Shown: in pieces, positions 1-64,000 of the stretch | Numbering within the stretch: position 1 is the stretch's first letter | Layout: each line of letters opens with the position of its first letter | Source of the DNA: Magnetospirillum fulvum MGU-K5 | GTDB taxonomy: Bacteria > Pseudomonadota > Alphaproteobacteria > Rhodospirillales > Magnetospirillaceae | Direction of reading: 5' to 3' | NCBI RefSeq assembly: GCF_000442515.1 | Contig: NZ_AQPH01000004.1 | Coordinates: 1 to 64,000 of the forward strand | DNA length: 64,000 bases | Made by a program: the position numbers and the translations under genes | Notes under the pieces: generated by a model | Told to the model about the DNA's origin: nothing | The model's input: only the letters and a program-made list of their open reading frames with translations | Database searches by the model: none

Positions 1-35
1 GGAGGCTCGCCTCCTTGACCTCCAATCCTAAACAA

Positions 36-60
36 AAATCGGGGGGAAACTCCCCCCGAT
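36..60 (-). terminator. Intrinsic terminator of rho
   Basis: On the minus strand a 9 bp GC-rich stem (ATCGGGGGG pairing with CCCCCCGAT, 5-base loop, 38-60) is followed directly by a T-rich tract (TTTTGTTT). It lies 12 bases past the rho stop codon and has the classical form of a Rho-independent terminator. Confidence 0.8.
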
Positions 61-72
61 CCTCACACCATC

Positions 73-1329
73 TTACGAATTCATCGCATCGAAGAAATCA
101 GCGTTGTTCTTCGAATGCTTCAGCTTGTCGACGAGGAATTCCATCGCATCGACAACGCCCATCGGCATCAGAATGCGACGAAGCACCCACATCTTCGACA
201 ACGTACCCTTCTCGACCAGCAATTCTTCCTTACGAGTGCCCGACTTGGTGATGTCGATCGCCGGGAAGGTCCGCTTGTCACTGAGCTTACGGTCGAGAAT
301 GATTTCCGAATTGCCGGTGCCCTTGAACTCTTCGAAGATCACTTCGTCCATGCGCGAGCCGGTATCGATCAGGGCCGTCGCGATAATCGACAGAGAGCCA
401 CCTTCTTCGATATTGCGGGCGGCACCAAAGAAGCGCTTGGGACGTTGCAGCGCGTTGGCATCGACACCGCCGGTCAGCACCTTGCCCGAGCTGGGAACAA
501 CCGTGTTGTAGGCGCGGGCAAGACGCGTAATCGAATCGAGCAGAATCACAACATCGCGCTTGTGCTCAACCAGACGCTTGGCCTTTTCCAGTACCATTTC
601 GGTAACCTGGACGTGACGCGATGCCGGTTCATCGAAGGTCGAGCTGATGACTTCGCCCTTTACCGAGCGCGCCATGTCGGTCACTTCCTCGGGGCGCTCA
701 TCGATCAAGAGAACGATCAGATAAACTTCAGGGTGATTGGCGGAAATGGCATGGGCCATGTTCTGCAACATCACCGTCTTACCGGTTCGCGGCGGCGCGA
801 CAATCAACGCGCGCTGGCCCTTGCCGATCGGCGCAACCAGATCAATCACCCGGGTGGTGAGATCTTTTTTGGTCGGATCGTCGATTTCCAGACGCAGCTT
901 TTCGTCGGGATAAAGCGGGGTCAGATTGTCGAAATTGATCCGGTGCCGCACATTTTCCGGCGGCTCGAAATTGATCGAATTGACCTTCAGCAGGGCGAAA
1001 TAGCGCTCGCCATCCTTTGGGGCGCGGATTTGTCCCTCGACCGTATCGCCAGTCCGCAGACCAAAGCGGCGCATCTGACTCGGGCTGACATAGATGTCGT
1101 CGGGACCGGGAAGATAGTTCGCCTCGGGGCTGCGCAGAAAACCAAAACCGTCCTGAAGGATCTCCAGAACGCCGTCGCCGTAGATCGGGGTATCGTTATC
1201 GGCGAGCTGCTTCAGAATAGCGAACATCATGTCCTGCTTTCTGAGCGTGCTGGCGTTCTCGACCTCAAGCTCTTCGGCAAATGCCAATAGCTCGGCGGGA
1301 GACTTCTTTTTCAGGTCCTGAAGATGCAT
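73..1329 (-). CDS. rho: Transcription termination factor Rho
   Basis: RNA-dependent hexameric helicase that ends transcription at C-rich unstructured RNA. The 418-residue product has the normal family length. The N-terminal Rho_N helical region begins with [15 protein letters not shown]. An OSB/cold-shock RNA-binding domain follows around residues 50-120 ([10 protein letters not shown]). The ATPase core has the Walker A motif APPRTGKT near residue 178, Walker B (VILLDSITR) near 264 and the Q-loop/R-loop region with GGVDANAL. The gene is last in a minus-strand block that includes hemE, hemH and hemJ, but 254 bases separate it from hemJ, so it probably has its own promoter. The rho-hemJ-hemH-hemE-origin order matches the origin region of other alphaproteobacteria. 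Confidence 0.98.
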
Positions 1330-1548
1330 GGAGCAGGTATCCGTTCATATGCCTTGGAGCGGATCATCGGTCCGACGGGCGCTGACCGGATACGGTCTCG
1401 GGCCACGGGCCAAAGCAAGGCCGGTCAGAATCGATCCGGCAAGGGGGCGGGACGGTAAATCAGCCGGGGTGAGGGGAAACCCGGAATATTTGCTCACCTT
1501 TAGCCAAACCACCGTCTGCTGTCAAACGGGATTAACACCAAAGAGGAT

Positions 1549-1576
1549 GTCCCGAACCGTTAGGACGGTCCGGGAC
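1549..1576. terminator. Hairpin between hemJ and rho, possible terminator
   Basis: A 12 bp stem with one A-C mismatch and a TAGG loop lies just behind the hemJ stop codon. On the minus strand it is followed by only a weak T tract (CTCTTT), so it could be a modest terminator for the haem genes or a structure in the rho leader. The rest of the 1330-1583 gap shows nothing I can name. Confidence 0.4.
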
Positions 1577-1583
1577 CATCGGA

Positions 1584-2021
1584 TCAGAACGGCTTGACGA
1601 TCACCAGAATGACGATTGCGATCATCAGCAGGGTCGGACCTTCGTTCAGAACGCGAAAGAACTTTTCCGGACGTTTGTTGCGGTCAGCGGCAAAGTCATT
1701 CTTGCAGCGGATCAAGAACAGGTGCGACAGCGTCATCAGGACGACAAAGGCCAGTTTGGCATGAAACCAGGGCTGGCTGAACATCTCAAAATCGATCGCG
1801 ATCCACAGACCCAGCGCCCAACTGAGGATCATGGCCGGAGTCATGATCGCCTTCAACAGACGGCGTTCCATGATCTTGAACTTTTCCGACGCTTCCGAGC
1901 CGGGCTGAACCTGGGTGTGATAGACGAACAGACGCGGCAGATACAACATTCCCGCCATCCACGAAATAACCGCGATGACGTGAACGGATTTAACCCACAA
2001 ATAGCTTTCACCGCTCAGCAT
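1584..2021 (-). CDS. hemJ: Protoporphyrinogen IX oxidase HemJ
   Basis: Membrane enzyme that oxidises protoporphyrinogen IX to protoporphyrin IX, the step before ferrochelatase. The 145-residue protein has four hydrophobic segments and the HemJ/CopD-like conserved histidines (SVHVIAVISWMAGML near residue 12 and FHAKLAF near 86). I chose ATG at 2021 because GGGAGGGGA sits about 8 bases upstream and the family is about 140-150 residues; an upstream in-frame start at 2063 would overlap hemH by 49 bases without a ribosome site. With this start the gene overlaps the end of hemH by 7 bases, indicating coupling. HemJ is the common alphaproteobacterial replacement for HemG/HemY; no other protoporphyrinogen oxidase gene is in the window. 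Confidence 0.9.
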   Translation of the reverse strand: MLSGESYLWVKSVHVIAVISWMAGMLYLPRLFVYHTQVQPGSEASEKFKIMERRLLKAIMTPAMILSWALGLWIAIDFEMFSQPWFHAKLAFVVLMTLSHLFLIRCKNDFAADRNKRPEKFFRVLNEGPTLLMIAIVILVIVKPF

Positions 2022-3046
2022 TGACAGTCCCCTCCCAAACAGGTTTGGCCCAAGGAACTGCATCCGCCTTCGCCCGATCCGGCCTTGGGATCGCGCACGA
2101 CTTCGGCCAGGGCTTTGATGAAAAAGGGATGACAGCCCAGCGCCGGTACGCGGACATAGCCCGGAATTCCCAGCGTTTCGGCCTCTTTTCGATATTCGAT
2201 GTCGAGTTCGACCAGCGTCTCTGAATGCTCTGACACGAAAGCGACCGGAACCACGACAACCGGAACGTGATCTTTCCCGGCGCGTTCAAGTTCGCTCTGG
2301 ATCGACGGCCCGATCCATTCCATCGATCCGACCCGGCTTTGATAGCACAAAGCCCAATCGAGATCGGGAATACCGATCGCTTTGGCCACCGCCTTGGTGG
2401 TCTGCTCAACCTGCGCCTGGTAGGGATCGCCATTATCGATCATCTTTTTGGGCAGACTGTGCGCCGAAAACAAGATCCGTGGCGTGCCCTTTTCCTTGGC
2501 TTCGTCATAGCCGATCCGGACCAGATCGGCCAAGGCCGTGACCATGTGCCGCTGGGTCGGATAACAGCAGGACAGCCGCGATGGAATCCGCAACCGCAAC
2601 CGCTTGGCCTGGGTTTGCCATTCCTTCAGCGACGATCCGCCGGTCGTCATCGAGAATTGCGGGTACAGCGGTAGCAGAATAACCCGATCCGCTTTCCAGG
2701 CTTTGACGGATTCAACCGTTTCGCTGGTAAACGGATGCCAATACCGCATCGCGATAAAGCAACGGTAACCAGGACCGAGCAAGCTTTCCAGCTCGCGGGC
2801 CTGGGCTTCGGTTTGGGCGACCAAAGGAGATCGCCCACCGAGATTGGCATAGATGTCGCGCGCAGCGGGCGCCCGCCGCTTGGAAATCATCTTGGCGATC
2901 AGCCAGCGCAGAGGGGCCGGGACGTCGATGATCGCCCTGTCATTGAACAGGTTGAACAAAAACGGCTCGACCGCCTCGGGACTGTCAGGACCACCGAGGT
3001 TGAACAGCACAACGGCTGTTCTACTGCCCGCTGCGTCGGTCATCAT
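2015..3046 (-). CDS. hemH: Ferrochelatase HemH
   Basis: Inserts ferrous iron into protoporphyrin IX to make protohaem. The 343-residue product carries the family core: [13 protein letters not shown] at the N-terminus, the active-site histidine in [10 protein letters not shown] near residue 195 and the conserved acidic stretch [11 protein letters not shown] near 270. The C-terminus is unusual in being cysteine-rich: one Cys near 305 (GCHPFF) and four in the last 20 residues with spacing C-x6-C-x4-C-x-C. Some bacterial ferrochelatases, including that of Caulobacter, bind a [2Fe-2S] cluster with C-terminal cysteines, and this tail fits that. The start ATG overlaps the hemE stop as ATGA, and the end overlaps hemJ, so the three haem genes form one operon reading away from the origin. 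Confidence 0.97.
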
Positions 3047-4083
3047 CCCTTCCAGTTTTTGACCCGTTCTGCCAGCCGGGCAACATTTTCCGGCGGGGTC
3101 GGGGGGACGATACCATGCCCGAGATTGAAGATGAACCGACCCTTGCCGAGCTTGGACAGGACGCGATCAATCCCGGCATCAAGGGCTTCACCGCCCGCGA
3201 CCAGCAACAGCGGGTCGAGATTGCCCTGAACGGTGCAATGCGGCTGCAATTCGGCGGCGGCCCAATCAAGCGGAACCGACGAATCGATCGAAACGCCATC
3301 GACCTTGGTCTCAAGCACGTAGCGCTTGTACAGCACACCGGCTCCACGCGGGAAGCCGATCACCGGAACGCCGGGACGTTCGGCACGAATCCGCTCGACC
3401 AAAGCGCGGGTCGGGGCGATCACCCACTTGTCGAACTCGAGTTCCGGCAGAGCACCGGCCCAGGTGTCGAAAATCTGGATGACTTCGGCGCCGTTGTCGA
3501 TCTGACGGATCAGATAATCGCCGGTGGCCTGGGTCAGCAGCGCCATCAGGCGGGCGAACAGCTCCGGCTGCGAGAACATCATGCCCTTGGCGTTCGGGAA
3601 GTCCTTCGACCCGCTGCCTTCGACCATGTAGGTCGCCACCGTCCACGGAGCCCCGGCAAAGCCGATCAGAGCCGTGGTGGCGGGGATCGCCTTCGACAGA
3701 CCGGCCATCGTGGCATAGACCGGCGCGAGGTGCTCGTGGAAGCCCGAGAGGTTGAGGCGGTCAAGGTCCGCTGCTGAGCGAATCGGCGGCAGGACCGGAC
3801 CTTCGCCTTCCTTGAAGGAGACTTTCTGTCCGAGCGCATCGGGGACAACGAGAATGTCGCTGAACAGGATCGCAGCATCGAAGCCATAACGCCGCAACGG
3901 CTGCAACGTCACCTCGACCGCCAGATCCGGCGTGTAACACAGATCGAGGAAGCTGCCGGCCTCAGTGCGGGTAGCACGATATTCCGGAAGGTACCGACCA
4001 GCCTGACGCATCAGCCAGAACGGCGGAGGGGTGAGGATTTCGCCGGAAAGGGCGCGGAGGAAGGGTTTGGTTGAGTTGGACAC
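3043..4083 (-). CDS. hemE: Uroporphyrinogen decarboxylase HemE
   Basis: Cytosolic enzyme that decarboxylates the four acetate side chains of uroporphyrinogen III to give coproporphyrinogen III. Recognisable motifs are [17 protein letters not shown] near the N-terminus (substrate-binding arginines), the [14 protein letters not shown] segment near 90 and [16 protein letters not shown] near 150. The open frame extends to 4296, but the extra 71 residues are not HemE-like and run into the putative origin. I chose GTG at 4083, giving 346 residues, the usual length. It is the first gene of the minus-strand haem operon, and its promoter must lie inside the origin region. In Caulobacter hemE also borders the replication origin. 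Confidence 0.96.
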
Positions 4084-4166
4084 GGGGTCAGCCTTGGTTC
4101 GAGTGGTCCCCCCTCTCTTACCTTCTTTAGGAGTTAAGGAAAAGAAGGCAGTGAGTAGAGGATGCC

Positions 4167-4175
4167 TGTGGATGA
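4167..4175 (-). promoter_or_regulatory. DnaA-box variant in oriC
   Basis: On the minus strand reads TCATCCACA, one mismatch from TTATCCACA. It lies closest to hemE. Confidence 0.5.
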
Positions 4176-4199
4176 CGGGGATTAGCCCCTCTCCCCCGA

Positions 4200-4208
4200 T
4201 TATCCCCA
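4200..4208 (+). promoter_or_regulatory. DnaA box in oriC
   Basis: TTATCCCCA, identical to two other boxes in the same gap. Confidence 0.7.
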
Positions 4209-4301
4209 GGCTTGTCCGGTCGCGGCGAGGCAGAGCGACTGATCGTGGGCTTTTCGAGGGCAATTGTTGCCAAGTGCTTGATTCAAGGCACCCCACGGCC
4301 T

Positions 4302-4310
4302 TGCGGATAA
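4302..4310 (-). promoter_or_regulatory. DnaA-box variant in oriC
   Basis: Minus strand TTATCCGCA, one mismatch from TTATCCACA. It lies 3 bases from the next box, forming a closely spaced pair in the same orientation. Confidence 0.6.
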
Positions 4311-4313
4311 AGC

Positions 4314-4322
4314 TGGGGATAA
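4314..4322 (-). promoter_or_regulatory. DnaA box in oriC
   Basis: Minus strand TTATCCCCA, second of the close pair at 4302-4322. Confidence 0.7.
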
Positions 4323-4460
4323 TGGGGAAAACTCGTGGCCGCGGTGCTGATTCACGTTATTCTCGGGGAAGGGCAGAAAACTTTTGGACAGACTCATCGG
4401 TCGGCGCGTGGAATATGAGCCAACGGGGAGCGAATCCAGCGACTCTCGCCCAGACCCCGG

Positions 4461-4469
4461 TTATCCCCA
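4461..4469 (+). promoter_or_regulatory. DnaA box in oriC, upstream of the DUF299 gene
   Basis: TTATCCCCA 22 bases before the chosen start codon of the DUF299 gene, so DnaA bound here could also affect transcription or translation of that operon. Confidence 0.7.
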
Positions 4470-4491
4470 TGATTGGAACTTGTCCACTGGC

Positions 4492-5322
4492 ATGGCCGAC
4501 TTTCATCTCCACCTCGTTTCCGATGCCACCGGCGAAACCATCACTTCGGTGACGCGCGCCTGTCTGGTCCAGTTTGAAACCGTCCATCCGGTGCTGCATC
4601 ACTGGTCTCTGGTCCGCACCCAGGGCCAGGTCGAGCGCGTTATCGCCGGAATTCAGGAAAAACCCGGACTCGTCTTGTTCACTCTGGTCGATCGAACCGT
4701 CCGGGTGATGCTCGAAGACGCCTGTCGCCGCCGCTCGATTCCGTGCATTTCGGTGCTCGATCCGGTGATGGCCGGGCTGTCGGCGTTTCTGGGCACCACC
4801 GTTAACGCTTTGCCGGGGCGGCAATATCAGCTTGATGCTGAATATTTTCGCCGCATTGACGCGATGCAATTCACCCTGGCCCACGATGACGGCCAGTTGA
4901 TCGAACTGGTCGAGGAAGCCGACGTTGTCCTGGTCGGCGTATCCCGAACCTCGAAAACCCCGACCAGTATGTATATCGCCAATCGCGGGCTGAAATGTGC
5001 CAACTACCCGCTGGTGCCGGGGGTCACGATTCCTCCCGAATTGGAAAACGCCAAAAATCCCCTGGTGGTCGGTCTGACCAAGGATCCCAAAAGCCTGTCC
5101 GATATCAGACGCGCCCGGCTGCGCCTGCTCAATCAGACCGAGGAAGCCGATTACGCCCAGTACGAACGGGTCAAGGAAGAGGTGCAGATCGCCCGCCGCC
5201 TGTTCACCCGTCTGGGCTGGCCGGTGGTCGATGTCACCCGGAAATCGATTGAGGAAGCTTCGGCGACGATCATTCAGTTGCATGATCAGCGTTTGGCCAA
5301 GCTGCGCGAGTCTGAACAATGA
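4492..5322 (+). CDS. DUF299 bifunctional kinase/pyrophosphorylase (PEP synthase or PPDK regulatory protein)
   Basis: Family members switch pyruvate,phosphate dikinase or PEP synthase off and on by phosphorylating and dephosphorylating a threonine next to the catalytic histidine. The 276-residue product begins with the typical FHLHLVSDATGETI and carries the P-loop-like GVSRTSKTPTSMYIANRG near residue 150. The open frame starts at 4384, but ATG at 4492 begins the conserved sequence. It is the first gene to the right of the origin, like the RP001 homologue in Caulobacter, and overlaps maf by ATGA. Which of the two target enzymes it controls cannot be told here because neither gene is in the window. 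It is unrelated to the photosynthesis repressor PpsR despite the shared name used for E. coli. Confidence 0.92.
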   Translation: MADFHLHLVSDATGETITSVTRACLVQFETVHPVLHHWSLVRTQGQVERVIAGIQEKPGLVLFTLVDRTVRVMLEDACRRRSIPCISVLDPVMAGLSAFLGTTVNALPGRQYQLDAEYFRRIDAMQFTLAHDDGQLIELVEEADVVLVGVSRTSKTPTSMYIANRGLKCANYPLVPGVTIPPELENAKNPLVVGLTKDPKSLSDIRRARLRLLNQTEEADYAQYERVKEEVQIARRLFTRLGWPVVDVTRKSIEEASATIIQLHDQRLAKLRESEQ

Positions 5323-5909
5323 TCGTTCTCGCCTCGGCCAGCAGCGCCCGCCGGGCGATGCTGGCCGCCGCCGGAGTGACGCTGGAGATCGATCCGGCCC
5401 AGCTTGATGAAGCTCCGGCAAAGCAAATTCTGCGCGATCGGTTTACCCATCCCGCCGCGATTGCTGAACATCTCGCCGTTCTCAAGGCTGGCGAGGTTTC
5501 GGCGCGGCGGCCGGGAGCGCTGGTGATTGGGGCCGATCAGACCCTGGCGCTGGAAGGAACCGATTTCGATAAACCGCGCGACCGGGCTGAGGCCCGGTCG
5601 CAGCTTCAGGCTTTGCGCGGACGGACCCATCATCTGTACAGCGCGGCGGCAGCGGTACGGGACGGTCAAACCCGCTGGTGCCACGTCGCCTCGGCGACCC
5701 TGACGGTGCGCGATTTTTCCGACGCATTTTTAGACGATTATCTCGATCAGGCTGGCGAAGCGGTGCTGTCCTCGGTTGGCGGCTATCAGCTTGAAGGGTT
5801 GGGCGCCCAGCTTTTCAGCGCGATTGAGGGCGATTTTTTCACCATTCTCGGGCTGCCGTTATTGCCGCTGCTCGAATTTTTACGGATCGACGGAGAGTTG
5901 CCGAGATGA
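5319..5909 (+). CDS. maf: Maf family nucleotide pyrophosphatase
   Basis: Maf proteins hydrolyse non-canonical or methylated nucleoside triphosphates (dTTP/UTP, or 7-methyl-GTP in the YceF branch). The 196-residue product starts with the family signature LASASSARRAML, has the catalytic acidic region GADQTLALEG near residue 68 and SSVGGYQLEGLGAQLF with IEGDFFTILGLP near the C-terminus. It overlaps the gene before it and aroE after it by ATGA. The origin-proximal order DUF299-maf-aroE-coaE is conserved in alphaproteobacteria. Substrate preference cannot be fixed by eye. Confidence 0.93.
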   Translation: MIVLASASSARRAMLAAAGVTLEIDPAQLDEAPAKQILRDRFTHPAAIAEHLAVLKAGEVSARRPGALVIGADQTLALEGTDFDKPRDRAEARSQLQALRGRTHHLYSAAAAVRDGQTRWCHVASATLTVRDFSDAFLDDYLDQAGEAVLSSVGGYQLEGLGAQLFSAIEGDFFTILGLPLLPLLEFLRIDGELPR

Positions 5910-6748
5910 TTTTGACGGGAAAGGCCCGGCTGGCCGGTGTGATCGGCTGGCCGGTGGGGCACTCGCGTTCGCCCCGATTGCATGGCTATTGGCTGGAAAA
6001 GATGGGGATCGACGGAGCCTATCTCCCCCTTGCGGTCGCTCCCGACGATCTCGCCGAGGCGGTTCGCGCCCTGCCCAAGCTGGGCTTTCGCGGCGTCAAT
6101 CTGACCATTCCCCATAAAGAAGCGGTGATCCCGCTGCTGGATACAATCGATCCGTTGGCGGCGCGAATCGGTGCGGTCAACACCTTGATTATCAAGGAAG
6201 ATAGAACGATCGAAGGCCGCAATACCGATGCTTTCGGCTTTCTGGAAAATGTCCGGCGGGGTGCGCCGGACTGGCAGCCGCAGGACGGCCCGGCGGTGGT
6301 GATCGGCGCGGGCGGCGCGGCACGCGCCGTCATTGCTGCTCTGACCGATGCCGGTGTTGGCGAACTTCGTCTGGTCAATCGCAGCCGCGATCGGGCCGAG
6401 CGTTTGGCGCTTGATCTCGGCGGTCCGATTGTCGTCGGCGATTGGAACAGCCGCGCCGATTTGCTCGATGGAGCGGCATTGGTGGTTAACACCACCTCTC
6501 TTGGCATGGCGGGACAACCGCCGCTTGATCTCGATCTTGCCGCCCTGCCCGGTTCCGCCGTCGTCACCGATATCGTTTACGTTCCGCTCGAAACCCCGCT
6601 GCTGGCGGCGGCGCGCCAGCGCGGAAATCGCGTTGTGGACGGGCTGGGGATGTTGTTGTGGCAGGCGGTGCCGGGCTTTACCGCCTGGTTCGGGCCTCAG
6701 CCCGAGGTGACCGACGCGTTGCGCGCTTTTGTCCTGTCCGAGCCATGA
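5906..6748 (+). CDS. aroE: Shikimate dehydrogenase (NADP+) AroE
   Basis: Reduces 3-dehydroshikimate to shikimate in aromatic amino acid synthesis. The 280-residue product has the substrate-binding motif GHSRSPRLH near residue 18, the catalytic lysine in NLTIPHKEAV near 66, NTDAFGF with the partner aspartate near 106 and the NADP-binding GAGGAARAV near 133. C-terminal DGLGMLLWQAVPGF is typical. Start and stop overlap maf and coaE by 4 bases each, so the four genes form one transcription unit. Confidence 0.97.
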   Translation: MILTGKARLAGVIGWPVGHSRSPRLHGYWLEKMGIDGAYLPLAVAPDDLAEAVRALPKLGFRGVNLTIPHKEAVIPLLDTIDPLAARIGAVNTLIIKEDRTIEGRNTDAFGFLENVRRGAPDWQPQDGPAVVIGAGGAARAVIAALTDAGVGELRLVNRSRDRAERLALDLGGPIVVGDWNSRADLLDGAALVVNTTSLGMAGQPPLDLDLAALPGSAVVTDIVYVPLETPLLAAARQRGNRVVDGLGMLLWQAVPGFTAWFGPQPEVTDALRAFVLSEP

Positions 6749-7359
6749 AGATCATCGGCCTGACCGGCTCGATCGGTACCGGGAAAAGCACGGCGGCGCG
6801 GATGCTGGCCCGGTTTGGTCTGCCAGTCCACGATGCCGATGCGACGGTCCACGCTTTGTTTGCCCGTGGTGGCAAGGCGGTTGCGGCGATCGACGCCGCT
6901 TTTCCCGGCGCGGTCGTTAACGGCAGCGTCGATCGCGCTGGTCTGGGTCGGATGGTGTTTGGCGATCGTGCGGCGCTGAAGCGGCTGGAGGCGATTGTTC
7001 ATCCCTTGGTCCGCGCTGCCGAGCAGGAATTTCTAAGGCGCCAACGGCGCCGCCGGGTTTCTGCGGTCGTTCTCGATATCCCGCTTCTGTTCGAAACCGG
7101 CGGCGCGCGCCGGTGTGACGTTGTTGTCGTTGTCACCTGCCCGCGTTTTCTTCAGGCGCAACGGGTCTTGGCCCGTCCCGGGATGAGTCCCGAACGTCTG
7201 GCCCAAATTCGCGCGCGACAGATGCCCGAAGCAGAAAAAATTCGCTGCGCCGATATCGTTATTCCTACCGGATTAGGACGTGGCCCGGCGCTGCGATTGC
7301 TGAAACGGGGTTTGTCGCTGGGCTCTGCCCGAACCCACAAGGGGCCATCGGCCCCTTGA
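6745..7359 (+). CDS. coaE: Dephospho-CoA kinase CoaE
   Basis: Catalyses the last step of coenzyme A synthesis, phosphorylating the ribose 3-hydroxyl of dephospho-CoA. The 204-residue product has Walker A GSIGTGKSTA at residue 7, the DADATVHALF acceptor motif near 30 and DIPLLFETG near 106. Start ATG overlaps the aroE stop. The C-terminal 25 residues (after IVIPTG) diverge and run into the downstream hairpin repeat, which the stop codon overlaps, suggesting the end of the gene was altered when the repeat arrived. In Caulobacter dnaQ follows coaE; here dnaQ lies about 19 kb away. Confidence 0.95.
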   Translation: MKIIGLTGSIGTGKSTAARMLARFGLPVHDADATVHALFARGGKAVAAIDAAFPGAVVNGSVDRAGLGRMVFGDRAALKRLEAIVHPLVRAAEQEFLRRQRRRRVSAVVLDIPLLFETGGARRCDVVVVVTCPRFLQAQRVLARPGMSPERLAQIRARQMPEAEKIRCADIVIPTGLGRGPALRLLKRGLSLGSARTHKGPSAP

Positions 7360-7413
7360 TTTCTGGGGGTCTGGGGCCTCCAGGCCCCAGCGGGTGCAGG
7401 GCAGAGCCCTGCA
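7339..7413. repeat. Cluster of three perfect hairpins, convergent terminator region
   Basis: Three GC-rich inverted repeats follow each other: 7339-7357 (8 bp stem, loop ATC, overlapping the coaE stop), 7371-7390 (9 bp stem) and 7395-7413 (8 bp stem, loop AGA). The region separates the convergent coaE and mch genes and could stop transcription from both sides, though no long T tract is present on either strand. Confidence 0.55.
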
Positions 7414-7417
7414 AAAA

Positions 7418-8488
7418 TTATCCTTTCCGTCTGGGGATCAGCACGGTGTAGTCGAAATCGAGCACGACGGCCGGGTCGGTGTCGCGCCCGTTGTCGGCAA
7501 ACAGCGGGAAATCAGCGCACGGCCGGTCGCGGGTGGCGATCAAGCGCAGACGCAGGGCTCCAACATCGGTGCGCCCGGCGATTTCGATTTTCTCCAACAC
7601 TTCGGACCAGGCGAAAATCGTGTCACCGGCGAAGGTCGGGTTGGCATGGCGGCCGCCATTGATTGCGACCAGCTTGAAGGCATTGCCAAGACCATTGAAC
7701 GACAAGGCCCGGGCCAGCGAAATGATATGGCCACCATAGATCAGGCGGCGGCCGAACCGGCCTTGGCCTTCGGTGAATTGGTTGAAATGGACCCGGGCGG
7801 TGTTCTGCCACAGCCGGGTGGCCATCATGTGTTCGGCTTCTTCGATCGTGCTGCCATCGACGTGATCGATCCGCTCGCCGGGCGCGTAATCGTCCCAGAG
7901 ATAGGGGCTTCCGGCGAGAATCGTGTCGTAGCGTTCGAGTTGAAGCTCGGCAGGCAGGATCAAATCGGCGGCGGCGACGGCGGCGGGAAGCTCGGGCACC
8001 AGGGTTTCGGCCAGTGTGGCATTGGGATCGCGTTTGCGCACCATCACCCAGCGGATGTACTCCAGCACGGTTTCGCCGCGCTGATTAAGGCCGGTGGTGC
8101 GGACATAAACGACGCCGGTCTGGCGATTCGAATTTTCCTTGATCCCGATCACGGTCGAAATCGCCGAAAGGGTATCGCCGGGAAAGACCGGAACGCCAAA
8201 ACGTCCGGCGGCATAGCCAAGATTGGCGACGGCGTTGAGGCTGATATCGGGGACGGTTTTGCCGAACACGATATGAAAGGCGAGCAGATCATCGACCGGC
8301 GCCCGGCCCTTTTCGGCCAGCCCGATCGCGACGGCGAATTTCGCCGAAGAGTGCGAGGCGAAGCGCGACCCGTACAACGCGGTGTACAGAGCGACATCGC
8401 CCTCGGTCACAGTGCGCGGGGTGGCGTGACGGATCACTTGGCCGAGGCGGAAATCCTCAAGGAAATTGCCTTGATTGGTCTTGCTCAT
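7418..8488 (-). CDS. mch: Mesaconyl-CoA hydratase (double MaoC domain)
   Basis: In the ethylmalonyl-CoA pathway this enzyme hydrates mesaconyl-C1-CoA to beta-methylmalyl-CoA. The 356-residue product is a tandem hot-dog protein with two MaoC-like halves. The first carries LEDFRLGQVIRH and the DVALYTALYGSR region; the second has GSTIEEAEHMMATRLWQNTARVH and LIYGGHIISLARAL. The start ATG overlaps the stop of the neighbouring malyl-CoA lyase family gene by ATGA, and the pairing of these two families supports the specific assignment over a generic enoyl-CoA hydratase. Other pathway genes (ccr, ecm, mcd) are not in the window. Confidence 0.82.
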   Translation of the reverse strand: MSKTNQGNFLEDFRLGQVIRHATPRTVTEGDVALYTALYGSRFASHSSAKFAVAIGLAEKGRAPVDDLLAFHIVFGKTVPDISLNAVANLGYAAGRFGVPVFPGDTLSAISTVIGIKENSNRQTGVVYVRTTGLNQRGETVLEYIRWVMVRKRDPNATLAETLVPELPAAVAAADLILPAELQLERYDTILAGSPYLWDDYAPGERIDHVDGSTIEEAEHMMATRLWQNTARVHFNQFTEGQGRFGRRLIYGGHIISLARALSFNGLGNAFKLVAINGGRHANPTFAGDTIFAWSEVLEKIEIAGRTDVGALRLRLIATRDRPCADFPLFADNGRDTDPAVVLDFDYTVLIPRRKG

Positions 8489-9381
8489 GACGCGGTATCC
8501 TTCAGGTCGGACTCCAGCCGGGCGATGCGGGCGGCCAGATCGACCAAACGGCGGGCATTTTCAACATGGAGAAGTTCGATCAGCCGACCCCCGACGACAA
8601 CGACGCCCTTACCGGCGGCAACCGCTTCGGTATGCGCGGCGATAATCGCCTTCGACCATTCGATTTCCTTTTCGCTCGGCGCGAACACCCGGTTGGCGGT
8701 GGCGATGGTCTTGGGGTGGATCAGGGTCTTGCCGTCGAAGCCGAGCTCCTGGCCCTGGCGGCACGAAAATTCGAACCCTTCGTCATCGTCGAGATCGAGA
8801 TGAACGCCGTCGAGCGCGGCCAATCCGCTGGCCCGGGCCGCCAGCAGACAGAGCCCCAGCGAGGTCAGCATCGGTTGGCGGTCGCGGGTGTGGGCACAAT
8901 GCAGATCCTTGGCAAGATCCGAGGTTCCCATCACGAATCCGGCCAGACGCGGCGACGAATCGGCGATTTCAGCCGAACGCAGCACGCCGCGCGGGGTTTC
9001 GATCATGCACCAGATCGCCATCTCGGCAGGCGCCCCGGCAGCGACCATCGCCGCTTCGACCTGACGGACCATGTCGGCGCTTTCGACCTTGGGGATCAGG
9101 ATCGCGTCGGCTCCCGATTTCGCGGCGGCGACGATATCGCTTTGCCCCCAGGGCGTGGCCAGACCGTTAACGCGGACGAGAAGCTCGCGGCCACCATAGC
9201 CGCCCGCCTTCAATGCCTCGACCACCTGGCGGCGGGCGTCGTCCTTGGCGTCGGGCGCAACCGCGTCTTCAAGATCGAGGATCAGGCCGTCGGCAGCCAA
9301 AGTGCGCGCCTTGTCGAGAGCCCGCGGGTTAGACCCCGGCATATACAGGACGGAACGGCGGGGCCGGGTCGTGGCGGCCAT
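8485..9381 (-). CDS. mcl2: CitE/malyl-CoA lyase family: (3S)-malyl-CoA thioesterase or beta-methylmalyl-CoA lyase
   Basis: HpcH/HpaI-CitE fold enzyme of 298 residues. Visible motifs are RSVLYMPGSNPRAL at the N-terminus, the acidic LILDLEDAVAPD near 33, the substrate arginine in LLVRVNGL near 67, the metal ligands in MIETPRGV and the C-terminal FDGKTLIHP. The wording GTSDLAKDL and SLGLCLLAARA resembles the Mcl2 thioesterase branch more than the Mcl1 lyase branch as I remember them, but this needs a tree. I chose ATG at 9381 because GGAGGA lies 7 bases upstream; the frame also has TTG at 9387. Its coupling to mch places it in C4/C5 acyl-CoA chemistry of acetate assimilation, near glyoxylate and malate release. 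Confidence 0.75.
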   Translation of the reverse strand: MAATTRPRRSVLYMPGSNPRALDKARTLAADGLILDLEDAVAPDAKDDARRQVVEALKAGGYGGRELLVRVNGLATPWGQSDIVAAAKSGADAILIPKVESADMVRQVEAAMVAAGAPAEMAIWCMIETPRGVLRSAEIADSSPRLAGFVMGTSDLAKDLHCAHTRDRQPMLTSLGLCLLAARASGLAALDGVHLDLDDDEGFEFSCRQGQELGFDGKTLIHPKTIATANRVFAPSEKEIEWSKAIIAAHTEAVAAGKGVVVVGGRLIELLHVENARRLVDLAARIARLESDLKDTAS

Positions 9382-9484
9382 GGGCAAATCCTCCGATCGT
9401 TAAACAAGGGGATGGAGCGTAACAATCCTCCCTATTGATGGCAAGGTTGCGGCGCAACATTGCGTCGTATATACGGGGTGAGCG

Positions 9485-10345
9485 ATGAAGATTGTTTCTC
9501 TCCAATCAGCCGTCGCCTATGGGCATGTCGGCAATTCCGCCGCGTTGCTGCCGTTGCAGCGGCTGGGGCACGAGGTGTGGCCGGTCGATACCGTTCAATT
9601 TTCCAACCATCCCGGCTATGGCGGATTTCGGGGGATGCGGCTTCCCGCCGCCCATCTGACCGCGATGATCGAAGGTCTGGCGGCGGTCGGCGCGCTGGCG
9701 GAGTGCGACGGGTTGCTGACCGGCTATCTGGGCGAGGCCGGAACGGTCGAAGCGGCGGTTCTGGCCGCCGATCTGATCCGCAGCAAACGACCCGATGCGC
9801 TGTATCTGTGCGATCCGGTGATCGGGGATGCGCCGCACGGCCTTTATGTCGATCCCGATCTGCCTGAAGCATTCCGAAACCGCCTGCTGCCGCTGGCCGA
9901 TATCGTGACTCCCAATCGGTTCGAGCTGGACTGGCTGACCCGTCGCTCGGTCGCCGATGCGGCCGAGGCGGCGGCAGCGGCGCGGTCACTGTTGGGCGGG
10001 CCGGACCGGCGCGGGCCAAGGCTGGCGATGGTCACTGGACTGGACATCGGTCGCGACATGACCGTGCTGGCGGTCACGGCCGAGCATGTCTGGCAGGTCC
10101 GCACCCCGCGTCTGCCCTTCTCTCCCGAACCGAGCGGAACCGGCGATGTGCTGGCGGCGCTGCTGTTCGGTCGTCTTCTGTCCGGTTATGCCGTGCCCGA
10201 GGCGCTTGATCTTGCCGTGTCGGGTCTGTTTGCGGTGCTGGAACAGAGTGTGGCGTTGCCGCGCCAGGAACTGGCGCTGGTCGCCGCCCAGGATGCGATG
10301 ATCGCCCCGCCCCGCCGCTTTGCCGCCGTCGCGCTCGAGCTTTGA
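9485..10345 (+). CDS. pdxY: Pyridoxal kinase PdxY
   Basis: Ribokinase-fold salvage enzyme that phosphorylates pyridoxal to pyridoxal 5-phosphate. The 286-residue product begins with the pyridoxal-binding SLQSAVAYGHVGNSAA, has PVDTVQFSNHPGY near residue 34, DPVIGD near 114, TPNRFELDWLT near 141 and the catalytic SGTGDVLAALLFG near 219. It is transcribed divergently from mcl2 across a gap of about 100 bases. PdxY and PdxK overlap in function; the motif set favours PdxY. Confidence 0.93.
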   Translation: MKIVSLQSAVAYGHVGNSAALLPLQRLGHEVWPVDTVQFSNHPGYGGFRGMRLPAAHLTAMIEGLAAVGALAECDGLLTGYLGEAGTVEAAVLAADLIRSKRPDALYLCDPVIGDAPHGLYVDPDLPEAFRNRLLPLADIVTPNRFELDWLTRRSVADAAEAAAAARSLLGGPDRRGPRLAMVTGLDIGRDMTVLAVTAEHVWQVRTPRLPFSPEPSGTGDVLAALLFGRLLSGYAVPEALDLAVSGLFAVLEQSVALPRQELALVAAQDAMIAPPRRFAAVALEL

Positions 10346-10418
10346 ACCAAGGAGGTTGCCTTGTGCGGCCAATTGGTTTTTGCTGGCGCCCGCAGCGTGA
10401 CCGCAAAGGCATTCGATC

Positions 10419-11048
10419 TTGGACTTTGATGTCGATCTGATCTTGTTTCTGCGCGGTATCGCGATCGGCTTTGCCGTCGCCGCGCCAATCGGCCCGGTGG
10501 GAATCCTCTGTATTCGCAAGGCGTTGGCAGAGGGTCGGCTGGCCGCCTTCGTCGCCGGGCTGGGGGCGGCGTTGGCCGATACCCTGTTTGGCGCGGTCGC
10601 GGTGCTGGGAATCGGCGCGGTGGTCGAAGGGTTGCAGGGTCAGACCGCGACGCTGAAACTGGTCGGCGGCCTGTTCATGATCGGGCTGGGCTTGCATACT
10701 TGGCGCAGCGCCAGCTTCGATATCGGCCCGGATTCGGAAAAATCGGGCAAGTGGCGTGATTTCGTCACCACCTTCTTCATTACCATCACCAATCCCGGCA
10801 CCATTTTAGGGGTCGCGGGCGTGTTCGCGGCATTGGGACCGTCAACCCGTGCCGAAGGACAGGTGCAATCCTGGCTGTTGATCGGCGGCGTGTTTGTCGG
10901 ATCGGCGCTGTGGTGGCTGGTGCTGTCCGCCGCCGCCGCCGCCGCGCGCGGCCACGTCACGCCGGTGCGGATGAAGCTGTTCAATCACGGTTCGGGGGCG
11001 ATGCTGATTATTTTCGGTGCCGCCGCGATGGGTAGTCTGCTGCTGTAG
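10419..11048 (+). CDS. LysE/RhtB family amino-acid exporter
   Basis: Inner-membrane exporter family for basic or small neutral amino acids and related metabolites. The 209-residue product has about six hydrophobic segments and the family signature AAPIGPVGILCIRKAL near residue 20, plus NPGTILGVAGVF near 120. No ATG fits the frame: the start I can support is TTG at 10419, weakly preceded by AAAGG. A much stronger Shine-Dalgarno (AAGGAGG, 10349-10355) lies further upstream and belongs to a short out-of-frame reading frame that overlaps this start. The exported substrate is unknown. Confidence 0.85.
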   Translation: MDFDVDLILFLRGIAIGFAVAAPIGPVGILCIRKALAEGRLAAFVAGLGAALADTLFGAVAVLGIGAVVEGLQGQTATLKLVGGLFMIGLGLHTWRSASFDIGPDSEKSGKWRDFVTTFFITITNPGTILGVAGVFAALGPSTRAEGQVQSWLLIGGVFVGSALWWLVLSAAAAAARGHVTPVRMKLFNHGSGAMLIIFGAAAMGSLLL

Positions 11049-11051
11049 CCC

Positions 11052-11194
11052 AGTTTCGCTATCGCGACAGGGCGACCGCCCTGACCCGTTCGGAGGCTTA
11101 GGGCCTCCGAGCCTCCCGTTTCTTATGAAGAAATGAGAGAGGGTTCGGGAGGCTTGCCTCCCGATTGGGGGAGCGGGGGCGAACGCCCCCGAAG
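11052..11194. repeat. Palindromic intergenic repeat, copy A
   Basis: 143-base unit built from several small palindromes, including GGAGGCTTAGGGCCTCC, GGGAGGCTTGCCTCCC and an 8 bp stem at 11174-11191. Copy B at 11213-11357 differs by three base changes and a 2-base insertion as read by eye. Together they fill the 337-base gene-free gap between the exporter and hslU, and no open frame in them looks real. Confidence 0.85.
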
Positions 11195-11212
11195 AGGTGC
11201 TTTCTTTGGCCG

Positions 11213-11357
11213 AGTTTCGCTATCGCGACAGGGCGACTGCCCTGACCCGTTCGGAGGCTTAGGGCCTCCGAGCCTCCCGTTTCTTATGAATAAATGAGAG
11301 GGAGGGTTCGGGAGGCTTGCCTCCCGATTGGGGGTGCGGGGGCGAACGCCCCCGAAG
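11213..11357. repeat. Palindromic intergenic repeat, copy B
   Basis: 145-base near-identical direct duplicate of copy A, offset by 161 bases at the start. The last hairpin (11337-11354) sits 32 bases beyond the hslU stop codon and could end hslVU transcription. The high identity points to a recent tandem duplication. Confidence 0.85.
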
Positions 11358-11385
11358 GAACTTCGCCCGCGCCCCCTTTTCCCAG

Positions 11386-12705
11386 CTACAAAATGAACTT
11401 GGCCAGATCGGCCTGCTTTGACAACTCGCCGACGCGGTCGCGGACCAAAGCGGCGGTGATGGTGATCCGGGTGCCGGGGGGCTGATCCGGGGCGGAAAAG
11501 CTGATTTCCTCCAACAGCCGTTCCATCACGGTATGCAGCCGCCGCGCTCCGATATTTTCGACCGTCGCGTTGATTTCGGCGGCCAGATCGCCGATCGCGG
11601 TGATGGCGTCGGGCTCGAAATCGAGTTCGATATCCTCGGTGGCGAGCAGGGCCTTGTACTGCTTGATCAGGCTGGCTTCCGGCTCGGTGAGGATGCGGAC
11701 CAGATCGTCGCGGTCGAGCGGCTTTAACTCGACCCGGATCGGCAGGCGGCCCTGAAGCTCGGGCAGCAGGTCCGACGGCTTGGCGAGGTGGAACGCGCCC
11801 GAAGCGATGAACAGGATATGGTCGGTTTTGACCGATCCGTGCTTGGTCGCGACGGTGGTGCCTTCGATCAGCGGCAACAGATCGCGCTGAACCCCTTCGC
11901 GGCTGACATCGCCGCCGATGTGATGTTCGGACGAGCGGGCGCAAATCTTGTCGATTTCGTCGATGACGACGATGCCGTTATTTTCCACCGCCCAGATTGC
12001 GTCTTTGACGACGCGGTCCTGGTCGAGCAGCTTGTCGGATTCCTCGGCGGTGAGGACCACCATCGCATCCTTGACCGGCATCTTGCGGGTCTTGGTGCGG
12101 TTGCCCAGCGCCTTGCCCAGGATTTCGTTGATGTTGACCATCCCCATCTGCGATCCCGGCATCCCGGGAATATCGAAGGTCGGGATCGGGCCGGCCCCGT
12201 CGCTCGATTGGATTTCGACATCTTTGTCGTCCAGCGAGCCTTCGCGCAGCATCTTGCGGAATTTCTGACGGGTGTCCTGACCGGCGTTCTCGCCGACCAG
12301 GGCGTCAAGCAGACGTTCCTCGGCGGCGATCTCGGCTTTGGCGACGACCTGTTTGCGCAGGCGCTCGCGGGTCATCGTGATCGCGACTTCGACCAGATCG
12401 CGGACGATCTGTTCGACATCGCGGCCGACATAGCCGACCTCGGTGAATTTGGTCGCTTCGACCTTGATGAACGGGGCCTGGGCCAGACGGGCGAGACGGC
12501 GGGCGATCTCGGTCTTGCCGATGCCGGTCGGGCCGATCATCAGGATGTTCTTGGGGAGCACTTCTTCGCGCAACGAATCGGTCAGTTGCTGACGACGCCA
12601 GCGGTTGCGCAGCGCGATGGCGACGGCGCGCTTGGCGTCGTGCTGGCCGATGATATAGCGGTCGAGTTCGGAGACGATCTCGCGGGGGCTGAAGGCGGAG
12701 CTCAT
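11386..12705 (-). CDS. hslU: ATP-dependent protease ATPase subunit HslU
   Basis: AAA+ unfoldase that feeds substrates into the HslV peptidase. The 439-residue product has the N-terminal [16 protein letters not shown], Walker [10 protein letters not shown] near residue 58, the pore loop GYVGRDVE near 90, the intermediate I domain (about 110-240) and Walker B IVVIDEID near 252. The C-terminus ends in ADLAKFIL, the hydrophobic tail that docks into HslV. Start ATG overlaps the hslV stop as ATGA. Confidence 0.98.
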
Positions 12706-13250
12706 AGACTTTCGACAATAAAGTTGCGGTTGGTATAGACACAGATGTCGGCGGCGATCGTCATCGCCTTGCGGGCGATCGCTTCGGCGTCGAGGCCATC
12801 GATGTCGATCAGGGCGCGGGCGGCCGACAGGGCGTAATTACCGCCCGAGCCAATGCCGATCAGCCCGTCTTCGGGCTCCAGCACGTCGCCCTGGCCGGTC
12901 AGAACCAGCGAGACATCCTTGTCGGCGACGGCGATCATCGCTTCCAGCTTGCGCAGGTAACGGTCGGTGCGCCAATCCTTGGCCAGTTCGACGCAGGCGC
13001 GGGTCAATTGCGCCGGATATTTTTCCAGCTTGCCTTCCAGTCGTTCCAGCAGGGTGAAGGCGTCGGCGGTGGCACCGGCAAAGCCGACCAGAATCTGATC
13101 GCCGCTGAGCCGCCGCACCTTGCGGGCGTTGGCTTTGATGATAGTCGGCCCCAGGCTGACCTGACCGTCACCGGCGATGACAACCCGGCCGCCCTTGCGA
13201 ACCGACAGGATCGTGGTGCCGTGCCACGAAGGAGGAGACGAGTCCGCCAT
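12702..13250 (-). CDS. hslV: ATP-dependent protease peptidase subunit HslV
   Basis: Proteasome-like threonine peptidase of the HslVU complex. The 182-residue product contains [12 protein letters not shown] near the N-terminus; the first Thr after Gly is the expected nucleophile, so about 11 residues must be removed to expose it. In E. coli only the methionine precedes this Thr. [23 protein letters not shown] and [16 protein letters not shown] are family motifs. The open frame reaches 13469, but ATG at 13250 gives the family length and excludes unrelated sequence. It overlaps hslU by 4 bases. I could not recognise a convincing heat-shock promoter in the 109-base gap upstream. Confidence 0.97.
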
Positions 13251-13359
13251 GATCGTTTTGGATTCTCCTGGGTAAAACGCAATGATGGCCCAGCCAGCAG
13301 CCGGGCGCAATCCCCCGTGGGAGCGGTTGAAGGTGATGGAGCCTTGAAAAACCAAAGGC

Positions 13360-14379
13360 TTACCGTTCAGCCGTCCGTCCTCCGCACCGATCATCGTAAA
13401 AGTCGGGCGCGATCGGCCAGGGGGTCGTGTCCGAGGACAAAGAGATGGCGTTGCGGCGGGATTCGTCAAGGAGAGTAAAAAATTGTAGCCCGGTCAGCGC
13501 TTCCAATCGGGCGACGGTGACGGCGTAACGGCTGAAGTCATAGGAATCCTGACGGGCGCCGGCACAACGGCGATAGGCGGCGACGTCGCCCTCGTCGGCC
13601 TGGGGAAATAGAAAGGCGCGGGCTTCGATTCCGGCCTCGGTTTCGATAGCCAGGATTTTGAACACAGCGTGCGGGATCGGCACCGGGACGGTTCCCGGTC
13701 GGCCAATCGTTTTGACCGGACGCCCGGACTCGAACACCGGTCCGGCGATGGTCCACACCCGGCCAAAGCGATTGGCCGCCGCCGCCGCATAATTCTCCAG
13801 CGCCAGCCAGTCGCCCTGATTCAGCCGCGCATGTTGCGGCAGGGCGTTGACGAAGACATGGCTGTTGCAGCCTTCCTGCCAGGCGATCCGGTTGGCGTGG
13901 GCGCGGGCGGCAAGATGGCCGCGATTCCACATTGCGGCAAAGCCGCGATAGGACGAATCCAGTCCAGGCGAAGCGATTTCGGGGCGGTCGGTCCACAAAA
14001 ACGCGGTCTGGCGTAATTCGTACCAGCGGGTGGGCCGCTTGGCCGCCTGTGGATGACGCGGGTGTCCGTTTTGATCGAGCAAAGCGCGCATTTCATAGGC
14101 GACCCAGCGCGGCACAGCGCGATAGGGCGATCCGCTGCGCTCGGCCTCGGGACCGGGAAAGGCGCTGACGAACGGTCCGGCGACGATCTGACGCTCGCCA
14201 ACCGGTTCGGTGCCGAAGCGGTCATGTTCCCAGCCCGGCGGCACGTCGCTGTGATAGGGCAGATCGAGCGGGGTGGCAGCAGCGCGACAGGACAGGCCGT
14301 CCCGTGCCTGAGCGACGACGGGAAGCAGCAGCGCCGCGACGGTCAGAACGACACGTAAAGAGAGATTTAAATGTCGCAT
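13360..14379 (-). CDS. Secreted DNA/RNA non-specific endonuclease (NUC family) with altered DRGH motif
   Basis: Beta-beta-alpha-Me nuclease family protein, 339 residues, with a signal peptide at 1-25 (cleavage likely after VAQA). The catalytic region is near 150-190: [13 protein letters not shown], then [20 protein letters not shown]. The usual signature is DRGHM; here Asp is replaced by Asn while the general-base His and the metal-binding Asn are kept. Activity is likely but not assured. The product should act in the periplasm or outside, scavenging nucleic acid. It lies upstream of hslVU with a 109-base gap and is probably a separate unit. Two cysteines in the last 20 and first 35 residues could form a disulfide. 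Confidence 0.82.
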
Positions 14380-14703
14380 GATCTTTTTAAGGCGTTATGG
14401 CCTCGGGTGGGCGCCTCTATAGGCGTTACAAAACCTGAATTTAGGTATTTGACAGGTTGTAATCAACCAAGCGACTGCTGTTAAAATAAAAACAGCACCT
14501 AAAAAGAGCAGTCGGCGGCGGACTTCCCCCACGGGGGAGATGCGTTCAAAGCGGCGAGATTGTCGCGGTCCGGCAGTTTTTCGTTGTTCCCGCCCGGACC
14601 GACGTTATAGAGTGCCGACACTGTCGCCGCCCGGGTCTGCGTTACCCCGGCGGCATGACCGGTTGGAATACCGGTCGAACCGCGCGAAAGGCTCCTTTTG
14701 ACG
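14380..14703. other. Gene-free gap between divergent nuclease and adenosine kinase genes
   Basis: About 320 bases. It includes an AT-rich stretch (14430-14510) with a TTGACA at 14449-14454, a stem GACTGCT (14473-14479) pairing with AGCAGTC (14507-14513), and a small C/G hairpin near 14525-14538. Promoters for both genes are expected here, but no complete -35/-10 pair with normal spacing could be fixed. A 50-codon frame running into the kinase start has no ribosome site and was not called. Confidence 0.4.
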
Positions 14704-15723
14704 ATGGCTGAGTCCCATACCCACGTCGCCGGTATCGGCAACGCGATTGTCGATGTGCTTGTCCAGGTTGATGAAACACTGCTGACCGAACTGGGACTGA
14801 CCAAGGGCATCATGACCTTGATCGACGCCGACCAGGCCGAGGCGATTTATGCCCGCCTGCCCGCCGCAGTCGAATGTTCCGGCGGGTCCGCCGCCAACAC
14901 CATCGCCGGAATCGCCGCCCTGGGCGGTCGCGCCGCCTATATCGGCAAGGTGCACAACGACCAGTTTGGTCAGGTGTTCCGCCACGATATCCGCAGCGCC
15001 GGAATCGCATTCAATACCAAGGATGCCACCAGCGGATCGCCCACAGCGCGCTGCTTAATTCTGGTGACCCCCGACGCCCAGCGCACGATGCTGACCTACC
15101 TTGGGGCCTGCGTCGAACTGGGTCCCGACGACGTTGATGCCGAGATGATTTCCGGCGCGGCCGTCACCTATCTCGAAGGCTATCTTTACGATCCGCCCGA
15201 GGCGAAGCGCGCCTTCCTGCGCGCCGCCGAAATCGCCCACGGGGCCGGGCGGCTGGTGTCGCTGTCGCTGTCCGATCCGTTCTGTGTCGATCGCCACCGC
15301 GATGCTTTCCTTAATCTGATCGCCAGCCATGTTGATATTTTGTTCGCAAATGAGGCGGAATTGTGTGCGCTTTATCGCACCGACTCGTTTGACGACGCGG
15401 TACGGCAGGTGCGCGGTCACGTTCAAATCGCGGCCGTGACCCGTGGCCCGCGTGGCTCGGTCGTCGTCACCGCCGATACCACCCATGTCGTTGCTGCCGA
15501 TCCGGTTGATACGGTGGTTGACACCACCGGAGCCGGTGACCTTTACGCTTCCGGTTTTCTCTACGGTTTCACCCAGGGTCTCGACCTGCCGACCTGTGCT
15601 TTGCTGGGCGGTGTTGCCGCCGGTGAAGTGATCTCGCATTTCGGTGCCCGTCCCGTGGCGCCGCTGGCCGATCTGGCCCGGGCCCGACTGGGTGCCGGTT
15701 ACCTTACGGAACGTCGTCAATAA
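14704..15723 (+). CDS. Adenosine kinase, PfkB family
   Basis: Ribokinase-fold sugar/nucleoside kinase of 339 residues, annotated as adenosine kinase in many alphaproteobacteria; it would return adenosine to AMP. The N-terminal GIGNAIVDVLVQVDE, the substrate-binding ECSGGSAANTIAGIAALGG near residue 57 and the catalytic DTTGAGDLYASGFLYG near 276 are clear. I chose ATG at 14704; a TTG two codons earlier is less likely. The family also contains fructokinases and ribokinases, and substrate is assigned only from overall resemblance. It precedes typA by about 50 bases in the same direction. Confidence 0.8.
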   Translation: MAESHTHVAGIGNAIVDVLVQVDETLLTELGLTKGIMTLIDADQAEAIYARLPAAVECSGGSAANTIAGIAALGGRAAYIGKVHNDQFGQVFRHDIRSAGIAFNTKDATSGSPTARCLILVTPDAQRTMLTYLGACVELGPDDVDAEMISGAAVTYLEGYLYDPPEAKRAFLRAAEIAHGAGRLVSLSLSDPFCVDRHRDAFLNLIASHVDILFANEAELCALYRTDSFDDAVRQVRGHVQIAAVTRGPRGSVVVTADTTHVVAADPVDTVVDTTGAGDLYASGFLYGFTQGLDLPTCALLGGVAAGEVISHFGARPVAPLADLARARLGAGYLTERRQ

Positions 15724-15774
15724 ATATCGTCGGCTGGCAGCTTCACCCTTCCCCCCTCATTCACAGGCCCGTTC

Positions 15775-17598
15775 ATGGAACTGCGCAACATCGCCATTAT
15801 CGCCCACGTTGACCACGGCAAGACCACTCTGGTCGACGCCATGCTGAAACAGTCGGGCACTTTCCGCGAGAACCAGCTCGTGGCCGAACGGGTGATGGAC
15901 TCGAACGACCTGGAAAAAGAACGCGGCATCACCATCCTGGCCAAGTGCACCTCGGTCGAATGGCGCGGCATCCGCATCAACATCGTCGACACCCCCGGCC
16001 ACGCCGATTTCGGCGGTGAAGTCGAACGGATCCTGTCGATGGTTGATGGCGTTGTCGTCCTGGTCGACGCCGCCGAAGGCCCGATGCCCCAGACCAAGTT
16101 CGTGACCGGCAAGGCGCTGGGCCTTGGCCTGCGTCCGATCGTCGTCGTCAACAAGGTCGACCGTGGCGACGCCCGGCCGCATCAGGTTCATGACGAATGC
16201 TTCGATCTGTTCGCGGCGCTGGACGCCGACGACGATCAGCTTGATTTCCCCACCATGTTCGCGGTCGGCCGCGACGGTTGGGCCGACGATTCGCTCGAAG
16301 GCCCGCGCAAGGATCTGTCGGCGCTGTTCGACCTGATCGTCCGTCACGTTCCGCCGCCCAAGCGCGATCTTGACGCGCCCTTCGCGATGCTGGCGACGAC
16401 GCTGGAAGCCGACCCCTATCTCGGCCGCGTGCTGACCGGGCGGATTCATTCCGGCACGGCGCGCCTGAACATGGCGGTGAAGGGGCTGTCGCGCGACAAC
16501 GATCTGCTCGAACAGTTCCGTATCTCGAAGATTCTGGCTTTCCGCGGCATCGAGCGGGTGCCGGTCGAAAGCGCCGAGGCGGGTGACATCGTCGCCCTGG
16601 CCGGTATGACCAAGTGCACCGTCGCCGATACCATCTGCGCTCCCGAAATGACCGAAGCGCTGCACGCTCAGCCGATCGATCCGCCGACTCTCGCGATGAT
16701 CTTCTCGGTCAATGACAGCCCGCTGGCCGGTCAGGAAGGCGACAAGGTTACCTCGCGCGTGATCGGGGCCCGCCTCTATCGCGAAGCCGAAAGCAACGTC
16801 GCGATCCGGATCAGCGAGACCCCGGGCAAGGACGCTTTTGAAGTCGCCGGTCGTGGCGAACTTCAGTTGGGCGTGCTGATCGAGACGATGCGTCGCGAAG
16901 GCTTCGAGCTTGGCGTGTCCCGTCCCCGCGTGCTGTTCCAGACCGACGATAACGGCAAGCGGCTCGAGCCGATCGAAGAAGTCTTCATCGACGTTGACGA
17001 GGAATATTCCGGCGTCGTCGTTGAAAAGATGAGCCTGCGCAAGGCCGAGCTGACCGGGATGCGTCCGTCGGGCGGCGGCAAGACCCGCGTCACCTTCCTC
17101 GCTCCGTCGCGCGGCCTGATCGGTTATCACGGTGAGTTCCTCACCGATACCCGTGGTACCGGCCTGATGAACCGCGTCTTCCACGGCTACGCCCCCTACA
17201 AGGGTCCGATCGACGGCCGCCGCAACGGCGTGCTGATCTCGAACGGCACCGGCGAGGCGGTGACCTATGCGCTGTGGAACCTGGAAGATCGCGGCACGAT
17301 GTTCATTCCCGGTGGCGTGCGCATCTATGAAGGCATGATCATCGGCGAACACACCCGCGGTAACGACCTTGAAGTCAACGCGCTGAAGGCCAAGCAGCTC
17401 ACCAACATCCGCGCCGCCGGCAAGGACGAAGCGGTGAAGCTGACCCCGCATCGCCGGTTGAGCCTCGAGCAGGCGATCGCCTATATCGAGGACGACGAAC
17501 TGGTTGAAGTGACGCCGAAATCGATCCGCCTGCGCAAGCGTCTGCTCGATCCCAACGAGCGGAAGAAGGCCGATCGCGCTTCGAAGAATAGCGATTAA
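15775..17598 (+). CDS. typA: Ribosome-associated translational GTPase TypA/BipA
   Basis: EF-G-like GTPase that binds ribosomes under stress and helps 50S assembly at low temperature. The 607-residue product has G1 AHVDHGKTT near residue 10, the switch region ERGITILAK near 44, G3 DTPGHADFGGEVER near 68 and G4 VNKVD near 124. The family-specific C-terminal domain with FRIHGGxR-type loop GFLIPG-like segments is represented by TMFIPGGVRIYEG near 503. The frame is uninterrupted and of normal length. A stem-loop lies 56 bases after the stop. Confidence 0.97.
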   Translation: MELRNIAIIAHVDHGKTTLVDAMLKQSGTFRENQLVAERVMDSNDLEKERGITILAKCTSVEWRGIRINIVDTPGHADFGGEVERILSMVDGVVVLVDAAEGPMPQTKFVTGKALGLGLRPIVVVNKVDRGDARPHQVHDECFDLFAALDADDDQLDFPTMFAVGRDGWADDSLEGPRKDLSALFDLIVRHVPPPKRDLDAPFAMLATTLEADPYLGRVLTGRIHSGTARLNMAVKGLSRDNDLLEQFRISKILAFRGIERVPVESAEAGDIVALAGMTKCTVADTICAPEMTEALHAQPIDPPTLAMIFSVNDSPLAGQEGDKVTSRVIGARLYREAESNVAIRISETPGKDAFEVAGRGELQLGVLIETMRREGFELGVSRPRVLFQTDDNGKRLEPIEEVFIDVDEEYSGVVVEKMSLRKAELTGMRPSGGGKTRVTFLAPSRGLIGYHGEFLTDTRGTGLMNRVFHGYAPYKGPIDGRRNGVLISNGTGEAVTYALWNLEDRGTMFIPGGVRIYEGMIIGEHTRGNDLEVNALKAKQLTNIRAAGKDEAVKLTPHRRLSLEQAIAYIEDDELVEVTPKSIRLRKRLLDPNERKKADRASKNSD

Positions 17599-17653
17599 GA
17601 CCAAAAGTTTTGACCGGACCGGGCCATTCCCGGTTCGGGCAGGACAGAAGATG

Positions 17654-17695
17654 ACAAGGGGCGGCCGCCGACGCGGTTCGCCCCTTGTGTCGTTT
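17654..17695 (+). terminator. Terminator-like hairpin after typA
   Basis: A 10 bp perfect stem (17654-17663 with 17679-17688, 15-base loop) lies downstream of typA. It is followed by GTCGTTTC, only a weak T tract. Confidence 0.5.
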
Positions 17696-17797
17696 CATCT
17701 CCCCTCTTTGGCCCTGTCGCGGGTGTGACAGTGGAATTCCAATCCGTAAAGGCGCAATAATTCCCAATATTGTTCCGTACAGGTTGCGGAGGGGCGG

Positions 17798-19576
17798 ATG
17801 AGCGCGTTGAAAGAGTGCGACATCATCATGAAGGGTGGGATCACCTCGGGGTTGGTCTATCCCAAGGCGATCAAAACCCTAAGTGAGTCTTATGTCTTCC
17901 GCTGCATCGGCGGGACCTCGGCCGGGGCGGTGGTCGCGGTGGTGACGGCGGCGGCGGAATATGGCCGCCACAGCGGCGGGTATCAGCGGCTCGACAGCGT
18001 TACTGCCGATCTTCGCCCCCATCTGATCGATCTGTTCCAGCCCGACCGCCGCGCCCAAGGCGTGTATGACGTGTTCAGGGCGGTGCTCGACAAAAAGTAT
18101 GGAACGATGGTGCTGCGGATCGCCCGGGTCGGTCTGCCCTGGACCCTCCTCGGCGTGGGGGTGGGAGTGCTGCCCGCCATTTTGATCGGCGGAATCGGGG
18201 CGTGGCTGACTGGCCTGGTCGGGGCGGTGATCCTCGGATTGCTGTTCGCTCTGGTGGCGCTGGTGGTCAAGCTGCGCAACCTCCTGCCCGAGCTCGATTA
18301 CGGATTGTGCCCGGGATCGCGGGCGGAAAACAGCGAGGACACCTCGTTTCCGCCGCTGTCCGACTGGCTGACCGACGCGATCGACACGATTGCCGGACTG
18401 GACCCGACCCAGCGAGGGCCGCTGCTGATCCGCGATCTGAAAGCTGGCGGGCCGGGAGGACGAGTCGGTGAACCGCATCGCCCGGCGATTGATCTGCGGA
18501 CGGTGACGACCAATCTCAACATGCGCCGTCCCTATACCCTGCCCAATATGAACGACCGCAATTACTACTTTAAAGAGTGTGAGTTTCTCCGCATCTTCCC
18601 CAAGCGCGTCGTCGATCAGATGGTCACCGCCACTCGTGACAAAGCGCAAGAGGTGCGCCGCGATGGTGATGACGTTCTGATCCCCTTCCCGCTTGCCGAC
18701 GACCTGCCGGTGGTGGTGACGGCGCGGATGAGCCTTAGTTTTCCCTTCCTGATCGCGGCGGTGCCGCTCTATCGGATCGATTATGCGGTGGCGGAGATTC
18801 CGCCGGTGCGGCGGGTGTTGTTCAGCGATGGCGGCCTGTCGAGCAACTTCCCGATCCACTTTTTCGATTCGTTGTTCCCGACCCGTCCCACCTTTGGCAT
18901 CAGCCTCGAAGAGTTCGACGAGGACAAGAAGACCCGCCGGGTCTATCTGCCGATGCCCGCCCGTGACGGAACGGAACGGGATCTTTCGATTGGCAAAATT
19001 CCCGGAGTCGGGGCCTTCGCGATGGCGCTGCTCAACGCGGCGAAGGATTGGCAGGATCAGCTTCGCACCGTTCTGCCCGGCTATCGCGAGCGGGTTGCTC
19101 ACATTTATTTGAAGGATGACGAGGGCGGGCTCAACCTCAACATGCCGCCCGAACGGATCGACACCCTACTGGATCTGGGGTTGCGGGCCGGTCATTTGAT
19201 GACCGCAACGGCACCGACCGACCCCGCCACCATCGCCATCGCCGCCGAGGATAAGGACCGTTACCCGTTCGATTTCGACGATCACCGTTGGCGGCGGTTC
19301 CTCAGTGCCTATGGCGCGCTGGAGGAAGTGTTGCTCGAAGCCCAGGCCAGTTGGGGGGATGCGGATACCCCCGGCACCTTCCGCGATTTCATCGCGGACT
19401 ATCTGAACGATCCCGCGTCCTATGGGAATTCGAGTTTGGCCACCCGGCTGATGGCCTTCAAACGGATCGATGATTTGATGAGTCTGGTGAAGGGCTGGGA
19501 TCCGGAATTGCGCGATCCGAAATACAAACTGTTGCCCAAGCGGTCCGGTCTGTTGCGGATCACGCCGCGATATTAA
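17798..19576 (+). CDS. Patatin-like phospholipase with internal membrane hairpin
   Basis: Patatin-fold acyl hydrolase of 592 residues with a Ser-Asp dyad. The oxyanion glycine motif is KGGITSGLVYP (residues 12-22), the nucleophile Ser sits in GGTSAGA (38-44), and the catalytic Asp in FSDGGLSSNFPI near 345. Between nucleophile and Asp lies a long insertion with two hydrophobic segments around residues 105-160 (LPWTLLGVGVGVLPAILIGGIGAW split by a short turn, then VGAVILGLLFALVALVV). This suggests a membrane-anchored lipase rather than a secreted one, as there is no signal peptide. A strong ribosome site GGAGGGG precedes ATG. It stands alone between typA and the Nfu gene. Its lipid substrate and role are unknown; membrane remodelling is an inference. 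Confidence 0.82.
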   Translation: MSALKECDIIMKGGITSGLVYPKAIKTLSESYVFRCIGGTSAGAVVAVVTAAAEYGRHSGGYQRLDSVTADLRPHLIDLFQPDRRAQGVYDVFRAVLDKKYGTMVLRIARVGLPWTLLGVGVGVLPAILIGGIGAWLTGLVGAVILGLLFALVALVVKLRNLLPELDYGLCPGSRAENSEDTSFPPLSDWLTDAIDTIAGLDPTQRGPLLIRDLKAGGPGGRVGEPHRPAIDLRTVTTNLNMRRPYTLPNMNDRNYYFKECEFLRIFPKRVVDQMVTATRDKAQEVRRDGDDVLIPFPLADDLPVVVTARMSLSFPFLIAAVPLYRIDYAVAEIPPVRRVLFSDGGLSSNFPIHFFDSLFPTRPTFGISLEEFDEDKKTRRVYLPMPARDGTERDLSIGKIPGVGAFAMALLNAAKDWQDQLRTVLPGYRERVAHIYLKDDEGGLNLNMPPERIDTLLDLGLRAGHLMTATAPTDPATIAIAAEDKDRYPFDFDDHRWRRFLSAYGALEEVLLEAQASWGDADTPGTFRDFIADYLNDPASYGNSSLATRLMAFKRIDDLMSLVKGWDPELRDPKYKLLPKRSGLLRITPRY

Positions 19577-19668
19577 GCCGATGTGGCCGGTTCGGCCCGA
19601 CCCGGCTTGACTTGGCGCGCGTCAGGGACCATCTACAAACAATTCATGCTCGACCGCGAAGGATCGCC

Positions 19669-20214
19669 ATGTTCATCCAGACCGAACCGACCCCCAATCC
19701 CTCCACTCTGAAGTTCCTGCCCGGCACCGACGTGATGCCGAGTGGAACCGCCGATTTCGACACTGCCGAGTCCGCCGCGTCGTCGCCGCTGGCCTCGCGC
19801 CTGTTCGCCATCGACGGTGTCGCCGGGGTGTTTCTGGCCGCTGACTTCATCTCGGTCGCCAAGACCGACGAGGCCGAGTGGCAGGTGATCAAGCCGCAGG
19901 TTCTGGCCGCGATCATGGAGCATTTCGCCTCGGGTCAGCCGGTGATCGAAGGTCTCGCCGATGCCGACGAAGCGGGTGAGGATGATGCCCTGGTCGCTCA
20001 GATCAAGGAATTGATCGAGACTCGGGTGCGTCCGGCGGTGGCTCAGGACGGCGGCGACATCACTTTCCGTGGTTTCCGCGACGGCATCGTCTATCTCCGT
20101 TTGCAAGGTGCCTGCTCGGGTTGCCCCAGTGCCAGTGCCACTCTGAAGCACGGGATCGAGAACATGCTTAAGTATTATGTCCCCGAGGTTCAGGCGGTGC
20201 AGGCGGTCGCCTAG
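19669..20214 (+). CDS. NfuA-type iron-sulfur cluster carrier
   Basis: Scaffold/carrier that passes [4Fe-4S] clusters to client enzymes. The 181-residue product has an Nfu N-terminal domain beginning MFIQTEPTPNPSTLKF, typical of alphaproteobacterial and mitochondrial NFU1 proteins, and a C-terminal NifU-like domain (from about residue 105) with VAQDGGDITF and the cluster-binding CSGCPSA. The open frame starts at 19612, but ATG at 19669 with GAAGGA upstream begins the conserved sequence. Possible clients encoded nearby, such as NadA, are speculation. Confidence 0.94.
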   Translation: MFIQTEPTPNPSTLKFLPGTDVMPSGTADFDTAESAASSPLASRLFAIDGVAGVFLAADFISVAKTDEAEWQVIKPQVLAAIMEHFASGQPVIEGLADADEAGEDDALVAQIKELIETRVRPAVAQDGGDITFRGFRDGIVYLRLQGACSGCPSASATLKHGIENMLKYYVPEVQAVQAVA

Positions 20215-20305
20215 GTTCTGCCACTTTTCCAGGTTTTTCTACGGGCTCCGGTCTTGTCAGACCGGGGCCCGTTTTGCGTCTGGGACCCTCGTCCGTTTGG
20301 TTAGG

Positions 20306-20334
20306 TTGCACTTTTGTAAACACGCCGTTAATAT
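20306..20334 (+). promoter_or_regulatory. Strong sigma-70-like promoter of the Bax-like gene
   Basis: TTGCAC (20306-20311) and TAATAT (20329-20334) are separated by exactly 17 bases. The spacing and -10 match are unusually good for this GC-rich genome. The -35 overlaps GTTGCAC (20305-20311), which is mirrored by GTGCAAC (20351-20357), a possible operator pair around the start site. Confidence 0.65.
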
Positions 20335-20377
20335 ACACCTTAATATTGCAGTGCAACATGAGGGAGGCGCAGCCGGC

Positions 20378-21328
20378 ATGGCCACCGGTTCACACGGTTC
20401 AAAGCTGTTTTCAATACTCTGTCTAAGCGCCGTGATCGGCGGAACCGTTGGGATGTACGCCACGGTTTTGCAGGGATCGCGGCCTCCGGTCGATGTGGCC
20501 GTCCGCCCTGCCCCGGCTGTTGTCGCCGAGGTGCCGGTCGGATTGAGCGGCGAAGACGTCGCCAGTGCTGCCCGGTTGGATCGGGCTTTCCGCCGGATGG
20601 GCTATCAGCTCGATGCGATCCGGATCGGGACCGCCGAGGTTCCGCCGCTGTTTCTGGCGCAGGTTCCCCACGACCTTGATGACATGCCCGACCCCGACAG
20701 CCGCAAGGCGCTGTTCCTGCGGGTGATGCTGCCCTTGGTGCTGGCGGCGAACGAAGAGATTGCCGAAGATCGCGCCCGGCTTCAGTCGCTGCTGGCGCGC
20801 AAGGCGGCCCGTCAATCGCTGACCCATCCCGATCAGGTGTGGCTGAAGGCGCTGGCCGAGCGTTATGAGGTTGAAGACGGCGATATGAACCGTCTGCTGG
20901 CCCGGGTCGACATCGTGCCGCCGTCTCTGGCGTTGGCCCAGGCTGCCGAGGAAACCGGCTGGGGCACCTCGCGTCTGGTGCGCCGCAGCCGCAACCTGTT
21001 CGGCCATACCGCGGATACCGCCAGCGACGAAACCGGGATGCGCCAGTTCGGGTCGTTGCAGGATGCGGTGCGGGCCTATCTGCTCAATCTCAACACCCAT
21101 CGCGCCTATGACGGGCTGCGCCGGGCCCGGATGAAGGCCCGCGCCAAAGGGCACCAGCCCGACGGCCATCAATTGGCCGATGCGCTGCGTGCTTATTCCG
21201 AACGGGGCGAAGCCTATGTCGGCACGATCCGCTCGCTGATCCGTCGCAACGATCTCGTCGCCCTCGACAACGCCCGACTGGGTCGGGTGTTGCCGGTCAG
21301 GCTCGCCTCGGCGGGCTTTGCCCCATAG
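20378..21328 (+). CDS. Bax-like glucosaminidase-domain protein
   Basis: Predicted peptidoglycan hydrolase, 316 residues, with an N-terminal membrane anchor or signal segment (residues 9-30) and a C-terminal glucosaminidase domain. The likely catalytic Glu is in ALAQAAEETGWGTS near 195, followed by RNLFGH and MRQFGSLQDAVRAYLLNLNTHRAYDGLR, matching the E. coli Bax/FlgJ-type fold. ATG at 20378 was chosen because the upstream 67 codons run through the promoter and earlier intergenic DNA. It is preceded by a strong promoter, so it is its own unit. It should act on glycan chains in the periplasm; the growth role is not established for the family. Confidence 0.85.
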   Translation: MATGSHGSKLFSILCLSAVIGGTVGMYATVLQGSRPPVDVAVRPAPAVVAEVPVGLSGEDVASAARLDRAFRRMGYQLDAIRIGTAEVPPLFLAQVPHDLDDMPDPDSRKALFLRVMLPLVLAANEEIAEDRARLQSLLARKAARQSLTHPDQVWLKALAERYEVEDGDMNRLLARVDIVPPSLALAQAAEETGWGTSRLVRRSRNLFGHTADTASDETGMRQFGSLQDAVRAYLLNLNTHRAYDGLRRARMKARAKGHQPDGHQLADALRAYSERGEAYVGTIRSLIRRNDLVALDNARLGRVLPVRLASAGFAP

Positions 21329-21361
21329 GGTGACGGGCGGACGCGCTTCCGGTCGGTGGCC

Positions 21362-22159
21362 TTACAGCCCGAGAACGTCGCGCATCGTGTAAAGGCCGGG
21401 AGCGCGTCCCTCAGCCCACAAGGCGGCCCGCACCGCGCCGCGGGCAAAGATCGCCCGGCTTGACGCCTTGTGGGTCAGTTCGACCCGCTCGCCCTCGGCG
21501 GCGAAGATCACGCTGTGATCGCCGACGACATCGCCGCCGCGCAGGGTGGCAAAGCCGATTTCGCCCCGCCGACGCGCTCCGGTGTGGCCATCGCGGCTTT
21601 TGCACCAGACCTGATCGAGCGCGACCTTGCGCCCGGCGGCGGCAGCGCGGCCCAGACCCAGCGCGGTGCCGCTGGGGGCATCGACCTTGTGGCGGTGGTG
21701 CATCTCGACAATTTCGATATCGAAATCATCACCCAGAACCTGGGCGGCGCGTTCGGTCAGCGCGGTCAACAGGGTGACGCCGACGCTGTAATTGGGGGCA
21801 TGAACGATAATCGTGCGCTGGGCGGCGGCGGCCAGCGCCTTTTCGTCTTCCGGGGTCAGGCCGGTGGTGCCGACAACGAGAATCTTGCCGTGTTCGGCGG
21901 CCAGGGCGGCATGAGCCACTGTCGCCGCCGGAGCGGTGAAGTCGATCAGGGCGTCCGAGGCCTCGAACAAGGCGGTGATATCGTCGGAAGCAGTCAGCCC
22001 CAGGGCATCGCGGCCGATCAAGGTGCCCAGATCGCGGCCGATCGTGGGCGACCCGCTCCGCTCGGACCCGCCGGACAGGTCACAGCCATCGGTGTCCAGC
22101 ACCGAGTCCATCAGCATCCGACCCATCCGCCCGGCACAGCCGCAGATCCCGATCTTCAT
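21362..22159 (-). CDS. dapB: 4-hydroxy-tetrahydrodipicolinate reductase DapB
   Basis: Reduces hydroxy-tetrahydrodipicolinate in the lysine/diaminopimelate pathway. The 265-residue product has the NAD(P)-binding IGICGCAGRMGRML at the N-terminus, VVGTTGLTPED near 105, the substrate motif MHHRHKVDAPSGTALGLG near 155 and a C-terminal ASSRAIFARGAVRAALW. AGGATGAC precedes the ATG. It is 96 bases downstream of pheA in the same direction. dapC, dapD and dapE are elsewhere in the window, which together indicate the succinylase branch. Confidence 0.97.
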   Translation of the reverse strand: MKIGICGCAGRMGRMLMDSVLDTDGCDLSGGSERSGSPTIGRDLGTLIGRDALGLTASDDITALFEASDALIDFTAPAATVAHAALAAEHGKILVVGTTGLTPEDEKALAAAAQRTIIVHAPNYSVGVTLLTALTERAAQVLGDDFDIEIVEMHHRHKVDAPSGTALGLGRAAAAGRKVALDQVWCKSRDGHTGARRRGEIGFATLRGGDVVGDHSVIFAAEGERVELTHKASSRAIFARGAVRAALWAEGRAPGLYTMRDVLGL

Positions 22160-22206
22160 GTCATCCTCGTCTTTTGAAAAAAGCCCTGACGACAGGTTTA
22201 GATCAC

Positions 22207-22231
22207 ATCCCCGCTTCCGTGAAGAGGGGAT
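22207..22231 (-). terminator. Hairpin between pheA and dapB
   Basis: Stem of 6 plus 4 base pairs with one G-A mismatch and a CGT loop. It could mark the end of the kdsB-pheA transcript, but there is no T tract. Confidence 0.3.
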
Positions 22232-22255
22232 CAGGCCCGAGGTGGGATCGGCGGA

Positions 22256-23131
22256 TTATTCGAACGAAAACCGCTTGTGGATACGGAAGGGGTGCTGGGG
22301 ATAAACGCCGAGGATGCGGACCTCGTGGCTGAAGAAATCGAGTTCCTCAAGCGCGGTGCGCAAAGCGTGCGAGGCGGGATGGCCCTCGACGTCGGCGTAG
22401 AACTGGGTGGCAACGAATTCGCCGCCGACCATATAGCTTTCCAGCCGGGTCATGTTGATCCCGTTGGTGGCGAAGCCGCCCAGCGCCTTGTACAAAGCGG
22501 CGGCAACGTTACGCACCCGGAACACAAACGTGGTGACACAGGGCAGGTTGGGATTGGGTTCGCGGGCTTCGCGGGCCAGCACGACAAAGCGGGTGGTGTT
22601 GTGCTCGGCATCCTCGATATGGGCGCGCAGCGACACCAGACCGTGGATTTCGGCGGCGAGTTCCGAGGCGATCGCGGCAAAGGACGGATCCTTGCGGGCG
22701 GCGACTTCGGCAGCGGCTCCGGCGGTGTCGGCCCCGACAATCGCGGTCAGGCCCAGTTCGCGGACCAGATTGCGGCACTGTCCCAAAGCGTGAACGTGGC
22801 TTTTGACGGTGCGGATATCGTTAATCGTCGCGCCGGGGATACCGAGCAGATGGTGGCTGATCCGTTCGTAATGCTCGGCGATGATGTGCAGCCCGGCATA
22901 GGGGATCAGGTGATGAACGTCGGCAACCCGCCCGGCCAGCGAGTTTTCGATCGGAATCATCGCATAGCGGGCGCGGCCCTCGCGGACGGCGGCAAAGGCG
23001 TCCTCGAAGGTGCGGCAGGGGAGCGGCGCCATTCCCGGATAGGCATTGCGGCAAGACAGGTGCGAATACGCGCCGGGCTCGCCTTGAAAGGCGATGGCGC
23101 AGCCGGGATCGGGAATGTCGTTCATCATCAC
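22256..23131 (-). CDS. pheA: Prephenate dehydratase PheA (monofunctional, with ACT domain)
   Basis: Converts prephenate to phenylpyruvate in phenylalanine synthesis. The 291-residue product has AFQGEPGAYSHLSC near the N-terminus, the catalytic-domain signature NTTRFVVLAR near residue 195, and an ACT regulatory domain from about 205 with the phenylalanine-binding NMTRLESYMVGGEFVATQFYADVEGH. There is no chorismate mutase domain. The start could be GTG 23131 or one of two following ATGs (23128, 23125); no clear ribosome site decides. It follows kdsB by 5 bases, a pairing common in alphaproteobacteria. Confidence 0.96.
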   Translation of the reverse strand: MMMNDIPDPGCAIAFQGEPGAYSHLSCRNAYPGMAPLPCRTFEDAFAAVREGRARYAMIPIENSLAGRVADVHHLIPYAGLHIIAEHYERISHHLLGIPGATINDIRTVKSHVHALGQCRNLVRELGLTAIVGADTAGAAAEVAARKDPSFAAIASELAAEIHGLVSLRAHIEDAEHNTTRFVVLAREAREPNPNLPCVTTFVFRVRNVAAALYKALGGFATNGINMTRLESYMVGGEFVATQFYADVEGHPASHALRTALEELDFFSHEVRILGVYPQHPFRIHKRFSFE

Positions 23132-23136
23132 CGCTT

Positions 23137-23883
23137 TCAGGAATGCGCGGCAAGCAGGTGTCTGGCCCGCTCAAGATCGGCCGGAGTATCGACACCGAGG
23201 GGAACGGTGTCAACCAGGGCGGCATCGATTCTCATGCCGTTTTCAAGGGCGCGTAATTGTTCCAGCTTTTCCCGTCGTTCGAGAATCGCCGGAGGCAAGG
23301 CGACGAAGCGGGCCAGCGCGGCGCGGCGATAGGCATAGATGCCGAGATGATGATAAAGCGGCCCGTCATTGGCGGGGACGGTGGCGCGGCTGAAATAGAG
23401 GGCGCGGCCGATTTTCTGGCCGGGTGCGAGGCCCAGGACCGCCTTGACGACGTTGGGATCGGTGCGTTCTTCGGGCCGGACGATCTCGACCACCAGGGTC
23501 GCGAGATCGACCTCGGGCACCGCCAGCGGGGCCAGCACCGCGCTGACCAGAGCCGGGTCAAGGGTGGGCAGATCGCCCTGAAGATTGACGATCGCGTCGT
23601 GACGCCCGGTGGGGTCGAAGCGTTGCACCGCCTCCCACACCCGGTCGGAGCCGGAGGGATGATCGGGGTCGGTCAGCACCGCTTCGCCGCCATGGGCGCG
23701 CACCGCATCGGCGATTTCCGGCTCGCCCGCCGCGACCAGAACCGGACCCAGACCGGCCTCGACGGCGCGGCGCCAGACGTGAACGATCATCGGCACGCCA
23801 TGGATGTCGGCCAGCGGCTTACCCGGAAGACGGGTTGCGTGCAGGCGGGCGGGGATCACGATCAGCGGAACGGAATCGGTCAT
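23137..23883 (-). CDS. kdsB: 3-deoxy-manno-octulosonate cytidylyltransferase KdsB
   Basis: Activates Kdo as CMP-Kdo for lipopolysaccharide inner-core synthesis. The 248-residue product has the nucleotide-binding [15 protein letters not shown] near residue 10, MIVHVWRRA near 33, [16 protein letters not shown] near 73 and the metal-binding [12 protein letters not shown] near 100. It implies a Gram-negative outer membrane with Kdo-containing LPS. The frame has the standard length and ATG start. Confidence 0.96.
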
Positions 23884-24012
23884 GGCGAAAGTCCGGATGG
23901 CGGAAGCGAAGGCCAGACCATACCCTTACCGGATCGGCTTTGCGACAGGCTTGGCCGGGTGCGACGATCATGATTGAATTGCATTTCGTCCCTAGCAGAA
24001 AGGCCCCCCGCC

Positions 24013-24705
24013 GTGATTTCCGCCCTGTTCAAGGCTTTCGCCCAATTGAGCGACCCCCGGATGAGACGGGTGCTGCGCATCGGCATCCTGTCCGCGCTGG
24101 CCTGTTGGGCCACGTTGGCGGTGGTTGCCGCCTTGGTGGTGAAACACACTCATTTCTTCGACGAATCCTGGGCCGATGCCGGGACCGGCTTTGCCCTGGG
24201 GGCGATCGGGGTGGTGGTGCCGGTGCTGTTTTTCTCGGCGCTGTCGACCTTTGTGATGAGCTTCTTTCTCGAAGACATCGCCGAAGTGGTCGAATCCCGC
24301 CATTATCCCGATCTCGGTCCGTCGCGTCGGCCGGGCTGGCGGGAAATTCTCGTTTCCTCGACCCGGTTCCTGGTGGTGATGGTCGCGGTGACGATGCTGG
24401 CGGCTCCGGTCTATCTGGCCCTGCTGTTCTTCGGCCTGGGGCTGATCCTCAATTATCTGGTCAACGGCTATCTGCTCGGGCGTGAATATTACGAACTGGT
24501 GGCGGGGCGGCGTCTGACCCCCGATCAGGTCCGCGCCCAGCTCCATCTTCATTTCACCAAGCTGTGGCTGAGCGGTGCGGTGATCAACTTCCTGTTCCAG
24601 GTGCCGTTGCTCAATCTGGCCGCCCCGGTGCTCGGCACCGCCTTCATGGTCCATGTCGCCCAATCCCTGCCGCCCGCCCCGCCGCCGGAACAGGTGCCGG
24701 CATGA
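24013..24705 (+). CDS. EI24/CysZ-like integral membrane protein
   Basis: A 230-residue protein with about four to five hydrophobic segments (roughly residues 25-47, 62-85, 120-152 and 190-212 in the chosen frame). It resembles the EI24 domain family that includes the sulfate permease-like CysZ, with the typical FFLEDIAEVVESRHYP and a LNYLVNGYLLGREYYELV stretch. I chose GTG at 24013 because AAAGG lies 9 bases upstream; the open frame extends back to a TTG at 23974. It overlaps the following lipoprotein gene by ATGA. Whether it moves sulfate is not known; no sulfur genes are adjacent. Confidence 0.75.
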   Translation: MISALFKAFAQLSDPRMRRVLRIGILSALACWATLAVVAALVVKHTHFFDESWADAGTGFALGAIGVVVPVLFFSALSTFVMSFFLEDIAEVVESRHYPDLGPSRRPGWREILVSSTRFLVVMVAVTMLAAPVYLALLFFGLGLILNYLVNGYLLGREYYELVAGRRLTPDQVRAQLHLHFTKLWLSGAVINFLFQVPLLNLAAPVLGTAFMVHVAQSLPPAPPPEQVPA

Positions 24706-25118
24706 GTCCGTTGCGTGCCGCCGTTCTGGGCGGGCTGGCTTTGTTGCTGTCCGCCTGCGCCGGCGGGCCGTCGCGCTCGCCCGGCGATGGCGGCGATGGC
24801 GGGCTGGATCGATCCGGCGGGGCGTCGGGGGGCGGCTTCTCCGGCCGTCCGGCCGCCACCGTGCTGGAGGAACTGAAGGGACTGAGCAAGGCCGATATCG
24901 AGCGACGGTTCGGCACGCCCGCTTTACGCCGTAGCGAAGCGACCGCCGAAATCTGGCAGTACCGCACCCGCACCTGTTCGCTCGACGTGTTTCTGTACCG
25001 TCAGCCCAATAAAAGCGTGACGGTGTCGTATGCCGCCGTGCGCGGCCCGTCCGGGGCACAAATCGGCGAGGCCGAGTGTCTGAAGGCGGTGCAGACCGCC
25101 CGCGCCGGGGAGAATTAG
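24702..25118 (+). CDS. Small lipoprotein of unknown function
   Basis: A 138-residue product with a lipoprotein signal peptide: LGGLALLLSAC with the lipobox LLSAC, acylated Cys at residue 19. A glycine/serine-rich linker follows (about 20-50). The C-terminal domain starts at VLEELKGLSKADIERRFGTP and contains AEIWQYRTRTCSLDVFLY, a pattern reminiscent of small SmpA/BamE-type outer-membrane domains, but I cannot confirm the family. ATG overlaps the previous gene's stop, so it is co-translated with the EI24-like protein. Its last 4 bases overlap the convergent mug gene. Confidence 0.75.
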   Translation: MSPLRAAVLGGLALLLSACAGGPSRSPGDGGDGGLDRSGGASGGGFSGRPAATVLEELKGLSKADIERRFGTPALRRSEATAEIWQYRTRTCSLDVFLYRQPNKSVTVSYAAVRGPSGAQIGEAECLKAVQTARAGEN

Positions 25119-25621
25119 GGGGCGGAAAGGCGTAAGGCGCGGACCCGCTCGGCCAAATCGTGCCAGGGGGCGAGATCGAAATAGCCCCGCGCCCGCCCCG
25201 AGGTCGAAGGAACCACCAGCAACGGGATTCCGTCCAGGCTTTCCGCCTGAAGGCCGTAGGAGATCGTTTTCTTGCCGAAATAAGTCGCGGCGGCATATTT
25301 GCTGTCAAAGGCGATCAGGCCGGGGCGGAAGCAACGCATTTTGGCGGTAAAAGACGGCACGTCGAAGCCGGAGCGGCTGAGATCGGAATCCGCCCCCCAT
25401 TCGACTTTGTTAAGGTCGGTCAGGCCGATGCCGAAGCGGGTCAGCATCGGATACTGACCGGGTTCGAGCTGATGCGGCGTCAGACCGATTGCGTGCAGCG
25501 TTTTCCAGAAGATGTTGCCGGGATGGGCGTAATAGGCCCCGGCCTCTTTCGAGGCTCGGCTGGGGGCGGTGCCGCACAGGACGAGGGATAATCCCTCGGT
25601 AAGCAAATCCGGGATAATCAT
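25115..25621 (-). CDS. mug: G/U mismatch-specific DNA glycosylase Mug
   Basis: Removes uracil or thymine mispaired with guanine and some etheno adducts. The 168-residue product has the active-site LCGTAPSRASKEAGAYYAHPGNIFWK near residue 15, in place of the E. coli GINPG-type motif, and the intercalation loop VVPSTSGRARG near 135. This wording is typical of alphaproteobacterial Mug/TDG proteins. It is convergent with the lipoprotein gene and divergent from secB. Confidence 0.88.
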   Translation of the reverse strand: MIIPDLLTEGLSLVLCGTAPSRASKEAGAYYAHPGNIFWKTLHAIGLTPHQLEPGQYPMLTRFGIGLTDLNKVEWGADSDLSRSGFDVPSFTAKMRCFRPGLIAFDSKYAAATYFGKKTISYGLQAESLDGIPLLVVPSTSGRARGYFDLAPWHDLAERVRALRLSAP

Positions 25622-25630
25622 CGCGACCGA

Positions 25631-25658
25631 TTGGGACAGAACAAAGACAGTGTAGCAT
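25631..25658 (+). promoter_or_regulatory. Possible promoter of secB
   Basis: TTGGGA (25631-25636) and TAGCAT (25653-25658) with 16-base spacing, about 90 bases before the secB start. The match is moderate. Confidence 0.35.
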
Positions 25659-25748
25659 AAGGTGGTGGCTCGTATTGTACGAGACCGCGATCCGTGCTAC
25701 CCGAACTGTGCCGGTTGCGTCGGCCCGCACAATCCGCAGGAGAAGAAG

Positions 25749-26213
25749 ATGACCGATTCCCAAAACCCGACGGAGAATGCTCCGGCGCTGAAGATTCACG
25801 GACAGTACATCAAGGATCTTTCGTTCGAAATTCCGAATGCTCCCCAGGTGTTCCTGGAAGCGCAGGGTGAGGCTCCGGAAATTCCGATCCAGGTCGATGT
25901 CAGCGCGGGCAATGTCGGGCAGAATCTGTTCGAGGTCGTTTTGCGCCTGCGTGTCGAAGCGCGGACCAGCGGCAAGGCGCTGTTCATCGTCGAACTCGAT
26001 TACGCCGGGTTGTTCGCGCTGAACCTGCCGGAGGATCAGATCGCTCCCTACCTGCTGATCGAATGCCCGCGTCTGCTGTTCCCGTTTGCCCGCGCCATCA
26101 TCGCCGACGTGACCCGCGATGGCGGCTTCCCGCCGCTGGTGCTTCAGCCGCTCGATTTCGTCGCACTCTACCGCACCCGTCTCGAGGAACAGGCTGCCGC
26201 TGGCACTGCCTGA
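25749..26213 (+). CDS. secB: Protein-export chaperone SecB
   Basis: Tetrameric cytosolic chaperone that holds preproteins unfolded and hands them to SecA. The 154-residue product has IHGQYIKDLSFEIPNAPQVF near residue 15 and the conserved LLFPFARAIIADVTRDGGFPPLVLQPLDF near 110-140. A strong AGGAGAAG site precedes ATG at 25749; the open frame begins further upstream without support. dnaQ is convergent on the other side of a hairpin-rich gap, the usual alphaproteobacterial dnaQ/secB neighbourhood, here detached from the origin. Confidence 0.97.
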   Translation: MTDSQNPTENAPALKIHGQYIKDLSFEIPNAPQVFLEAQGEAPEIPIQVDVSAGNVGQNLFEVVLRLRVEARTSGKALFIVELDYAGLFALNLPEDQIAPYLLIECPRLLFPFARAIIADVTRDGGFPPLVLQPLDFVALYRTRLEEQAAAGTA

Positions 26214-26230
26214 TCCGTCCGAAGGGTTTG

Positions 26231-26256
26231 TCTCTCTCCCCCGCGGGGGAGAGAGA
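26231..26256 (+). terminator. Perfect 26-base palindrome after secB
   Basis: Self-complementary sequence of 26 bases (CT-rich arm, GC centre, GA-rich arm) followed by TTTAATCC. It lies 18 bases after the secB stop and can form a 12 bp stem; a plausible terminator. Confidence 0.65.
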
Positions 26257-26288
26257 TTTAATCCGCGCGAGCCCCTCATTCGCCGGGC

Positions 26289-26414
26289 GCGGCCCATCCG
26301 GGCCGCTTGGCTCCGCGCCACGCACGCAACGGCGTGCAACATATGTTTGCCGACGAAGTCGGGCGGCGCGTGGCCCTTTGGGCCTAGACCCAAGCGGCTC
26401 AAAGAGCAGCTTGG
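26289..26414. repeat. Array of five small hairpins between secB and dnaQ
   Basis: Consecutive stems at 26289-26306 (7 bp), 26322-26337 (6 bp), 26350-26362 (5 bp), 26372-26384 (5 bp) and 26390-26414 (11 bp with one mismatch, AAA loop). No convincing frame is present. It could be a terminator cluster, a repeat element or a structured RNA. Confidence 0.5.
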
Positions 26415-26425
26415 TATAAATTCAC

Positions 26426-27115
26426 TTATTCGCTCGTGCCGTCCCGCGTCCAGATCGGGTTCTTCAGCTTGGCGATGAAGGCGGCATGGGTCTCGGCCTC
26501 GGCTTCGGGGACGCTGTGCGGACGGGCCGGGCGGGCGATCCGCACGACCGGGGTGCCGCGTGACGCCCCTTGCCGGTCGAGCACGCCCAGTTCAAGACCG
26601 GGCTGACGTCCCCCGATCAATTGCAGATAGACTTCGGCCAGCAGCTCGGAATCGAGCAAGGCTCCGTGCTGGGTGCGGTGGGTGTTGTCGATGTCGAAGC
26701 GACGGCACAGCGCGTCGAGATTGGCCTGGGCGCCGGGAAACCGTTTGCGCGCCATCGCCACTGTGTCGATCGCCCGCGACATCGGCAGGGTCGGCCGCCC
26801 GATCCGCGCCAGTTCGGCGTTGAGGAAGCGCATGTCGAACTCGGCGTTGTGAATCACCAGCGTCGAGTCGGCAATGAAGTCGAGGAAGGACTGGGCGATA
26901 TCGGAGAATAGCGGTTTGTCGGCCAGAAACGCCGCCGACAGGCCGTGGACCTTGAACGCCTCTTCCGGCATGTCGCGCTCGGGATTGACGTAACGGTGGA
27001 ACACCTCGCCGGTGGGGAGGTGGTTGAATAACTCGACGCAGCCGATTTCGACCAGACGGTGGCCGGACAGCGGGTCAAAGCCGGTCGTTTCGGTATCGAG
27101 AACAATTTCGCGCAT
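26426..27115 (-). CDS. dnaQ: DNA polymerase III epsilon subunit (3'-5' proofreading exonuclease)
   Basis: DEDDh exonuclease of the replicative polymerase. The 229-residue product shows all catalytic motifs: Exo I LDTETTGFDP near residue 6, Exo II HNAEFDMRFLN near 96 and Exo III HGALLDSELLAEVY near 150. The C-terminal part (from about 175) would bind the alpha subunit. ATG 27115 was chosen because the exonuclease fold starts immediately and GGAG lies upstream; the frame runs back to 27163 with proline-rich sequence. The DUF2336 gene ends 34 bases upstream. Confidence 0.96.
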   Translation of the reverse strand: MREIVLDTETTGFDPLSGHRLVEIGCVELFNHLPTGEVFHRYVNPERDMPEEAFKVHGLSAAFLADKPLFSDIAQSFLDFIADSTLVIHNAEFDMRFLNAELARIGRPTLPMSRAIDTVAMARKRFPGAQANLDALCRRFDIDNTHRTQHGALLDSELLAEVYLQLIGGRQPGLELGVLDRQGASRGTPVVRIARPARPHSVPEAEAETHAAFIAKLKNPIWTRDGTSE

Positions 27116-27149
27116 CGGGGGCGCTCCAGGGGGACGCGGACGGGGAACC

Positions 27150-28433
27150 CTACTCGGTGGCACCGAAAAATTCGAGTTGCCACTCCATTTCCCGGATGGT
27201 CAGCGGGAAATCGCCGCCGTTGGGCGGGATCACCCGTGCCGCGGGCAGACGCAACAGCCGGGTCTGAAGCTGCAACGCCAGTCCGGCGGACAGACCGGCT
27301 TTCCAGGTGACGGCAATGATGCCCTTGGCGCTTTGGGTGTCGATCACCTTGGTCACGCTCTTGGCGGGCAAGTGCGCCAGCAAGATCAGGGCGGCGGTGA
27401 CAAAGGACAAATCGCCCGAAGCCAGCGCGGTGTCGATCGTCGTTTCGGTCAATTGCCCGCTGTCCCTCAGGGCCAGGGCGCGGGCTTCTGCCTCGTTGCG
27501 CTCGGCCTTGCTGCGGTCGGCGGCCTTGGCCTCGGGCGAGGCGGCGGCGGCTTCGGCGATCCGCTTTTCCACCGCCTGCGCCACCAGCGAGGCGGTTTCT
27601 GGTTCAAGATCGTCCCGCTCGGCCAGGGTGCGGAGCAGATCGGCGGCGACGAACCGGGCCAGACGCTGGGCCACCCGCGCCGGAAGTTTGGGCCGTTCGA
27701 CGAAGGGACGGTGCCAGGCTTCGATGTCGGCGGCGCGATGGACCAGCCGGTCCAGCGTCTCTTCGCGGATTTGTGCCAGTGGATTGCCAAGCAGGACGGC
27801 AATCGCTTCGGTATCGTCGGTGGCGGCGATCGCGTCACAGACCTGGGTGTTGATTCCGGCGCGGCGCGAGATCGCCGCCAGTGCGCCGGGGATCGGTCCC
27901 GCCCCGATGATCTCGAGCAGATCCTCGTCGGTGAGAACCGGGGAGAACCGCAGGATCGGTCCGGCCACCACCAGTTCGGCATCGCGGGCGAGACGGCGGA
28001 TCACTTCGGGCGGGGCGTTGGCGACGTCCTTCAACGCCTCGGACAGGATTTGCCGGATGCGCGGCACCTGATCGCGGGCGACGATCTCCAGCGCCTCGAA
28101 GGTCAGGCGGCGCAGGCGGTCCTGATCGTGGGCGGACAGGCCGGGGGCCAGCCGGGCGATCTTGGCGGCCAGATCGCCACGAACCGAATCATCGCAATCG
28201 GCGGCCAGCAGCAAATTGGCCTGGGGCGGAGCGGAATCGTTGGCGGCGACCGAACGGCGGACGACGGGGTCGCTATCCTCGGCGAGGAAATAGAGGATTT
28301 CGGGGCGGATATCCGCGCGTCGGGCCAGATCGGAACGGATTTTGGAATCGGGGTGGGCGGCCAGATCCTTGGCCCGGTCGTAATCGATCGGGGGAGCGCC
28401 GCCACCAAACAGCCGCTTCAGGAATCCCGCCAC
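27150..28433 (-). CDS. DUF2336 domain protein
   Basis: A 427-residue, mostly alpha-helical protein with repeated short helical pairs resembling HEAT-like units (for example SKIRSDLARRADIRPEILYFLAED and DPVVRRSVAAND within residues 30-70, and similar segments to about 260). This matches the DUF2336 family common in Rhodospirillales and Rhizobiales, whose role is not established. A charged, coiled-coil-prone segment lies around 285-320. The start is GTG at 28433 with AGAGG 7 bases upstream. It begins 9 bases after the diguanylate cyclase stop, so the two are probably co-transcribed, hinting at a link to signalling. Confidence 0.8.
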   Translation of the reverse strand: MAGFLKRLFGGGAPPIDYDRAKDLAAHPDSKIRSDLARRADIRPEILYFLAEDSDPVVRRSVAANDSAPPQANLLLAADCDDSVRGDLAAKIARLAPGLSAHDQDRLRRLTFEALEIVARDQVPRIRQILSEALKDVANAPPEVIRRLARDAELVVAGPILRFSPVLTDEDLLEIIGAGPIPGALAAISRRAGINTQVCDAIAATDDTEAIAVLLGNPLAQIREETLDRLVHRAADIEAWHRPFVERPKLPARVAQRLARFVAADLLRTLAERDDLEPETASLVAQAVEKRIAEAAAASPEAKAADRSKAERNEAEARALALRDSGQLTETTIDTALASGDLSFVTAALILLAHLPAKSVTKVIDTQSAKGIIAVTWKAGLSAGLALQLQTRLLRLPAARVIPPNGGDFPLTIREMEWQLEFFGATE

Positions 28434-28442
28434 GATGCGCCT

Positions 28443-30125
28443 CTACTCTCCGATCCGAACCGTTGCGGGCGACGGCGGTGCCAGCCGCCAGGCCCCCTTG
28501 CCTCCCCGTTTGACCTCGTACATTGCTTTGTCGGCGCGGGCGATCAAGGCTTCGATCGTTTCCGCCTCGCCGCCGGAATGGACCGCGACCCCCAGCGAGA
28601 ACAGCAACGGCTTGTCCGGGCTGCCGGAATAGCAGGCCAGTTGAGCCCCCGCCGTCAGCAATTCCTCGCAGCGGCGCACCGCGATCTTTTCCTCGGCGGC
28701 TTCCAGCCAGATGGCGAATTCATCGCCGCCCAGCCGGGCGATCAGGTCGGTCGGCCGGGTGTGCTGGACCATCAGGTCGCGCACCGCCAGCAACGCGCGG
28801 TCGCCGGTCTGGTGGCCGTGGACGTCGTTGACCGCCTTGAAATTATCGAGATCGACATAGATCAGCGCCGCCGGGCGGCCTTCGCGCAGCAGGCGTTGGA
28901 AGCGGCGGGCGATCTCCTCGAAAAAGGCGCGGCGGTTGAACAGGCCGGTCAGCCCATCGGTCCGCGACAATTTCAGCACCCGTTCGTGATTGGCGATCTG
29001 CTCGGCGGCCAACCCGACCTGATTGGCGACATCGTCGATCAGCAGGCGGTCATCGTCGCCCCAGGCGGCGCGCTCCGCCGTCCGCCACAGCAGAACTGCA
29101 CCATTGACCGAATGGCGATAGCGGCACACCGTCGCCAGCACCCGCCAGCTCTCGTGATCGTTATCGAAATGATCGGAATCGGCCAGGGATTCGAGCACGA
29201 TTTGCTCTGGCCCCGCCTCGCCGAACGCTGCGGCCAGGGAAAAGCCGCCATCCTCGGGCCGCAGGCGGAAGATCTGGCATCCCGACGCGCCCAGGGCGCG
29301 GGCGGTGGCTTCGGCTGCGGCTTGCAGCATACCGGCCGGTTCGACCTCGTCGCGAATGGTGCGGACGATATAACTGAGCAGCCGTTCGCGGGCGTTGGCG
29401 CGCGACAAGGCGGCATCGCGCAGTCGTTCCTGGGTTACGTCGCGGCAGACCCCACGGGTGCCGCGCCACTCGCCCGTATCACCGTGCAGCGGCATCGCCG
29501 AAATCAGCACGCAGACCTGAGCCCCGTCGCTTTGGCGCATCCACACCTCGACATCCTCGATCGGGCCATTGGCTTCGAACGGGTTGGCGGCGGCGGGGGA
29601 ATTATCCTGAACGACGAATTCGGCGGGACGGCGGCCGATCAGTTCGTCGGCGGCATGGCCCAGCGCCCCCTTGGGACTGACGAAAACGAAGCGGCCATCG
29701 GCTCCGATCTCCCAGGCGAAGTCGCTGGAGATTTCGACCAGATCCTTATAACGCTGCCGGGATTCAACCAAAGCGGCGCGCAGATTGCGCTCCAGCGTTA
29801 CGTCGCGTCCCAGCAGAATCGATAGCCCGCTCTGGGCTGGCAGGGCGACGAGATCGAACACCAAAGCGCCGCCGCCCGCCAGGGGCAGGCATTCAAGCGA
29901 GGTGGTTCCCGGCATTGACAGCAGATCGGACAGGCAGGCGATCCGTCCCTGGGTGACGGCGGCGGCCAATCCCTCGCCGCGTCCATTGCTGGCAATCACC
30001 GATCCGTGGGCATCCAGGACAACCGCTGGCCCGGGAAACGCGGACAGCCCGTCCGCTCCCAGGGACAAAGCAAGCTGTCCCCCGTGTGACGATCCGCCGC
30101 GTGGATTGTGGTCGCGTGCCACCAT
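28443..30125 (-). CDS. Diguanylate cyclase with PAS, GAF-like and GGDEF domains
   Basis: Predicted c-di-GMP synthase of 560 residues, soluble, with no membrane segment. In the chosen frame a PAS-like region lies near 25-100, a clear PAS domain near 120-240 (QRYKDLVEISSDFAWEIGADGRFVFVSPK, ending with a PAC segment GTRGVCRDVTQERL), a GAF-like region near 255-385, and a GGDEF domain from about 390. The active site is intact (ARLGGDEFAIWLE) and an inhibitory RxxD site sits exactly five residues before it (RPTD), so product feedback is expected. The frame extends to 30242; ATGs at 30227, 30170 and 30125 are possible. I chose 30125 because earlier residues look like no domain, with limited certainty. 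Confidence 0.85.
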   Translation of the reverse strand: MVARDHNPRGGSSHGGQLALSLGADGLSAFPGPAVVLDAHGSVIASNGRGEGLAAAVTQGRIACLSDLLSMPGTTSLECLPLAGGGALVFDLVALPAQSGLSILLGRDVTLERNLRAALVESRQRYKDLVEISSDFAWEIGADGRFVFVSPKGALGHAADELIGRRPAEFVVQDNSPAAANPFEANGPIEDVEVWMRQSDGAQVCVLISAMPLHGDTGEWRGTRGVCRDVTQERLRDAALSRANARERLLSYIVRTIRDEVEPAGMLQAAAEATARALGASGCQIFRLRPEDGGFSLAAAFGEAGPEQIVLESLADSDHFDNDHESWRVLATVCRYRHSVNGAVLLWRTAERAAWGDDDRLLIDDVANQVGLAAEQIANHERVLKLSRTDGLTGLFNRRAFFEEIARRFQRLLREGRPAALIYVDLDNFKAVNDVHGHQTGDRALLAVRDLMVQHTRPTDLIARLGGDEFAIWLEAAEEKIAVRRCEELLTAGAQLACYSGSPDKPLLFSLGVAVHSGGEAETIEALIARADKAMYEVKRGGKGAWRLAPPSPATVRIGE

Positions 30126-30401
30126 GTCAGCAAATCCAGGATAGTCCCCGACAGACCCGATACATACCATAGGCAAGGCCGGGAAACGACCCCCTTGACT
30201 ATGGCGATGCCGTCTTCCGCCCCTCATGATCCCTATGGTCAAAAGCGGGCAATCTGATTTTACGATTGTGAATTATTGCTCAGGCGGACTTTTTGTGTGA
30301 GGTGTCGTCTTCGCCTGAACCACGATGTTGACCGTATTCCGATTCCATTGAAACGCGTTCGCCGCCAACTCTTCCCCACGCTCGCGCCGCGCCGGAGTGG
30401 G

Positions 30402-30803
30402 TTAGCGGAACAGCATTTTCGAGATCAGCACGTCGCGGGTATTCTCGCTGCCCGGTTCCTTGCGGGCGATTTCGAGCGCCAGCGATTTCACCATCGGTGC
30501 CGGATTGGCCTGGGCGTATTCGTCGTAAGGAATGACGTTGAAGGCCATCCGCATCTTGTCGGACAGGTGCTTTTCCGAAAACTTCGCTTCCTCGGGAACC
30601 AGAAGAATCAGGTCGATCGACGACATGTGGTATTGCCCGGCCTTGTCGTACAGTTCCAGCGCGATGGTGGGCAGGCGGACATAGCGCTCGCCCTTGCCGG
30701 GAACCGGCAGGCGGTCGTTTTTCTTTTCCTTTTTCTCCTCGGCGCGGAGGCTGAGGGGACTGAGGGCGGCCAGGGCGGCGAGGACGAAGGTGCGGCGGCG
30801 CAT
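30402..30803 (-). CDS. Small exported protein, possibly FliL-like
   Basis: A 133-residue product with an N-terminal signal (MRRRTFVLAALAALSPLSLRA), whose double arginine is Tat-like. The mature part has a beta-rich stretch ERYVRLPTIALELYDKAGQ, SSIDLILLVP and a C-terminal RDVLISKMLF, which resembles the end of FliL/stomatin-like domains, but similarity is too weak to be sure. A good AAGGAAAT site precedes the ATG. It follows the cNMP-binding gene by 11 bases and is the last gene of the nad operon. Function unknown. Confidence 0.65.
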   Translation of the reverse strand: MRRRTFVLAALAALSPLSLRAEEKKEKKNDRLPVPGKGERYVRLPTIALELYDKAGQYHMSSIDLILLVPEEAKFSEKHLSDKMRMAFNVIPYDEYAQANPAPMVKSLALEIARKEPGSENTRDVLISKMLFR

Positions 30804-30814
30804 CGGGATTTCCT

Positions 30815-31201
30815 TTACGGCTTCTTGTCGTACTGGGCGAGCAGCAGAGCGGCTTCGGCCAGTTCGGCCCCCATGGCGCGGATATTGCCAAGCAGGGCGT
30901 TGACGATCACCTTGACCCCCTTGGGGGCAAGCTCAAGCTGACCAGCCAGCCGATCCTTGGGGATCAGCACACAGGTGGTTTCCTCGACCGCCTCGGCGGT
31001 TGCCATCCGGGGCTGATCGTCGATCAGCGCCATCTCGCCGAAAATGCCGCCGCGTCGAACCTCGCCCAGTTCAATCTGGCGGCCCTCGCGGGTCTTGTAG
31101 ATCCGCACCTTGCCGAGTTCGACGACAAAGGCGGTGGTCCCGGCCTCACCTTCGGTGAAGATCACCGTGCCGGGCGGGAAGACGAGGCGGCGCGGTGCCA
31201 T
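30815..31201 (-). CDS. Stand-alone cyclic nucleotide-binding domain protein
   Basis: A 128-residue protein consisting of one cNMP-binding domain: VFPPGTVIFTEGEAGTTAFVVELGKVRIY at the start and the phosphate-binding cassette GGIFGEMALIDDQPRMATAEA near residues 50-70. The cassette keeps the Gly-Glu and the Arg before the conserved Ala-Thr, so it may really bind cAMP or cGMP. There is no DNA-binding helix-turn-helix and no kinase, so it would act through a partner. It starts 5 bases after the nadB stop and is almost certainly co-transcribed with nadA-nadC-nadB. Confidence 0.85.
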   Translation of the reverse strand: MAPRRLVFPPGTVIFTEGEAGTTAFVVELGKVRIYKTREGRQIELGEVRRGGIFGEMALIDDQPRMATAEAVEETTCVLIPKDRLAGQLELAPKGVKVIVNALLGNIRAMGAELAEAALLLAQYDKKP

Positions 31202-31206
31202 CGCGC

Positions 31207-32829
31207 TCAGCCCACCCGGCGGATGGCGAAGGTCTTGGGGACCAGGATGGTGTTTTGCGGCGGGGCGACGGTGTCGAGGGTGGGGAAATCGATGGTGTAA
31301 TGCAGACCCCGGCTCTCGCGCCGGGCCAAGGCCGAGCGGATGATCAGGTCGGCGACCATCGCGAGGTTGCGCAGCTCAAGCAGATCGCTGGTAACGCGGA
31401 AGCTGCCGTAATAATCGCCGATCTCGTTCAGCAGCAGCTTGACCCGGTGACGGGCCCGCTCCAGCCGCTTGGTCGAACGGACGATGCCGACGTAATCCCA
31501 CATGAAGCGGCGCAGTTCGTCCCAATTGTGGGCGACCACCACCTCTTCGTCGGAATCGGTAACCCAGGTTTCGTCCCACGGTGCCAGCGGCGGCGGCGGC
31601 GGGATGGTGTCCAGCCGCTCGGCGATGTCGCGGGCGGCGGCGGCCCCGATCACCAGGCATTCCAGCAGCGAGTTCGAGGCCATCCGGTTGGCCCCATGCA
31701 GCCCGGTGCAAGCCACCTCGCCCACTGCATACAGATTGTCGACGTCGGTATGGCCGGACAGGTCAGTCATTACCCCACCGCAGGTATAGTGCGCCGCCGG
31801 AACCACCGGCAGCGGCTCGCGGGTCATGTCAAAGCCGAACTTCAGCGCCTCGGCATAGACGGTGGGGAAATGGTGGGTGATGAACTCGGCCGGACGGTGG
31901 CTGATGTCGAGATAGACGCACTCGCAGCCCAGACGCTTCATCACATCGTCGATGGCGCGGGCGACGATGTCACGCGGTGCCAGTTCGCCGCGCGGGTCGT
32001 ACTCGTCCATGAAGCGGGTCCCGTCGGGGCGCAGCAGCCGCCCGCCCTCGCCCCGCACCGCTTCGGTGACCAGGAAGGATTTGGCGCGGGGATGGTACAG
32101 GCAAGTCGGGTGAAACTGGCTGAATTCCAGGTTGGCGACCCGGCAGCCCGCCCGCCACGCCATCGCCATGCCGTCGCCGGTCGACCCGTCGGGGTTCGAG
32201 GAATAGAGATAGACCTTCGACGCGCCGCCGCTGGCCAGCAGCACCGAGCGGGCGGGAAAGCGGTGGACCCGCCCGTCGCGGCGGTCAAGCGCATAGGCCC
32301 CGACGCAGCGGCCCTGACGGCCCTGCGGAAGCTTCTCGCGAATCAGATCGACAGCGTTATGATTTTCGAACAGGATCGCGCCGCTGTCGCGCAGCCGGGA
32401 TTCCAGGCTGGTCTGAACCGCCAGACCGGTGGCATCGGCGGAATGGACGATGCGGCGGTGGGAATGGCCGCCCTCGCGGGTCAGGTGAAGGCCACCATCT
32501 TCGTGGTCGAACATCACGCCATTGGCGATCAGCCAGCGGATCGCCGCCGGAGCCCCTTCGACGACGGCCCGCACCGCCGGTTCGTAGCACAGACCGCCAC
32601 CGGCAATCAGGGTATCGCGGATATGGGCCTCGATCGAATCGGTGGCGTCCAACACTGCGGCGATGCCGCCCTGGGCATATTTGGTGCTGCCTTCGGACAG
32701 GTCGGTCTTCGACAGCACCCCGACCCGCGCGGTGGGACGCAGCGCCAACAACCCCAGCGCCACCGACATCCCGGCCGCGCCCGAGCCGATTACCAGAAGG
32801 TCGAAGGGCGCTGTTTCCATCTCGCTCAT
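31207..32829 (-). CDS. nadB: L-aspartate oxidase NadB
   Basis: FAD enzyme that oxidises aspartate to iminoaspartate, the first step of de novo NAD synthesis. The 540-residue product has the dinucleotide-binding [19 protein letters not shown] at the N-terminus, the [14 protein letters not shown] active-site loop near 50, a catalytic region HPTCLYHP near 240, [16 protein letters not shown] near 285 and TCGGVMTD near 348. ATG at 32829 lies one base after the nadC stop codon; the open frame further upstream has no family sequence. The C-terminal helical domain is complete. Confidence 0.97.
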
Positions 32830-32830
32830 G

Positions 32831-33682
32831 TCAGGTCCAATCCAGGCCAATATCCACAGCCGGTGCCGATTGAGTGATCCGACCGACCGAGACATAATCG
32901 ACGCCGGTCGCGGCGATGGCACCGATCGTCTCCAGCGTCACGCCGCCCGACGCTTCGGTTTCGCACCGTCCGGCCACCAACGCCACCGCCTGGCGCAAGA
33001 TATCGGGCGGCATGTTGTCGAGCAGAACGATATCGGCCCCCGCCTCGACCGCTTCGGCAACCTGGTCCAGGGTGTCGCATTCGGCCTCGACGGTGACGCC
33101 GCCGGCCTTGGCCCGCCGCACCGCCGCACCGATCCCGCCACAGACGGCAATATGGTTGTCCTTAATCAGGACGCCGTCAAACAGGCCCATCCGGTGGTTG
33201 GTCGCGCCGCCGCAGCGGGTGGCATATTTCGACAGCCGCCGCAGGCCGGGAATGGTCTTGCGGGTATCGAGCAAGGTGCAGCCGGTTCCAGCGATCCGCT
33301 CGACATAGCGCGCCGTCTCGGTGGCGATGCCGGACAGAAGCTGCAACAGGTTAAGAGCGGTGCGCTCGGCGGTCAGCAGCCCGCGCGCCGGTCCCTCAAT
33401 CTCGGCCAGCACGGTTCCGGCCGCGACCCGGTCGCCATCGGCGACGCGAGGAGTGAAGCGGGCGTCGGGCACCACCCGGCGAAACGATTCTTCGGCGACC
33501 GGCAGACCGGCGACAACCATCGCGTGGCGGGCCTGCATCACGCCTTTGAAGCGCAGATCGGCCGGGATCACCAGCGTCGAAGTGATATCGGCACCGGGGC
33601 CGCCCTTGTCCGCGCCGGTATCCTCGGCCAAGGCGGCATCAATCACCCGCCGGGCGTCATCCCAATCGATTTCAGGAGGCAT
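32831..33682 (-). CDS. nadC: Nicotinate-nucleotide pyrophosphorylase (quinolinate phosphoribosyltransferase) NadC
   Basis: Joins quinolinate with PRPP to form nicotinate mononucleotide. The 283-residue product has [16 protein letters not shown] near residue 105, the active-site [20 protein letters not shown] near 137, [17 protein letters not shown] near 160 and [10 protein letters not shown] near 198. It overlaps the end of nadA by 11 bases and is followed by nadB after one base, giving tight coupling of the whole pathway. Confidence 0.97.
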
Positions 33683-34691
33683 GGGCGTTCCCCGACATCG
33701 GCACCGACCGGCTCATCTCCAGCATTTTCTCCAGCGGTTTCAGCGCCTCCAGCCGCAACGACTCGGGCACGGTGATCGCCGGGGCGTCGTTGACGAGGCA
33801 AAGATAGATCTTTTCCAGCGTGTTCAGCGCCATGAACGGACAGTTCGAGCAGGAACAGCCGCCATCGGCTCCCGGCGCGGGCAGGAAGGTCTTGTGCGGC
33901 GCGGCCTTGGTCATCTGGTGGATGATGTGCTGCTCGGTGGCGATGATGAACTCATCGCGGTCGCTGGCCAGCACATAATCGAGAATGGCGCGGGTCGACC
34001 CGACATGGTCGGCATGGAGCAACACCGCCTCGGGGCATTCCGGATGGGCGGCGACCAGGGCGTTGGGGTGGCGCACCTTCAACTTGACCAACTCGCGTTC
34101 GGAAAACTGCTCATGAATGATGCAACTGCCCGGCCACAGCGTCATCTCGCGCCCCGAGATGCGGGCGAGATAGCTGCCGAGATGGCGGTCGGGGGCGAAC
34201 AGGATCGGCCGGTCGGCGGGAAGCTGGCGCAAGATCGCCTCGGCATTCGACGAGGTGACGATCACGTCGGACAGCGCTTTGATCTCGGCCGAGCAATTGA
34301 TGTAGGTGACGGCGATATGGTCGGGGTGGCGTTCGCGGAAAGCGCGGAACGCTTCGGGCCGACAGGATTCTTCCAGCGAACAGCCCGCTTCGGCGTCGGG
34401 GATCAGCACTGTCTTGGTGGGTGACAGGATCTTCGCCACCTCGCCCATGAAGCGGACGCCGCAAAAGACGATAACGTCGGCGTCGGTGGCGGCGGCTTTG
34501 CGCGACAGGTCAAGCGAATCGCCGACGAAATCGGCCAGATCCTGAATCTCGCCATCCTGGTAATAATGAGCCAGAATGACCGCGTTGCGCTCGCGTCGCA
34601 AACGGTTGATTTCGGCGACAAGGTCCAGCGAAGGATCGATGTCGCGCTCTGTCTTCGCCCCGGCGGGCGGCAGGACGATGGTGTCGGTCAT
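33672..34691 (-). CDS. nadA: Quinolinate synthase NadA
   Basis: Condenses iminoaspartate with dihydroxyacetone phosphate to quinolinate using a [4Fe-4S] cluster. The 339-residue product has [20 protein letters not shown] near residue 40, the cluster cysteines in [11 protein letters not shown] near 105 and [11 protein letters not shown] near 290, plus [18 protein letters not shown] near 210. The ATG at 34691 begins the conserved region. It is the first gene of the operon; a promoter and a perfect inverted repeat lie just upstream. Confidence 0.97.
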
Positions 34692-34710
34692 CTCGGGTTG
34701 GCGTCTCCCG

Positions 34711-34727
34711 GGGGCTAATTTAGCCCC
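34711..34727. promoter_or_regulatory. Perfect inverted repeat in the nadA leader
   Basis: Two 8-base arms (GGGGCTAA and TTAGCCCC) around one T. It lies between the predicted nadA promoter and the start codon, 20 bases before the ATG. It could be a repressor operator or a leader hairpin. Confidence 0.5.
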
Positions 34728-34748
34728 GTGTGCGGTCAAGGGCGGCAA

Positions 34749-34778
34749 GTATAAGGGCATTTTTGGTAGGGTACGCAA
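34749..34778 (-). promoter_or_regulatory. Predicted promoter of the nadA operon
   Basis: On the minus strand TTGCGT (34778-34773) and TTATAC (34754-34749) are 18 bases apart. Transcription would begin near 34742, so the inverted repeat at 34711-34727 falls within the transcript leader. Confidence 0.5.
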
Positions 34779-34873
34779 CCCTCATGCGAATGAACTATGC
34801 CCATAGGCATGTTTTCTCTGGCCCCTGCTTTCCCACATGATGTTAACTCAAATCTCCTGGGGAGACCTTGAAG

Positions 34874-35299
34874 GTGTCTGCGCTCGGCAATGAAATCGCC
34901 GGCCCCGGTGGTCCTGGCCCCGGGGTTCGCCTGGTGGTCGTCATTGAGGACGAGGCAATCGTCCTTGCCGGTTACCAGATGCTGTTCGAAAGCTGGGGCT
35001 ATGTCGTGATCGCCGCCCAATCCGCCGACGAAGCGTTGGGGATGCTGGAGGCTGGATCGATGCCGCCCGGTTTCATCCTGGCCGATTTCCGTCTCCGCGA
35101 CGGCCAGACCGGAACCGAGGCGATCGAGCGGGTCCGTCAGGCGTTCGGCCCCGATATTCCCGGGGTGGTGGTCACCGGCGATACCACGGTGACGGTGGAT
35201 CGTCTGCGTCTGGCTGCGTCCGAAGGGATGCCGATCCTGCACAAGCCGGTCAATGGCCGCCAGCTTCAGGAATTGCTGACTCGTTCCTTCAAGACCTGA
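34874..35299 (+). CDS. Stand-alone response regulator receiver domain
   Basis: A single-domain receiver of 141 residues. The acidic pair (VVVIEDEAIV, near residue 24), phosphoacceptor Asp in FILADFRLRDGQTG near 73, the switch Thr in VVTGDT near 105 and the lysine in ILHKPV near 125 are all present. No output domain follows. The wording resembles receiver domains found at the C-terminus of hybrid histidine kinases. The start is uncertain: GTG at 34874 is 9 bases from GGGGAG, whereas TTG at 34868 is only 3 bases from it. It is divergent from nadA; its kinase partner is not in the window. Confidence 0.85.
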   Translation: MSALGNEIAGPGGPGPGVRLVVVIEDEAIVLAGYQMLFESWGYVVIAAQSADEALGMLEAGSMPPGFILADFRLRDGQTGTEAIERVRQAFGPDIPGVVVTGDTTVTVDRLRLAASEGMPILHKPVNGRQLQELLTRSFKT

Positions 35300-35319
35300 A
35301 GGCCGAGTCGGTTTTTCCC

Positions 35320-36990
35320 CTACCCGTTCGTCATCAACGAATCGGCGGCGGCGCGGGCCTGATCGGTGACGGTCTCGCCCGCCAGCATCCGGGCGATTTC
35401 CTCGCGCCGTGCCTCGGGGGACAGAATATCGACCCCGGTCACTGTGGTGGAGCCGGAACTACGCTTGGCGACGCGGAAATGATGAGCCCCGCGTGCCGCG
35501 ACCTGGGGCGAATGGGTCACCACCAGCACCTGCAATTCGGCGGCGAGACGGCCCAGCCGTTCCCCCACCGCTGCCGCGACCGCGCCGCCGATTCCGGCAT
35601 CGACCTCGTCAAAGACGATGGTGGCGGTGGGCGAAATCCGGGCCAGCACCACCTTTAACGCCAGCATGAAGCGGGCAAGCTCGCCGCCCGAAGCGATGCG
35701 GCCGAGCGGCCCTGGCGGGCTGCCGGGATTGGTGGCGACTTCGAATCCAACCGCATCCAGTCCGTCCGGTCCCCATTGCGCTTCGTCCTGCGCCGCGACG
35801 AGGGTGTGAAAGGTCGCTTTGTCGAGCTTCAGCGGCGGCAGTTCCGCCGCCACCGCCTTGTCAAGCGAGCGAGCGGCCTTGGTCCGGGCCTTGGACAAAG
35901 CGCGGGCGGCTTCGACATAAGCGGTGCGGGCCGCCTCTTCGGCGCGGGCCAGCCGGGCCAGATCGCCGCCGCCATCGTCAAGTTGTTCCAGGCGCCTTGT
36001 CAGGCGCTGGCGAAGCGCGGGCAGATCGTCGACGGCGATGCCGTGGCGTCGCGCGGCGGCGCGCAGGGCGAACAGCCGCTCTTCGACCTTTTCCAGCCGC
36101 CGGGGATCAAGATCGATTCCCGCCGACACCCGTTCCAACTGCCCAATCGCCTCGGCCGCTTCGATCGCAGCGCGGTCCAGGGCGGCGATCACCGGGTCCA
36201 GCCGCCCTTCGGCGCGGTCGGCGACCCGTTCCAGGGCGCGGCGGGCGTTGCGCAGGCTGCCTTCGACGTCGCCGCTGCGGTTCAGCGCGGTCTGGGCGGC
36301 GTTCATCGCCTCGATCAGCTTTTCGCCCTGCATCAGCATGGCGCGGGAGCGGGCCAGCTCGGCTTCCTCGCCCGGCTTGGGGTCGAGTCCGGCGAGATCC
36401 TCGACGGTGGCGCGCAGGGTCTCTTCTTCGGCACGGGCTTCGGCCAAGGCGGCTTCGGCCTCGGCGCGGTCGGCGCGGGCAGCCCTCCAGGAATCCCAGG
36501 CGGCGGCGACCGCGCCCCGTGTCTTGTCCAGTCCGGCAAAGGCGTCGAGCACCCCCAGATGGGTCGAAGCATCGAGCAGGCCGTGGCTTTCGAACTGGCC
36601 GTGAATTTCGACCAATTGCGCCCCGATCCGCCGCAGCAAGGTGATGCTGACCGGCTGGTCGTTGACATAGGCGCGCGAGCGGCCATCGGCGGTCAACACC
36701 CGGCGCAGCAGCACCGGGCCGCCTTCGCCGCTATCGACGTCCTGTTCGGTCAGCAGGGTGCGGACGGAATGGTCGGCGGGCAGATCGAATTCGGCGATGA
36801 CGCTGCCCTGGGCCGCGCCATGGCGGACCAGTCCGGATTCGGCTCGCGCTCCCAGCGCCAGCCCGAGCGAATCGAGCAGGATCGATTTCCCCGCGCCGGT
36901 TTCGCCGGTGAAGACCGACAATCCGGGATCGAAGCCGAGATCGAGGCGCTCGATCAGGACGATGTCGCGGATGGCGAGCGAGGCCAGCAT
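35320..36990 (-). CDS. recN: DNA repair protein RecN
   Basis: SMC-like ATPase for double-strand break repair. The 556-residue product has Walker A FTGETGAGKSILLDSL near residue 29, a long coiled-coil middle (about 150-380, rich in Ala/Glu/Arg heptads), the ABC signature ASGGELARFMLALK near 435 and Walker B TIVFDEVDAGIGG near 460. The frame extends to 37260, but the family starts at ATG 36990 with MLASLAIRDIVLIERLDL. It follows bamD by 4 bases. It is convergent with the receiver gene. Confidence 0.96.
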   Translation of the reverse strand: MLASLAIRDIVLIERLDLGFDPGLSVFTGETGAGKSILLDSLGLALGARAESGLVRHGAAQGSVIAEFDLPADHSVRTLLTEQDVDSGEGGPVLLRRVLTADGRSRAYVNDQPVSITLLRRIGAQLVEIHGQFESHGLLDASTHLGVLDAFAGLDKTRGAVAAAWDSWRAARADRAEAEAALAEARAEEETLRATVEDLAGLDPKPGEEAELARSRAMLMQGEKLIEAMNAAQTALNRSGDVEGSLRNARRALERVADRAEGRLDPVIAALDRAAIEAAEAIGQLERVSAGIDLDPRRLEKVEERLFALRAAARRHGIAVDDLPALRQRLTRRLEQLDDGGGDLARLARAEEAARTAYVEAARALSKARTKAARSLDKAVAAELPPLKLDKATFHTLVAAQDEAQWGPDGLDAVGFEVATNPGSPPGPLGRIASGGELARFMLALKVVLARISPTATIVFDEVDAGIGGAVAAAVGERLGRLAAELQVLVVTHSPQVAARGAHHFRVAKRSSGSTTVTGVDILSPEARREEIARMLAGETVTDQARAAADSLMTNG

Positions 36991-36994
36991 TTGC

Positions 36995-37921
36995 CTACCA
37001 GAACTTGGCCCAGTTGAACCAGCCGCCGCTGGTCTTGGCCGGGTCGTCGCCGGGCGGCGGTGCCTTTTTCTTGCCGTCGGACCAGAAGGCCAGGGAATCC
37101 GTCCAACTCGATTGCAGCAGGCTCTTCGACGGGTCGTGGTCGCCTTCGACCGCGATCGCGTAGCTGTCCTGGTACCAATCGGTGCCGGGGAAATTGTGGC
37201 CCAGCACGGCGGCGGTGCGCCGCGCCTCGTCGTCAAGGCCGAGGATGGTGTAAATCTCAACCATCCGGTGCAGCGCCTCGGGGACGTGGCTGGTGGTCTG
37301 GAATTGCTCGGTCACGATCTTGAAGCGGTTGAGCGCGGCCAGATATTGCTTGGTGTTGAGATAATAGCGGCCGACCGACATTTCCTTGCCCGCCATGTGA
37401 TCGCGCGACAGGTCGATTTTCAGCCGGGCGTCACGGGCATAAGGGCTGGCGGGGAAGCGATCCACCACTTCCTGAAGGCTTTTCAGCGCCTGTTCGGTCA
37501 TCTTCTGGTCACGACCGACGTCGGAAATCTGCTCGTAATAGCAGAGTCCCTTCAGGTAATAGGCATAGGCGGCATCTTTGTTGCCGGGATGGAGCTGAAT
37601 GAAACGGTCCAGCCCGATCAGCGCCTCGTCATATTTGTTGCGCTCGTACAGCGCATAGGATGACATCAACTGCGCCTTGGTCGCCCAGGCCGAGTAGGGA
37701 TGCTGGCGCTCGACTTCCTCGAACTGCTTGGCTGCCCGCTGGTACTCGTTCTTGTCCATCAGGTCCATGGCGCCGTTATACAGCTCCTCGACCGGCTTCT
37801 CGACATACTCTTCTTTCTTGTCGGCGCAACCGGCGACAAGGATCAGCAGGCCGAGGCCCATCGCCTGGGCCAGCCGGAGACGGCGGCATGCGAAACGCGG
37901 GAAAAGGGCGGCTGGGCTCAT
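36995..37921 (-). CDS. bamD: Outer membrane assembly lipoprotein BamD
   Basis: Essential TPR lipoprotein of the BAM complex that inserts outer-membrane beta barrels. The 308-residue product has a lipoprotein signal with lipobox LVAGC (Cys near residue 32), then EKPVEELYNGAMDLMDKNEYQRAAKQFEEVERQHPYSAWA, the BamD hallmark, and several TPR-like repeats to about 230. The tail is extended, rich in Lys/Pro/Gly. ATG 37921 begins just before the signal peptide. In many alphaproteobacteria bamD is next to recN, as here, and the two are nearly contiguous. Confidence 0.95.
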   Translation of the reverse strand: MSPAALFPRFACRRLRLAQAMGLGLLILVAGCADKKEEYVEKPVEELYNGAMDLMDKNEYQRAAKQFEEVERQHPYSAWATKAQLMSSYALYERNKYDEALIGLDRFIQLHPGNKDAAYAYYLKGLCYYEQISDVGRDQKMTEQALKSLQEVVDRFPASPYARDARLKIDLSRDHMAGKEMSVGRYYLNTKQYLAALNRFKIVTEQFQTTSHVPEALHRMVEIYTILGLDDEARRTAAVLGHNFPGTDWYQDSYAIAVEGDHDPSKSLLQSSWTDSLAFWSDGKKKAPPPGDDPAKTSGGWFNWAKFW

Positions 37922-38023
37922 GGGGGCTCGTTCGGATGCGAGGGGGCGGTCGTCAAGGCCGGAGGCGGCGAAACTATACCACGCCATCGCCGGGGGGGAA
38001 GAGCGGGGTTGCTTTTAGCGGGG

Positions 38024-38104
38024 TGCGGAAAAACTCAAAATTCGGGGGCTGCGTCTCCGAACGGGTTCGGGCCGTCGCCCGACCGCGAAGCGGAATTTTC
38101 CGCA
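38024..38104. repeat. Long-range inverted repeat in the recJ-bamD gap
   Basis: The arms TGCGGAAAA (38024-38032) and TTTTCCGCA (38096-38104) bracket a 63-base GC-rich interior, with a second pair AAAATTC/GAATTTT just inside. The interior (38041-38093) on the minus strand resembles the repeat at 11052-11357, sharing CCCGTTCGGAG and GGGCGAC. Confidence 0.45.
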
Positions 38105-38109
38105 GCCTG

Positions 38110-39888
38110 TTAGCGGGCCAGGGCGGCGTCGGTCACCACCAATTGCGCGGTGTTGGCACCTTGCCAGCTATCGACGCGCAAGGTTCCGGCCAGATGGAAC
38201 GACGCCCCGGCCGACCCCAGCAAGGTCATACCCATTTCGGAATCCGCGGCGCGGAAGGCGATCGCCTTTAACCGCTTGCCCCCGGCTCCGGTCAGGATCA
38301 GCCGGACATGGCCCGATCCCACCACATCGGCCCGGACGATGCGGGCGTTGGTGACGGCGAACAGCGGTTCGGGGTTGCCCGATCCGAACGGGCCGATTCC
38401 AGCCAGGGTCTCGATCAACTCGACCGAGGCGGCCCCGGCATCCAACGCGCCGTCGAGGTCAAGCAGCGGCACCAATTCCCCGCTCAGTTGGGCCTGAAGC
38501 CGGTCGGCGATAAAGGCGCGCAACGGCTCTAGCTTGTCGCGTTCCAGGGTGAAGCCCGCCGCCATCGCGTGACCGCCACCGGCGACCAGCAACCCGGCCT
38601 GCCGCGCCGCGATGATTGCCGCTCCCAGATCAAGCCCGATCACCGAGCGGCCCGAGCCCTTGCCGGTGTCGCCGTCGAGCGCGATGACGCAGGCGGGGCG
38701 GCCATAGCGTTCCTTCAGCCGTCCGGCGACGATGCCGATCACCCCCTGGTGCCAGCCCTCGCCCGCCGCCAGCAGCAGGGGCAGACCGTCGTCGGGGCGG
38801 GTCTCGACCTGCTCGATCGCCTCGGCCAGCACCGCCGCCTCGATCTCCTGGCGGTCCTTGTTATAGCCGTCGAGCCGCCGGGCGATGTCGCCCGCCTCGA
38901 TCGTGTCGGTGGTGGTCATCAGCCGAGCTCCCAGCCCGGCTTCGCCGACCCGGCCCCCGGCATTGACCCGTGGCCCCAGCACATAGCCAAGATGATAGGC
39001 GTCGGGGCGTTCCTTCACTCCGGCCACGTCGGACAGGGCGGCCAGACCGGCATTGCCGCGCCGTCCCATCACTTTCAGCCCCTGGGCGACCAGGGCGCGA
39101 TTGACGCCGACCAGCGGCACGACGTCGCAGACGGTGCCGAGCGCGACCAGATCGAGCCAGCGCAGCAGATCGGGCGCGGGCCGGGTCGAAAACCAGCCCG
39201 CTTGTTTGAGGGCGCGGTTCAGCCCCACCGCCAACAGGAACGAGACACCGACGGCGGCAAGGTGGCGGTGCGGGCTGTCTTCGTCCAGGCGGTTGGGATT
39301 GATCACCGCCAAGGCGGGGGGCAGGCTGGATTCGGCGACATGGTGATCGACGACGATCACCTCCTGCCCGGCGGCGGCGGCGGCTTCCAGTGCGGCAAAG
39401 GCGGTGGTGCCGCAATCGACGGTGATCACCAGTCGGGCCCCTTCGGCCTGCATCCGCGCCAGCGCCGGGGCATTGGGGCCATAACCCTCGACCACCCGGT
39501 CGGGAATGTGGGTCAGCACCCGCGCTCCCGCCGCTTCGAGATAGAGGGTCAGAACGGCGGTCGAGGTGGCGCCGTCGACGTCGTAATCGCCGAAAATGCC
39601 GATCGTCTCGCCCGCCTGCACTGCCTGGGCCAGCCGGGCGACCGCCTTGTCCATGTCGCGGAGGTGGCCCGGATCGGGCAGCAGGTCGCGCAGGGTGGGA
39701 GACAGGAAGGCTTCCGCCTCGTCAAGGCCGATGCCGCGCGCCGCCAGGACGCGGCCGACCAGTTCGGGCAGCCCCAGACGCTGCGACAAAGCCTGGGCGA
39801 CGCGGCCGTCACCGGGACGGGCCTGCCAGCGCCGCCCGGTCAGGGAGCGCTCGACGCCAAGAAAGGCGTCGCCCGGGGCGGCGCTCAT
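38110..39888 (-). CDS. recJ: Single-stranded-DNA-specific exonuclease RecJ
   Basis: DHH-family 5'-3' exonuclease used in recombination and mismatch repair. The 592-residue product has IGIFGDYDVDGATSTAVL near residue 70, DCGTTA near 140, the DHH motif VIVVDHHVAESSLP near 160, and the DHHA1 region with GGGHAMAAGFTLE near 445. ATG at 39888 overlaps the glpX stop by ATGA; the open frame upstream of it is glpX in another frame. It ends the aminotransferase-hom-glpX-recJ operon, a conserved alphaproteobacterial order. Confidence 0.96.
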   Translation of the reverse strand: MSAAPGDAFLGVERSLTGRRWQARPGDGRVAQALSQRLGLPELVGRVLAARGIGLDEAEAFLSPTLRDLLPDPGHLRDMDKAVARLAQAVQAGETIGIFGDYDVDGATSTAVLTLYLEAAGARVLTHIPDRVVEGYGPNAPALARMQAEGARLVITVDCGTTAFAALEAAAAAGQEVIVVDHHVAESSLPPALAVINPNRLDEDSPHRHLAAVGVSFLLAVGLNRALKQAGWFSTRPAPDLLRWLDLVALGTVCDVVPLVGVNRALVAQGLKVMGRRGNAGLAALSDVAGVKERPDAYHLGYVLGPRVNAGGRVGEAGLGARLMTTTDTIEAGDIARRLDGYNKDRQEIEAAVLAEAIEQVETRPDDGLPLLLAAGEGWHQGVIGIVAGRLKERYGRPACVIALDGDTGKGSGRSVIGLDLGAAIIAARQAGLLVAGGGHAMAAGFTLERDKLEPLRAFIADRLQAQLSGELVPLLDLDGALDAGAASVELIETLAGIGPFGSGNPEPLFAVTNARIVRADVVGSGHVRLILTGAGGKRLKAIAFRAADSEMGMTLLGSAGASFHLAGTLRVDSWQGANTAQLVVTDAALAR

Positions 39889-40877
39889 AACGCGAGCAGA
39901 CCTCGGGTCAGGTCGTGCTGCACCGTCAGATAGCGGATGGTGCCCGACAGCGAGCGCATCACCAGAGAATGGCTGATCGCCCGGTTGCCGGGAAGCAGAC
40001 GCGCCCCTTTGAGGACGTGGCCATCGGTGATCCCGGTGGCGGCGAACATCACCTCGCCCTTGACCATGTCGTCGATGTCCCACTTACGGCGGGGATCGGC
40101 GATCCCGGCGCGGCGGGCCTGGGCATGGTCGGCTTCCGAGCGCATCAGCAGGCGGCATTGCATCTGCCCGCCCAGGCATTTCAGCCCGGCGGCGGCGAGA
40201 ACGCCCTGGGCCGCACCGCCCGAGCCCATATAGACGTCGATCCCGGTGTCAGGCAGGCCGGTCGCCAGCGCGCCCGAGACGTCGCCATCGTCGAACAGCA
40301 TCACCCGCGCCCCGGCGACCAGGACCCGGTCGATCAGATCGACATGGCGGGGGCGGTCGAGAATGCTGACGGTGAGATCGGCGATCTCGACCTTCCGGGC
40401 GGCGGCGATCCGGGCCAAATTTTCTTCGGGCGTCGAATCGAGATCGATCACGCCGGGCGGCAGACCGGGGCCGACCGCCAGCTTTTCCATATAGGTGTGC
40501 TGCGGTACCTTGAGGAACGAGCCCTCTTCGGTCATCGCCACCACCGACAGCGCGTTGCTGGCGCCCCGGGCGCAGATCGAGCGGCCTTCCAGCGCGGTCA
40601 GCACGATGTCGATCTTCGGTCCCTTGCCAGTGCCGACCTTTTCGCCGGTATGCAGCGGCTGGGCGTCGTCCTCGCCCTCGCCATTGACGATGACGCCGGT
40701 CATCGACACGCCGTTGAGGGCACGACGCATCGCGCTACAGGCGGCCTCGTCGGCGGCTTTCTCGTCACCGCGCCCGGTCCTGCGGGCGGCGGCAAGGGCG
40801 CTGGCTTCGGTGACGCGGACCACCTCAAGAGCGAGGTTGCGGTCCAACACCGGGGTAAATTGGGTGTGGACGGACAT
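39885..40877 (-). CDS. glpX: Class II fructose-1,6-bisphosphatase GlpX
   Basis: Dephosphorylates fructose-1,6-bisphosphate in gluconeogenesis (and possibly carbon fixation). The 330-residue product has DEKAADEAACSAMRRAL near residue 38, the metal site VIVNGEGEDDAQPL near 62, the substrate loop ALEGRSICARGASNALSVVA near 95, and GSGGAAQGVLAAAGLKCLGG near 218. In the usual family wording the metal motif is followed by I-D; here it reads DDA, a small change. It sits 48 bases after hom and overlaps recJ. Confidence 0.95.
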   Translation of the reverse strand: MSVHTQFTPVLDRNLALEVVRVTEASALAAARRTGRGDEKAADEAACSAMRRALNGVSMTGVIVNGEGEDDAQPLHTGEKVGTGKGPKIDIVLTALEGRSICARGASNALSVVAMTEEGSFLKVPQHTYMEKLAVGPGLPPGVIDLDSTPEENLARIAAARKVEIADLTVSILDRPRHVDLIDRVLVAGARVMLFDDGDVSGALATGLPDTGIDVYMGSGGAAQGVLAAAGLKCLGGQMQCRLLMRSEADHAQARRAGIADPRRKWDIDDMVKGEVMFAATGITDGHVLKGARLLPGNRAISHSLVMRSLSGTIRYLTVQHDLTRGLLAL

Positions 40878-40925
40878 GTCGGTCGTGCTCTCCCGGATCG
40901 TCTCCGCTTCGTCGCGGATCGGCGG

Positions 40926-42218
40926 TTACAGTTTCTCGATGCGGATCAGGCGCGGCGGTTCGGCGACCGAGGACAGGCCGTTGATCCGCGCCACGGCGCG
41001 CAACATCGCCGCTTCGTCGGTTTCGTGGACCGTCATCACCACCGGCACCGTCTGGTTGGGGGCGCGGCCACGCTGGATGATCTGTTCCATCGAGACCTTC
41101 TCGTCGCGCAAGGCGGCGGCGATGTCGGCGAACACGCCGGGCTCGTCCTTGACCATCAGGCGGATGTACCAGGCGCTGCGGCCGGTGCCGCGCGAGGCGG
41201 CCGGGCGCGGCTCCAGCCGGTCGACCGGAACGCCAAAGGTGGGGCCGACGCGGCCAGTGGCAAGGTCCATCAGATCGGCAACCACCGCCGAGGCGGTCGG
41301 GCGCGCTCCGGCACCGCGGCCTTCCAGCACGGTGCGGCCGACGAAATCGCCCTCGGTAACGATCGCGTTGAACGGGCCTTCGACATGGGCCAGCGGGAAG
41401 CTGAGCGGCACCATCGCCGGATAGACCCGGCACTCGACCGCCTTTTCGCTGGTGATCGAGGCGACGCCCAGCAACTTGATCCGATAGCCCAGTTCCTGGG
41501 CATAGCGGATGTCGAGCGCGCTGACGTGGCGGATACCCTCGCAGGTCACCGCGTCGATCGAGACCGGCATCGCAAAGGCGAGGCTGGCCAGGATCGCCAG
41601 CTTGTGGGCGGTGTCGATCCCGTCGATGTCGAAGGTCGGATCGGCCTCGGCATAGCCCAGCGCCTGGGCTTCGGCCAGGACGTCGGCGAAATCGCGCCCG
41701 GTGTCCTGCATCGTCGACAAGATGAAATTGCAGGTGCCGTTGAGGATCCCCATCACCGTGGTGACGTGGTTGCCCGCCAGCCCTTCGCGCAGGGATTTGA
41801 TGATCGGAATGCCGCCGCCGACCGAGGCTTCGAAGCCGATATTGGCCCCGGTCTGCTCGGCCAGACGGGCCAGTTCGACGCCGTGATGGGCGATCATCGC
41901 CTTGTTGGCGGTGACGACGCTCTTGCCGCGTTCCAACGCGGCGCGGACGACGTCAAGGGCAACGCCGCTGGCGCCGCCGATCAGTTCGACCAGCACGTCA
42001 TACTCGGCCTCGCGGGCCAGCACGCGGGCGTCGGTATAGAACTGCACGCCGTCGAGCGCCAGACCGGCCGGGCGCTCCAGCGCCGAGGCGGCGACGATCT
42101 CCAGCCGCCGTCCGGCGCGTCCGGCCAGCAGATCGGCCTGCTCGGTCAACAGCTCAACGGTGCCGCCGCCGACGGTGCCAAGGCCCGCGATCGCGATCTT
42201 CAGAGGAGAGGACGTCAT
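40926..42218 (-). CDS. hom: Homoserine dehydrogenase
   Basis: Reduces aspartate semialdehyde to homoserine on the way to threonine and methionine. The 430-residue product has the NAD(P)-binding IAIAGLGTVGGGTVELL at the N-terminus, NKAMIAHHG near 100, the catalytic GGGIPIIKSLREGLAGN near 130, GTCNFIL near 157, and YAEADPTFDIDGIDTAHKLAIL near 195 with catalytic Asp/Lys. A C-terminal ACT domain (about 350-430) suggests feedback control by threonine. Start ATG overlaps the aminotransferase stop. Confidence 0.97.
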   Translation of the reverse strand: MTSSPLKIAIAGLGTVGGGTVELLTEQADLLAGRAGRRLEIVAASALERPAGLALDGVQFYTDARVLAREAEYDVLVELIGGASGVALDVVRAALERGKSVVTANKAMIAHHGVELARLAEQTGANIGFEASVGGGIPIIKSLREGLAGNHVTTVMGILNGTCNFILSTMQDTGRDFADVLAEAQALGYAEADPTFDIDGIDTAHKLAILASLAFAMPVSIDAVTCEGIRHVSALDIRYAQELGYRIKLLGVASITSEKAVECRVYPAMVPLSFPLAHVEGPFNAIVTEGDFVGRTVLEGRGAGARPTASAVVADLMDLATGRVGPTFGVPVDRLEPRPAASRGTGRSAWYIRLMVKDEPGVFADIAAALRDEKVSMEQIIQRGRAPNQTVPVVMTVHETDEAAMLRAVARINGLSSVAEPPRLIRIEKL

Positions 42219-43447
42219 CGGTCGGTTCCTGCGCGCTGTTTTTCCGAGGACTCGATCAGCGTGTCAGCGCTGGCGAGGAAAGTCTTGATGTTGCGCACCG
42301 CCTGACGGGTGCGGTGACGGTTTTCGACCAGCCCGATGCGGACGAAGCCGTCGCCATATTCGCCGAAGCCGATGCCGGGCGCCACCGCGACCTGAGCGTG
42401 CTGCATCAGAAGCTTCGAGAATTCAAGCGAACCGAGATGGGCAAAGGCGGGCGGGATCGGGGCCCAGGCGAACATCGTCGCCTGGGGGCTGGGGATATCC
42501 CACCCGGCGGCGGCCAGACCTTCGATCAGCACGTCACGGCGATCCTTGTACATCGCCCGGATTTCATCGACGCAATCTTGCGGCCCGTTCAGCGCAGCGC
42601 TGGCCGCGACCTGGATCGGGGTGAACGCGCCGTAATCGAGATAGGATTTGATCCGGGCCAGGGCGGCGACCAGCGTCTTGTTGCCGGCGGCAAAGCCGAT
42701 GCGCCAGCCCGGCATGTTGTAGGTCTTGCTCATCGAGGTGAACTCGACGGCGATGTCCTTGGCGCCGGGAATCTGAAGGATCGACGGCGGGGGTGGTACG
42801 TCGAAATAAATCTCGGAATAGGCCAGATCGGACAAAATCCAGATCTTGTGGAAACGACAGAACTCGACCACTTGGCCGTAAAAATCGAGATCGGCCAGCA
42901 AGGCGGTGGGGTTGCTGGGATAGTTCAGCACCAGCGCGATCGGCTTGGGCACCGAGTGGCGGACGGCGCGGTCGAGCGCCTTCAGGAACTCGGCATCGGG
43001 GGTCACCGGGACATAGCGGCACGAGCCGCCCGCGATGATGAAGCCGTAGGGGTGGATCGGATAGCTGGGGTTGGGCACCAGCACGATATCGCCGGGGCTG
43101 GTGATCGCGTTGGCGAGGTTAGCCAGCCCTTCCTTCGAGCCCAGGGTAACAATCGCCTCGGATTCGGGGTCGATATCGACGTTGAAGCGGCGCTGATAAT
43201 AGCCGGATAGCGCCTTTCGGAGGCCGGGAATGCCGCGCGACATCGAATAGCGGTGGGCGCGGGGATTGCGCGCCGCCTCGATCAGCTTGTCAACGATGTG
43301 CGGCGGCGTCGGCTGGTCGGGATTGCCCATCCCGAAATCGATGATGTCGTCACCGGCGGCCCTAGCTCGGGCCTTCATCGCGTTGACCTCCGCGAACACA
43401 TAGGGCGGAAGACGTTTAATACGATGGAAATCCTGCTCGATGCTCAT
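42215..43447 (-). CDS. AlaC/LL-diaminopimelate aminotransferase-like class I aminotransferase
   Basis: PLP enzyme of 410 residues. The PLP lysine is in SMSKTYNMPGWRIGFAAGN near residue 245, with FGMGNPDQPTPPHIVDKL near 36, the LNYPSNPTA segment near 178 and a C-terminal FVRIGLVENRHRTRQAVRNI. The motif set matches the AlaC/YfdZ branch, often labelled LL-diaminopimelate aminotransferase by automated pipelines; glutamate-pyruvate transamination is more likely. ATG at 43447 starts the conserved MSIEQDFHRIKRLPPYVF. It leads the operon with hom, glpX and recJ. Confidence 0.85.
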   Translation of the reverse strand: MSIEQDFHRIKRLPPYVFAEVNAMKARARAAGDDIIDFGMGNPDQPTPPHIVDKLIEAARNPRAHRYSMSRGIPGLRKALSGYYQRRFNVDIDPESEAIVTLGSKEGLANLANAITSPGDIVLVPNPSYPIHPYGFIIAGGSCRYVPVTPDAEFLKALDRAVRHSVPKPIALVLNYPSNPTALLADLDFYGQVVEFCRFHKIWILSDLAYSEIYFDVPPPPSILQIPGAKDIAVEFTSMSKTYNMPGWRIGFAAGNKTLVAALARIKSYLDYGAFTPIQVAASAALNGPQDCVDEIRAMYKDRRDVLIEGLAAAGWDIPSPQATMFAWAPIPPAFAHLGSLEFSKLLMQHAQVAVAPGIGFGEYGDGFVRIGLVENRHRTRQAVRNIKTFLASADTLIESSEKQRAGTDR

Positions 43448-43686
43448 GGCCGAACCTGCGGGTGACGGACGGGACGGGGCGCGTGTGGCCTCGGGAAAGG
43501 GGTCATGTTTAGCGCGGCGCGGTCGAAGAATCGACTGCTTTCTGGCCGTCCCATCCGTCAATCGTATGACATCATTGCCGCAATTCGGCTTTCGCCCCGC
43601 CCTGGTTGGCGCGGTAACGGGCTTGCTCGACCCTGCCGTTCGGCCTAGGCTCTGAGGATGGTTCGGACCGGAGCGGGAGAACGGGG

Positions 43687-45222
43687 ATGTTCGAAGCGGC
43701 GGAACTGGGACGCAAGATTTCGCGGGAAGAGTTTGACGCCCTGGCGCCCTCGCTCCGCACCGAATTGCTCGATTTGCAGCAGCAACTGCGCGAGGCGGAT
43801 TTTCCCGTCATCATCGTTTTTGCCGGGGTCGATGGCGCGGGCAAGAACGAAAGCGTCAACCTGATCAACGAATGGCTCGACCCGCGCTGGATCGTGACCC
43901 GGGCCTATGGCAAGCCCTCGGACGAAGAGGCCGAGCGCCCCGCCTTCTGGCGCTTCTGGCGCGATCTGCCGCCCAAGGGCAAGATCGGGCTGTTCCTGTC
44001 CTCGTGGTACCACGATCCGCTGATCGCCCGGGTCCACGGCCATGCGTCGGCGGTCGAGTTCGACGAATCGCTGCGGCCGATCATCCGGTTCGAAAAGACG
44101 CTGGCCGACGAAGGCGCGCTGATCCTCAAATTCTGGATGCATCTGTCGCGCCCGGCTCAGAAAAAGCGGCTGAAGAGCCTGGAAAAAGAGCCGCTGACGG
44201 CGTGGCAGGTCACCGAGACCGACTGGAAGCATTACGAGCTTTACGACAAGTTCGTTGCCGCCGCCGAGCGGATGATCATGCAGACCAGCAAGGGCCATGC
44301 CTCGTGGCGGATCGTCGAAGGGGCGGATTCCCGCTATCGCTCGGCGGTCGTGCTGCAAACGATCAAGGAGGCGATCACCGCCCATCTCGCCGCCCGCGCG
44401 GCGGCTCGCAAGGTCGCCGCCGAGATGAAGCAGGCGACCCGCGGCACGGATGAGGAGGCGACGGTTCCAGTGGCATTGCCGCCGCAGCCGACGATCCTGT
44501 CCTCGCTCGACATGACCCAGGCGATCGACAGCACCGCCTATGCCCATCTGTTCCAGGAGCAGCGGGCGCGGCTGGCCCATCTTTACCGCGCCGCGATCGA
44601 GGCGAGACTTTCCACCGTGCTGGTGTTCGAGGGCTGGGACGCGGCGGGCAAGGGCGGCACCATCCGCCGCCTGACCAATGCGCTGAACGCCCGCGATTAT
44701 CAGGTGATCCCGATCGCCGCCCCCACCGAGGAAGAGCGCGCCCAGCATTATCTGTGGCGGTTCTGGCGTCACATCGCCCGCGCCGGACGGGTGACGGTGT
44801 TCGACCGCTCCTGGTATGGCCGGGTTCTGGTCGAGCGGGTCGAAGGGTTTTGTTCAGAAGAGGCGTGGCGGCGGGCCTATAACGAGATCAACGATTTCGA
44901 AGAGCAATTGACCTGCCACGGCATCGTGTTGTGCAAATTCTGGCTGCACATCACTTCGGAGGAGCAGTTGGCCCGCTTCACGGCGCGGGGCGAGATCGAT
45001 TACAAGAAGTGGAAGCTGACCGACGAGGATTGGCGCAATCGCGGCAAATGGTCCGAGTACGAGCAGGCGGTCAACGATATGGTCGAACGCAGCTCGACCA
45101 GCGCCGCGCCCTGGACCCTGGTCGAGGCCAATTCGAAATCCTTTGCCCGGGTCAAGGTGATGCAGACCGTCGCCGACGCCCTGGAAAAAGCGCTGGATCG
45201 GCTGGAGAAGCACAAGAAATAA
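43687..45222 (+). CDS. Two-domain polyphosphate kinase 2 (polyphosphate:AMP phosphotransferase)
   Basis: A 511-residue protein with two PPK2 domains in tandem. The N-terminal domain has [15 protein letters not shown] near residue 44 and the lid motif SWYHDPL near 103; the C-terminal domain has [16 protein letters not shown] near 315 and [17 protein letters not shown] near 364. The Walker-type Lys is present in both halves, although in this two-domain class the C-terminal copy usually carries the activity. Two-domain PPK2 enzymes (class II, Pap) make ADP from AMP using polyphosphate. It stands divergent from the aminotransferase operon across a 239-base gap in which I see no clear signal. Confidence 0.92.
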
Positions 45223-45400
45223 TCCCGGCCCGGCCGCCTTGGTCGGGGCCGGTCCTTCCGTCGCCCGCACCGGCGCGGTATATAGGGGCGATGAGCGCGA
45301 TCGGTCGGCCGACCGACGTGGCCGATGCCCTTTGCGTCCCCCCTTCCAAAAATGTCCGGCGGGCTTTATGGTCCGGCAGCTTCAGGATAAACCGATCGCC

Positions 45401-47203
45401 ATGACCAAACTGACCCACATCCGCAATTTTTCCATCGTCGCTCATATCGACCACGGAAAATCCACCCTGGCCGACCGGCTGATCCAGTCTTGCGGCGCCG
45501 TCGAGGCGCGCGACATGAAGGAACAGATTCTCGATTCGATGGATATCGAACGCGAACGCGGCATCACCATCAAGGCCCAGACGGTGCGCCTGATGTACCG
45601 CGCCCAGGATGGTGAAACCTATCAGTTGAACCTGATGGACACGCCCGGCCACGTCGATTTCGCCTATGAGGTGTCGCGCTCGCTGGCGGCGTGCGAAGGC
45701 TCGCTGCTGGTGGTCGATGCCAGTCAGGGGGTCGAGGCCCAGACGCTGGCCAACGTCTATCATGCGCTGGACGCCGGGCACGAAGTGGTGCCGGTGCTGA
45801 ACAAGATCGACCTGCCCGCCGCCGAGCCGGAGCGGATCAAGCAGCAGATCGAGGACGTGATCGGGCTGGACACCACCGACGCGGTGATGATCTCGGCCAA
45901 GACCGGGCTGGGCATCGGCGACGTGCTCGAAGCGCTGGTCAAGCGCCTGCCCGCACCGGAAGGCGAGATCGACGAGCCGTTGCAGGCTCTGCTGGTCGAT
46001 TCCTGGTACGATTCCTATCTGGGCGTCATCATTCTGGTCCGCATCAAGAATGGTGTCCTGAAGAAGGGCCAGAAGATCCGGATGATGGCGACCGGGGCGG
46101 CCTATCAGATCGATACGGTCGGCTATTTCACCCCCAAGATGATTCAGTGTGCCGAGCTGAAGCCGGGCGAGATGGGCTTCTTCACCGCCGGGATCAAGGC
46201 GGTAGCGGAGACCAAGGTCGGCGATACCGTCACCGACGACAAGCGCCCGGCTTCCGAACCGCTGCCCGGCTTCAAGCCCAGCGTGCCGGTGGTGTGGTGC
46301 GGATTGTTCCCGATCGACGCTGCCGATTACGAAGATCTGCGCGATTCGCTGGCCAAGCTGCGTCTGAACGACGCCAGCTTTCAATACGAACCCGAAACGT
46401 CGGCGGCGCTGGGCTTTGGCTTCCGTTGCGGCTTCCTTGGCCTGCTCCATCTCGAAATCATCCAGGAGCGGCTGGAACGCGAGTTTAACCTCGATCTGAT
46501 CACGACCGCGCCGTCGGTGGTGTACCGCGTCCACCTGACCAACGGCGAATTGCACGAATTGCACAATCCCGCCGATATGCCCGACCAGGGCCGGATCGAG
46601 CGGATGGACGAGCCGTGGATCAAGGCGACGATCATGGTCCCCGACGAATATCTCGGGCCGGTGCTGACGCTGTGCACCGAACGGCGCGGCCAGCAGCTTG
46701 ACCTCACCTATGCCGGGGCGCGGGCGATGGCGGTCTATCGTCTGCCGCTGAACGAAGTGGTGTTCGATTTCTATGACCGGCTGAAATCGATTTCGCGCGG
46801 TTATGCCAGTTTCGATTACGAAATCGATTCCTATACCGAAAGCGATCTGGTCAAGGTGTCGATCCTGGTCAATGCCGAGCCGGTCGATGCGCTGTCCTTC
46901 ATCGTCCACCGCGCCAATGCCGAAGCGCGCGGGCGCGGCATCTGCCAGCGGTTGAAGGAGCTGATTCCGCGCCAGATGTTCCAGATTGCGATCCAGGCGG
47001 CGATCGGCGGCCGCATCGTCGCCCGCGAATCGATCAGCGCGCTGCGCAAGGACGTTACCGCTAAATGCTACGGCGGCGACGCCACCCGTAAGCGCAAGCT
47101 GCTCGAGAAGCAGAAAGAGGGCAAGAAGCGGATGCGTCAGTTCGGCAAGGTCGAAATTCCGCAAAGCGCCTTCCTCGCCGCGCTCAAAATGGGTGACGAT
47201 TAG
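45401..47203 (+). CDS. lepA: Elongation factor 4 LepA
   Basis: Ribosomal GTPase of 600 residues implicated in 30S biogenesis and translocation control. G1 is [15 protein letters not shown] near 14, the switch [15 protein letters not shown] near 49, G3 [14 protein letters not shown] near 78 and G4 NKIDLP near 132. The family-specific C-terminal domain has [28 protein letters not shown] near 550-580, the hallmark that separates LepA from TypA and EF-G. ATG at 45401 begins the protein; the open frame upstream reads through intergenic DNA. Confidence 0.98.
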
Positions 47204-47332
47204 ACCGGTTCCGACGGGGCCGTTCCTCCCCTTGCGACCGGGTGGGAGGGCGGCTTCGCCAACTTTCCGTTGGGGGGCGGAGGGGGAATAGGGTAAAACA
47301 ACAGTCCGTTCCTTTCCTGTTCTTCTGGAGCC

Positions 47333-48535
47333 ATGGTGAAACCGCTGCTGCTTGACGACCGACTGGGTACGCTTCCGGATTATCCGTTTGCGCGGCTGAC
47401 CGCCTTGCTGGGCGCGCCGTCGGGACCGGGGGCAACAGTGATGTCGATCGGCGAGCCGCAGCACGCGCCCCCGCCGCTGGCTGCCGAGACGCTCGCCCGC
47501 CATGCCGGGCTGTGGAACAAATATCCGCCCGCGACCGGCACCGAGGCGTTCCGCCACGCCGTCGCCGGGTGGCTGGGCCGCCGCTATGATCTGCCCGCCG
47601 GTCTGGTCGATCCCGACCGGGCGATTTTGCCGGTGGCCGGCACCCGCGAGGCGCTGTTTCTGATCGCCCAGGCGGTCTGTGGTCGCCGCGACGATGGCAC
47701 GCCGCCGGTGGTGTTGCTGCCCAACCCGTTCTATCAGGTTTATGCCGGAGCGGCGGCGATGGCCGGAGCCGAGCCGGTGTTCGTGCCCAGCGCCGACGGT
47801 CCGACCGGACTGCCCGATTATTCGACCCTGCCGCCCGCTTTGCTGGAGCGGACCGCGCTGGCCTATCTGTGCAGCCCGGCCAATCCCCAGGGCAAGGTCG
47901 CCGATACCGCCCTGCTGGAACGGACGATCCAGGCGGCGCGGCGCTATGGCTTTGTCCTGGCCGCCGACGAATGCTATTCCGAGATTTGGGATCAGGCCCC
48001 GCCGCCCGGCGCGCTGTCCGTCTGCGCGACGCTGGGCGAGGGGCTGTCCCATGTCGTCGTGTTCAATTCGCTGTCGAAACGCTCCAGCCTGCCCGGTCTG
48101 CGTTCGGGCTTCGTTGCCGGGGACGAGCGGGTGATCGCCGCGTTCGCGCGCCTGCGCTCCTATGGTGGGGCGGCGACGCCGTTGCCGGTGCTGGCCGCCG
48201 CGACCGCTTTGTGGAACGACGAAGACCACGTTGTCGTCAACCGCGACCTCTACCGCGCCAAGACCGATATCGCCGAACGGCTGCTGGGCGGCCGTTTCGG
48301 CTTCGTCCGTCCCGAAGGCGGCTTCTTCCTCTGGCTCGATGTCGGCGATGGCGAAGCGGCGGCGAAGATTCTGTGGCGCGAGGCGGCGATCCGGGTGTTG
48401 CCCGGTGCCTATCTTGCCGGGACCGGGGCCGACGGGTCCAATCCGGGACAGCGTTATATCCGGGTGGCGCTGGTCCACGATCTTCAGACCACCGAGACGG
48501 CACTGTCCCGTCTCGGCGCGTTGCTCGACGGCTAA
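47333..48535 (+). CDS. dapC: Succinyldiaminopimelate aminotransferase DapC
   Basis: PLP enzyme of 400 residues. The PLP lysine lies in [20 protein letters not shown] near 246, the pattern typical of DapC, with [12 protein letters not shown] near 37, [17 protein letters not shown] near 125 and [10 protein letters not shown] near 180. DapC converts succinyl-2-amino-6-oxopimelate to succinyl-diaminopimelate, between DapD and DapE, both encoded 10 kb away. GGAG is only 2 bases from ATG 47333 and 5 from GTG 47336, so the true start may be the GTG. The ftsK start is 4 bases after the stop codon. Confidence 0.8.
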
Positions 48536-48539
48536 CGCG

Positions 48540-50914
48540 ATGGCGGCGGCTCCTGTCCGCAAGTCCAAGAGCCGGGGCGGCTTTCTGCCGCGTGGTTCGG
48601 TCGAATTCCTCCGCCGCCGCCTGACCCAATCCGGCGGTCTGGTGTTGATTGCGCTTGCCGCCGCCTTGGGCACGGCGCTCGCCAGTGCGGATTCCCACGA
48701 TCCCAGCATTAACACTGCCGCCGAAGGGCCGATCCACAATCTGCTCGGCCGTCCCGGTGCGACGCTGGCCGATTTGCTGTTGCAGACGGTGGGCTGGGGT
48801 GCGGCCGGGCTGATCCTTGCCGCCCTGGTGTGGGGCGGGCTGATCCTGATCCGCGCCGTGCCGCCCCGCGCCTGGGCGGCCCGACTGGCGGTGTTGCCGT
48901 TGGCGATGGTGGCCTTGGCGGTAACTCTGGCGGCGTTGCCGCTGGCCGAATCCGAGGCTTTGCCGGCCGGATGGGGCGGCGCGCTCGGTCATTTGATCTC
49001 GGACGGATTGATCGCGCTGTTGCCCGACGGATTGGACGCCGTGGTCGGGTCCGGCGCGGCGCTGCTGGCGCTGGGGTTGATGTTGTTCGTCGTCGGTCTG
49101 TCGCCGGGCGAATGGATCGGGCTGTTCCGCCGGTTCCCCGCCACTCTGCTGCGGCTGGTCAGCGCGGCGATTCCGGCGCGGCGGGGATCGCCGGTGGCGC
49201 GGACGATCCCGACCCAGGCTCCGGCTCAGGCTGCCGCGCCGCCGCATCCGATCCCCCAGCCCTATCCGTTTGCTCCGGCGGATGAAGAGGAGATCGACGA
49301 CGAGGACGAAGATCGTTCCGATGCCGTTCCGGTTGTGCCGATCGCCCCGCCCCGCCCGGCTCCTGCCGCTGCCCGGCGCGAGCCGCCGCCGACCCGTCCG
49401 ATTGCCACGCCGTCGGCAACCTATCAATTGCCGCCGCTGACCCTGCTGACCCCCAGTCCGGAACAAGGCGGTCCCCGCTTCAATCCCGAGGGGTTGACCC
49501 AGAACGCCCGGATGCTGGAAGCGGTGCTGGAAGATTTCGGCGTCAACGGCAAGGTGGTCAAGGTTCGCCCCGGCCCGGTGGTGACGCTGTACGAACTCGA
49601 ACCCGCGCCGGGGACCAAGACCAGTCGGGTGATCGGTCTGGCCGACGACATCGCCCGCTCGATGAGCGCGCTGTCGGTGCGGATCGCCACCATTCCCGGT
49701 CGTAGCGTGATCGGAATCGAACTGCCCAACGCCCGGCGCGAAACGGTCTATTTGCGTGAGTTGCTGGCTTCGGAGCCGTTCGAAAAGGTTCCGGCGCGGC
49801 TGACCCTGGTGCTGGGCAAGGATATCGGCGGCGGCCCGGTGATGGTCGATCTGGCCCGGATGCCGCATCTTCTGATCGCGGGCACCACCGGCTCGGGTAA
49901 GTCGGTGGCGATCAACACGATGATCCTGTCTCTGCTGTACCGGCTGCCGCCCGAAGAATGCCGGGTGATCATGATCGATCCCAAGATGCTGGAATTGTCG
50001 GTCTATGACGGCATTCCCCATCTGCTGGCCCCGGTGGTGACCGAACCGGGGAAGGCGGTACTGGCCCTGAAATGGGCGGTGCGCGAGATGGAAGATCGCT
50101 ATCGCGCGATGAGCCAGTTGGGTGTCCGCAATATCGCCGGGTACAACAACCGACTGCTTGAGGCGCGCGGGCGTGGCGAGGTGCTGACCCGGACCGTTCA
50201 GGTCGGTTTCGATCCCGAGACCGGCAAGCCGCTCTACGAAGACCAGACCCTGGCGCTCGAACCGCTGCCCTTCATCGTCATCATCGTCGATGAAATGGCC
50301 GATCTGATGCTGGTCGCGGGCAAGGAGATCGAGGCGGCGGTGCAGCGGCTGGCCCAGATGGCCCGCGCCGCCGGGATTCATCTGATCATGGCGACCCAGC
50401 GTCCTTCGGTCGATGTCATCACCGGAACGATCAAGGCCAACTTCCCTACCCGCATTTCGTTCCAGGTCACCTCGAAGATCGACAGCCGCACCATCCTGGG
50501 CGAACAGGGGGCCGAGCAATTGCTGGGTCAGGGCGACATGCTCTACATGGCCTCGGGCGGGCGGATCACCCGCGTCCATGGTCCGTTCGTTTCGGATTCC
50601 GAGGTCGAGACGGTGGTCGAATTCCTTCGCGCTCAGGGCGAACCGACCTATATCGAGGCGGTGACCGAGGAAGAGGCCAGCCCCGGCGCGGGTGGTGGGG
50701 CTGAAGGCGGCTCCGGCGACGATCTGTACGATCAGGCGGTGGCGCTGGTGATCCGGGAAGGCAAGGCCTCGACCAGTTTTGCCAGCGGCACCTTCAGATC
50801 GGCTATAACCGCGCCGCCCGGCTGGTCGAGCGGATGGAAGCCGAAGGGGTGGTCAGCCGCCCCAATCATGTCGGCAAGCGCGAGGTTCTGGCCCGCGGCG
50901 GAGGCGAGTATTGA
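48540..50914 (+). CDS. ftsK: DNA translocase FtsK, frameshifted in the gamma domain
   Basis: Septal DNA pump that clears and resolves the terminus during division. Four membrane segments lie within residues 25-200, then a Pro/acidic linker (about 215-310), then the alpha/beta RecA-type motor with Walker [15 protein letters not shown] near 450 and Walker [15 protein letters not shown] near 580. After STSF at 50771-50780 the frame is lost: the continuing frame gives unrelated sequence to 51041. One frame back (re-reading one base) the gamma winged-helix domain resumes as [19 protein letters not shown] and ends with [11 protein letters not shown] and TGA at 50912-50914, overlapping the ATG of the lolA frame. 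A single missing base around 50780-50783 explains it. The coordinates give the intact two-part gene. Confidence 0.9.
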
Positions 50915-50928
50915 TGAAAGGCGACACC

Positions 50929-51594
50929 ATGACCCGGGACAGGTTCCGGACGATCTTCCTGGCGCTGCTGCTGGGGTTGGCGCTGACCACCGGCGCGGCG
51001 GTGGCGGCCGAACCGAAGGCGGTGCCGCTGTCGGCCGATGACCGCGCCGATGTCGTTCGCGCCGAGGACTATCTGAACGCGATCACCACGCTCAAGGCCC
51101 GCTTTCTCCAGACCTCGCCTAACGGCGTTTCGGTCGAAGGCGATGCCTATCTGTCGCGGCCCGGCCGGTTGCGGATGCAATACGATCCGCCCAGCCCGTT
51201 GCTGGTGGTCGCCGATGGCAGCTTTCTGATCGTTCACGACCGCGAGCTGGGCGCGCCCAGTTATATTCCGCTCGGCTCGACCCCGGCCGGGATGCTGGTG
51301 CAGCCTAATTTGCGCCTGACCGGCGGCTCGGTCACGGTGACGCGGGTGGCGCGGCTGCCCGGTGTGGTGCGGATTTCGGCGGTCGAGACCGAAGACCCGA
51401 GCTCGGGCGAGATCACCCTGGTGTTTTCCGACCGCCCGTTCGAATTGCGCCAGTGGCAGGTGCGCGACGCCCAGCATCAGGTGACGACGGTGTCGCTGTT
51501 CGAAAGCCGGACCGGCGTGACGCTCGATCCCAAGCTGTTCAAGTTCGTCGATCCCAACATGACGAAATCGCCTCTCAACCTGAACGATCATTAA
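50929..51594 (+). CDS. lolA: Outer-membrane lipoprotein carrier protein LolA
   Basis: Periplasmic shuttle that carries lipoproteins from LolCDE to the outer membrane. The 221-residue product has a signal peptide (residues about 5-25, cleavage after AVAA), then the LolA core: [43 protein letters not shown] near 85 and a conserved [21 protein letters not shown] near 175. AAAGG 7 bases upstream selects ATG 50929; ATG 50914 overlaps the ftsK stop. ftsK-lolA order is conserved in alphaproteobacteria. The true ftsK stop at 50914 precedes it, whereas the shifted frame would overlap its first 113 bases. Confidence 0.92.
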
Positions 51595-51962
51595 GCCGGA
51601 GCAGAGCCGCTTTCGCGCCTCGCTCGCCCTGCTTCATGTCGATTGGGCATGTAAGCCATGCCGAGGTCAGGGATGCGTTAAGGGGCGCGACGGCCTACCT
51701 CTTATGGATCGAGACCGGGCCGTTTTCACCGGCGGCCCGGTTGCGGCGGGGCGCTTCCCCTCCCTCCGCGCACGCCCCCGCCGCACGCTCCCCCCCAAGG
51801 AGCGCGACGCCCGGCTATCCCCCATGGCCGGGCGTCCCCTCGGTTTATCCCCATGCTCTCCCCCTTGATCGGGATGGAAAATTCCGGTTTGAGGGCTGGA
51901 TTTGGGGCCGAGTCTGTGCAATATGATCTCCCGCCCCGTCCCGGACCCTGTGGAGGATTTCT
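51595..51962. other. Gene-free gap upstream of gap
   Basis: About 370 bases. It has a 10 bp hairpin at 51806-51836 that may terminate lolA transcripts, a DnaA-box-like TTATCCCCA at 51845-51853, and the strong ribosome site TGGAGGATT before the gap ATG. No convincing small gene was seen. Confidence 0.45.
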
Positions 51963-52970
51963 ATGACTGTTCGCGTTGCCATTAATGGCTTCGGCCGCAT
52001 CGGCCGCCTGGTGTTGCGAGCCATTGTCGAATCGAAGCGCAGCGATATCGAAGTCGTCGGAATCAACGACCTGGGGTCGGCTGAGGCCAACGCCCATCTG
52101 TTGAAGTACGACTCGGTTCACGGCGTTCTTGCCAACGAGATTTCGGCCACCGCCGATTCGATCACGATCGACGGCAAGGCGATCCGCGTCATCGCCGAAC
52201 GCGACCCGGCCCAGCTGCCGTGGAAAGAACTGAACGTCGATGTGGCGCTCGAATGCACCGGGCTGTTCACCAAGCGCGATAAGGCGGCCGCGCATCTGAC
52301 CGCCGGTGCGAAGCGGGTTCTGGTGTCGGCCCCGGCCGACGGTGCCGACCTGACCGTCGTCTATGGCGTCAATCACGACAAGCTGACCCGCGATCACCTC
52401 GTGGTCTCGAACGGTTCGTGCACCACCAATTGCCTTGCTCCGGTGGCGCAGATCCTCAACGAGCTGGGCGGCATCAAGCACGGCTTCATGACCACCGTCC
52501 ACGCCTTCACCGGCGATCAGCGCACCGTCGACACCCTGCACAAGGATCTGCGTCGCGCCCGTGCCGCCTCGCTGTCGATCATCCCGACCTCGACCGGCGC
52601 GGCCAAGGCGATCGGTCTGGTTCTGCCGGAACTGGCGGGCAAGCTGGACGGAACCTCGGTCCGCGTCCCCACCCCCAACGTCTCGATGATCGATCTCGTC
52701 GTCGTCACCGAACGTCCGGTCACCGCCGAGCAGATCAATCAGGCGATGGCCGACGCCGCCAAGGGCCGCCTGAAGGGCGTGCTCGGTGCCGAATCCGCCG
52801 AACTGGTCAGCGTCGATTTCAACCACAACCCCAATTCCTCGACCTTCGATCTGACCCAGACCAAGGTCATCGACGGCACCTTCGTCCGGGTTCTGTCCTG
52901 GTACGACAACGAATGGGGCTTCTCGAACCGCATGGCCGACACCGCGATTGCCATCGCCAAGCTGATCTGA
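51963..52970 (+). CDS. gap: Glyceraldehyde-3-phosphate dehydrogenase, type I
   Basis: Converts glyceraldehyde-3-phosphate to 1,3-bisphosphoglycerate. The 335-residue product has the NAD-binding AINGFGRIGRLVLRA, catalytic Cys in VVSNGSCTTNCLAPVA near residue 153, the catalytic His in TTVHAFTGDQ near 179, and YDNEWGFSNRM near 315. It is followed 18 bases later by pgk with AAAGGA between, forming a gap-pgk operon that serves glycolysis and gluconeogenesis. Confidence 0.98.
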   Translation: MTVRVAINGFGRIGRLVLRAIVESKRSDIEVVGINDLGSAEANAHLLKYDSVHGVLANEISATADSITIDGKAIRVIAERDPAQLPWKELNVDVALECTGLFTKRDKAAAHLTAGAKRVLVSAPADGADLTVVYGVNHDKLTRDHLVVSNGSCTTNCLAPVAQILNELGGIKHGFMTTVHAFTGDQRTVDTLHKDLRRARAASLSIIPTSTGAAKAIGLVLPELAGKLDGTSVRVPTPNVSMIDLVVVTERPVTAEQINQAMADAAKGRLKGVLGAESAELVSVDFNHNPNSSTFDLTQTKVIDGTFVRVLSWYDNEWGFSNRMADTAIAIAKLI

Positions 52971-52988
52971 CGCGAAAGGATCGCCGCG

Positions 52989-54179
52989 ATGTTTCGTACT
53001 CTCAATCAGCTGAACGTCAGAGGGAAGCGCGTCCTGGTCCGCGCCGACCTCAACGTTCCGGCCAAGGACGGAATCGTCACCGACGCCTCCCGGATCGAGC
53101 GCTCGGCCGCGACCCTTTGCGATCTGGCCCGGCGCGGCGCCCGCGTCGTGGTGATGAGCCATTTCGGCCGCCCCAAGGGCGTCGATGCCGCCTTCTCGAT
53201 GCGCTTTCTGGTCGATCCGCTGTCACAGGCGGTCGGTCAGACCGTGCTGTGGGCCGACGATTGCGTTGGCCGCGACGCCGCCCGGTTGGTCGGATCGTTG
53301 CGCGACGGTGAAATCTGCCTGCTGGAAAACGTCCGCTTCCATCCCGAGGAAGAGGCGAACGACCCCACTTTCGCCCGTGAACTGGCGGCGCTCGGTGATT
53401 TCTACGTCAACGACGCGTTTTCCTGCGCCCATCGCGCCCACGCCTCGACCGAGGCACTGGCTCACCTGCTGCCGTCGGCGGCCGGTCTGCTGATGCAGGC
53501 CGAGCTTGAGGCCCTGGGGAAGGCGCTGGAGAAGCCCGAGAAGCCGGTGGCCGCGATCGTCGGCGGGTCGAAGGTTTCGACCAAGCTCGATCTGCTCGGC
53601 AACCTCGTCACCAAGGTCGATTATCTGATCATCGGCGGCGGCATGGCCAACACCTTCCTGTTCGCTCAGGGTAAGGCGGTGGGCAAGTCGTTGTGCGAGC
53701 GCGAGCTGGCCGATACTGCCCGCGAGATTCTCGACAAGGCGCGCGAGGCCCATTGCCACATCGTCCTGCCGGTCGATGTCGTGGTGGCCGACCGTTTCGG
53801 CGAGAATGCCGAGACCCAGGTGGTCAGCGTCGATGCGGTGCCGGAAGATCAGATGATCCTGGATGCCGGCCCGGCGTCGGCCGAAGCGATCATTGATCGC
53901 CTGGGCGGCTGCAAGACCCTGGTGTGGAACGGCCCGCTCGGTGCGTTCGAGATCGTGCCGTTCGACAAGGCGACCAACGCGGTCGCGGTGTGGGCGGCGG
54001 AGCGGACCGTTCAGGGTCGCCTGTTGACCGTCGCGGGCGGTGGCGATACCGTTTCGGCCTTGGCCAAGGCGGGCGTCGAAGCCAAGTTCTCGTATGTCTC
54101 GCTTGCGGGCGGTGCCTTCCTCGAATGGCTCGAAGGCAAGGAACTGCCCGGTATCGTTGCGTTGTCCCAGGGGGCCTGA
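52989..54179 (+). CDS. pgk: Phosphoglycerate kinase
   Basis: Transfers phosphate between 1,3-bisphosphoglycerate and ADP. The 396-residue product has [15 protein letters not shown] near residue 13, MSHFGRPKG near 57, the hinge [12 protein letters not shown] near 113, [15 protein letters not shown] near 190, and the nucleotide-binding [11 protein letters not shown] and [11 protein letters not shown] near 310-355. The frame is complete. A hairpin follows and separates it from cobM. Confidence 0.98.
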
Positions 54180-54202
54180 TCCCAGGTTCCCGTCACTCGC
54201 TT

Positions 54203-54230
54203 CCCCTCTTCCGCCTGGGCGGGAGAGGGG
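54203..54230 (+). terminator. Hairpin between pgk and cobM
   Basis: Arms CCCCTCT and AGAGGGG with an inner CCGCC/GGCGG stem and one G-T pair, 24 bases after the pgk stop codon. There is no T tract, so termination strength is uncertain. Confidence 0.45.
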
Positions 54231-54249
54231 TACCGGAGTCCGTTCCGTC

Positions 54250-55008
54250 ATGAAGGTCCATTTCATCGGGGCCGGACCCGGAGCCCCCGACCTGATCACC
54301 GTTCGGGGACTCAACCTGATCCGCCGCTGCAAGGTGGTGCTGTATGCCGGGTCCCTGGTCCCGCGCGAGGTGATCGCCGAAGCCCCTGCCGATGCCCGGA
54401 TCGTCGATACTGCTCTGATGGAGCTGGATCAGATCGCCGCCGAATTTTCCGCCGCCCGCGATGCCGGTCTGGATGTTGCCCGGCTGCATTCCGGCGATCT
54501 GTCGATCTACAGCGCAATTGGCGAACAGATGCGGTGCCTTGATGATTTGGGCATCGAGTATGACGTCACTCCCGGCGTTCCGGCCTTTGCCGCCGCCGCC
54601 GCCGCCCTGGCGACCGAACTGACCCTGCCGGGAATCAGCCAGTCGCTGGTGCTGACCCGCACCACCGGGCGGGCGACCCCGATGCCGGACGGCGAGACCC
54701 TGGCCACGATGGGGGCCAGCGGCGCCACCCTGGCGATCCATCTGTCCGTTCATAACATCGCCCATGTCGTCGCCGAGCTGACCCCGCGTTACGGTGCCGA
54801 TTGCCCGGTTGTGGTTGCCTTTCGGGTCGGCTGGCCCGACCAGCGTCTGGTGCGGGGCTGCCTTGCCGATATCGAGGGCAAGGTCGCCGAATCCGGGGTG
54901 ACGCGGACCGCGCTGATTTTGGTCGGCCGCGTTCTCGGGGCGAAGGATTTCAAGGATTCATGCCTTTATTCCCGCGGTCATGGTCGAACCGCCGAACAGC
55001 TGGCCTGA
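54250..55008 (+). CDS. cobM: Precorrin-4 C(11)-methyltransferase CobM
   Basis: SAM-dependent methylase of the corrin ring in cobalamin synthesis. The 252-residue product has the N-terminal HFIGAGPGAPDLITVRG, YAGSLVPREV near 35, the LHSGDLSIYSAIGEQM motif near 77, TPGVPAFAAAAA near 108 and RTALILVGRVLG near 220. The order of motifs distinguishes CobM/CbiF from CobA. ATG at 54250 starts the family sequence. Other cobalamin genes (cobA, cobB) lie 5-9 kb downstream, so the pathway is scattered rather than in one cluster here. Confidence 0.93.
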   Translation: MKVHFIGAGPGAPDLITVRGLNLIRRCKVVLYAGSLVPREVIAEAPADARIVDTALMELDQIAAEFSAARDAGLDVARLHSGDLSIYSAIGEQMRCLDDLGIEYDVTPGVPAFAAAAAALATELTLPGISQSLVLTRTTGRATPMPDGETLATMGASGATLAIHLSVHNIAHVVAELTPRYGADCPVVVAFRVGWPDQRLVRGCLADIEGKVAESGVTRTALILVGRVLGAKDFKDSCLYSRGHGRTAEQLA

Positions 55009-55144
55009 ACGGTTTTGCTTGGGCGGCGACGTCATCGCGGGCCTTGTGCCGGACCTCCGGTTGTGCTTCAACCCCTACTATCCTAGTCAGGCCGTGGCAG
55101 TTTGAACGCCCTCCGGTCTTTCGCGCAAAAAGGAAAAACCGCCA

Positions 55145-55978
55145 ATGAACAAGCTGTCCGCGAGCGGTCAGGCGCTGGTCCTGGCCTTGGGCCTGGTCGC
55201 CGCCCCCGCCCTTGCCGCCGACAAGAACACGGTTGTTGCCGTGGTCAACGGGACCGAACTGCGTATGTCGCAGATGGCGGATTTCGCCCGGCAATTGCCT
55301 CCGAACCTCGGCCAGCCCCCTTATGAGGCTCTGCTTGAGGTCGTCATCAACAATCAGTTGGTGCTCGAGCAGGCCAAGAAAGAAAAGCTGGACGCCGATC
55401 CCGAGGTCAAGGCGGCCCTGAAGCAGGCGGAAAGCTCGCTGATGCGCCAGGCTTGGATCGCCCGTAAGATGCGCTCCGCCGTCAGCGAAGAGGCGGTCCG
55501 CGCCCGCTACGACCAATTGGCCAAGGATTTCGTCCCGGCCGAGGAAGTCCACGCCCGCCACATCCTGGTTGAGACCGAAGACGCCGCCAAGGCGGTGATC
55601 GCCGATCTCAACAAGGGCGTCGATTTCGCCGATCTGGCCCGCACCAAGTCGAAGGACCCGTCGGGTGCCCAGAATGGCGGCGACCTCGGTTACTTCGCTC
55701 AGAAGGACATGGTGCCGGAATTCGCCGCCGCCGCCTTTGCGATGCAGCCCGGTCAGGTGTCGAAGACCCCGGTCAAGACCCAGTTCGGCTGGCATGTCAT
55801 CAAGGTCGAAGACCGTCGCATGTCGTCGCTGCCCAGCTTCGAACAGGCCAAGGGCCCGATCAGCCAGCAGCTCGCCGAAGTGGTGGCGCAGCAGACGGTG
55901 ACCGAACTGCGCGACAAGGCGAAGATCAAGCGCTTTGGTCCCGACGGCGCGGCTCTGCCCGAAGGCGACAAGAAGTAA
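55145..55978 (+). CDS. Periplasmic parvulin-type peptidyl-prolyl isomerase
   Basis: Exported folding helper of 277 residues. Signal peptide 1-25 (cleavage after ALAA), an N-terminal SurA-like helical chaperone part (about 30-130, VVAVVNGTELRMSQM), and a parvulin domain (about 135-230) with VHARHILVETEDAAKAV, KSKDPSGAQNGGDLGYFAQKDMVPEFAAAAF and GWHVIKVEDRR. The conserved parvulin histidines and the Gly-Gly-Asp-Leu-Gly stretch are present. AAAGGAAAAA precedes the ATG. It resembles PpiC/plp proteins that help outer-membrane protein folding. Confidence 0.92.
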   Translation: MNKLSASGQALVLALGLVAAPALAADKNTVVAVVNGTELRMSQMADFARQLPPNLGQPPYEALLEVVINNQLVLEQAKKEKLDADPEVKAALKQAESSLMRQAWIARKMRSAVSEEAVRARYDQLAKDFVPAEEVHARHILVETEDAAKAVIADLNKGVDFADLARTKSKDPSGAQNGGDLGYFAQKDMVPEFAAAAFAMQPGQVSKTPVKTQFGWHVIKVEDRRMSSLPSFEQAKGPISQQLAEVVAQQTVTELRDKAKIKRFGPDGAALPEGDKK

Positions 55979-56048
55979 TCTGACGTCTGAGGCTTACCCC
56001 CGTCGCGGTCCGGTTGCGGGCTCGCGGCGGGGTGTCGGCCTTACCGAT

Positions 56049-56585
56049 CTAGAAATCGGTGGCATAGACCAGGGTTACCCGTCCCAGCGTCACGCCCCAT
56101 TTCGACACTCTGGCCCGGTTGAGCAGCACGCCCCCGGGTTGCAGAAACATCCAATCCTCGACATTGACCCGCAGCGGAATGCCGAAATAGCTGAGCTTCA
56201 CGATGTAGCGCAGCGACAGGGCATTGCCTGACGACTGCCCGTTGGCGCTGCCGATCACATCGTTGGCGGTGGCGTTATAGCTGCCATCCTCGCGCCGGGT
56301 GATGGCCCATTCCCGCCGCAGAGTTTCGCCGTCGCTGTAAGTGAAGTCCTGCTCGAGTTCGAGCGTCTGGCCGTCCCACCGTCCGATTGTCTCGGCGGTG
56401 AATTGGCGACGGATTCGGCCGAAGCGATCCTCGAACATCCCCCAGGCCCGAGCCCGGCCGGTAAAATACTCCTCCAGCCGCAGCGGAGTGGCGGATTCGG
56501 CGAAGTCGGACGGCCGCATCCGGATGAAGCTGCGCAGAAAAATCAGCGCAACGACGATGGCAACAAGGGTGAGCAGGGTAGTCAT
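56049..56585 (-). CDS. DUF3833 family protein
   Basis: A 178-residue protein with one N-terminal membrane segment (TLLTLVAIVVALIFL). The soluble part has LRLEEYFTGRARAWGMFEDRFGRIRRQF near residue 38, DFTYSDGETLRREWAI near 80 and NVEDWMFLQPGGVLLNRARVSKWGV near 145, matching the DUF3833 family, whose function is unknown. Most members are lipoproteins; here a plain anchor replaces the lipobox. GGAGGG 9 bases upstream supports ATG 56585. It is downstream of folE in the same direction, but the strong terminator at 56735-56765 separates them. Confidence 0.82.
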   Translation of the reverse strand: MTTLLTLVAIVVALIFLRSFIRMRPSDFAESATPLRLEEYFTGRARAWGMFEDRFGRIRRQFTAETIGRWDGQTLELEQDFTYSDGETLRREWAITRREDGSYNATANDVIGSANGQSSGNALSLRYIVKLSYFGIPLRVNVEDWMFLQPGGVLLNRARVSKWGVTLGRVTLVYATDF

Positions 56586-56734
56586 GGTGTCGAACCCTCC
56601 ATGGCTGTCGGCGGATGATCGAGAGACCGACGAGCCCGTCGGGTCATCGTGACCGGAGCCAGGGCGATTGAGCAAGCGACGATAAATACGGACGGCGGAT
56701 CGCGCCCACCGTCCGGGCGCTCGGTTCCGGCCGC

Positions 56735-56765
56735 AAAAGAAAACCGGGAGGGGTGACCCTCCCGG
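56735..56765 (-). terminator. Strong intrinsic terminator of folE
   Basis: On the minus strand a perfect 9 bp stem with a 4-base loop (56744-56765) is followed by TTTTCTTTTG. It lies about 40 bases after the folE stop. Confidence 0.85.
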
Positions 56766-56806
56766 ACAAAGTCGGCTGAATGAAAGCGGAGGGAGAACCG
56801 AAAGGA

Positions 56807-57424
56807 CTATTGCCCGGTGGTCAGCGACAGGAATTCACGGCGCAGGGCCTGATCGGTCCGGAACGCGCCGATCATCCGGCTGGTGACCATCGACACGCCG
56901 GTTTTGTGAACGCCCCGGGTGGTCATGCATTGATGCTGGGCATCGATTACCACCGCGACTCCCTTGGGCTGCAACACCTCTTCGATCGCATTGGCGATCT
57001 GGGCGGTCAGTTTCTCTTGAATCTGGAGACGGCGGGAAAATGCCTCGACGACGCGGGCCAGCTTGGAAATCCCCACCACTCGGCGATCGGGCAGATAGGC
57101 GACGTGCGCCACCCCCAGGATCGGCACCATGTGATGCTCGCAATGGGATTCGAGACGGATGCCGCGCAGCATCACCATCTCGTCATAGCCATCGGTTTCT
57201 TCGAAGGTCCGGGCCAGGATATCCACCGGGTCGGCATCGTAGCCCGAATAGAATTCTTCGTACGAGCGCACGACCCGAGAAGGGGTGTCGATCAAGCCTT
57301 CGCGGTCGGGATCGTCGCCAGCCCAGCGGATCAGGGTCCGAACAGCCGTTTCGGCCTCGGCGCGGCTCGGACGGTCTTCGGACCAGGGGCGGTCGGGACG
57401 GATCGAAACGGTGGTTGCATTCAT
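56807..57424 (-). CDS. folE: GTP cyclohydrolase I FolE
   Basis: Zn enzyme converting GTP to dihydroneopterin triphosphate for folate synthesis. The 205-residue product has the zinc/active-site motif [21 protein letters not shown] near residue 107, [24 protein letters not shown] near 133, and [10 protein letters not shown] with the second Zn Cys near 178. Start ATG 57424 has GGGAG 8 bases upstream; GTG 57427 is an alternative. It is divergent from dapD. Confidence 0.97.
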
Positions 57425-57524
57425 CACGAAGGCTCCCTCGTCTGAGTGTTAGTCGTCAGTCCTAGGTGGGGGTGAACCGGCCAAAGTGCCAGGGGGAAAG
57501 TTAAAACGATTCGATTCCGCTTCG

Positions 57525-57552
57525 TTGACAGCCCCTTTTCGCGGAGTATGGT
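57525..57552 (+). promoter_or_regulatory. Predicted promoter of dapD operon
   Basis: A perfect TTGACA (57525-57530) and TATGGT (57547-57552) with 16-base spacing. A small inverted repeat GGTGAC/GTCACC (57550-57566) covers the likely start site. Confidence 0.6.
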
Positions 57553-57594
57553 GACCTCCCGTCACCGGGAGTCTTTACAACCAGGAGTCCGCAG

Positions 57595-58437
57595 ATGAGC
57601 CCCGCCGCCCTCGAATCGACCATCGACGCCGCCTGGGAGGCGCGCGATACCGTTACTGTTGCCACGCAGGGCGCCGTGCGCGACGCCGTTGAAGCGGTGC
57701 TGGACGGGCTCGATAATGGGTCGTTGCGGGTGGCCGAGAAAAAAGACGGGACCTGGGTTGTCAATCAATGGCTGAAAAAAGCGGTGCTGCTGTCATTCCG
57801 CCTGACCGATTCCGCCCCGATCCCCGGTGGTCCCGGCGGAGCGTCGTGGTTCGACAAGGTGCCGACCAAGTTCGAGGGCTGGGATGATGCCCGCTTCCGC
57901 GCCGCGGGCTTCCGCGCCGTGCCGGGATCGGTGGTGCGCCGCTCCGCCTATATTGCGCCGGGTGTGGTGCTGATGCCGTCCTTCGTCAATCTCGGAGCCC
58001 GGGTTGAATCCGGCACGATGGTCGATACCTGGGCCACCGTTGGTTCGTGTGCCCAGATCGGCCGGAACGTCCATCTGTCGGGCGGCGCGGGGATCGGCGG
58101 TGTGCTTGAGCCGCTTCAGGCCGGTCCGGTGATCATCGAGGACGATTGCTTCATCGGGGCCCGTGCCGAAGTCGCCGAAGGGGTGATCGTCGAGACCGGG
58201 GCGGTGCTGTCGATGGGCGTCTATCTCGGCGCCTCGACCAAGATCATCGACCGCGAAACCGGCGAGACGTTTATCGGACGGGTGCCGCCCTTCTCGGTCG
58301 TGGTGCCGGGCAGCCTGCCGGGCAAGCCGCTGCCCGACGGCACGCCGGGACCGAGCCTGTATTGCGCGGTGATCGTCAAAAAGGTCGATGCCCGCACCCG
58401 GTCCAAGGTCTCGATCAACGAGCTGTTACGCGATTGA
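57595..58437 (+). CDS. dapD: Tetrahydrodipicolinate N-succinyltransferase DapD
   Basis: Uses succinyl-CoA to acylate tetrahydrodipicolinate in lysine synthesis. The 280-residue product has an N-terminal alpha region, then a left-handed beta-helix of hexapeptide repeats (about residues 105-240: [24 protein letters not shown]), with [24 protein letters not shown] before it. The C-terminal Lys-rich part is complete. CAGGAG precedes the ATG. The TGA overlaps the TTG start of dapE, indicating coupling. Confidence 0.97.
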
Positions 58438-59573
58438 GCGCCGTCTTCGACCCGCTGACGCTGGCCCAGGCGCTGATCCGCCGTCCCAGCGTGACCCCCG
58501 AGGATGCCGGGGCGATCGATCTGCTGATCGACGCCCTGACGCCGATGGGGTTCGTCTGCCACGAGATCCGCTCGGCAACCGGCGGGCCGGAGATCCGTAA
58601 CCTGTATGCCCGCCGGGGAACCGGCGGGCCCAATTTCTGCTTTGCCGGTCATACCGATGTGGTGCCGCCGGGCCAGGGCTGGAGCGTCGATCCCTTTGCC
58701 GCCCTGGCGATCGACGGCCGTCTGTTCGGTCGCGGCGCCGCCGACATGAAGGGCGGCATCGCCTGCTTCGTCGCGGCGGTGGCGCAGATGCTGGCCGAGG
58801 GCGAGCCGTCGGGCTCGATCTCGTTGCTGATCACCGGCGACGAGGAAGGCCGCGCCATCGATGGCACCGTCAAGGTGCTCGACTGGCTGGCCGCCCGGGG
58901 CGAAACGATCGATGCCTGTCTGGTCGGCGAGCCGACCAATCCCCGCCAACTAGGCGAGATGATCAAGATCGGCCGTCGCGGCAGCCTCAACGCCCGGCTG
59001 CGGGTGATCGGCACCCAGGGCCATTCCGCCTATCCCCATCTGGCCGACAATCCGATTCCCCGGCTGATCGAAATCCTGCGGCGGCTGACCGAAGCGCCGC
59101 TGGATCAGGGCACGCCGCATTTCCAGCCGTCGACCCTGGCCTTGACCACCGTCGATGTCGGCAATCCCGCCACCAACGTCATTCCCGCCGAAGCCCGCGC
59201 CGGGTTCAATATCCGCTTCAACGATCTGCATAGCGGCGAGTCGCTGACGCGCTGGATCGAGCAGGTGGCCCGCGAATCCGGGGGGCAGGTCGAGGTGGCG
59301 GTCGAAGTGTCGGGCGAGGCCTTCCTGACCCCGCCCGGGCGCTTGTCCGACAGTCTGGTGAGCGCGATCCGCGCCGAAACCGGGCTTACCCCCGAACTGT
59401 CTACCAGCGGCGGCACCTCGGATGCCCGCTTCATCCGCTCGGTCTGCCCGGTGGTCGAATTCGGGTTGGTCGGTCAGACCATCCACAAAGCCGACGAACA
59501 CGTCGCCATTGCCGATCTGGCTGGGCTGACCGCGATCTATCGCCGCGTGCTGGCCGATTGGGTGGGCGCATGA
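58434..59573 (+). CDS. dapE: Succinyl-diaminopimelate desuccinylase DapE
   Basis: M20 metallopeptidase family enzyme that releases succinate to give LL-diaminopimelate. The 379-residue product has the metal-binding [19 protein letters not shown] near residue 66, [10 protein letters not shown] near 98, the catalytic Glu in [15 protein letters not shown] near 130, and a dimerisation domain near 180-290. No ATG fits: the chosen start is TTG at 58434, which shares bases with the dapD stop, consistent with re-initiation. It is followed by an ATGA overlap with a membrane protein gene. Confidence 0.95.
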
Positions 59574-60127
59574 TCGGTTTTGCCGAAATCATCCGGTCTG
59601 TTTATGGCAGCTGGCTGCTGGCCTGCGGCAAGCCCAGCGGGATGCAATGGTTCGATTCCACGCCGGGTGGGGTGCTGCGCTCGTTCTGGGGACCGGCGCT
59701 GGTGCTGCCGGGCGTGCTGGTGCTCCAGGCGCTGGACGGGACCTTCGAAGAAGCCAATCTCGGCTTTGCCCTGGCGTCGCAACTGATCGCCTTTGTCATC
59801 GGCTGCACCGCCTTCCCCCTGGTGGTGGCGCAGATTTGCGACCAGATCGGCCGCAGCCAGAACTATTCCCGCTATCTGACCGTCTATAATTGGTCGGCGA
59901 TCATTCAGATTTCCGCCCTGTTGCCGGTATCGCTGCTGGCCTGGCTGATGCCGGGAACGCCGATGGCCCTGCTCAGTCTGATCGTCACGGTCGGCCTGCT
60001 GTTTTATCAGGCCTATCTCGCCCGCGTTGCGCTGGGGGTGACCTATCTCGCCGCCGGTCTGCTGGTGACGCTCGATCTGCTGATCGGAACCCTGGTCCAG
60101 ACCGCTGCTGATCGCATTGCCGGATAG
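59570..60127 (+). CDS. Integral membrane protein of unknown function
   Basis: A 185-residue hydrophobic protein with about five membrane segments (roughly residues 38-58, 68-92, 105-128, 130-150 and 155-178). It has no motif I can place; the layout resembles Yip1-like or uncharacterised alphaproteobacterial proteins found after dapE. The conserved-looking start reads [20 protein letters not shown]. Start ATG overlaps dapE by 4 bases, so it is translated from the dapDE message. Role in the lysine pathway is not implied. Confidence 0.8.
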
Positions 60128-60147
60128 CGAGTGCTATCGTGCCCGGC

Positions 60148-60933
60148 ATGGATGATCTTCCGTTTGCCCTGCCTGCGTTCGAACCCGGCTCGGTCTGGCT
60201 GACCGGCGCGGGGCCTGGCGATCCCGGCCTGTTGACCCTGACGGCGCTGCATGGCCTGCGTCAGGCCGACATCGTGATTCACGACGCCCTGCTTGATCCC
60301 CGCCTGCTGCGGCTGGTCCGTCCCGATGCCGTGGTCGAAGCCTGGGGCAAGCGCGGCGGCCGTGCCTCGCCGCATCAAAGCGAGATCACCGCCCGGCTGA
60401 TCGAATTGGCCCGGCAGGGGCTGCGGGTGCTGCGGCTGAAAGGCGGCGATCCGTTCGTGTTCGGGCGCGGCGCCGAAGAGGCGCTGGCGCTGGCCGCCGC
60501 CTCGGTTCCCTTTCGCATCGTGCCGGGGATCACCGCCGGGATCGGCGGGCTGGCCTATGCCGGTGTTCCAGTGACCGCCGGATCGGCCAATTCCGCCTTC
60601 GCCTTCGTCACCGGCCATGGTCCCGATGGTGGCTTGCCCGACGATCTCGACCGGGTGGCGCTGGCCCCGGTGTTGGTGGTGTTCATGGGGCTGGCCCATC
60701 TGGCCGAGTTCAGCCGCCGTCTGATCGCGGCGGGACGCTCACCTGATGAAGCGTCAGCGCTGGTCGCGTCGGCGGCGACGCCGCGCCAACGGGTGGTCGA
60801 GACCCGGCTGGCCGATCTGGCCGAAAGCGCGGAGGCTCACGCGCTCGACCCGCCCGCTCTGGTGGTGGTTGGTCCGGTGGTGGGGTTGCGCGAGCGGCTG
60901 GATTGGTGGCGGCCGCTGGCGGAGAGCGGCTGA
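60148..60933 (+). CDS. cobA: Uroporphyrinogen-III C-methyltransferase CobA
   Basis: SAM-dependent enzyme that makes precorrin-2, the branch from haem to cobalamin and sirohaem. The 261-residue product has VWLTGAGPGDPGLLTLTALHGL near residue 17, VIHDALLDPRLLRL near 44, the GKRGGRASPHQSEI motif near 72, LRLKGGDPFVFGRGAEEAL near 98 and VPGITAGIGGLAYAGVPVTA near 128. There is no CysG-type dehydrogenase/ferrochelatase part. The start may be ATG 60148 or GTG 60139; neither has a clear ribosome site. The stop overlaps the start of the next gene (TGATG). Confidence 0.93.
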   Translation: MDDLPFALPAFEPGSVWLTGAGPGDPGLLTLTALHGLRQADIVIHDALLDPRLLRLVRPDAVVEAWGKRGGRASPHQSEITARLIELARQGLRVLRLKGGDPFVFGRGAEEALALAAASVPFRIVPGITAGIGGLAYAGVPVTAGSANSAFAFVTGHGPDGGLPDDLDRVALAPVLVVFMGLAHLAEFSRRLIAAGRSPDEASALVASAATPRQRVVETRLADLAESAEAHALDPPALVVVGPVVGLRERLDWWRPLAESG

Positions 60934-61673
60934 TGCATGACGCGGCGGCGCATTCGGTTTATCGCGAATTGCTGGCCCAATGTGGTGGCGATAGCGGATT
61001 GATCGCCACGCTGCTGGTCACCGGGCTGATCGGCGGGTTTATTCATTGCGGCGGGATGTGCGGGCCGCTGGTGCTGGCTCAGGTGATGGCGGGAATCCGT
61101 GCGGTTCCGGCCGGGCCGGGGGCAGAGTTGCGGCGGCTGGCCGGGGCGGCGCTGCTGCCCTATCATTTCGGTCGCGTTCTGACCTATGCCGCGCTGGGGG
61201 CCGGGGCGGGCGCGGTGGCCGGTCTGGTCCGCGATTTGCCGCTGTTTCGCTGGGTTGCGGTGGCGCTGCTGTTGCTGGCGGCACTGCTGTTGGGCCTGCA
61301 AGCCTGGCCGCGCCGGGGCCGGGGCGACTTTGGCGGCCGAGGGGTGGCGGGGCTGGGGCGTCTTGTCCAGCCGTTGTTCGCCGCCCCGACCGGATGGCGG
61401 GGCGTTCTGCTCGGTCTGCTGCTCGGCTTTCTCCCCTGCGGGATGGTCTATGCTGCGTTGGCGGCCGCGGCCGCGGCGGGCGATCCGCTTCTGTCGGCCG
61501 CCGCGATGCTGGCGTTTGGCATCGGCACGATGCCGGTGTTGATCCTGGTCGCGGCGATCGGCCACGCCGCTTTGGTGCGCTGGCGGCAAAGTCTGCTGCG
61601 GGTTGCCCCGGTGTTGCTGCTGCTCAATGCCGGGTGGCTGGGCCTGCTGGCGTTTCGTTTGGCGATGGGATGA
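60933..61673 (+). CDS. SafE/DsbD_2-like membrane transporter with Cys motifs
   Basis: A 246-residue protein with about six membrane segments, annotated in this family as sulfite exporter TauE/SafE or heavy-metal transporter. Two motifs face likely transport sites: HCGGMCGPLVLAQ near residue 35 and FLPCGMVYAALAAA near 168, a paired Cys pattern like that of CcdA/DsbD-type membrane domains. It lies between cobA and cobB and overlaps both by a few bases, so a role in cobalt handling or redox supply for cobalamin synthesis is a reasonable guess but is inference only. Confidence 0.8.
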   Translation: MHDAAAHSVYRELLAQCGGDSGLIATLLVTGLIGGFIHCGGMCGPLVLAQVMAGIRAVPAGPGAELRRLAGAALLPYHFGRVLTYAALGAGAGAVAGLVRDLPLFRWVAVALLLLAALLLGLQAWPRRGRGDFGGRGVAGLGRLVQPLFAAPTGWRGVLLGLLLGFLPCGMVYAALAAAAAAGDPLLSAAAMLAFGIGTMPVLILVAAIGHAALVRWRQSLLRVAPVLLLLNAGWLGLLAFRLAMG

Positions 61674-63022
61674 GCGAGATGGGTGCACCCGGACTAATCA
61701 TTTCGGCCCCGTCCTCGGGCAGCGGTAAGACCTCGGTGACGCTGGGATTGCTCCGCGCTTTGGCCCGGCGGGGAGTACGGGTGGGGTCGGCCAAGGTCGG
61801 TCCCGATTTCATCGATCCCGCCTTTCACGCCGCCGCCAGCGGCCAAGCCTGTTTCAATCTCGACGGCTGGGCGATGCGCCCCGCCACCCTGGCCGGATTG
61901 ACGACGCACGTCGGGGCGGGGGTCGATCTGGTCGTCTGCGAAGGGGTGATGGGGCTGTTCGACGGGGCCTTGACCGCACCGGATCAGCCCGACGGCAGCA
62001 CCGCCCAACTGGCGCTGGCCACTGGCTGGCCGGTGGTGCTGGTGCTGGACGGGCGCGGAATGATCGCCTCGGCGGCGGCAGTGTTGGCCGGGTTCGACCG
62101 GCTGCGGCCCGGTCCGGGGCTGGCCGGTGTCGTGTTCAATCGGGTCCGTTCTTCACGCGCCCAGGCCGCGATCGAAAGCGCCTGCCGGGCCGCCTGTCCC
62201 GATGTCGCGCTGCTGGGCTTTTTGCCGCCCGCTCCGGCGCTGGAGATGAAAAGCCGTCATCTCGGGCTGGTCCAGGCCTGCGAGCGGCCCGATCTCGACG
62301 CCTTTCTCGACGGTGCCGCCGCTCTGGTCGAGGCCCATCTCGACCTTGACCGTCTGTGTGCCCTCGCCCGCCCGGCCCGGCTGTCCGCGTCGGCTCCGGC
62401 CGTGCCGCTGCCGCCGTTGGGTCAGCGGATCGCCCTGGCCGCCGATGCCGCCTTTGCCTTTGCCTATCCGGCAACGCTGGACGGCTGGCGCGCCGCCGGG
62501 GCCGAAATCGTTCCGTTCTCGCCCCTGGCCGATCAGGGGCCGGACCCTGCCGCCGACGCGGTCTATCTTCCCGGCGGCTACCCTGAGCTTCATGCCGGTC
62601 TGCTGGCGGGCAACCAGGGCTTTCTGGGCGGTCTCCGCGCCGCCGCCGACCGGGGCGCGGCTCTGTTCGGCGAGTGCGGCGGCTATATGGTGCTGGGGCG
62701 CGGGATCGAGGACGAGACGGGAACCCGCCACGCGATGGCCGGGTTGCTCGGGCTGGAAAGCTCGTTCGCCCGGCGGCGGCTTCACCTCGGCTATCGCCGT
62801 GCCGTGCTGGAATGCGCGGGCGCGTTGGGTGTGGTCGGGGCGGTGTTTCGTGGCCACGAATTTCATTACGCCTCGGTTCTGGCCGAGGAGGGGGAGGCGC
62901 TGTTCACGGTATCCGGGGCTGACGGTGCCGGGCTGGGCCGCTGTGGGCTTTGCTCCGGCACCGTCGCCGGGTCGTTCGTTCACCTGATCGACCGGGACGA
63001 AGGCGTCGCTACACCGCCTTGA
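61670..63022 (+). CDS. cobB: Cobyrinic acid a,c-diamide synthase CobB
   Basis: ATP- and glutamine-dependent amidase that converts (hydrogeno)byrinic or cobyrinic acid to its a,c-diamide. The 450-residue product has the P-loop ISAPSSGSGKTSVTLGLL near 11, KVGPDFIDPAFH near 42, VCEGVMGLFDG near 88, and a C-terminal type 1 glutaminase-like domain with LPGGYPELHA near 302, the nucleophile Cys in ALFGECGGYMVLG near 335 and GHEFHYAS near 395. The start overlaps the SafE-like stop. Its last 14 bases overlap the convergent phaC. Confidence 0.95.
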   Translation: MSEMGAPGLIISAPSSGSGKTSVTLGLLRALARRGVRVGSAKVGPDFIDPAFHAAASGQACFNLDGWAMRPATLAGLTTHVGAGVDLVVCEGVMGLFDGALTAPDQPDGSTAQLALATGWPVVLVLDGRGMIASAAAVLAGFDRLRPGPGLAGVVFNRVRSSRAQAAIESACRAACPDVALLGFLPPAPALEMKSRHLGLVQACERPDLDAFLDGAAALVEAHLDLDRLCALARPARLSASAPAVPLPPLGQRIALAADAAFAFAYPATLDGWRAAGAEIVPFSPLADQGPDPAADAVYLPGGYPELHAGLLAGNQGFLGGLRAAADRGAALFGECGGYMVLGRGIEDETGTRHAMAGLLGLESSFARRRLHLGYRRAVLECAGALGVVGAVFRGHEFHYASVLAEEGEALFTVSGADGAGLGRCGLCSGTVAGSFVHLIDRDEGVATPP

Positions 63023-64000
63023 CGGTGACGTAGCTGCCGGGAGCGTCCTCGATCACCGGAAGCGGGCCGTCGCCGGGCTGGCGCACCGCGACCTGCGGTC
63101 CGGCGTTCTTCTCGACCCAGCTCTGCCAATCGGTCCACCACGATCCTGGGTTTTCCGTTGCGCCCGCCAGCCAAGCCTCAGGGGTTTTGGCCTTTTTGGC
63201 ATTGACCCAGTAAGTGTATTTGTTGGCGACGGGGGGATTGACCACGCCCGCGATATGACCCGAAGCCGACAGCACGAAGCGGACCGGGCCGGAGACGTGG
63301 CGGGTCAGCGAGAAGGTGCTTTGCCACGGCGCGATATGGTCCTCGCGGGTCGACAGCAGGTAGATCGGGGTCTTGATCGCGCCCAGATCGATCGGGATGC
63401 CGTCGATTTCGATCCCGCCCGGCTCGATCAGCTTGTTCTCCTGATACATCTTGCGCAGATAGAAGCTGTGCATCGCCGCCGGCATCCGGGTCGAGTCCGA
63501 ATTCCAGTACAGCAGATCGAACGGGAACGGGTCCTTGCCCAACAGGTAATTGTTGACGACGAACGACCAGATCAGGTCGTTGGCCCGCAACATGTTGAAG
63601 GTGGTGGCCATGTCGCGACCGTCGAGGAAGCCGGTCTGCGACATCCGCGCTTCAAGGCTGACCAATTGCTCTTCATCGATGAAGATGCCGAGCTCGCCCG
63701 GCTCCTTGAAGTCGGTCATCGTCGCGAGCAGGGTGGTCGAGACGATGCGATCGTCCCCTTTTGCCGCCAGCCAGGCCATGGTGCAGACCGTCAGGGTGCC
63801 GCCCAGGCAATAGCCGACCAGATTGGCCCGGCGCTGGCCGGTGATCTGCTCGATCGCGTCGAGCGCGGCCAGCGGACCTTCGTGCATGTAATTGCCAAAG
63901 GTCTTGCCCCCCAGCGATTCGTCGGGATTGACCCACGAAATCACGAAGACGGTGTGGCCCTGATCGACCGCCCATTTCAGGAAGGAATTTTTCGGCCGCA
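63009..64000 (-). CDS. phaC: Poly(3-hydroxyalkanoate) synthase, class I (C-terminal part)
   Basis: Polymerises hydroxyacyl-CoA into storage polyester granules. The frame runs off the right end of the window, so only about 330 C-terminal residues are seen. The lipase-like box with catalytic Cys is LVGYCLGGTL, the catalytic Asp lies in LLSTREDHIAPWQS and the His in LSASGHIAGVVNPP. WVNPDESLGGKTFGNY and the Trp-rich C-terminal SWWTDWQSWVEK are typical of class I PhaC. Carbon for it could come through the acyl-CoA routes suggested by mch/mcl2. Its stop overlaps the end of cobB. Confidence 0.96.
   Translation of the reverse strand, partial: RPKNSFLKWAVDQGHTVFVISWVNPDESLGGKTFGNYMHEGPLAALDAIEQITGQRRANLVGYCLGGTLTVCTMAWLAAKGDDRIVSTTLLATMTDFKEPGELGIFIDEEQLVSLEARMSQTGFLDGRDMATTFNMLRANDLIWSFVVNNYLLGKDPFPFDLLYWNSDSTRMPAAMHSFYLRKMYQENKLIEPGGIEIDGIPIDLGAIKTPIYLLSTREDHIAPWQSTFSLTRHVSGPVRFVLSASGHIAGVVNPPVANKYTYWVNAKKAKTPEAWLAGATENPGSWWTDWQSWVEKNAGPQVAVRQPGDGPLPVIEDAPGSYVTVKAV

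Follow-up and report, generated by a model that had tools for sequence, protein, structure and literature searches.

The Region between hemE and PPSRP

The window analysed here is a stretch of 64,000 nucleotides from Magnetospirillum fulvum MGU-K5. Between hemE and PPSRP it contains an intergenic region of 408 bp (4084–4491, GC content 0.57), which is the putative chromosome origin. Its position between hemE and PPSRP/COG1806 is that of a hemE-type origin, and its 408 bp hold three DnaA-like boxes of the exact form together with three boxes that differ by one mismatch. The flanking genes and the elements of the region, apart from its GANTC sites, are as follows:

3043–4083, minus strand: hemE, uroporphyrinogen decarboxylase (PF01208, 404.6 bits)
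4167–4175, minus strand: DnaA-like box with one mismatch (sequence match)
4200–4208, plus strand: DnaA-like box TTATCCCCA (sequence match)
4271–4283, minus strand: IHF-like site, WATCAN5WTR (consensus from an excerpt of PMC1914354)
4302–4310, minus strand: DnaA-like box with one mismatch (sequence match)
4314–4322, minus strand: DnaA-like box TTATCCCCA (sequence match)
4323–4331, minus strand: DnaA-like box with one mismatch (sequence match)
4349–4365, plus strand: conserved origin element RATTCACGNTATYSTCG, with ATTCACGNTAT in 17 of the 17 genus origins
4461–4469, plus strand: DnaA-like box TTATCCCCA (sequence match)
4492–5322, plus strand: PPSRP, COG1806/DUF299, kinase-pyrophosphorylase (PF03618, 312.3 bits)

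The family tests in the flanks covered hemE and PPSRP. From their sequences, we take the genes that lie upstream, up to 4083 and on the minus strand with hemE, to be rho, a hemJ-like gene and hemH, and those on the plus strand with PPSRP from 4492 onwards presumably include maf and aroE among further genes. The IHF-like site at 4271–4283 is matched exactly at this place in 4 of the 17 genus origins, and a second match to the consensus (4462–4474) overlaps a DnaA-like box. By the PPSRP protein, the nearest named relatives are M. fulvum DSM 13234 (97%) and M. molischianum DSM 120 (93%). The GC skew was higher to the right of the region in 19 of 22 named relatives and its sign changed in 14 of the 22, with a weak amplitude.

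The same boundary genes, hemE and COG1806, flank the Caulobacter origin and are found at this place in several other Alphaproteobacteria, according to excerpts of PMC1914354. The region resembles Cori of Caulobacter crescentus in these flanks, in its DnaA-like and TCCCCA-type boxes, in its several GANTC sites and in the presence of CcrM in the genome. It differs from Cori in that the 64-kb window contains no CtrA site of the consensus TTAAN7TTAA, in that the boxes read TTATCCCCA and not TGATCCACA, and in the lack of a GcrA match in this genome.

The Five GANTC Sites and Their Density

GANTC is the target of a common cell-cycle DNA methylase. The original prediction placed five such sites in the PPSRP-proximal half of the region, and all five are found exactly there, with none in the hemE-proximal stretch 4084–4279:

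4280–4284, no strand assigned: GANTC 1 (GATTC), overlapping the IHF-like site; shared at the aligned position by 9 of the 17 genus origins
4349–4353, no strand assigned: GANTC 2 (GATTC), at the beginning of the conserved RATTCACGNTATYSTCG element (its bases 1–5)
4391–4395, no strand assigned: GANTC 3 (GACTC), in 3 of 17 genus origins, namely the own species and the two nearest relatives only
4432–4436, no strand assigned: GANTC 4 (GAATC), a GANTC in 3 of 17 genus origins
4441–4445, no strand assigned: GANTC 5 (GACTC), a GANTC in 2 of 17 genus origins

The fourth site shares its first base, 4432, with a block GGGGAGCG (4425–4432) that does not vary among the 17 genus origins.

The background of about one site per 300 bases that had been assumed is a little high, as the window holds 168 sites in 64 kb (one per 381), and GANTC is depleted in it relative to dinucleotide shuffles (168 observed, 334 by shuffling). 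The density in the origin region is 12.3/kb. It was compared with a 464-kb sample of the same genome, made up of the window and 20 stretches of 20 kb each, in which intergenic regions of at least 120 bp were delimited by a home-made gene caller, as was also done for the named relatives. Other intergenic DNA carried 112 GANTC in 39,218 bp (135 regions, 2.86/kb, observed/expected 0.63) and coding DNA 2.72/kb. At the intergenic rate, five sites in 408 bp have a Poisson P of 0.0069; dinucleotide shuffles of the origin region itself, which is poorer in GC, gave a mean of 2.13 sites and P 0.042. A scan of the 464-kb sample returned three stretches with five sites within at most 166 bp, the origin included. 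Whether the density falls within the normal genomic range is a borderline matter: the origin ranks fifth among the 113 intergenic regions of at least 150 bp, and it is one of the two among 49 regions of at least 300 bp that hold at least five sites. Given the P values and the three clusters in 464 kb, the cluster is unusual for a location specified in advance, and unremarkable when any location counts.

A tighter cluster, with five sites in 110 bp, is present at 57508–57617 of the same window. It lies just before and over the start of an open reading frame (57595–58437) that resembles dapD.

Conservation of the Sites and the Element at 4349

Retention was taken as the fraction of comparisons in which all four specified bases of a site are kept in another origin. 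Across the 17 aligned genus origins it was 0.297 for GANTC versus 0.260 for any position, and GANTC ranked 50th among the 116 patterns that had 25 or more instances each, below DnaA-box-like patterns such as TANCC and CCNCA. Two of the five sites are found in about half of the 17 genus origins and the other three are not; conservation in place is thus mostly lacking. The three closest species have five sites each, with two positions swapped. Shaheen is said to have reported in 2009 that the CcrM sites of the Caulobacter origin are kept only among close relatives, and the sites confined to close relatives here agree with that report. None of the GANTC sites overlaps any of the six DnaA-like boxes of the origin region, and a role as markers of DnaA boxes was therefore rejected.

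Two of the sites lie, by alignment, inside other origin elements. Site 4280 reads TTGATTC in all 9 of the 17 genus origins that carry it, despite differing surroundings, and the six TTGATTC sites outside the closest three all retain the C that is required for GANTC. At site 4349, the first column is G, which makes a GANTC, in 8 of 17 genus origins and A in 9 of 17. The exact core of the RATTCACGNTATYSTCG element occurs in 32 of 51 family origins, where it is accompanied by an upstream block AANCGGRTG; its first base is G in 19 of them and A in 13, which indicates that the element is constrained as a purine at this base and not as GANTC. The idea that 4349 is kept as a methylation site was thus rejected.

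The 15-base form of the element is found once per genome, always at the origin, in 16 of the 17 genus genomes, and the origin copy of the seventeenth (G008) is off by one base. With one match per genome, the element was also rejected as a repeated regulon site, although a motif as long as 15 bases should be unique in any case. A literature text search with ten letters of the element led, among the matches listed, to unrelated papers.

GANTC in the Origins of Relatives and of the Class

The origin regions of relatives were delimited by the tblastn starts of hemE and PPSRP in the genus, family and class sets. The origins of the 22 named relatives carry 68 GANTC in 9,462 bp (7.19/kb, observed/expected 1.54) and 83 other intergenic regions of the same relatives 92 in 24,975 bp (3.68/kb, observed/expected 0.83), with 1.94/kb in coding DNA. 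The origin was denser than the other intergenic regions pooled in 17 of 21 loci. When one random region per locus was drawn in 21 of the 22 relatives (one locus has no second intergenic region), with the origin itself among the possible draws, the origin value was reached with P 0.0015; this and the other P values are rough, as related origins are not independent. An enrichment over other intergenic DNA, as would be looked for in a methylation-gated origin, is thus present and modest. For the origin of this genome, the idea that it merely takes part in a general intergenic enrichment was rejected, since the other intergenic regions of the genome give the observed/expected ratio of 0.63 noted above.

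Of the 55 family genomes, four lacked a PPSRP match and were left out. The remaining 51 family origins contain 140 GANTC, with a range of 0–10 and a median of 2; three have none and nine have at least five. Against shuffles, the observed/expected ratio is 2.28 for the own species with its two nearest relatives, 1.00 for the remaining 14 of the genus (25 observed, 25.1 expected by their own shuffles) and 1.53 in the 34 other family origins. The maximum of ten sites among the 51 family origins is reached in the 437-bp origin region of one family genome (G065, locus L101). In the genus origins, the palindrome AGNCT exceeds GANTC, with 13 versus 4.0 expected in the closest three and 34 versus 12.0 expected in the other 14. 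The lack of a GANTC excess in the rest of the genus and the greater over-representation of AGNCT both argue against a strong rule.

For the class, 192 genomes were searched, 133 had a PPSRP match and 60 origins were taken, picked from among the better-scoring matches so as to give roughly one per family; three without hemE upstream were dropped, which left 57. These were compared with shuffles and with coding flanks. The 47 CcrM-bearing class origins contain 150 GANTC versus 91.9 expected (1.6-fold, z 5.6), which is the highest z of eight palindromes of this kind (the next is ACNGT, z 3.6), and their density is 6.92/kb versus 1.73/kb in their own coding flanks. The ten origins of genomes labelled CcrM-less, that is, without a match at E <= 1e-60, contain 27 versus 23.4 expected, and the densities of the two groups do not differ clearly (P 0.29). 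Hence hemE-type origins of CcrM-bearing Alphaproteobacteria carry GANTC modestly above composition, without fixed places. The split between the hemE side and the PPSRP side is 13/27 in the 17 genus origins, 49/51 in the 34 other family origins and 94/83 in the 57 class origins, and on these counts the left/right asymmetry was rejected as a general feature of origins.

CcrM and GcrA

A search of the own genome for a ccrM homologue gave one PF01555 match, and the encoded protein combines an N6_N4 methylase domain (PF01555, 214.2 bits) with a C-terminal RAMA domain (PF18755, 66 bits). It aligns with the solved Caulobacter CcrM 6pbd over 354 residues (532.7 bits, E 5.2e-159). CcrM is thus encoded in the genome, and the lack of a ccrM gene, which would have spoken against the original prediction, is excluded. 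With this gene present, the origin GANTC sites are very probably methylated by CcrM. Strong CcrM matches (E <= 1.7e-178) are present in 16 of the 17 genus genomes, the own included, and the seventeenth, which is 79% complete, has weak matches only. Ahead of the likely ccrM start, at distances of about 40 and 70 bases, there are two GANTC sites (2274–2278 and 2299–2303 of stretch L001).

GcrA was found in the own genome neither with Pfam PF07750 nor with a custom profile of six proteins of the order (14 regions were taken, of which 6 were used, where a start pattern located the protein). None of the 17 genus genomes gave a strong match to GcrA, with weak or summed matches alone. In the family, the custom profile gave a strong match (E <= 3.6e-21) in 4 of 55 genomes, two of which (G048, G049) are independent of the building of the profile. 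Thirteen more family genomes, eight of them in the genus, gave weak matches (E 4.4e-6 to 0.0066), none of which extends over as many as 50 of the 122 positions. PF07750 at E <= 1 marked 7 of 55 family genomes, including the same four strong ones; the other three (G044 and, in the genus, G009 and G010) passed the cut-off only by the summing of weak same-frame stretches. Such weak PF07750 matches mean little, because a Sulfolobus control was also over the cut-off. Genomes from other families of the order all had PF07750 matches at E <= 2.6e-12 (16 of 16).

In an excerpt of PMC11514494, GcrA is termed co-conserved with CcrM. The part of PMC7987155 that was consulted names Magnetococcales and Holosporales as the only orders without GcrA, and ctrA, gcrA and ccrM are given for 72–82% of Rhodospirillales genomes in an excerpt of PMC8116508. 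No statement of a loss in Magnetospirillum was found in the excerpted literature on the distribution of GcrA; a figure on the topic in Brilli 2010 (PMC2877005) falls outside these excerpts. By these searches, Magnetospirillum and its kin appear to have kept CcrM and lost GcrA. GANTC counts are 0, 2 and 3 in three family origins that come with GcrA, and 9 in a total of 3,167 bp in seven origins of the order's other families. A tie between the absence of GcrA and the enrichment at the origin is nevertheless not supported and was set aside, because class origins are enriched in general despite these counts.

Does Methylation of the Origin Gate Initiation?

In the original prediction, the methylation state of the origin could report replication or gate initiation. 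Its CcrM and GANTC part holds insofar as CcrM is present and origins are enriched, but gating is not supported: retention is not clearly above that of average origin sequence, no site lies on a DnaA-like box, the base that makes site 4349 a GANTC may be either G or A, no GcrA was detected in the genome, and Caulobacter without CcrM controls initiation normally (excerpt of PMC3973325). Gating of initiation by GANTC methylation is therefore unproven and, on present evidence, unlikely. It is somewhat more likely than not that the region is an ordinary alphaproteobacterial origin of the hemE type, carried by a CcrM-bearing Magnetospirillum species, and, jointly with this, that its GANTC sites are methylated passively and do not gate initiation. 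CcrM would methylate the sites, a fork that leaves the origin would make them hemimethylated like any replicated GANTC, and the hemimethylated sites would have no gating role. The five sites reflect a modest tendency of origins to carry GANTC, to which are added the two sites inside other elements, and three sites are limited to the own species and one or two of its closest relatives.

Passive methylation without a role in initiation, as we infer it, is favoured by the near-average retention and the presence of three of the five sites in only two to three of the 17 genus origins, by the purine constraint at 4349 and the lack of overlap with DnaA-like boxes, and by counts of 0–10 per family origin, the 14 genus origins without excess and the higher AGNCT. 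From outside this analysis, the strongest evidence comes from Caulobacter, whose DNA-content profile in the absence of CcrM resembles that of the wild type even with several GANTC in its origin (excerpt of PMC3973325). Some results speak against passive methylation. GANTC is more frequent in the origin than in the rest of the intergenic DNA, a difference that tolerance between genes fails to explain, and GANTC has the top z of eight palindromes in the 47 class origins (150 versus 91.9). The closest three species keep five sites with two swapped, and selection on number could give the same. The six TTGATTC sites outside these three retain the C that makes a GANTC. The effects of CcrM over-expression and the work on Agrobacterium ori2, taken up below, argue against a firm no.

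The same results bear on other explanations. Origin methylation might tune initiation, with hemimethylated sites lowering re-firing until late CcrM, so that the number of sites is selected and not their places. The enrichment in the origins of relatives and of the class would fit this, as would the keeping of CcrM in 16 of 17 genus genomes, the extra chromosomes that follow CcrM over-expression in Caulobacter (cited in an excerpt of PMC3973325) and the over-initiation that it causes at ori2 of Agrobacterium, a RepC-type origin with GANTC (excerpt of PMC11514494). We regard tuning as unlikely, given normal initiation in Caulobacter without CcrM, near-average conservation, sites off the DnaA-like boxes, GcrA not found in this genome, ten CcrM-less class origins that are not clearly lower, and family origins of which only nine have at least five sites and three have none. 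A still smaller chance is given to the alternative that the job for which CcrM is kept in Magnetospirillum and its kin lies at the origin, where a reader other than GcrA would sense methylation and space initiations; within it, IHF at TTGATTC or a protein that binds RATTCACGNTATYSTCG would possibly be such a reader.

It is equally doubtful that the sites form part of the divergent hemE and PPSRP promoters, with any action on transcription and not on replication. Both putative promoters presumably lie in this divergent region, and many effects of CcrM in Caulobacter are on transcription (excerpt of PMC3973325). However, the other divergent intergenic regions of the genome are unenriched (37 in 14,026 bp, 2.64/kb), those of the relatives have 16 in 3,773 bp (4.24/kb, observed/expected 1.08), and the searches of this genome gave no GcrA, the known reader of methylation. 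Just as little probability is given to chance within a single region that is lower in GC. It would agree with P 0.042 from shuffles of the region itself, with three clusters this tight in 464 kb and with the 14 genus origins that show no excess over shuffles, but the 22 relatives point in the same direction (1.54 versus 0.83 in other regions) and the 47 class origins do so with z 5.6.

Relation to Known Systems

The concentration of methylase sites in the origin is shared with the Dam/SeqA control of E. coli oriC. Unlike in that system, the sites here are mostly unconserved in place and lie off the DnaA-like boxes, and SeqA is not known outside Gammaproteobacteria. The methylation of E. coli oriC is touched on in an excerpt of PMC3973325. 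CcrM sites in an origin are also known from the repABC ori2 of Agrobacterium, for which the model is that hemimethylation restrains re-firing (excerpt of PMC11514494). However, ori2 is a RepC-type secondary origin, and the one described here is a DnaA-type main origin.

GANTC sites in the origin were already known from Caulobacter, where their role was tested with a negative result (excerpt of PMC3973325). Magnetospirillum, with CcrM and apparently no GcrA, would allow the part of CcrM at the origin to be tested without the transcription factor that elsewhere reads GANTC methylation.
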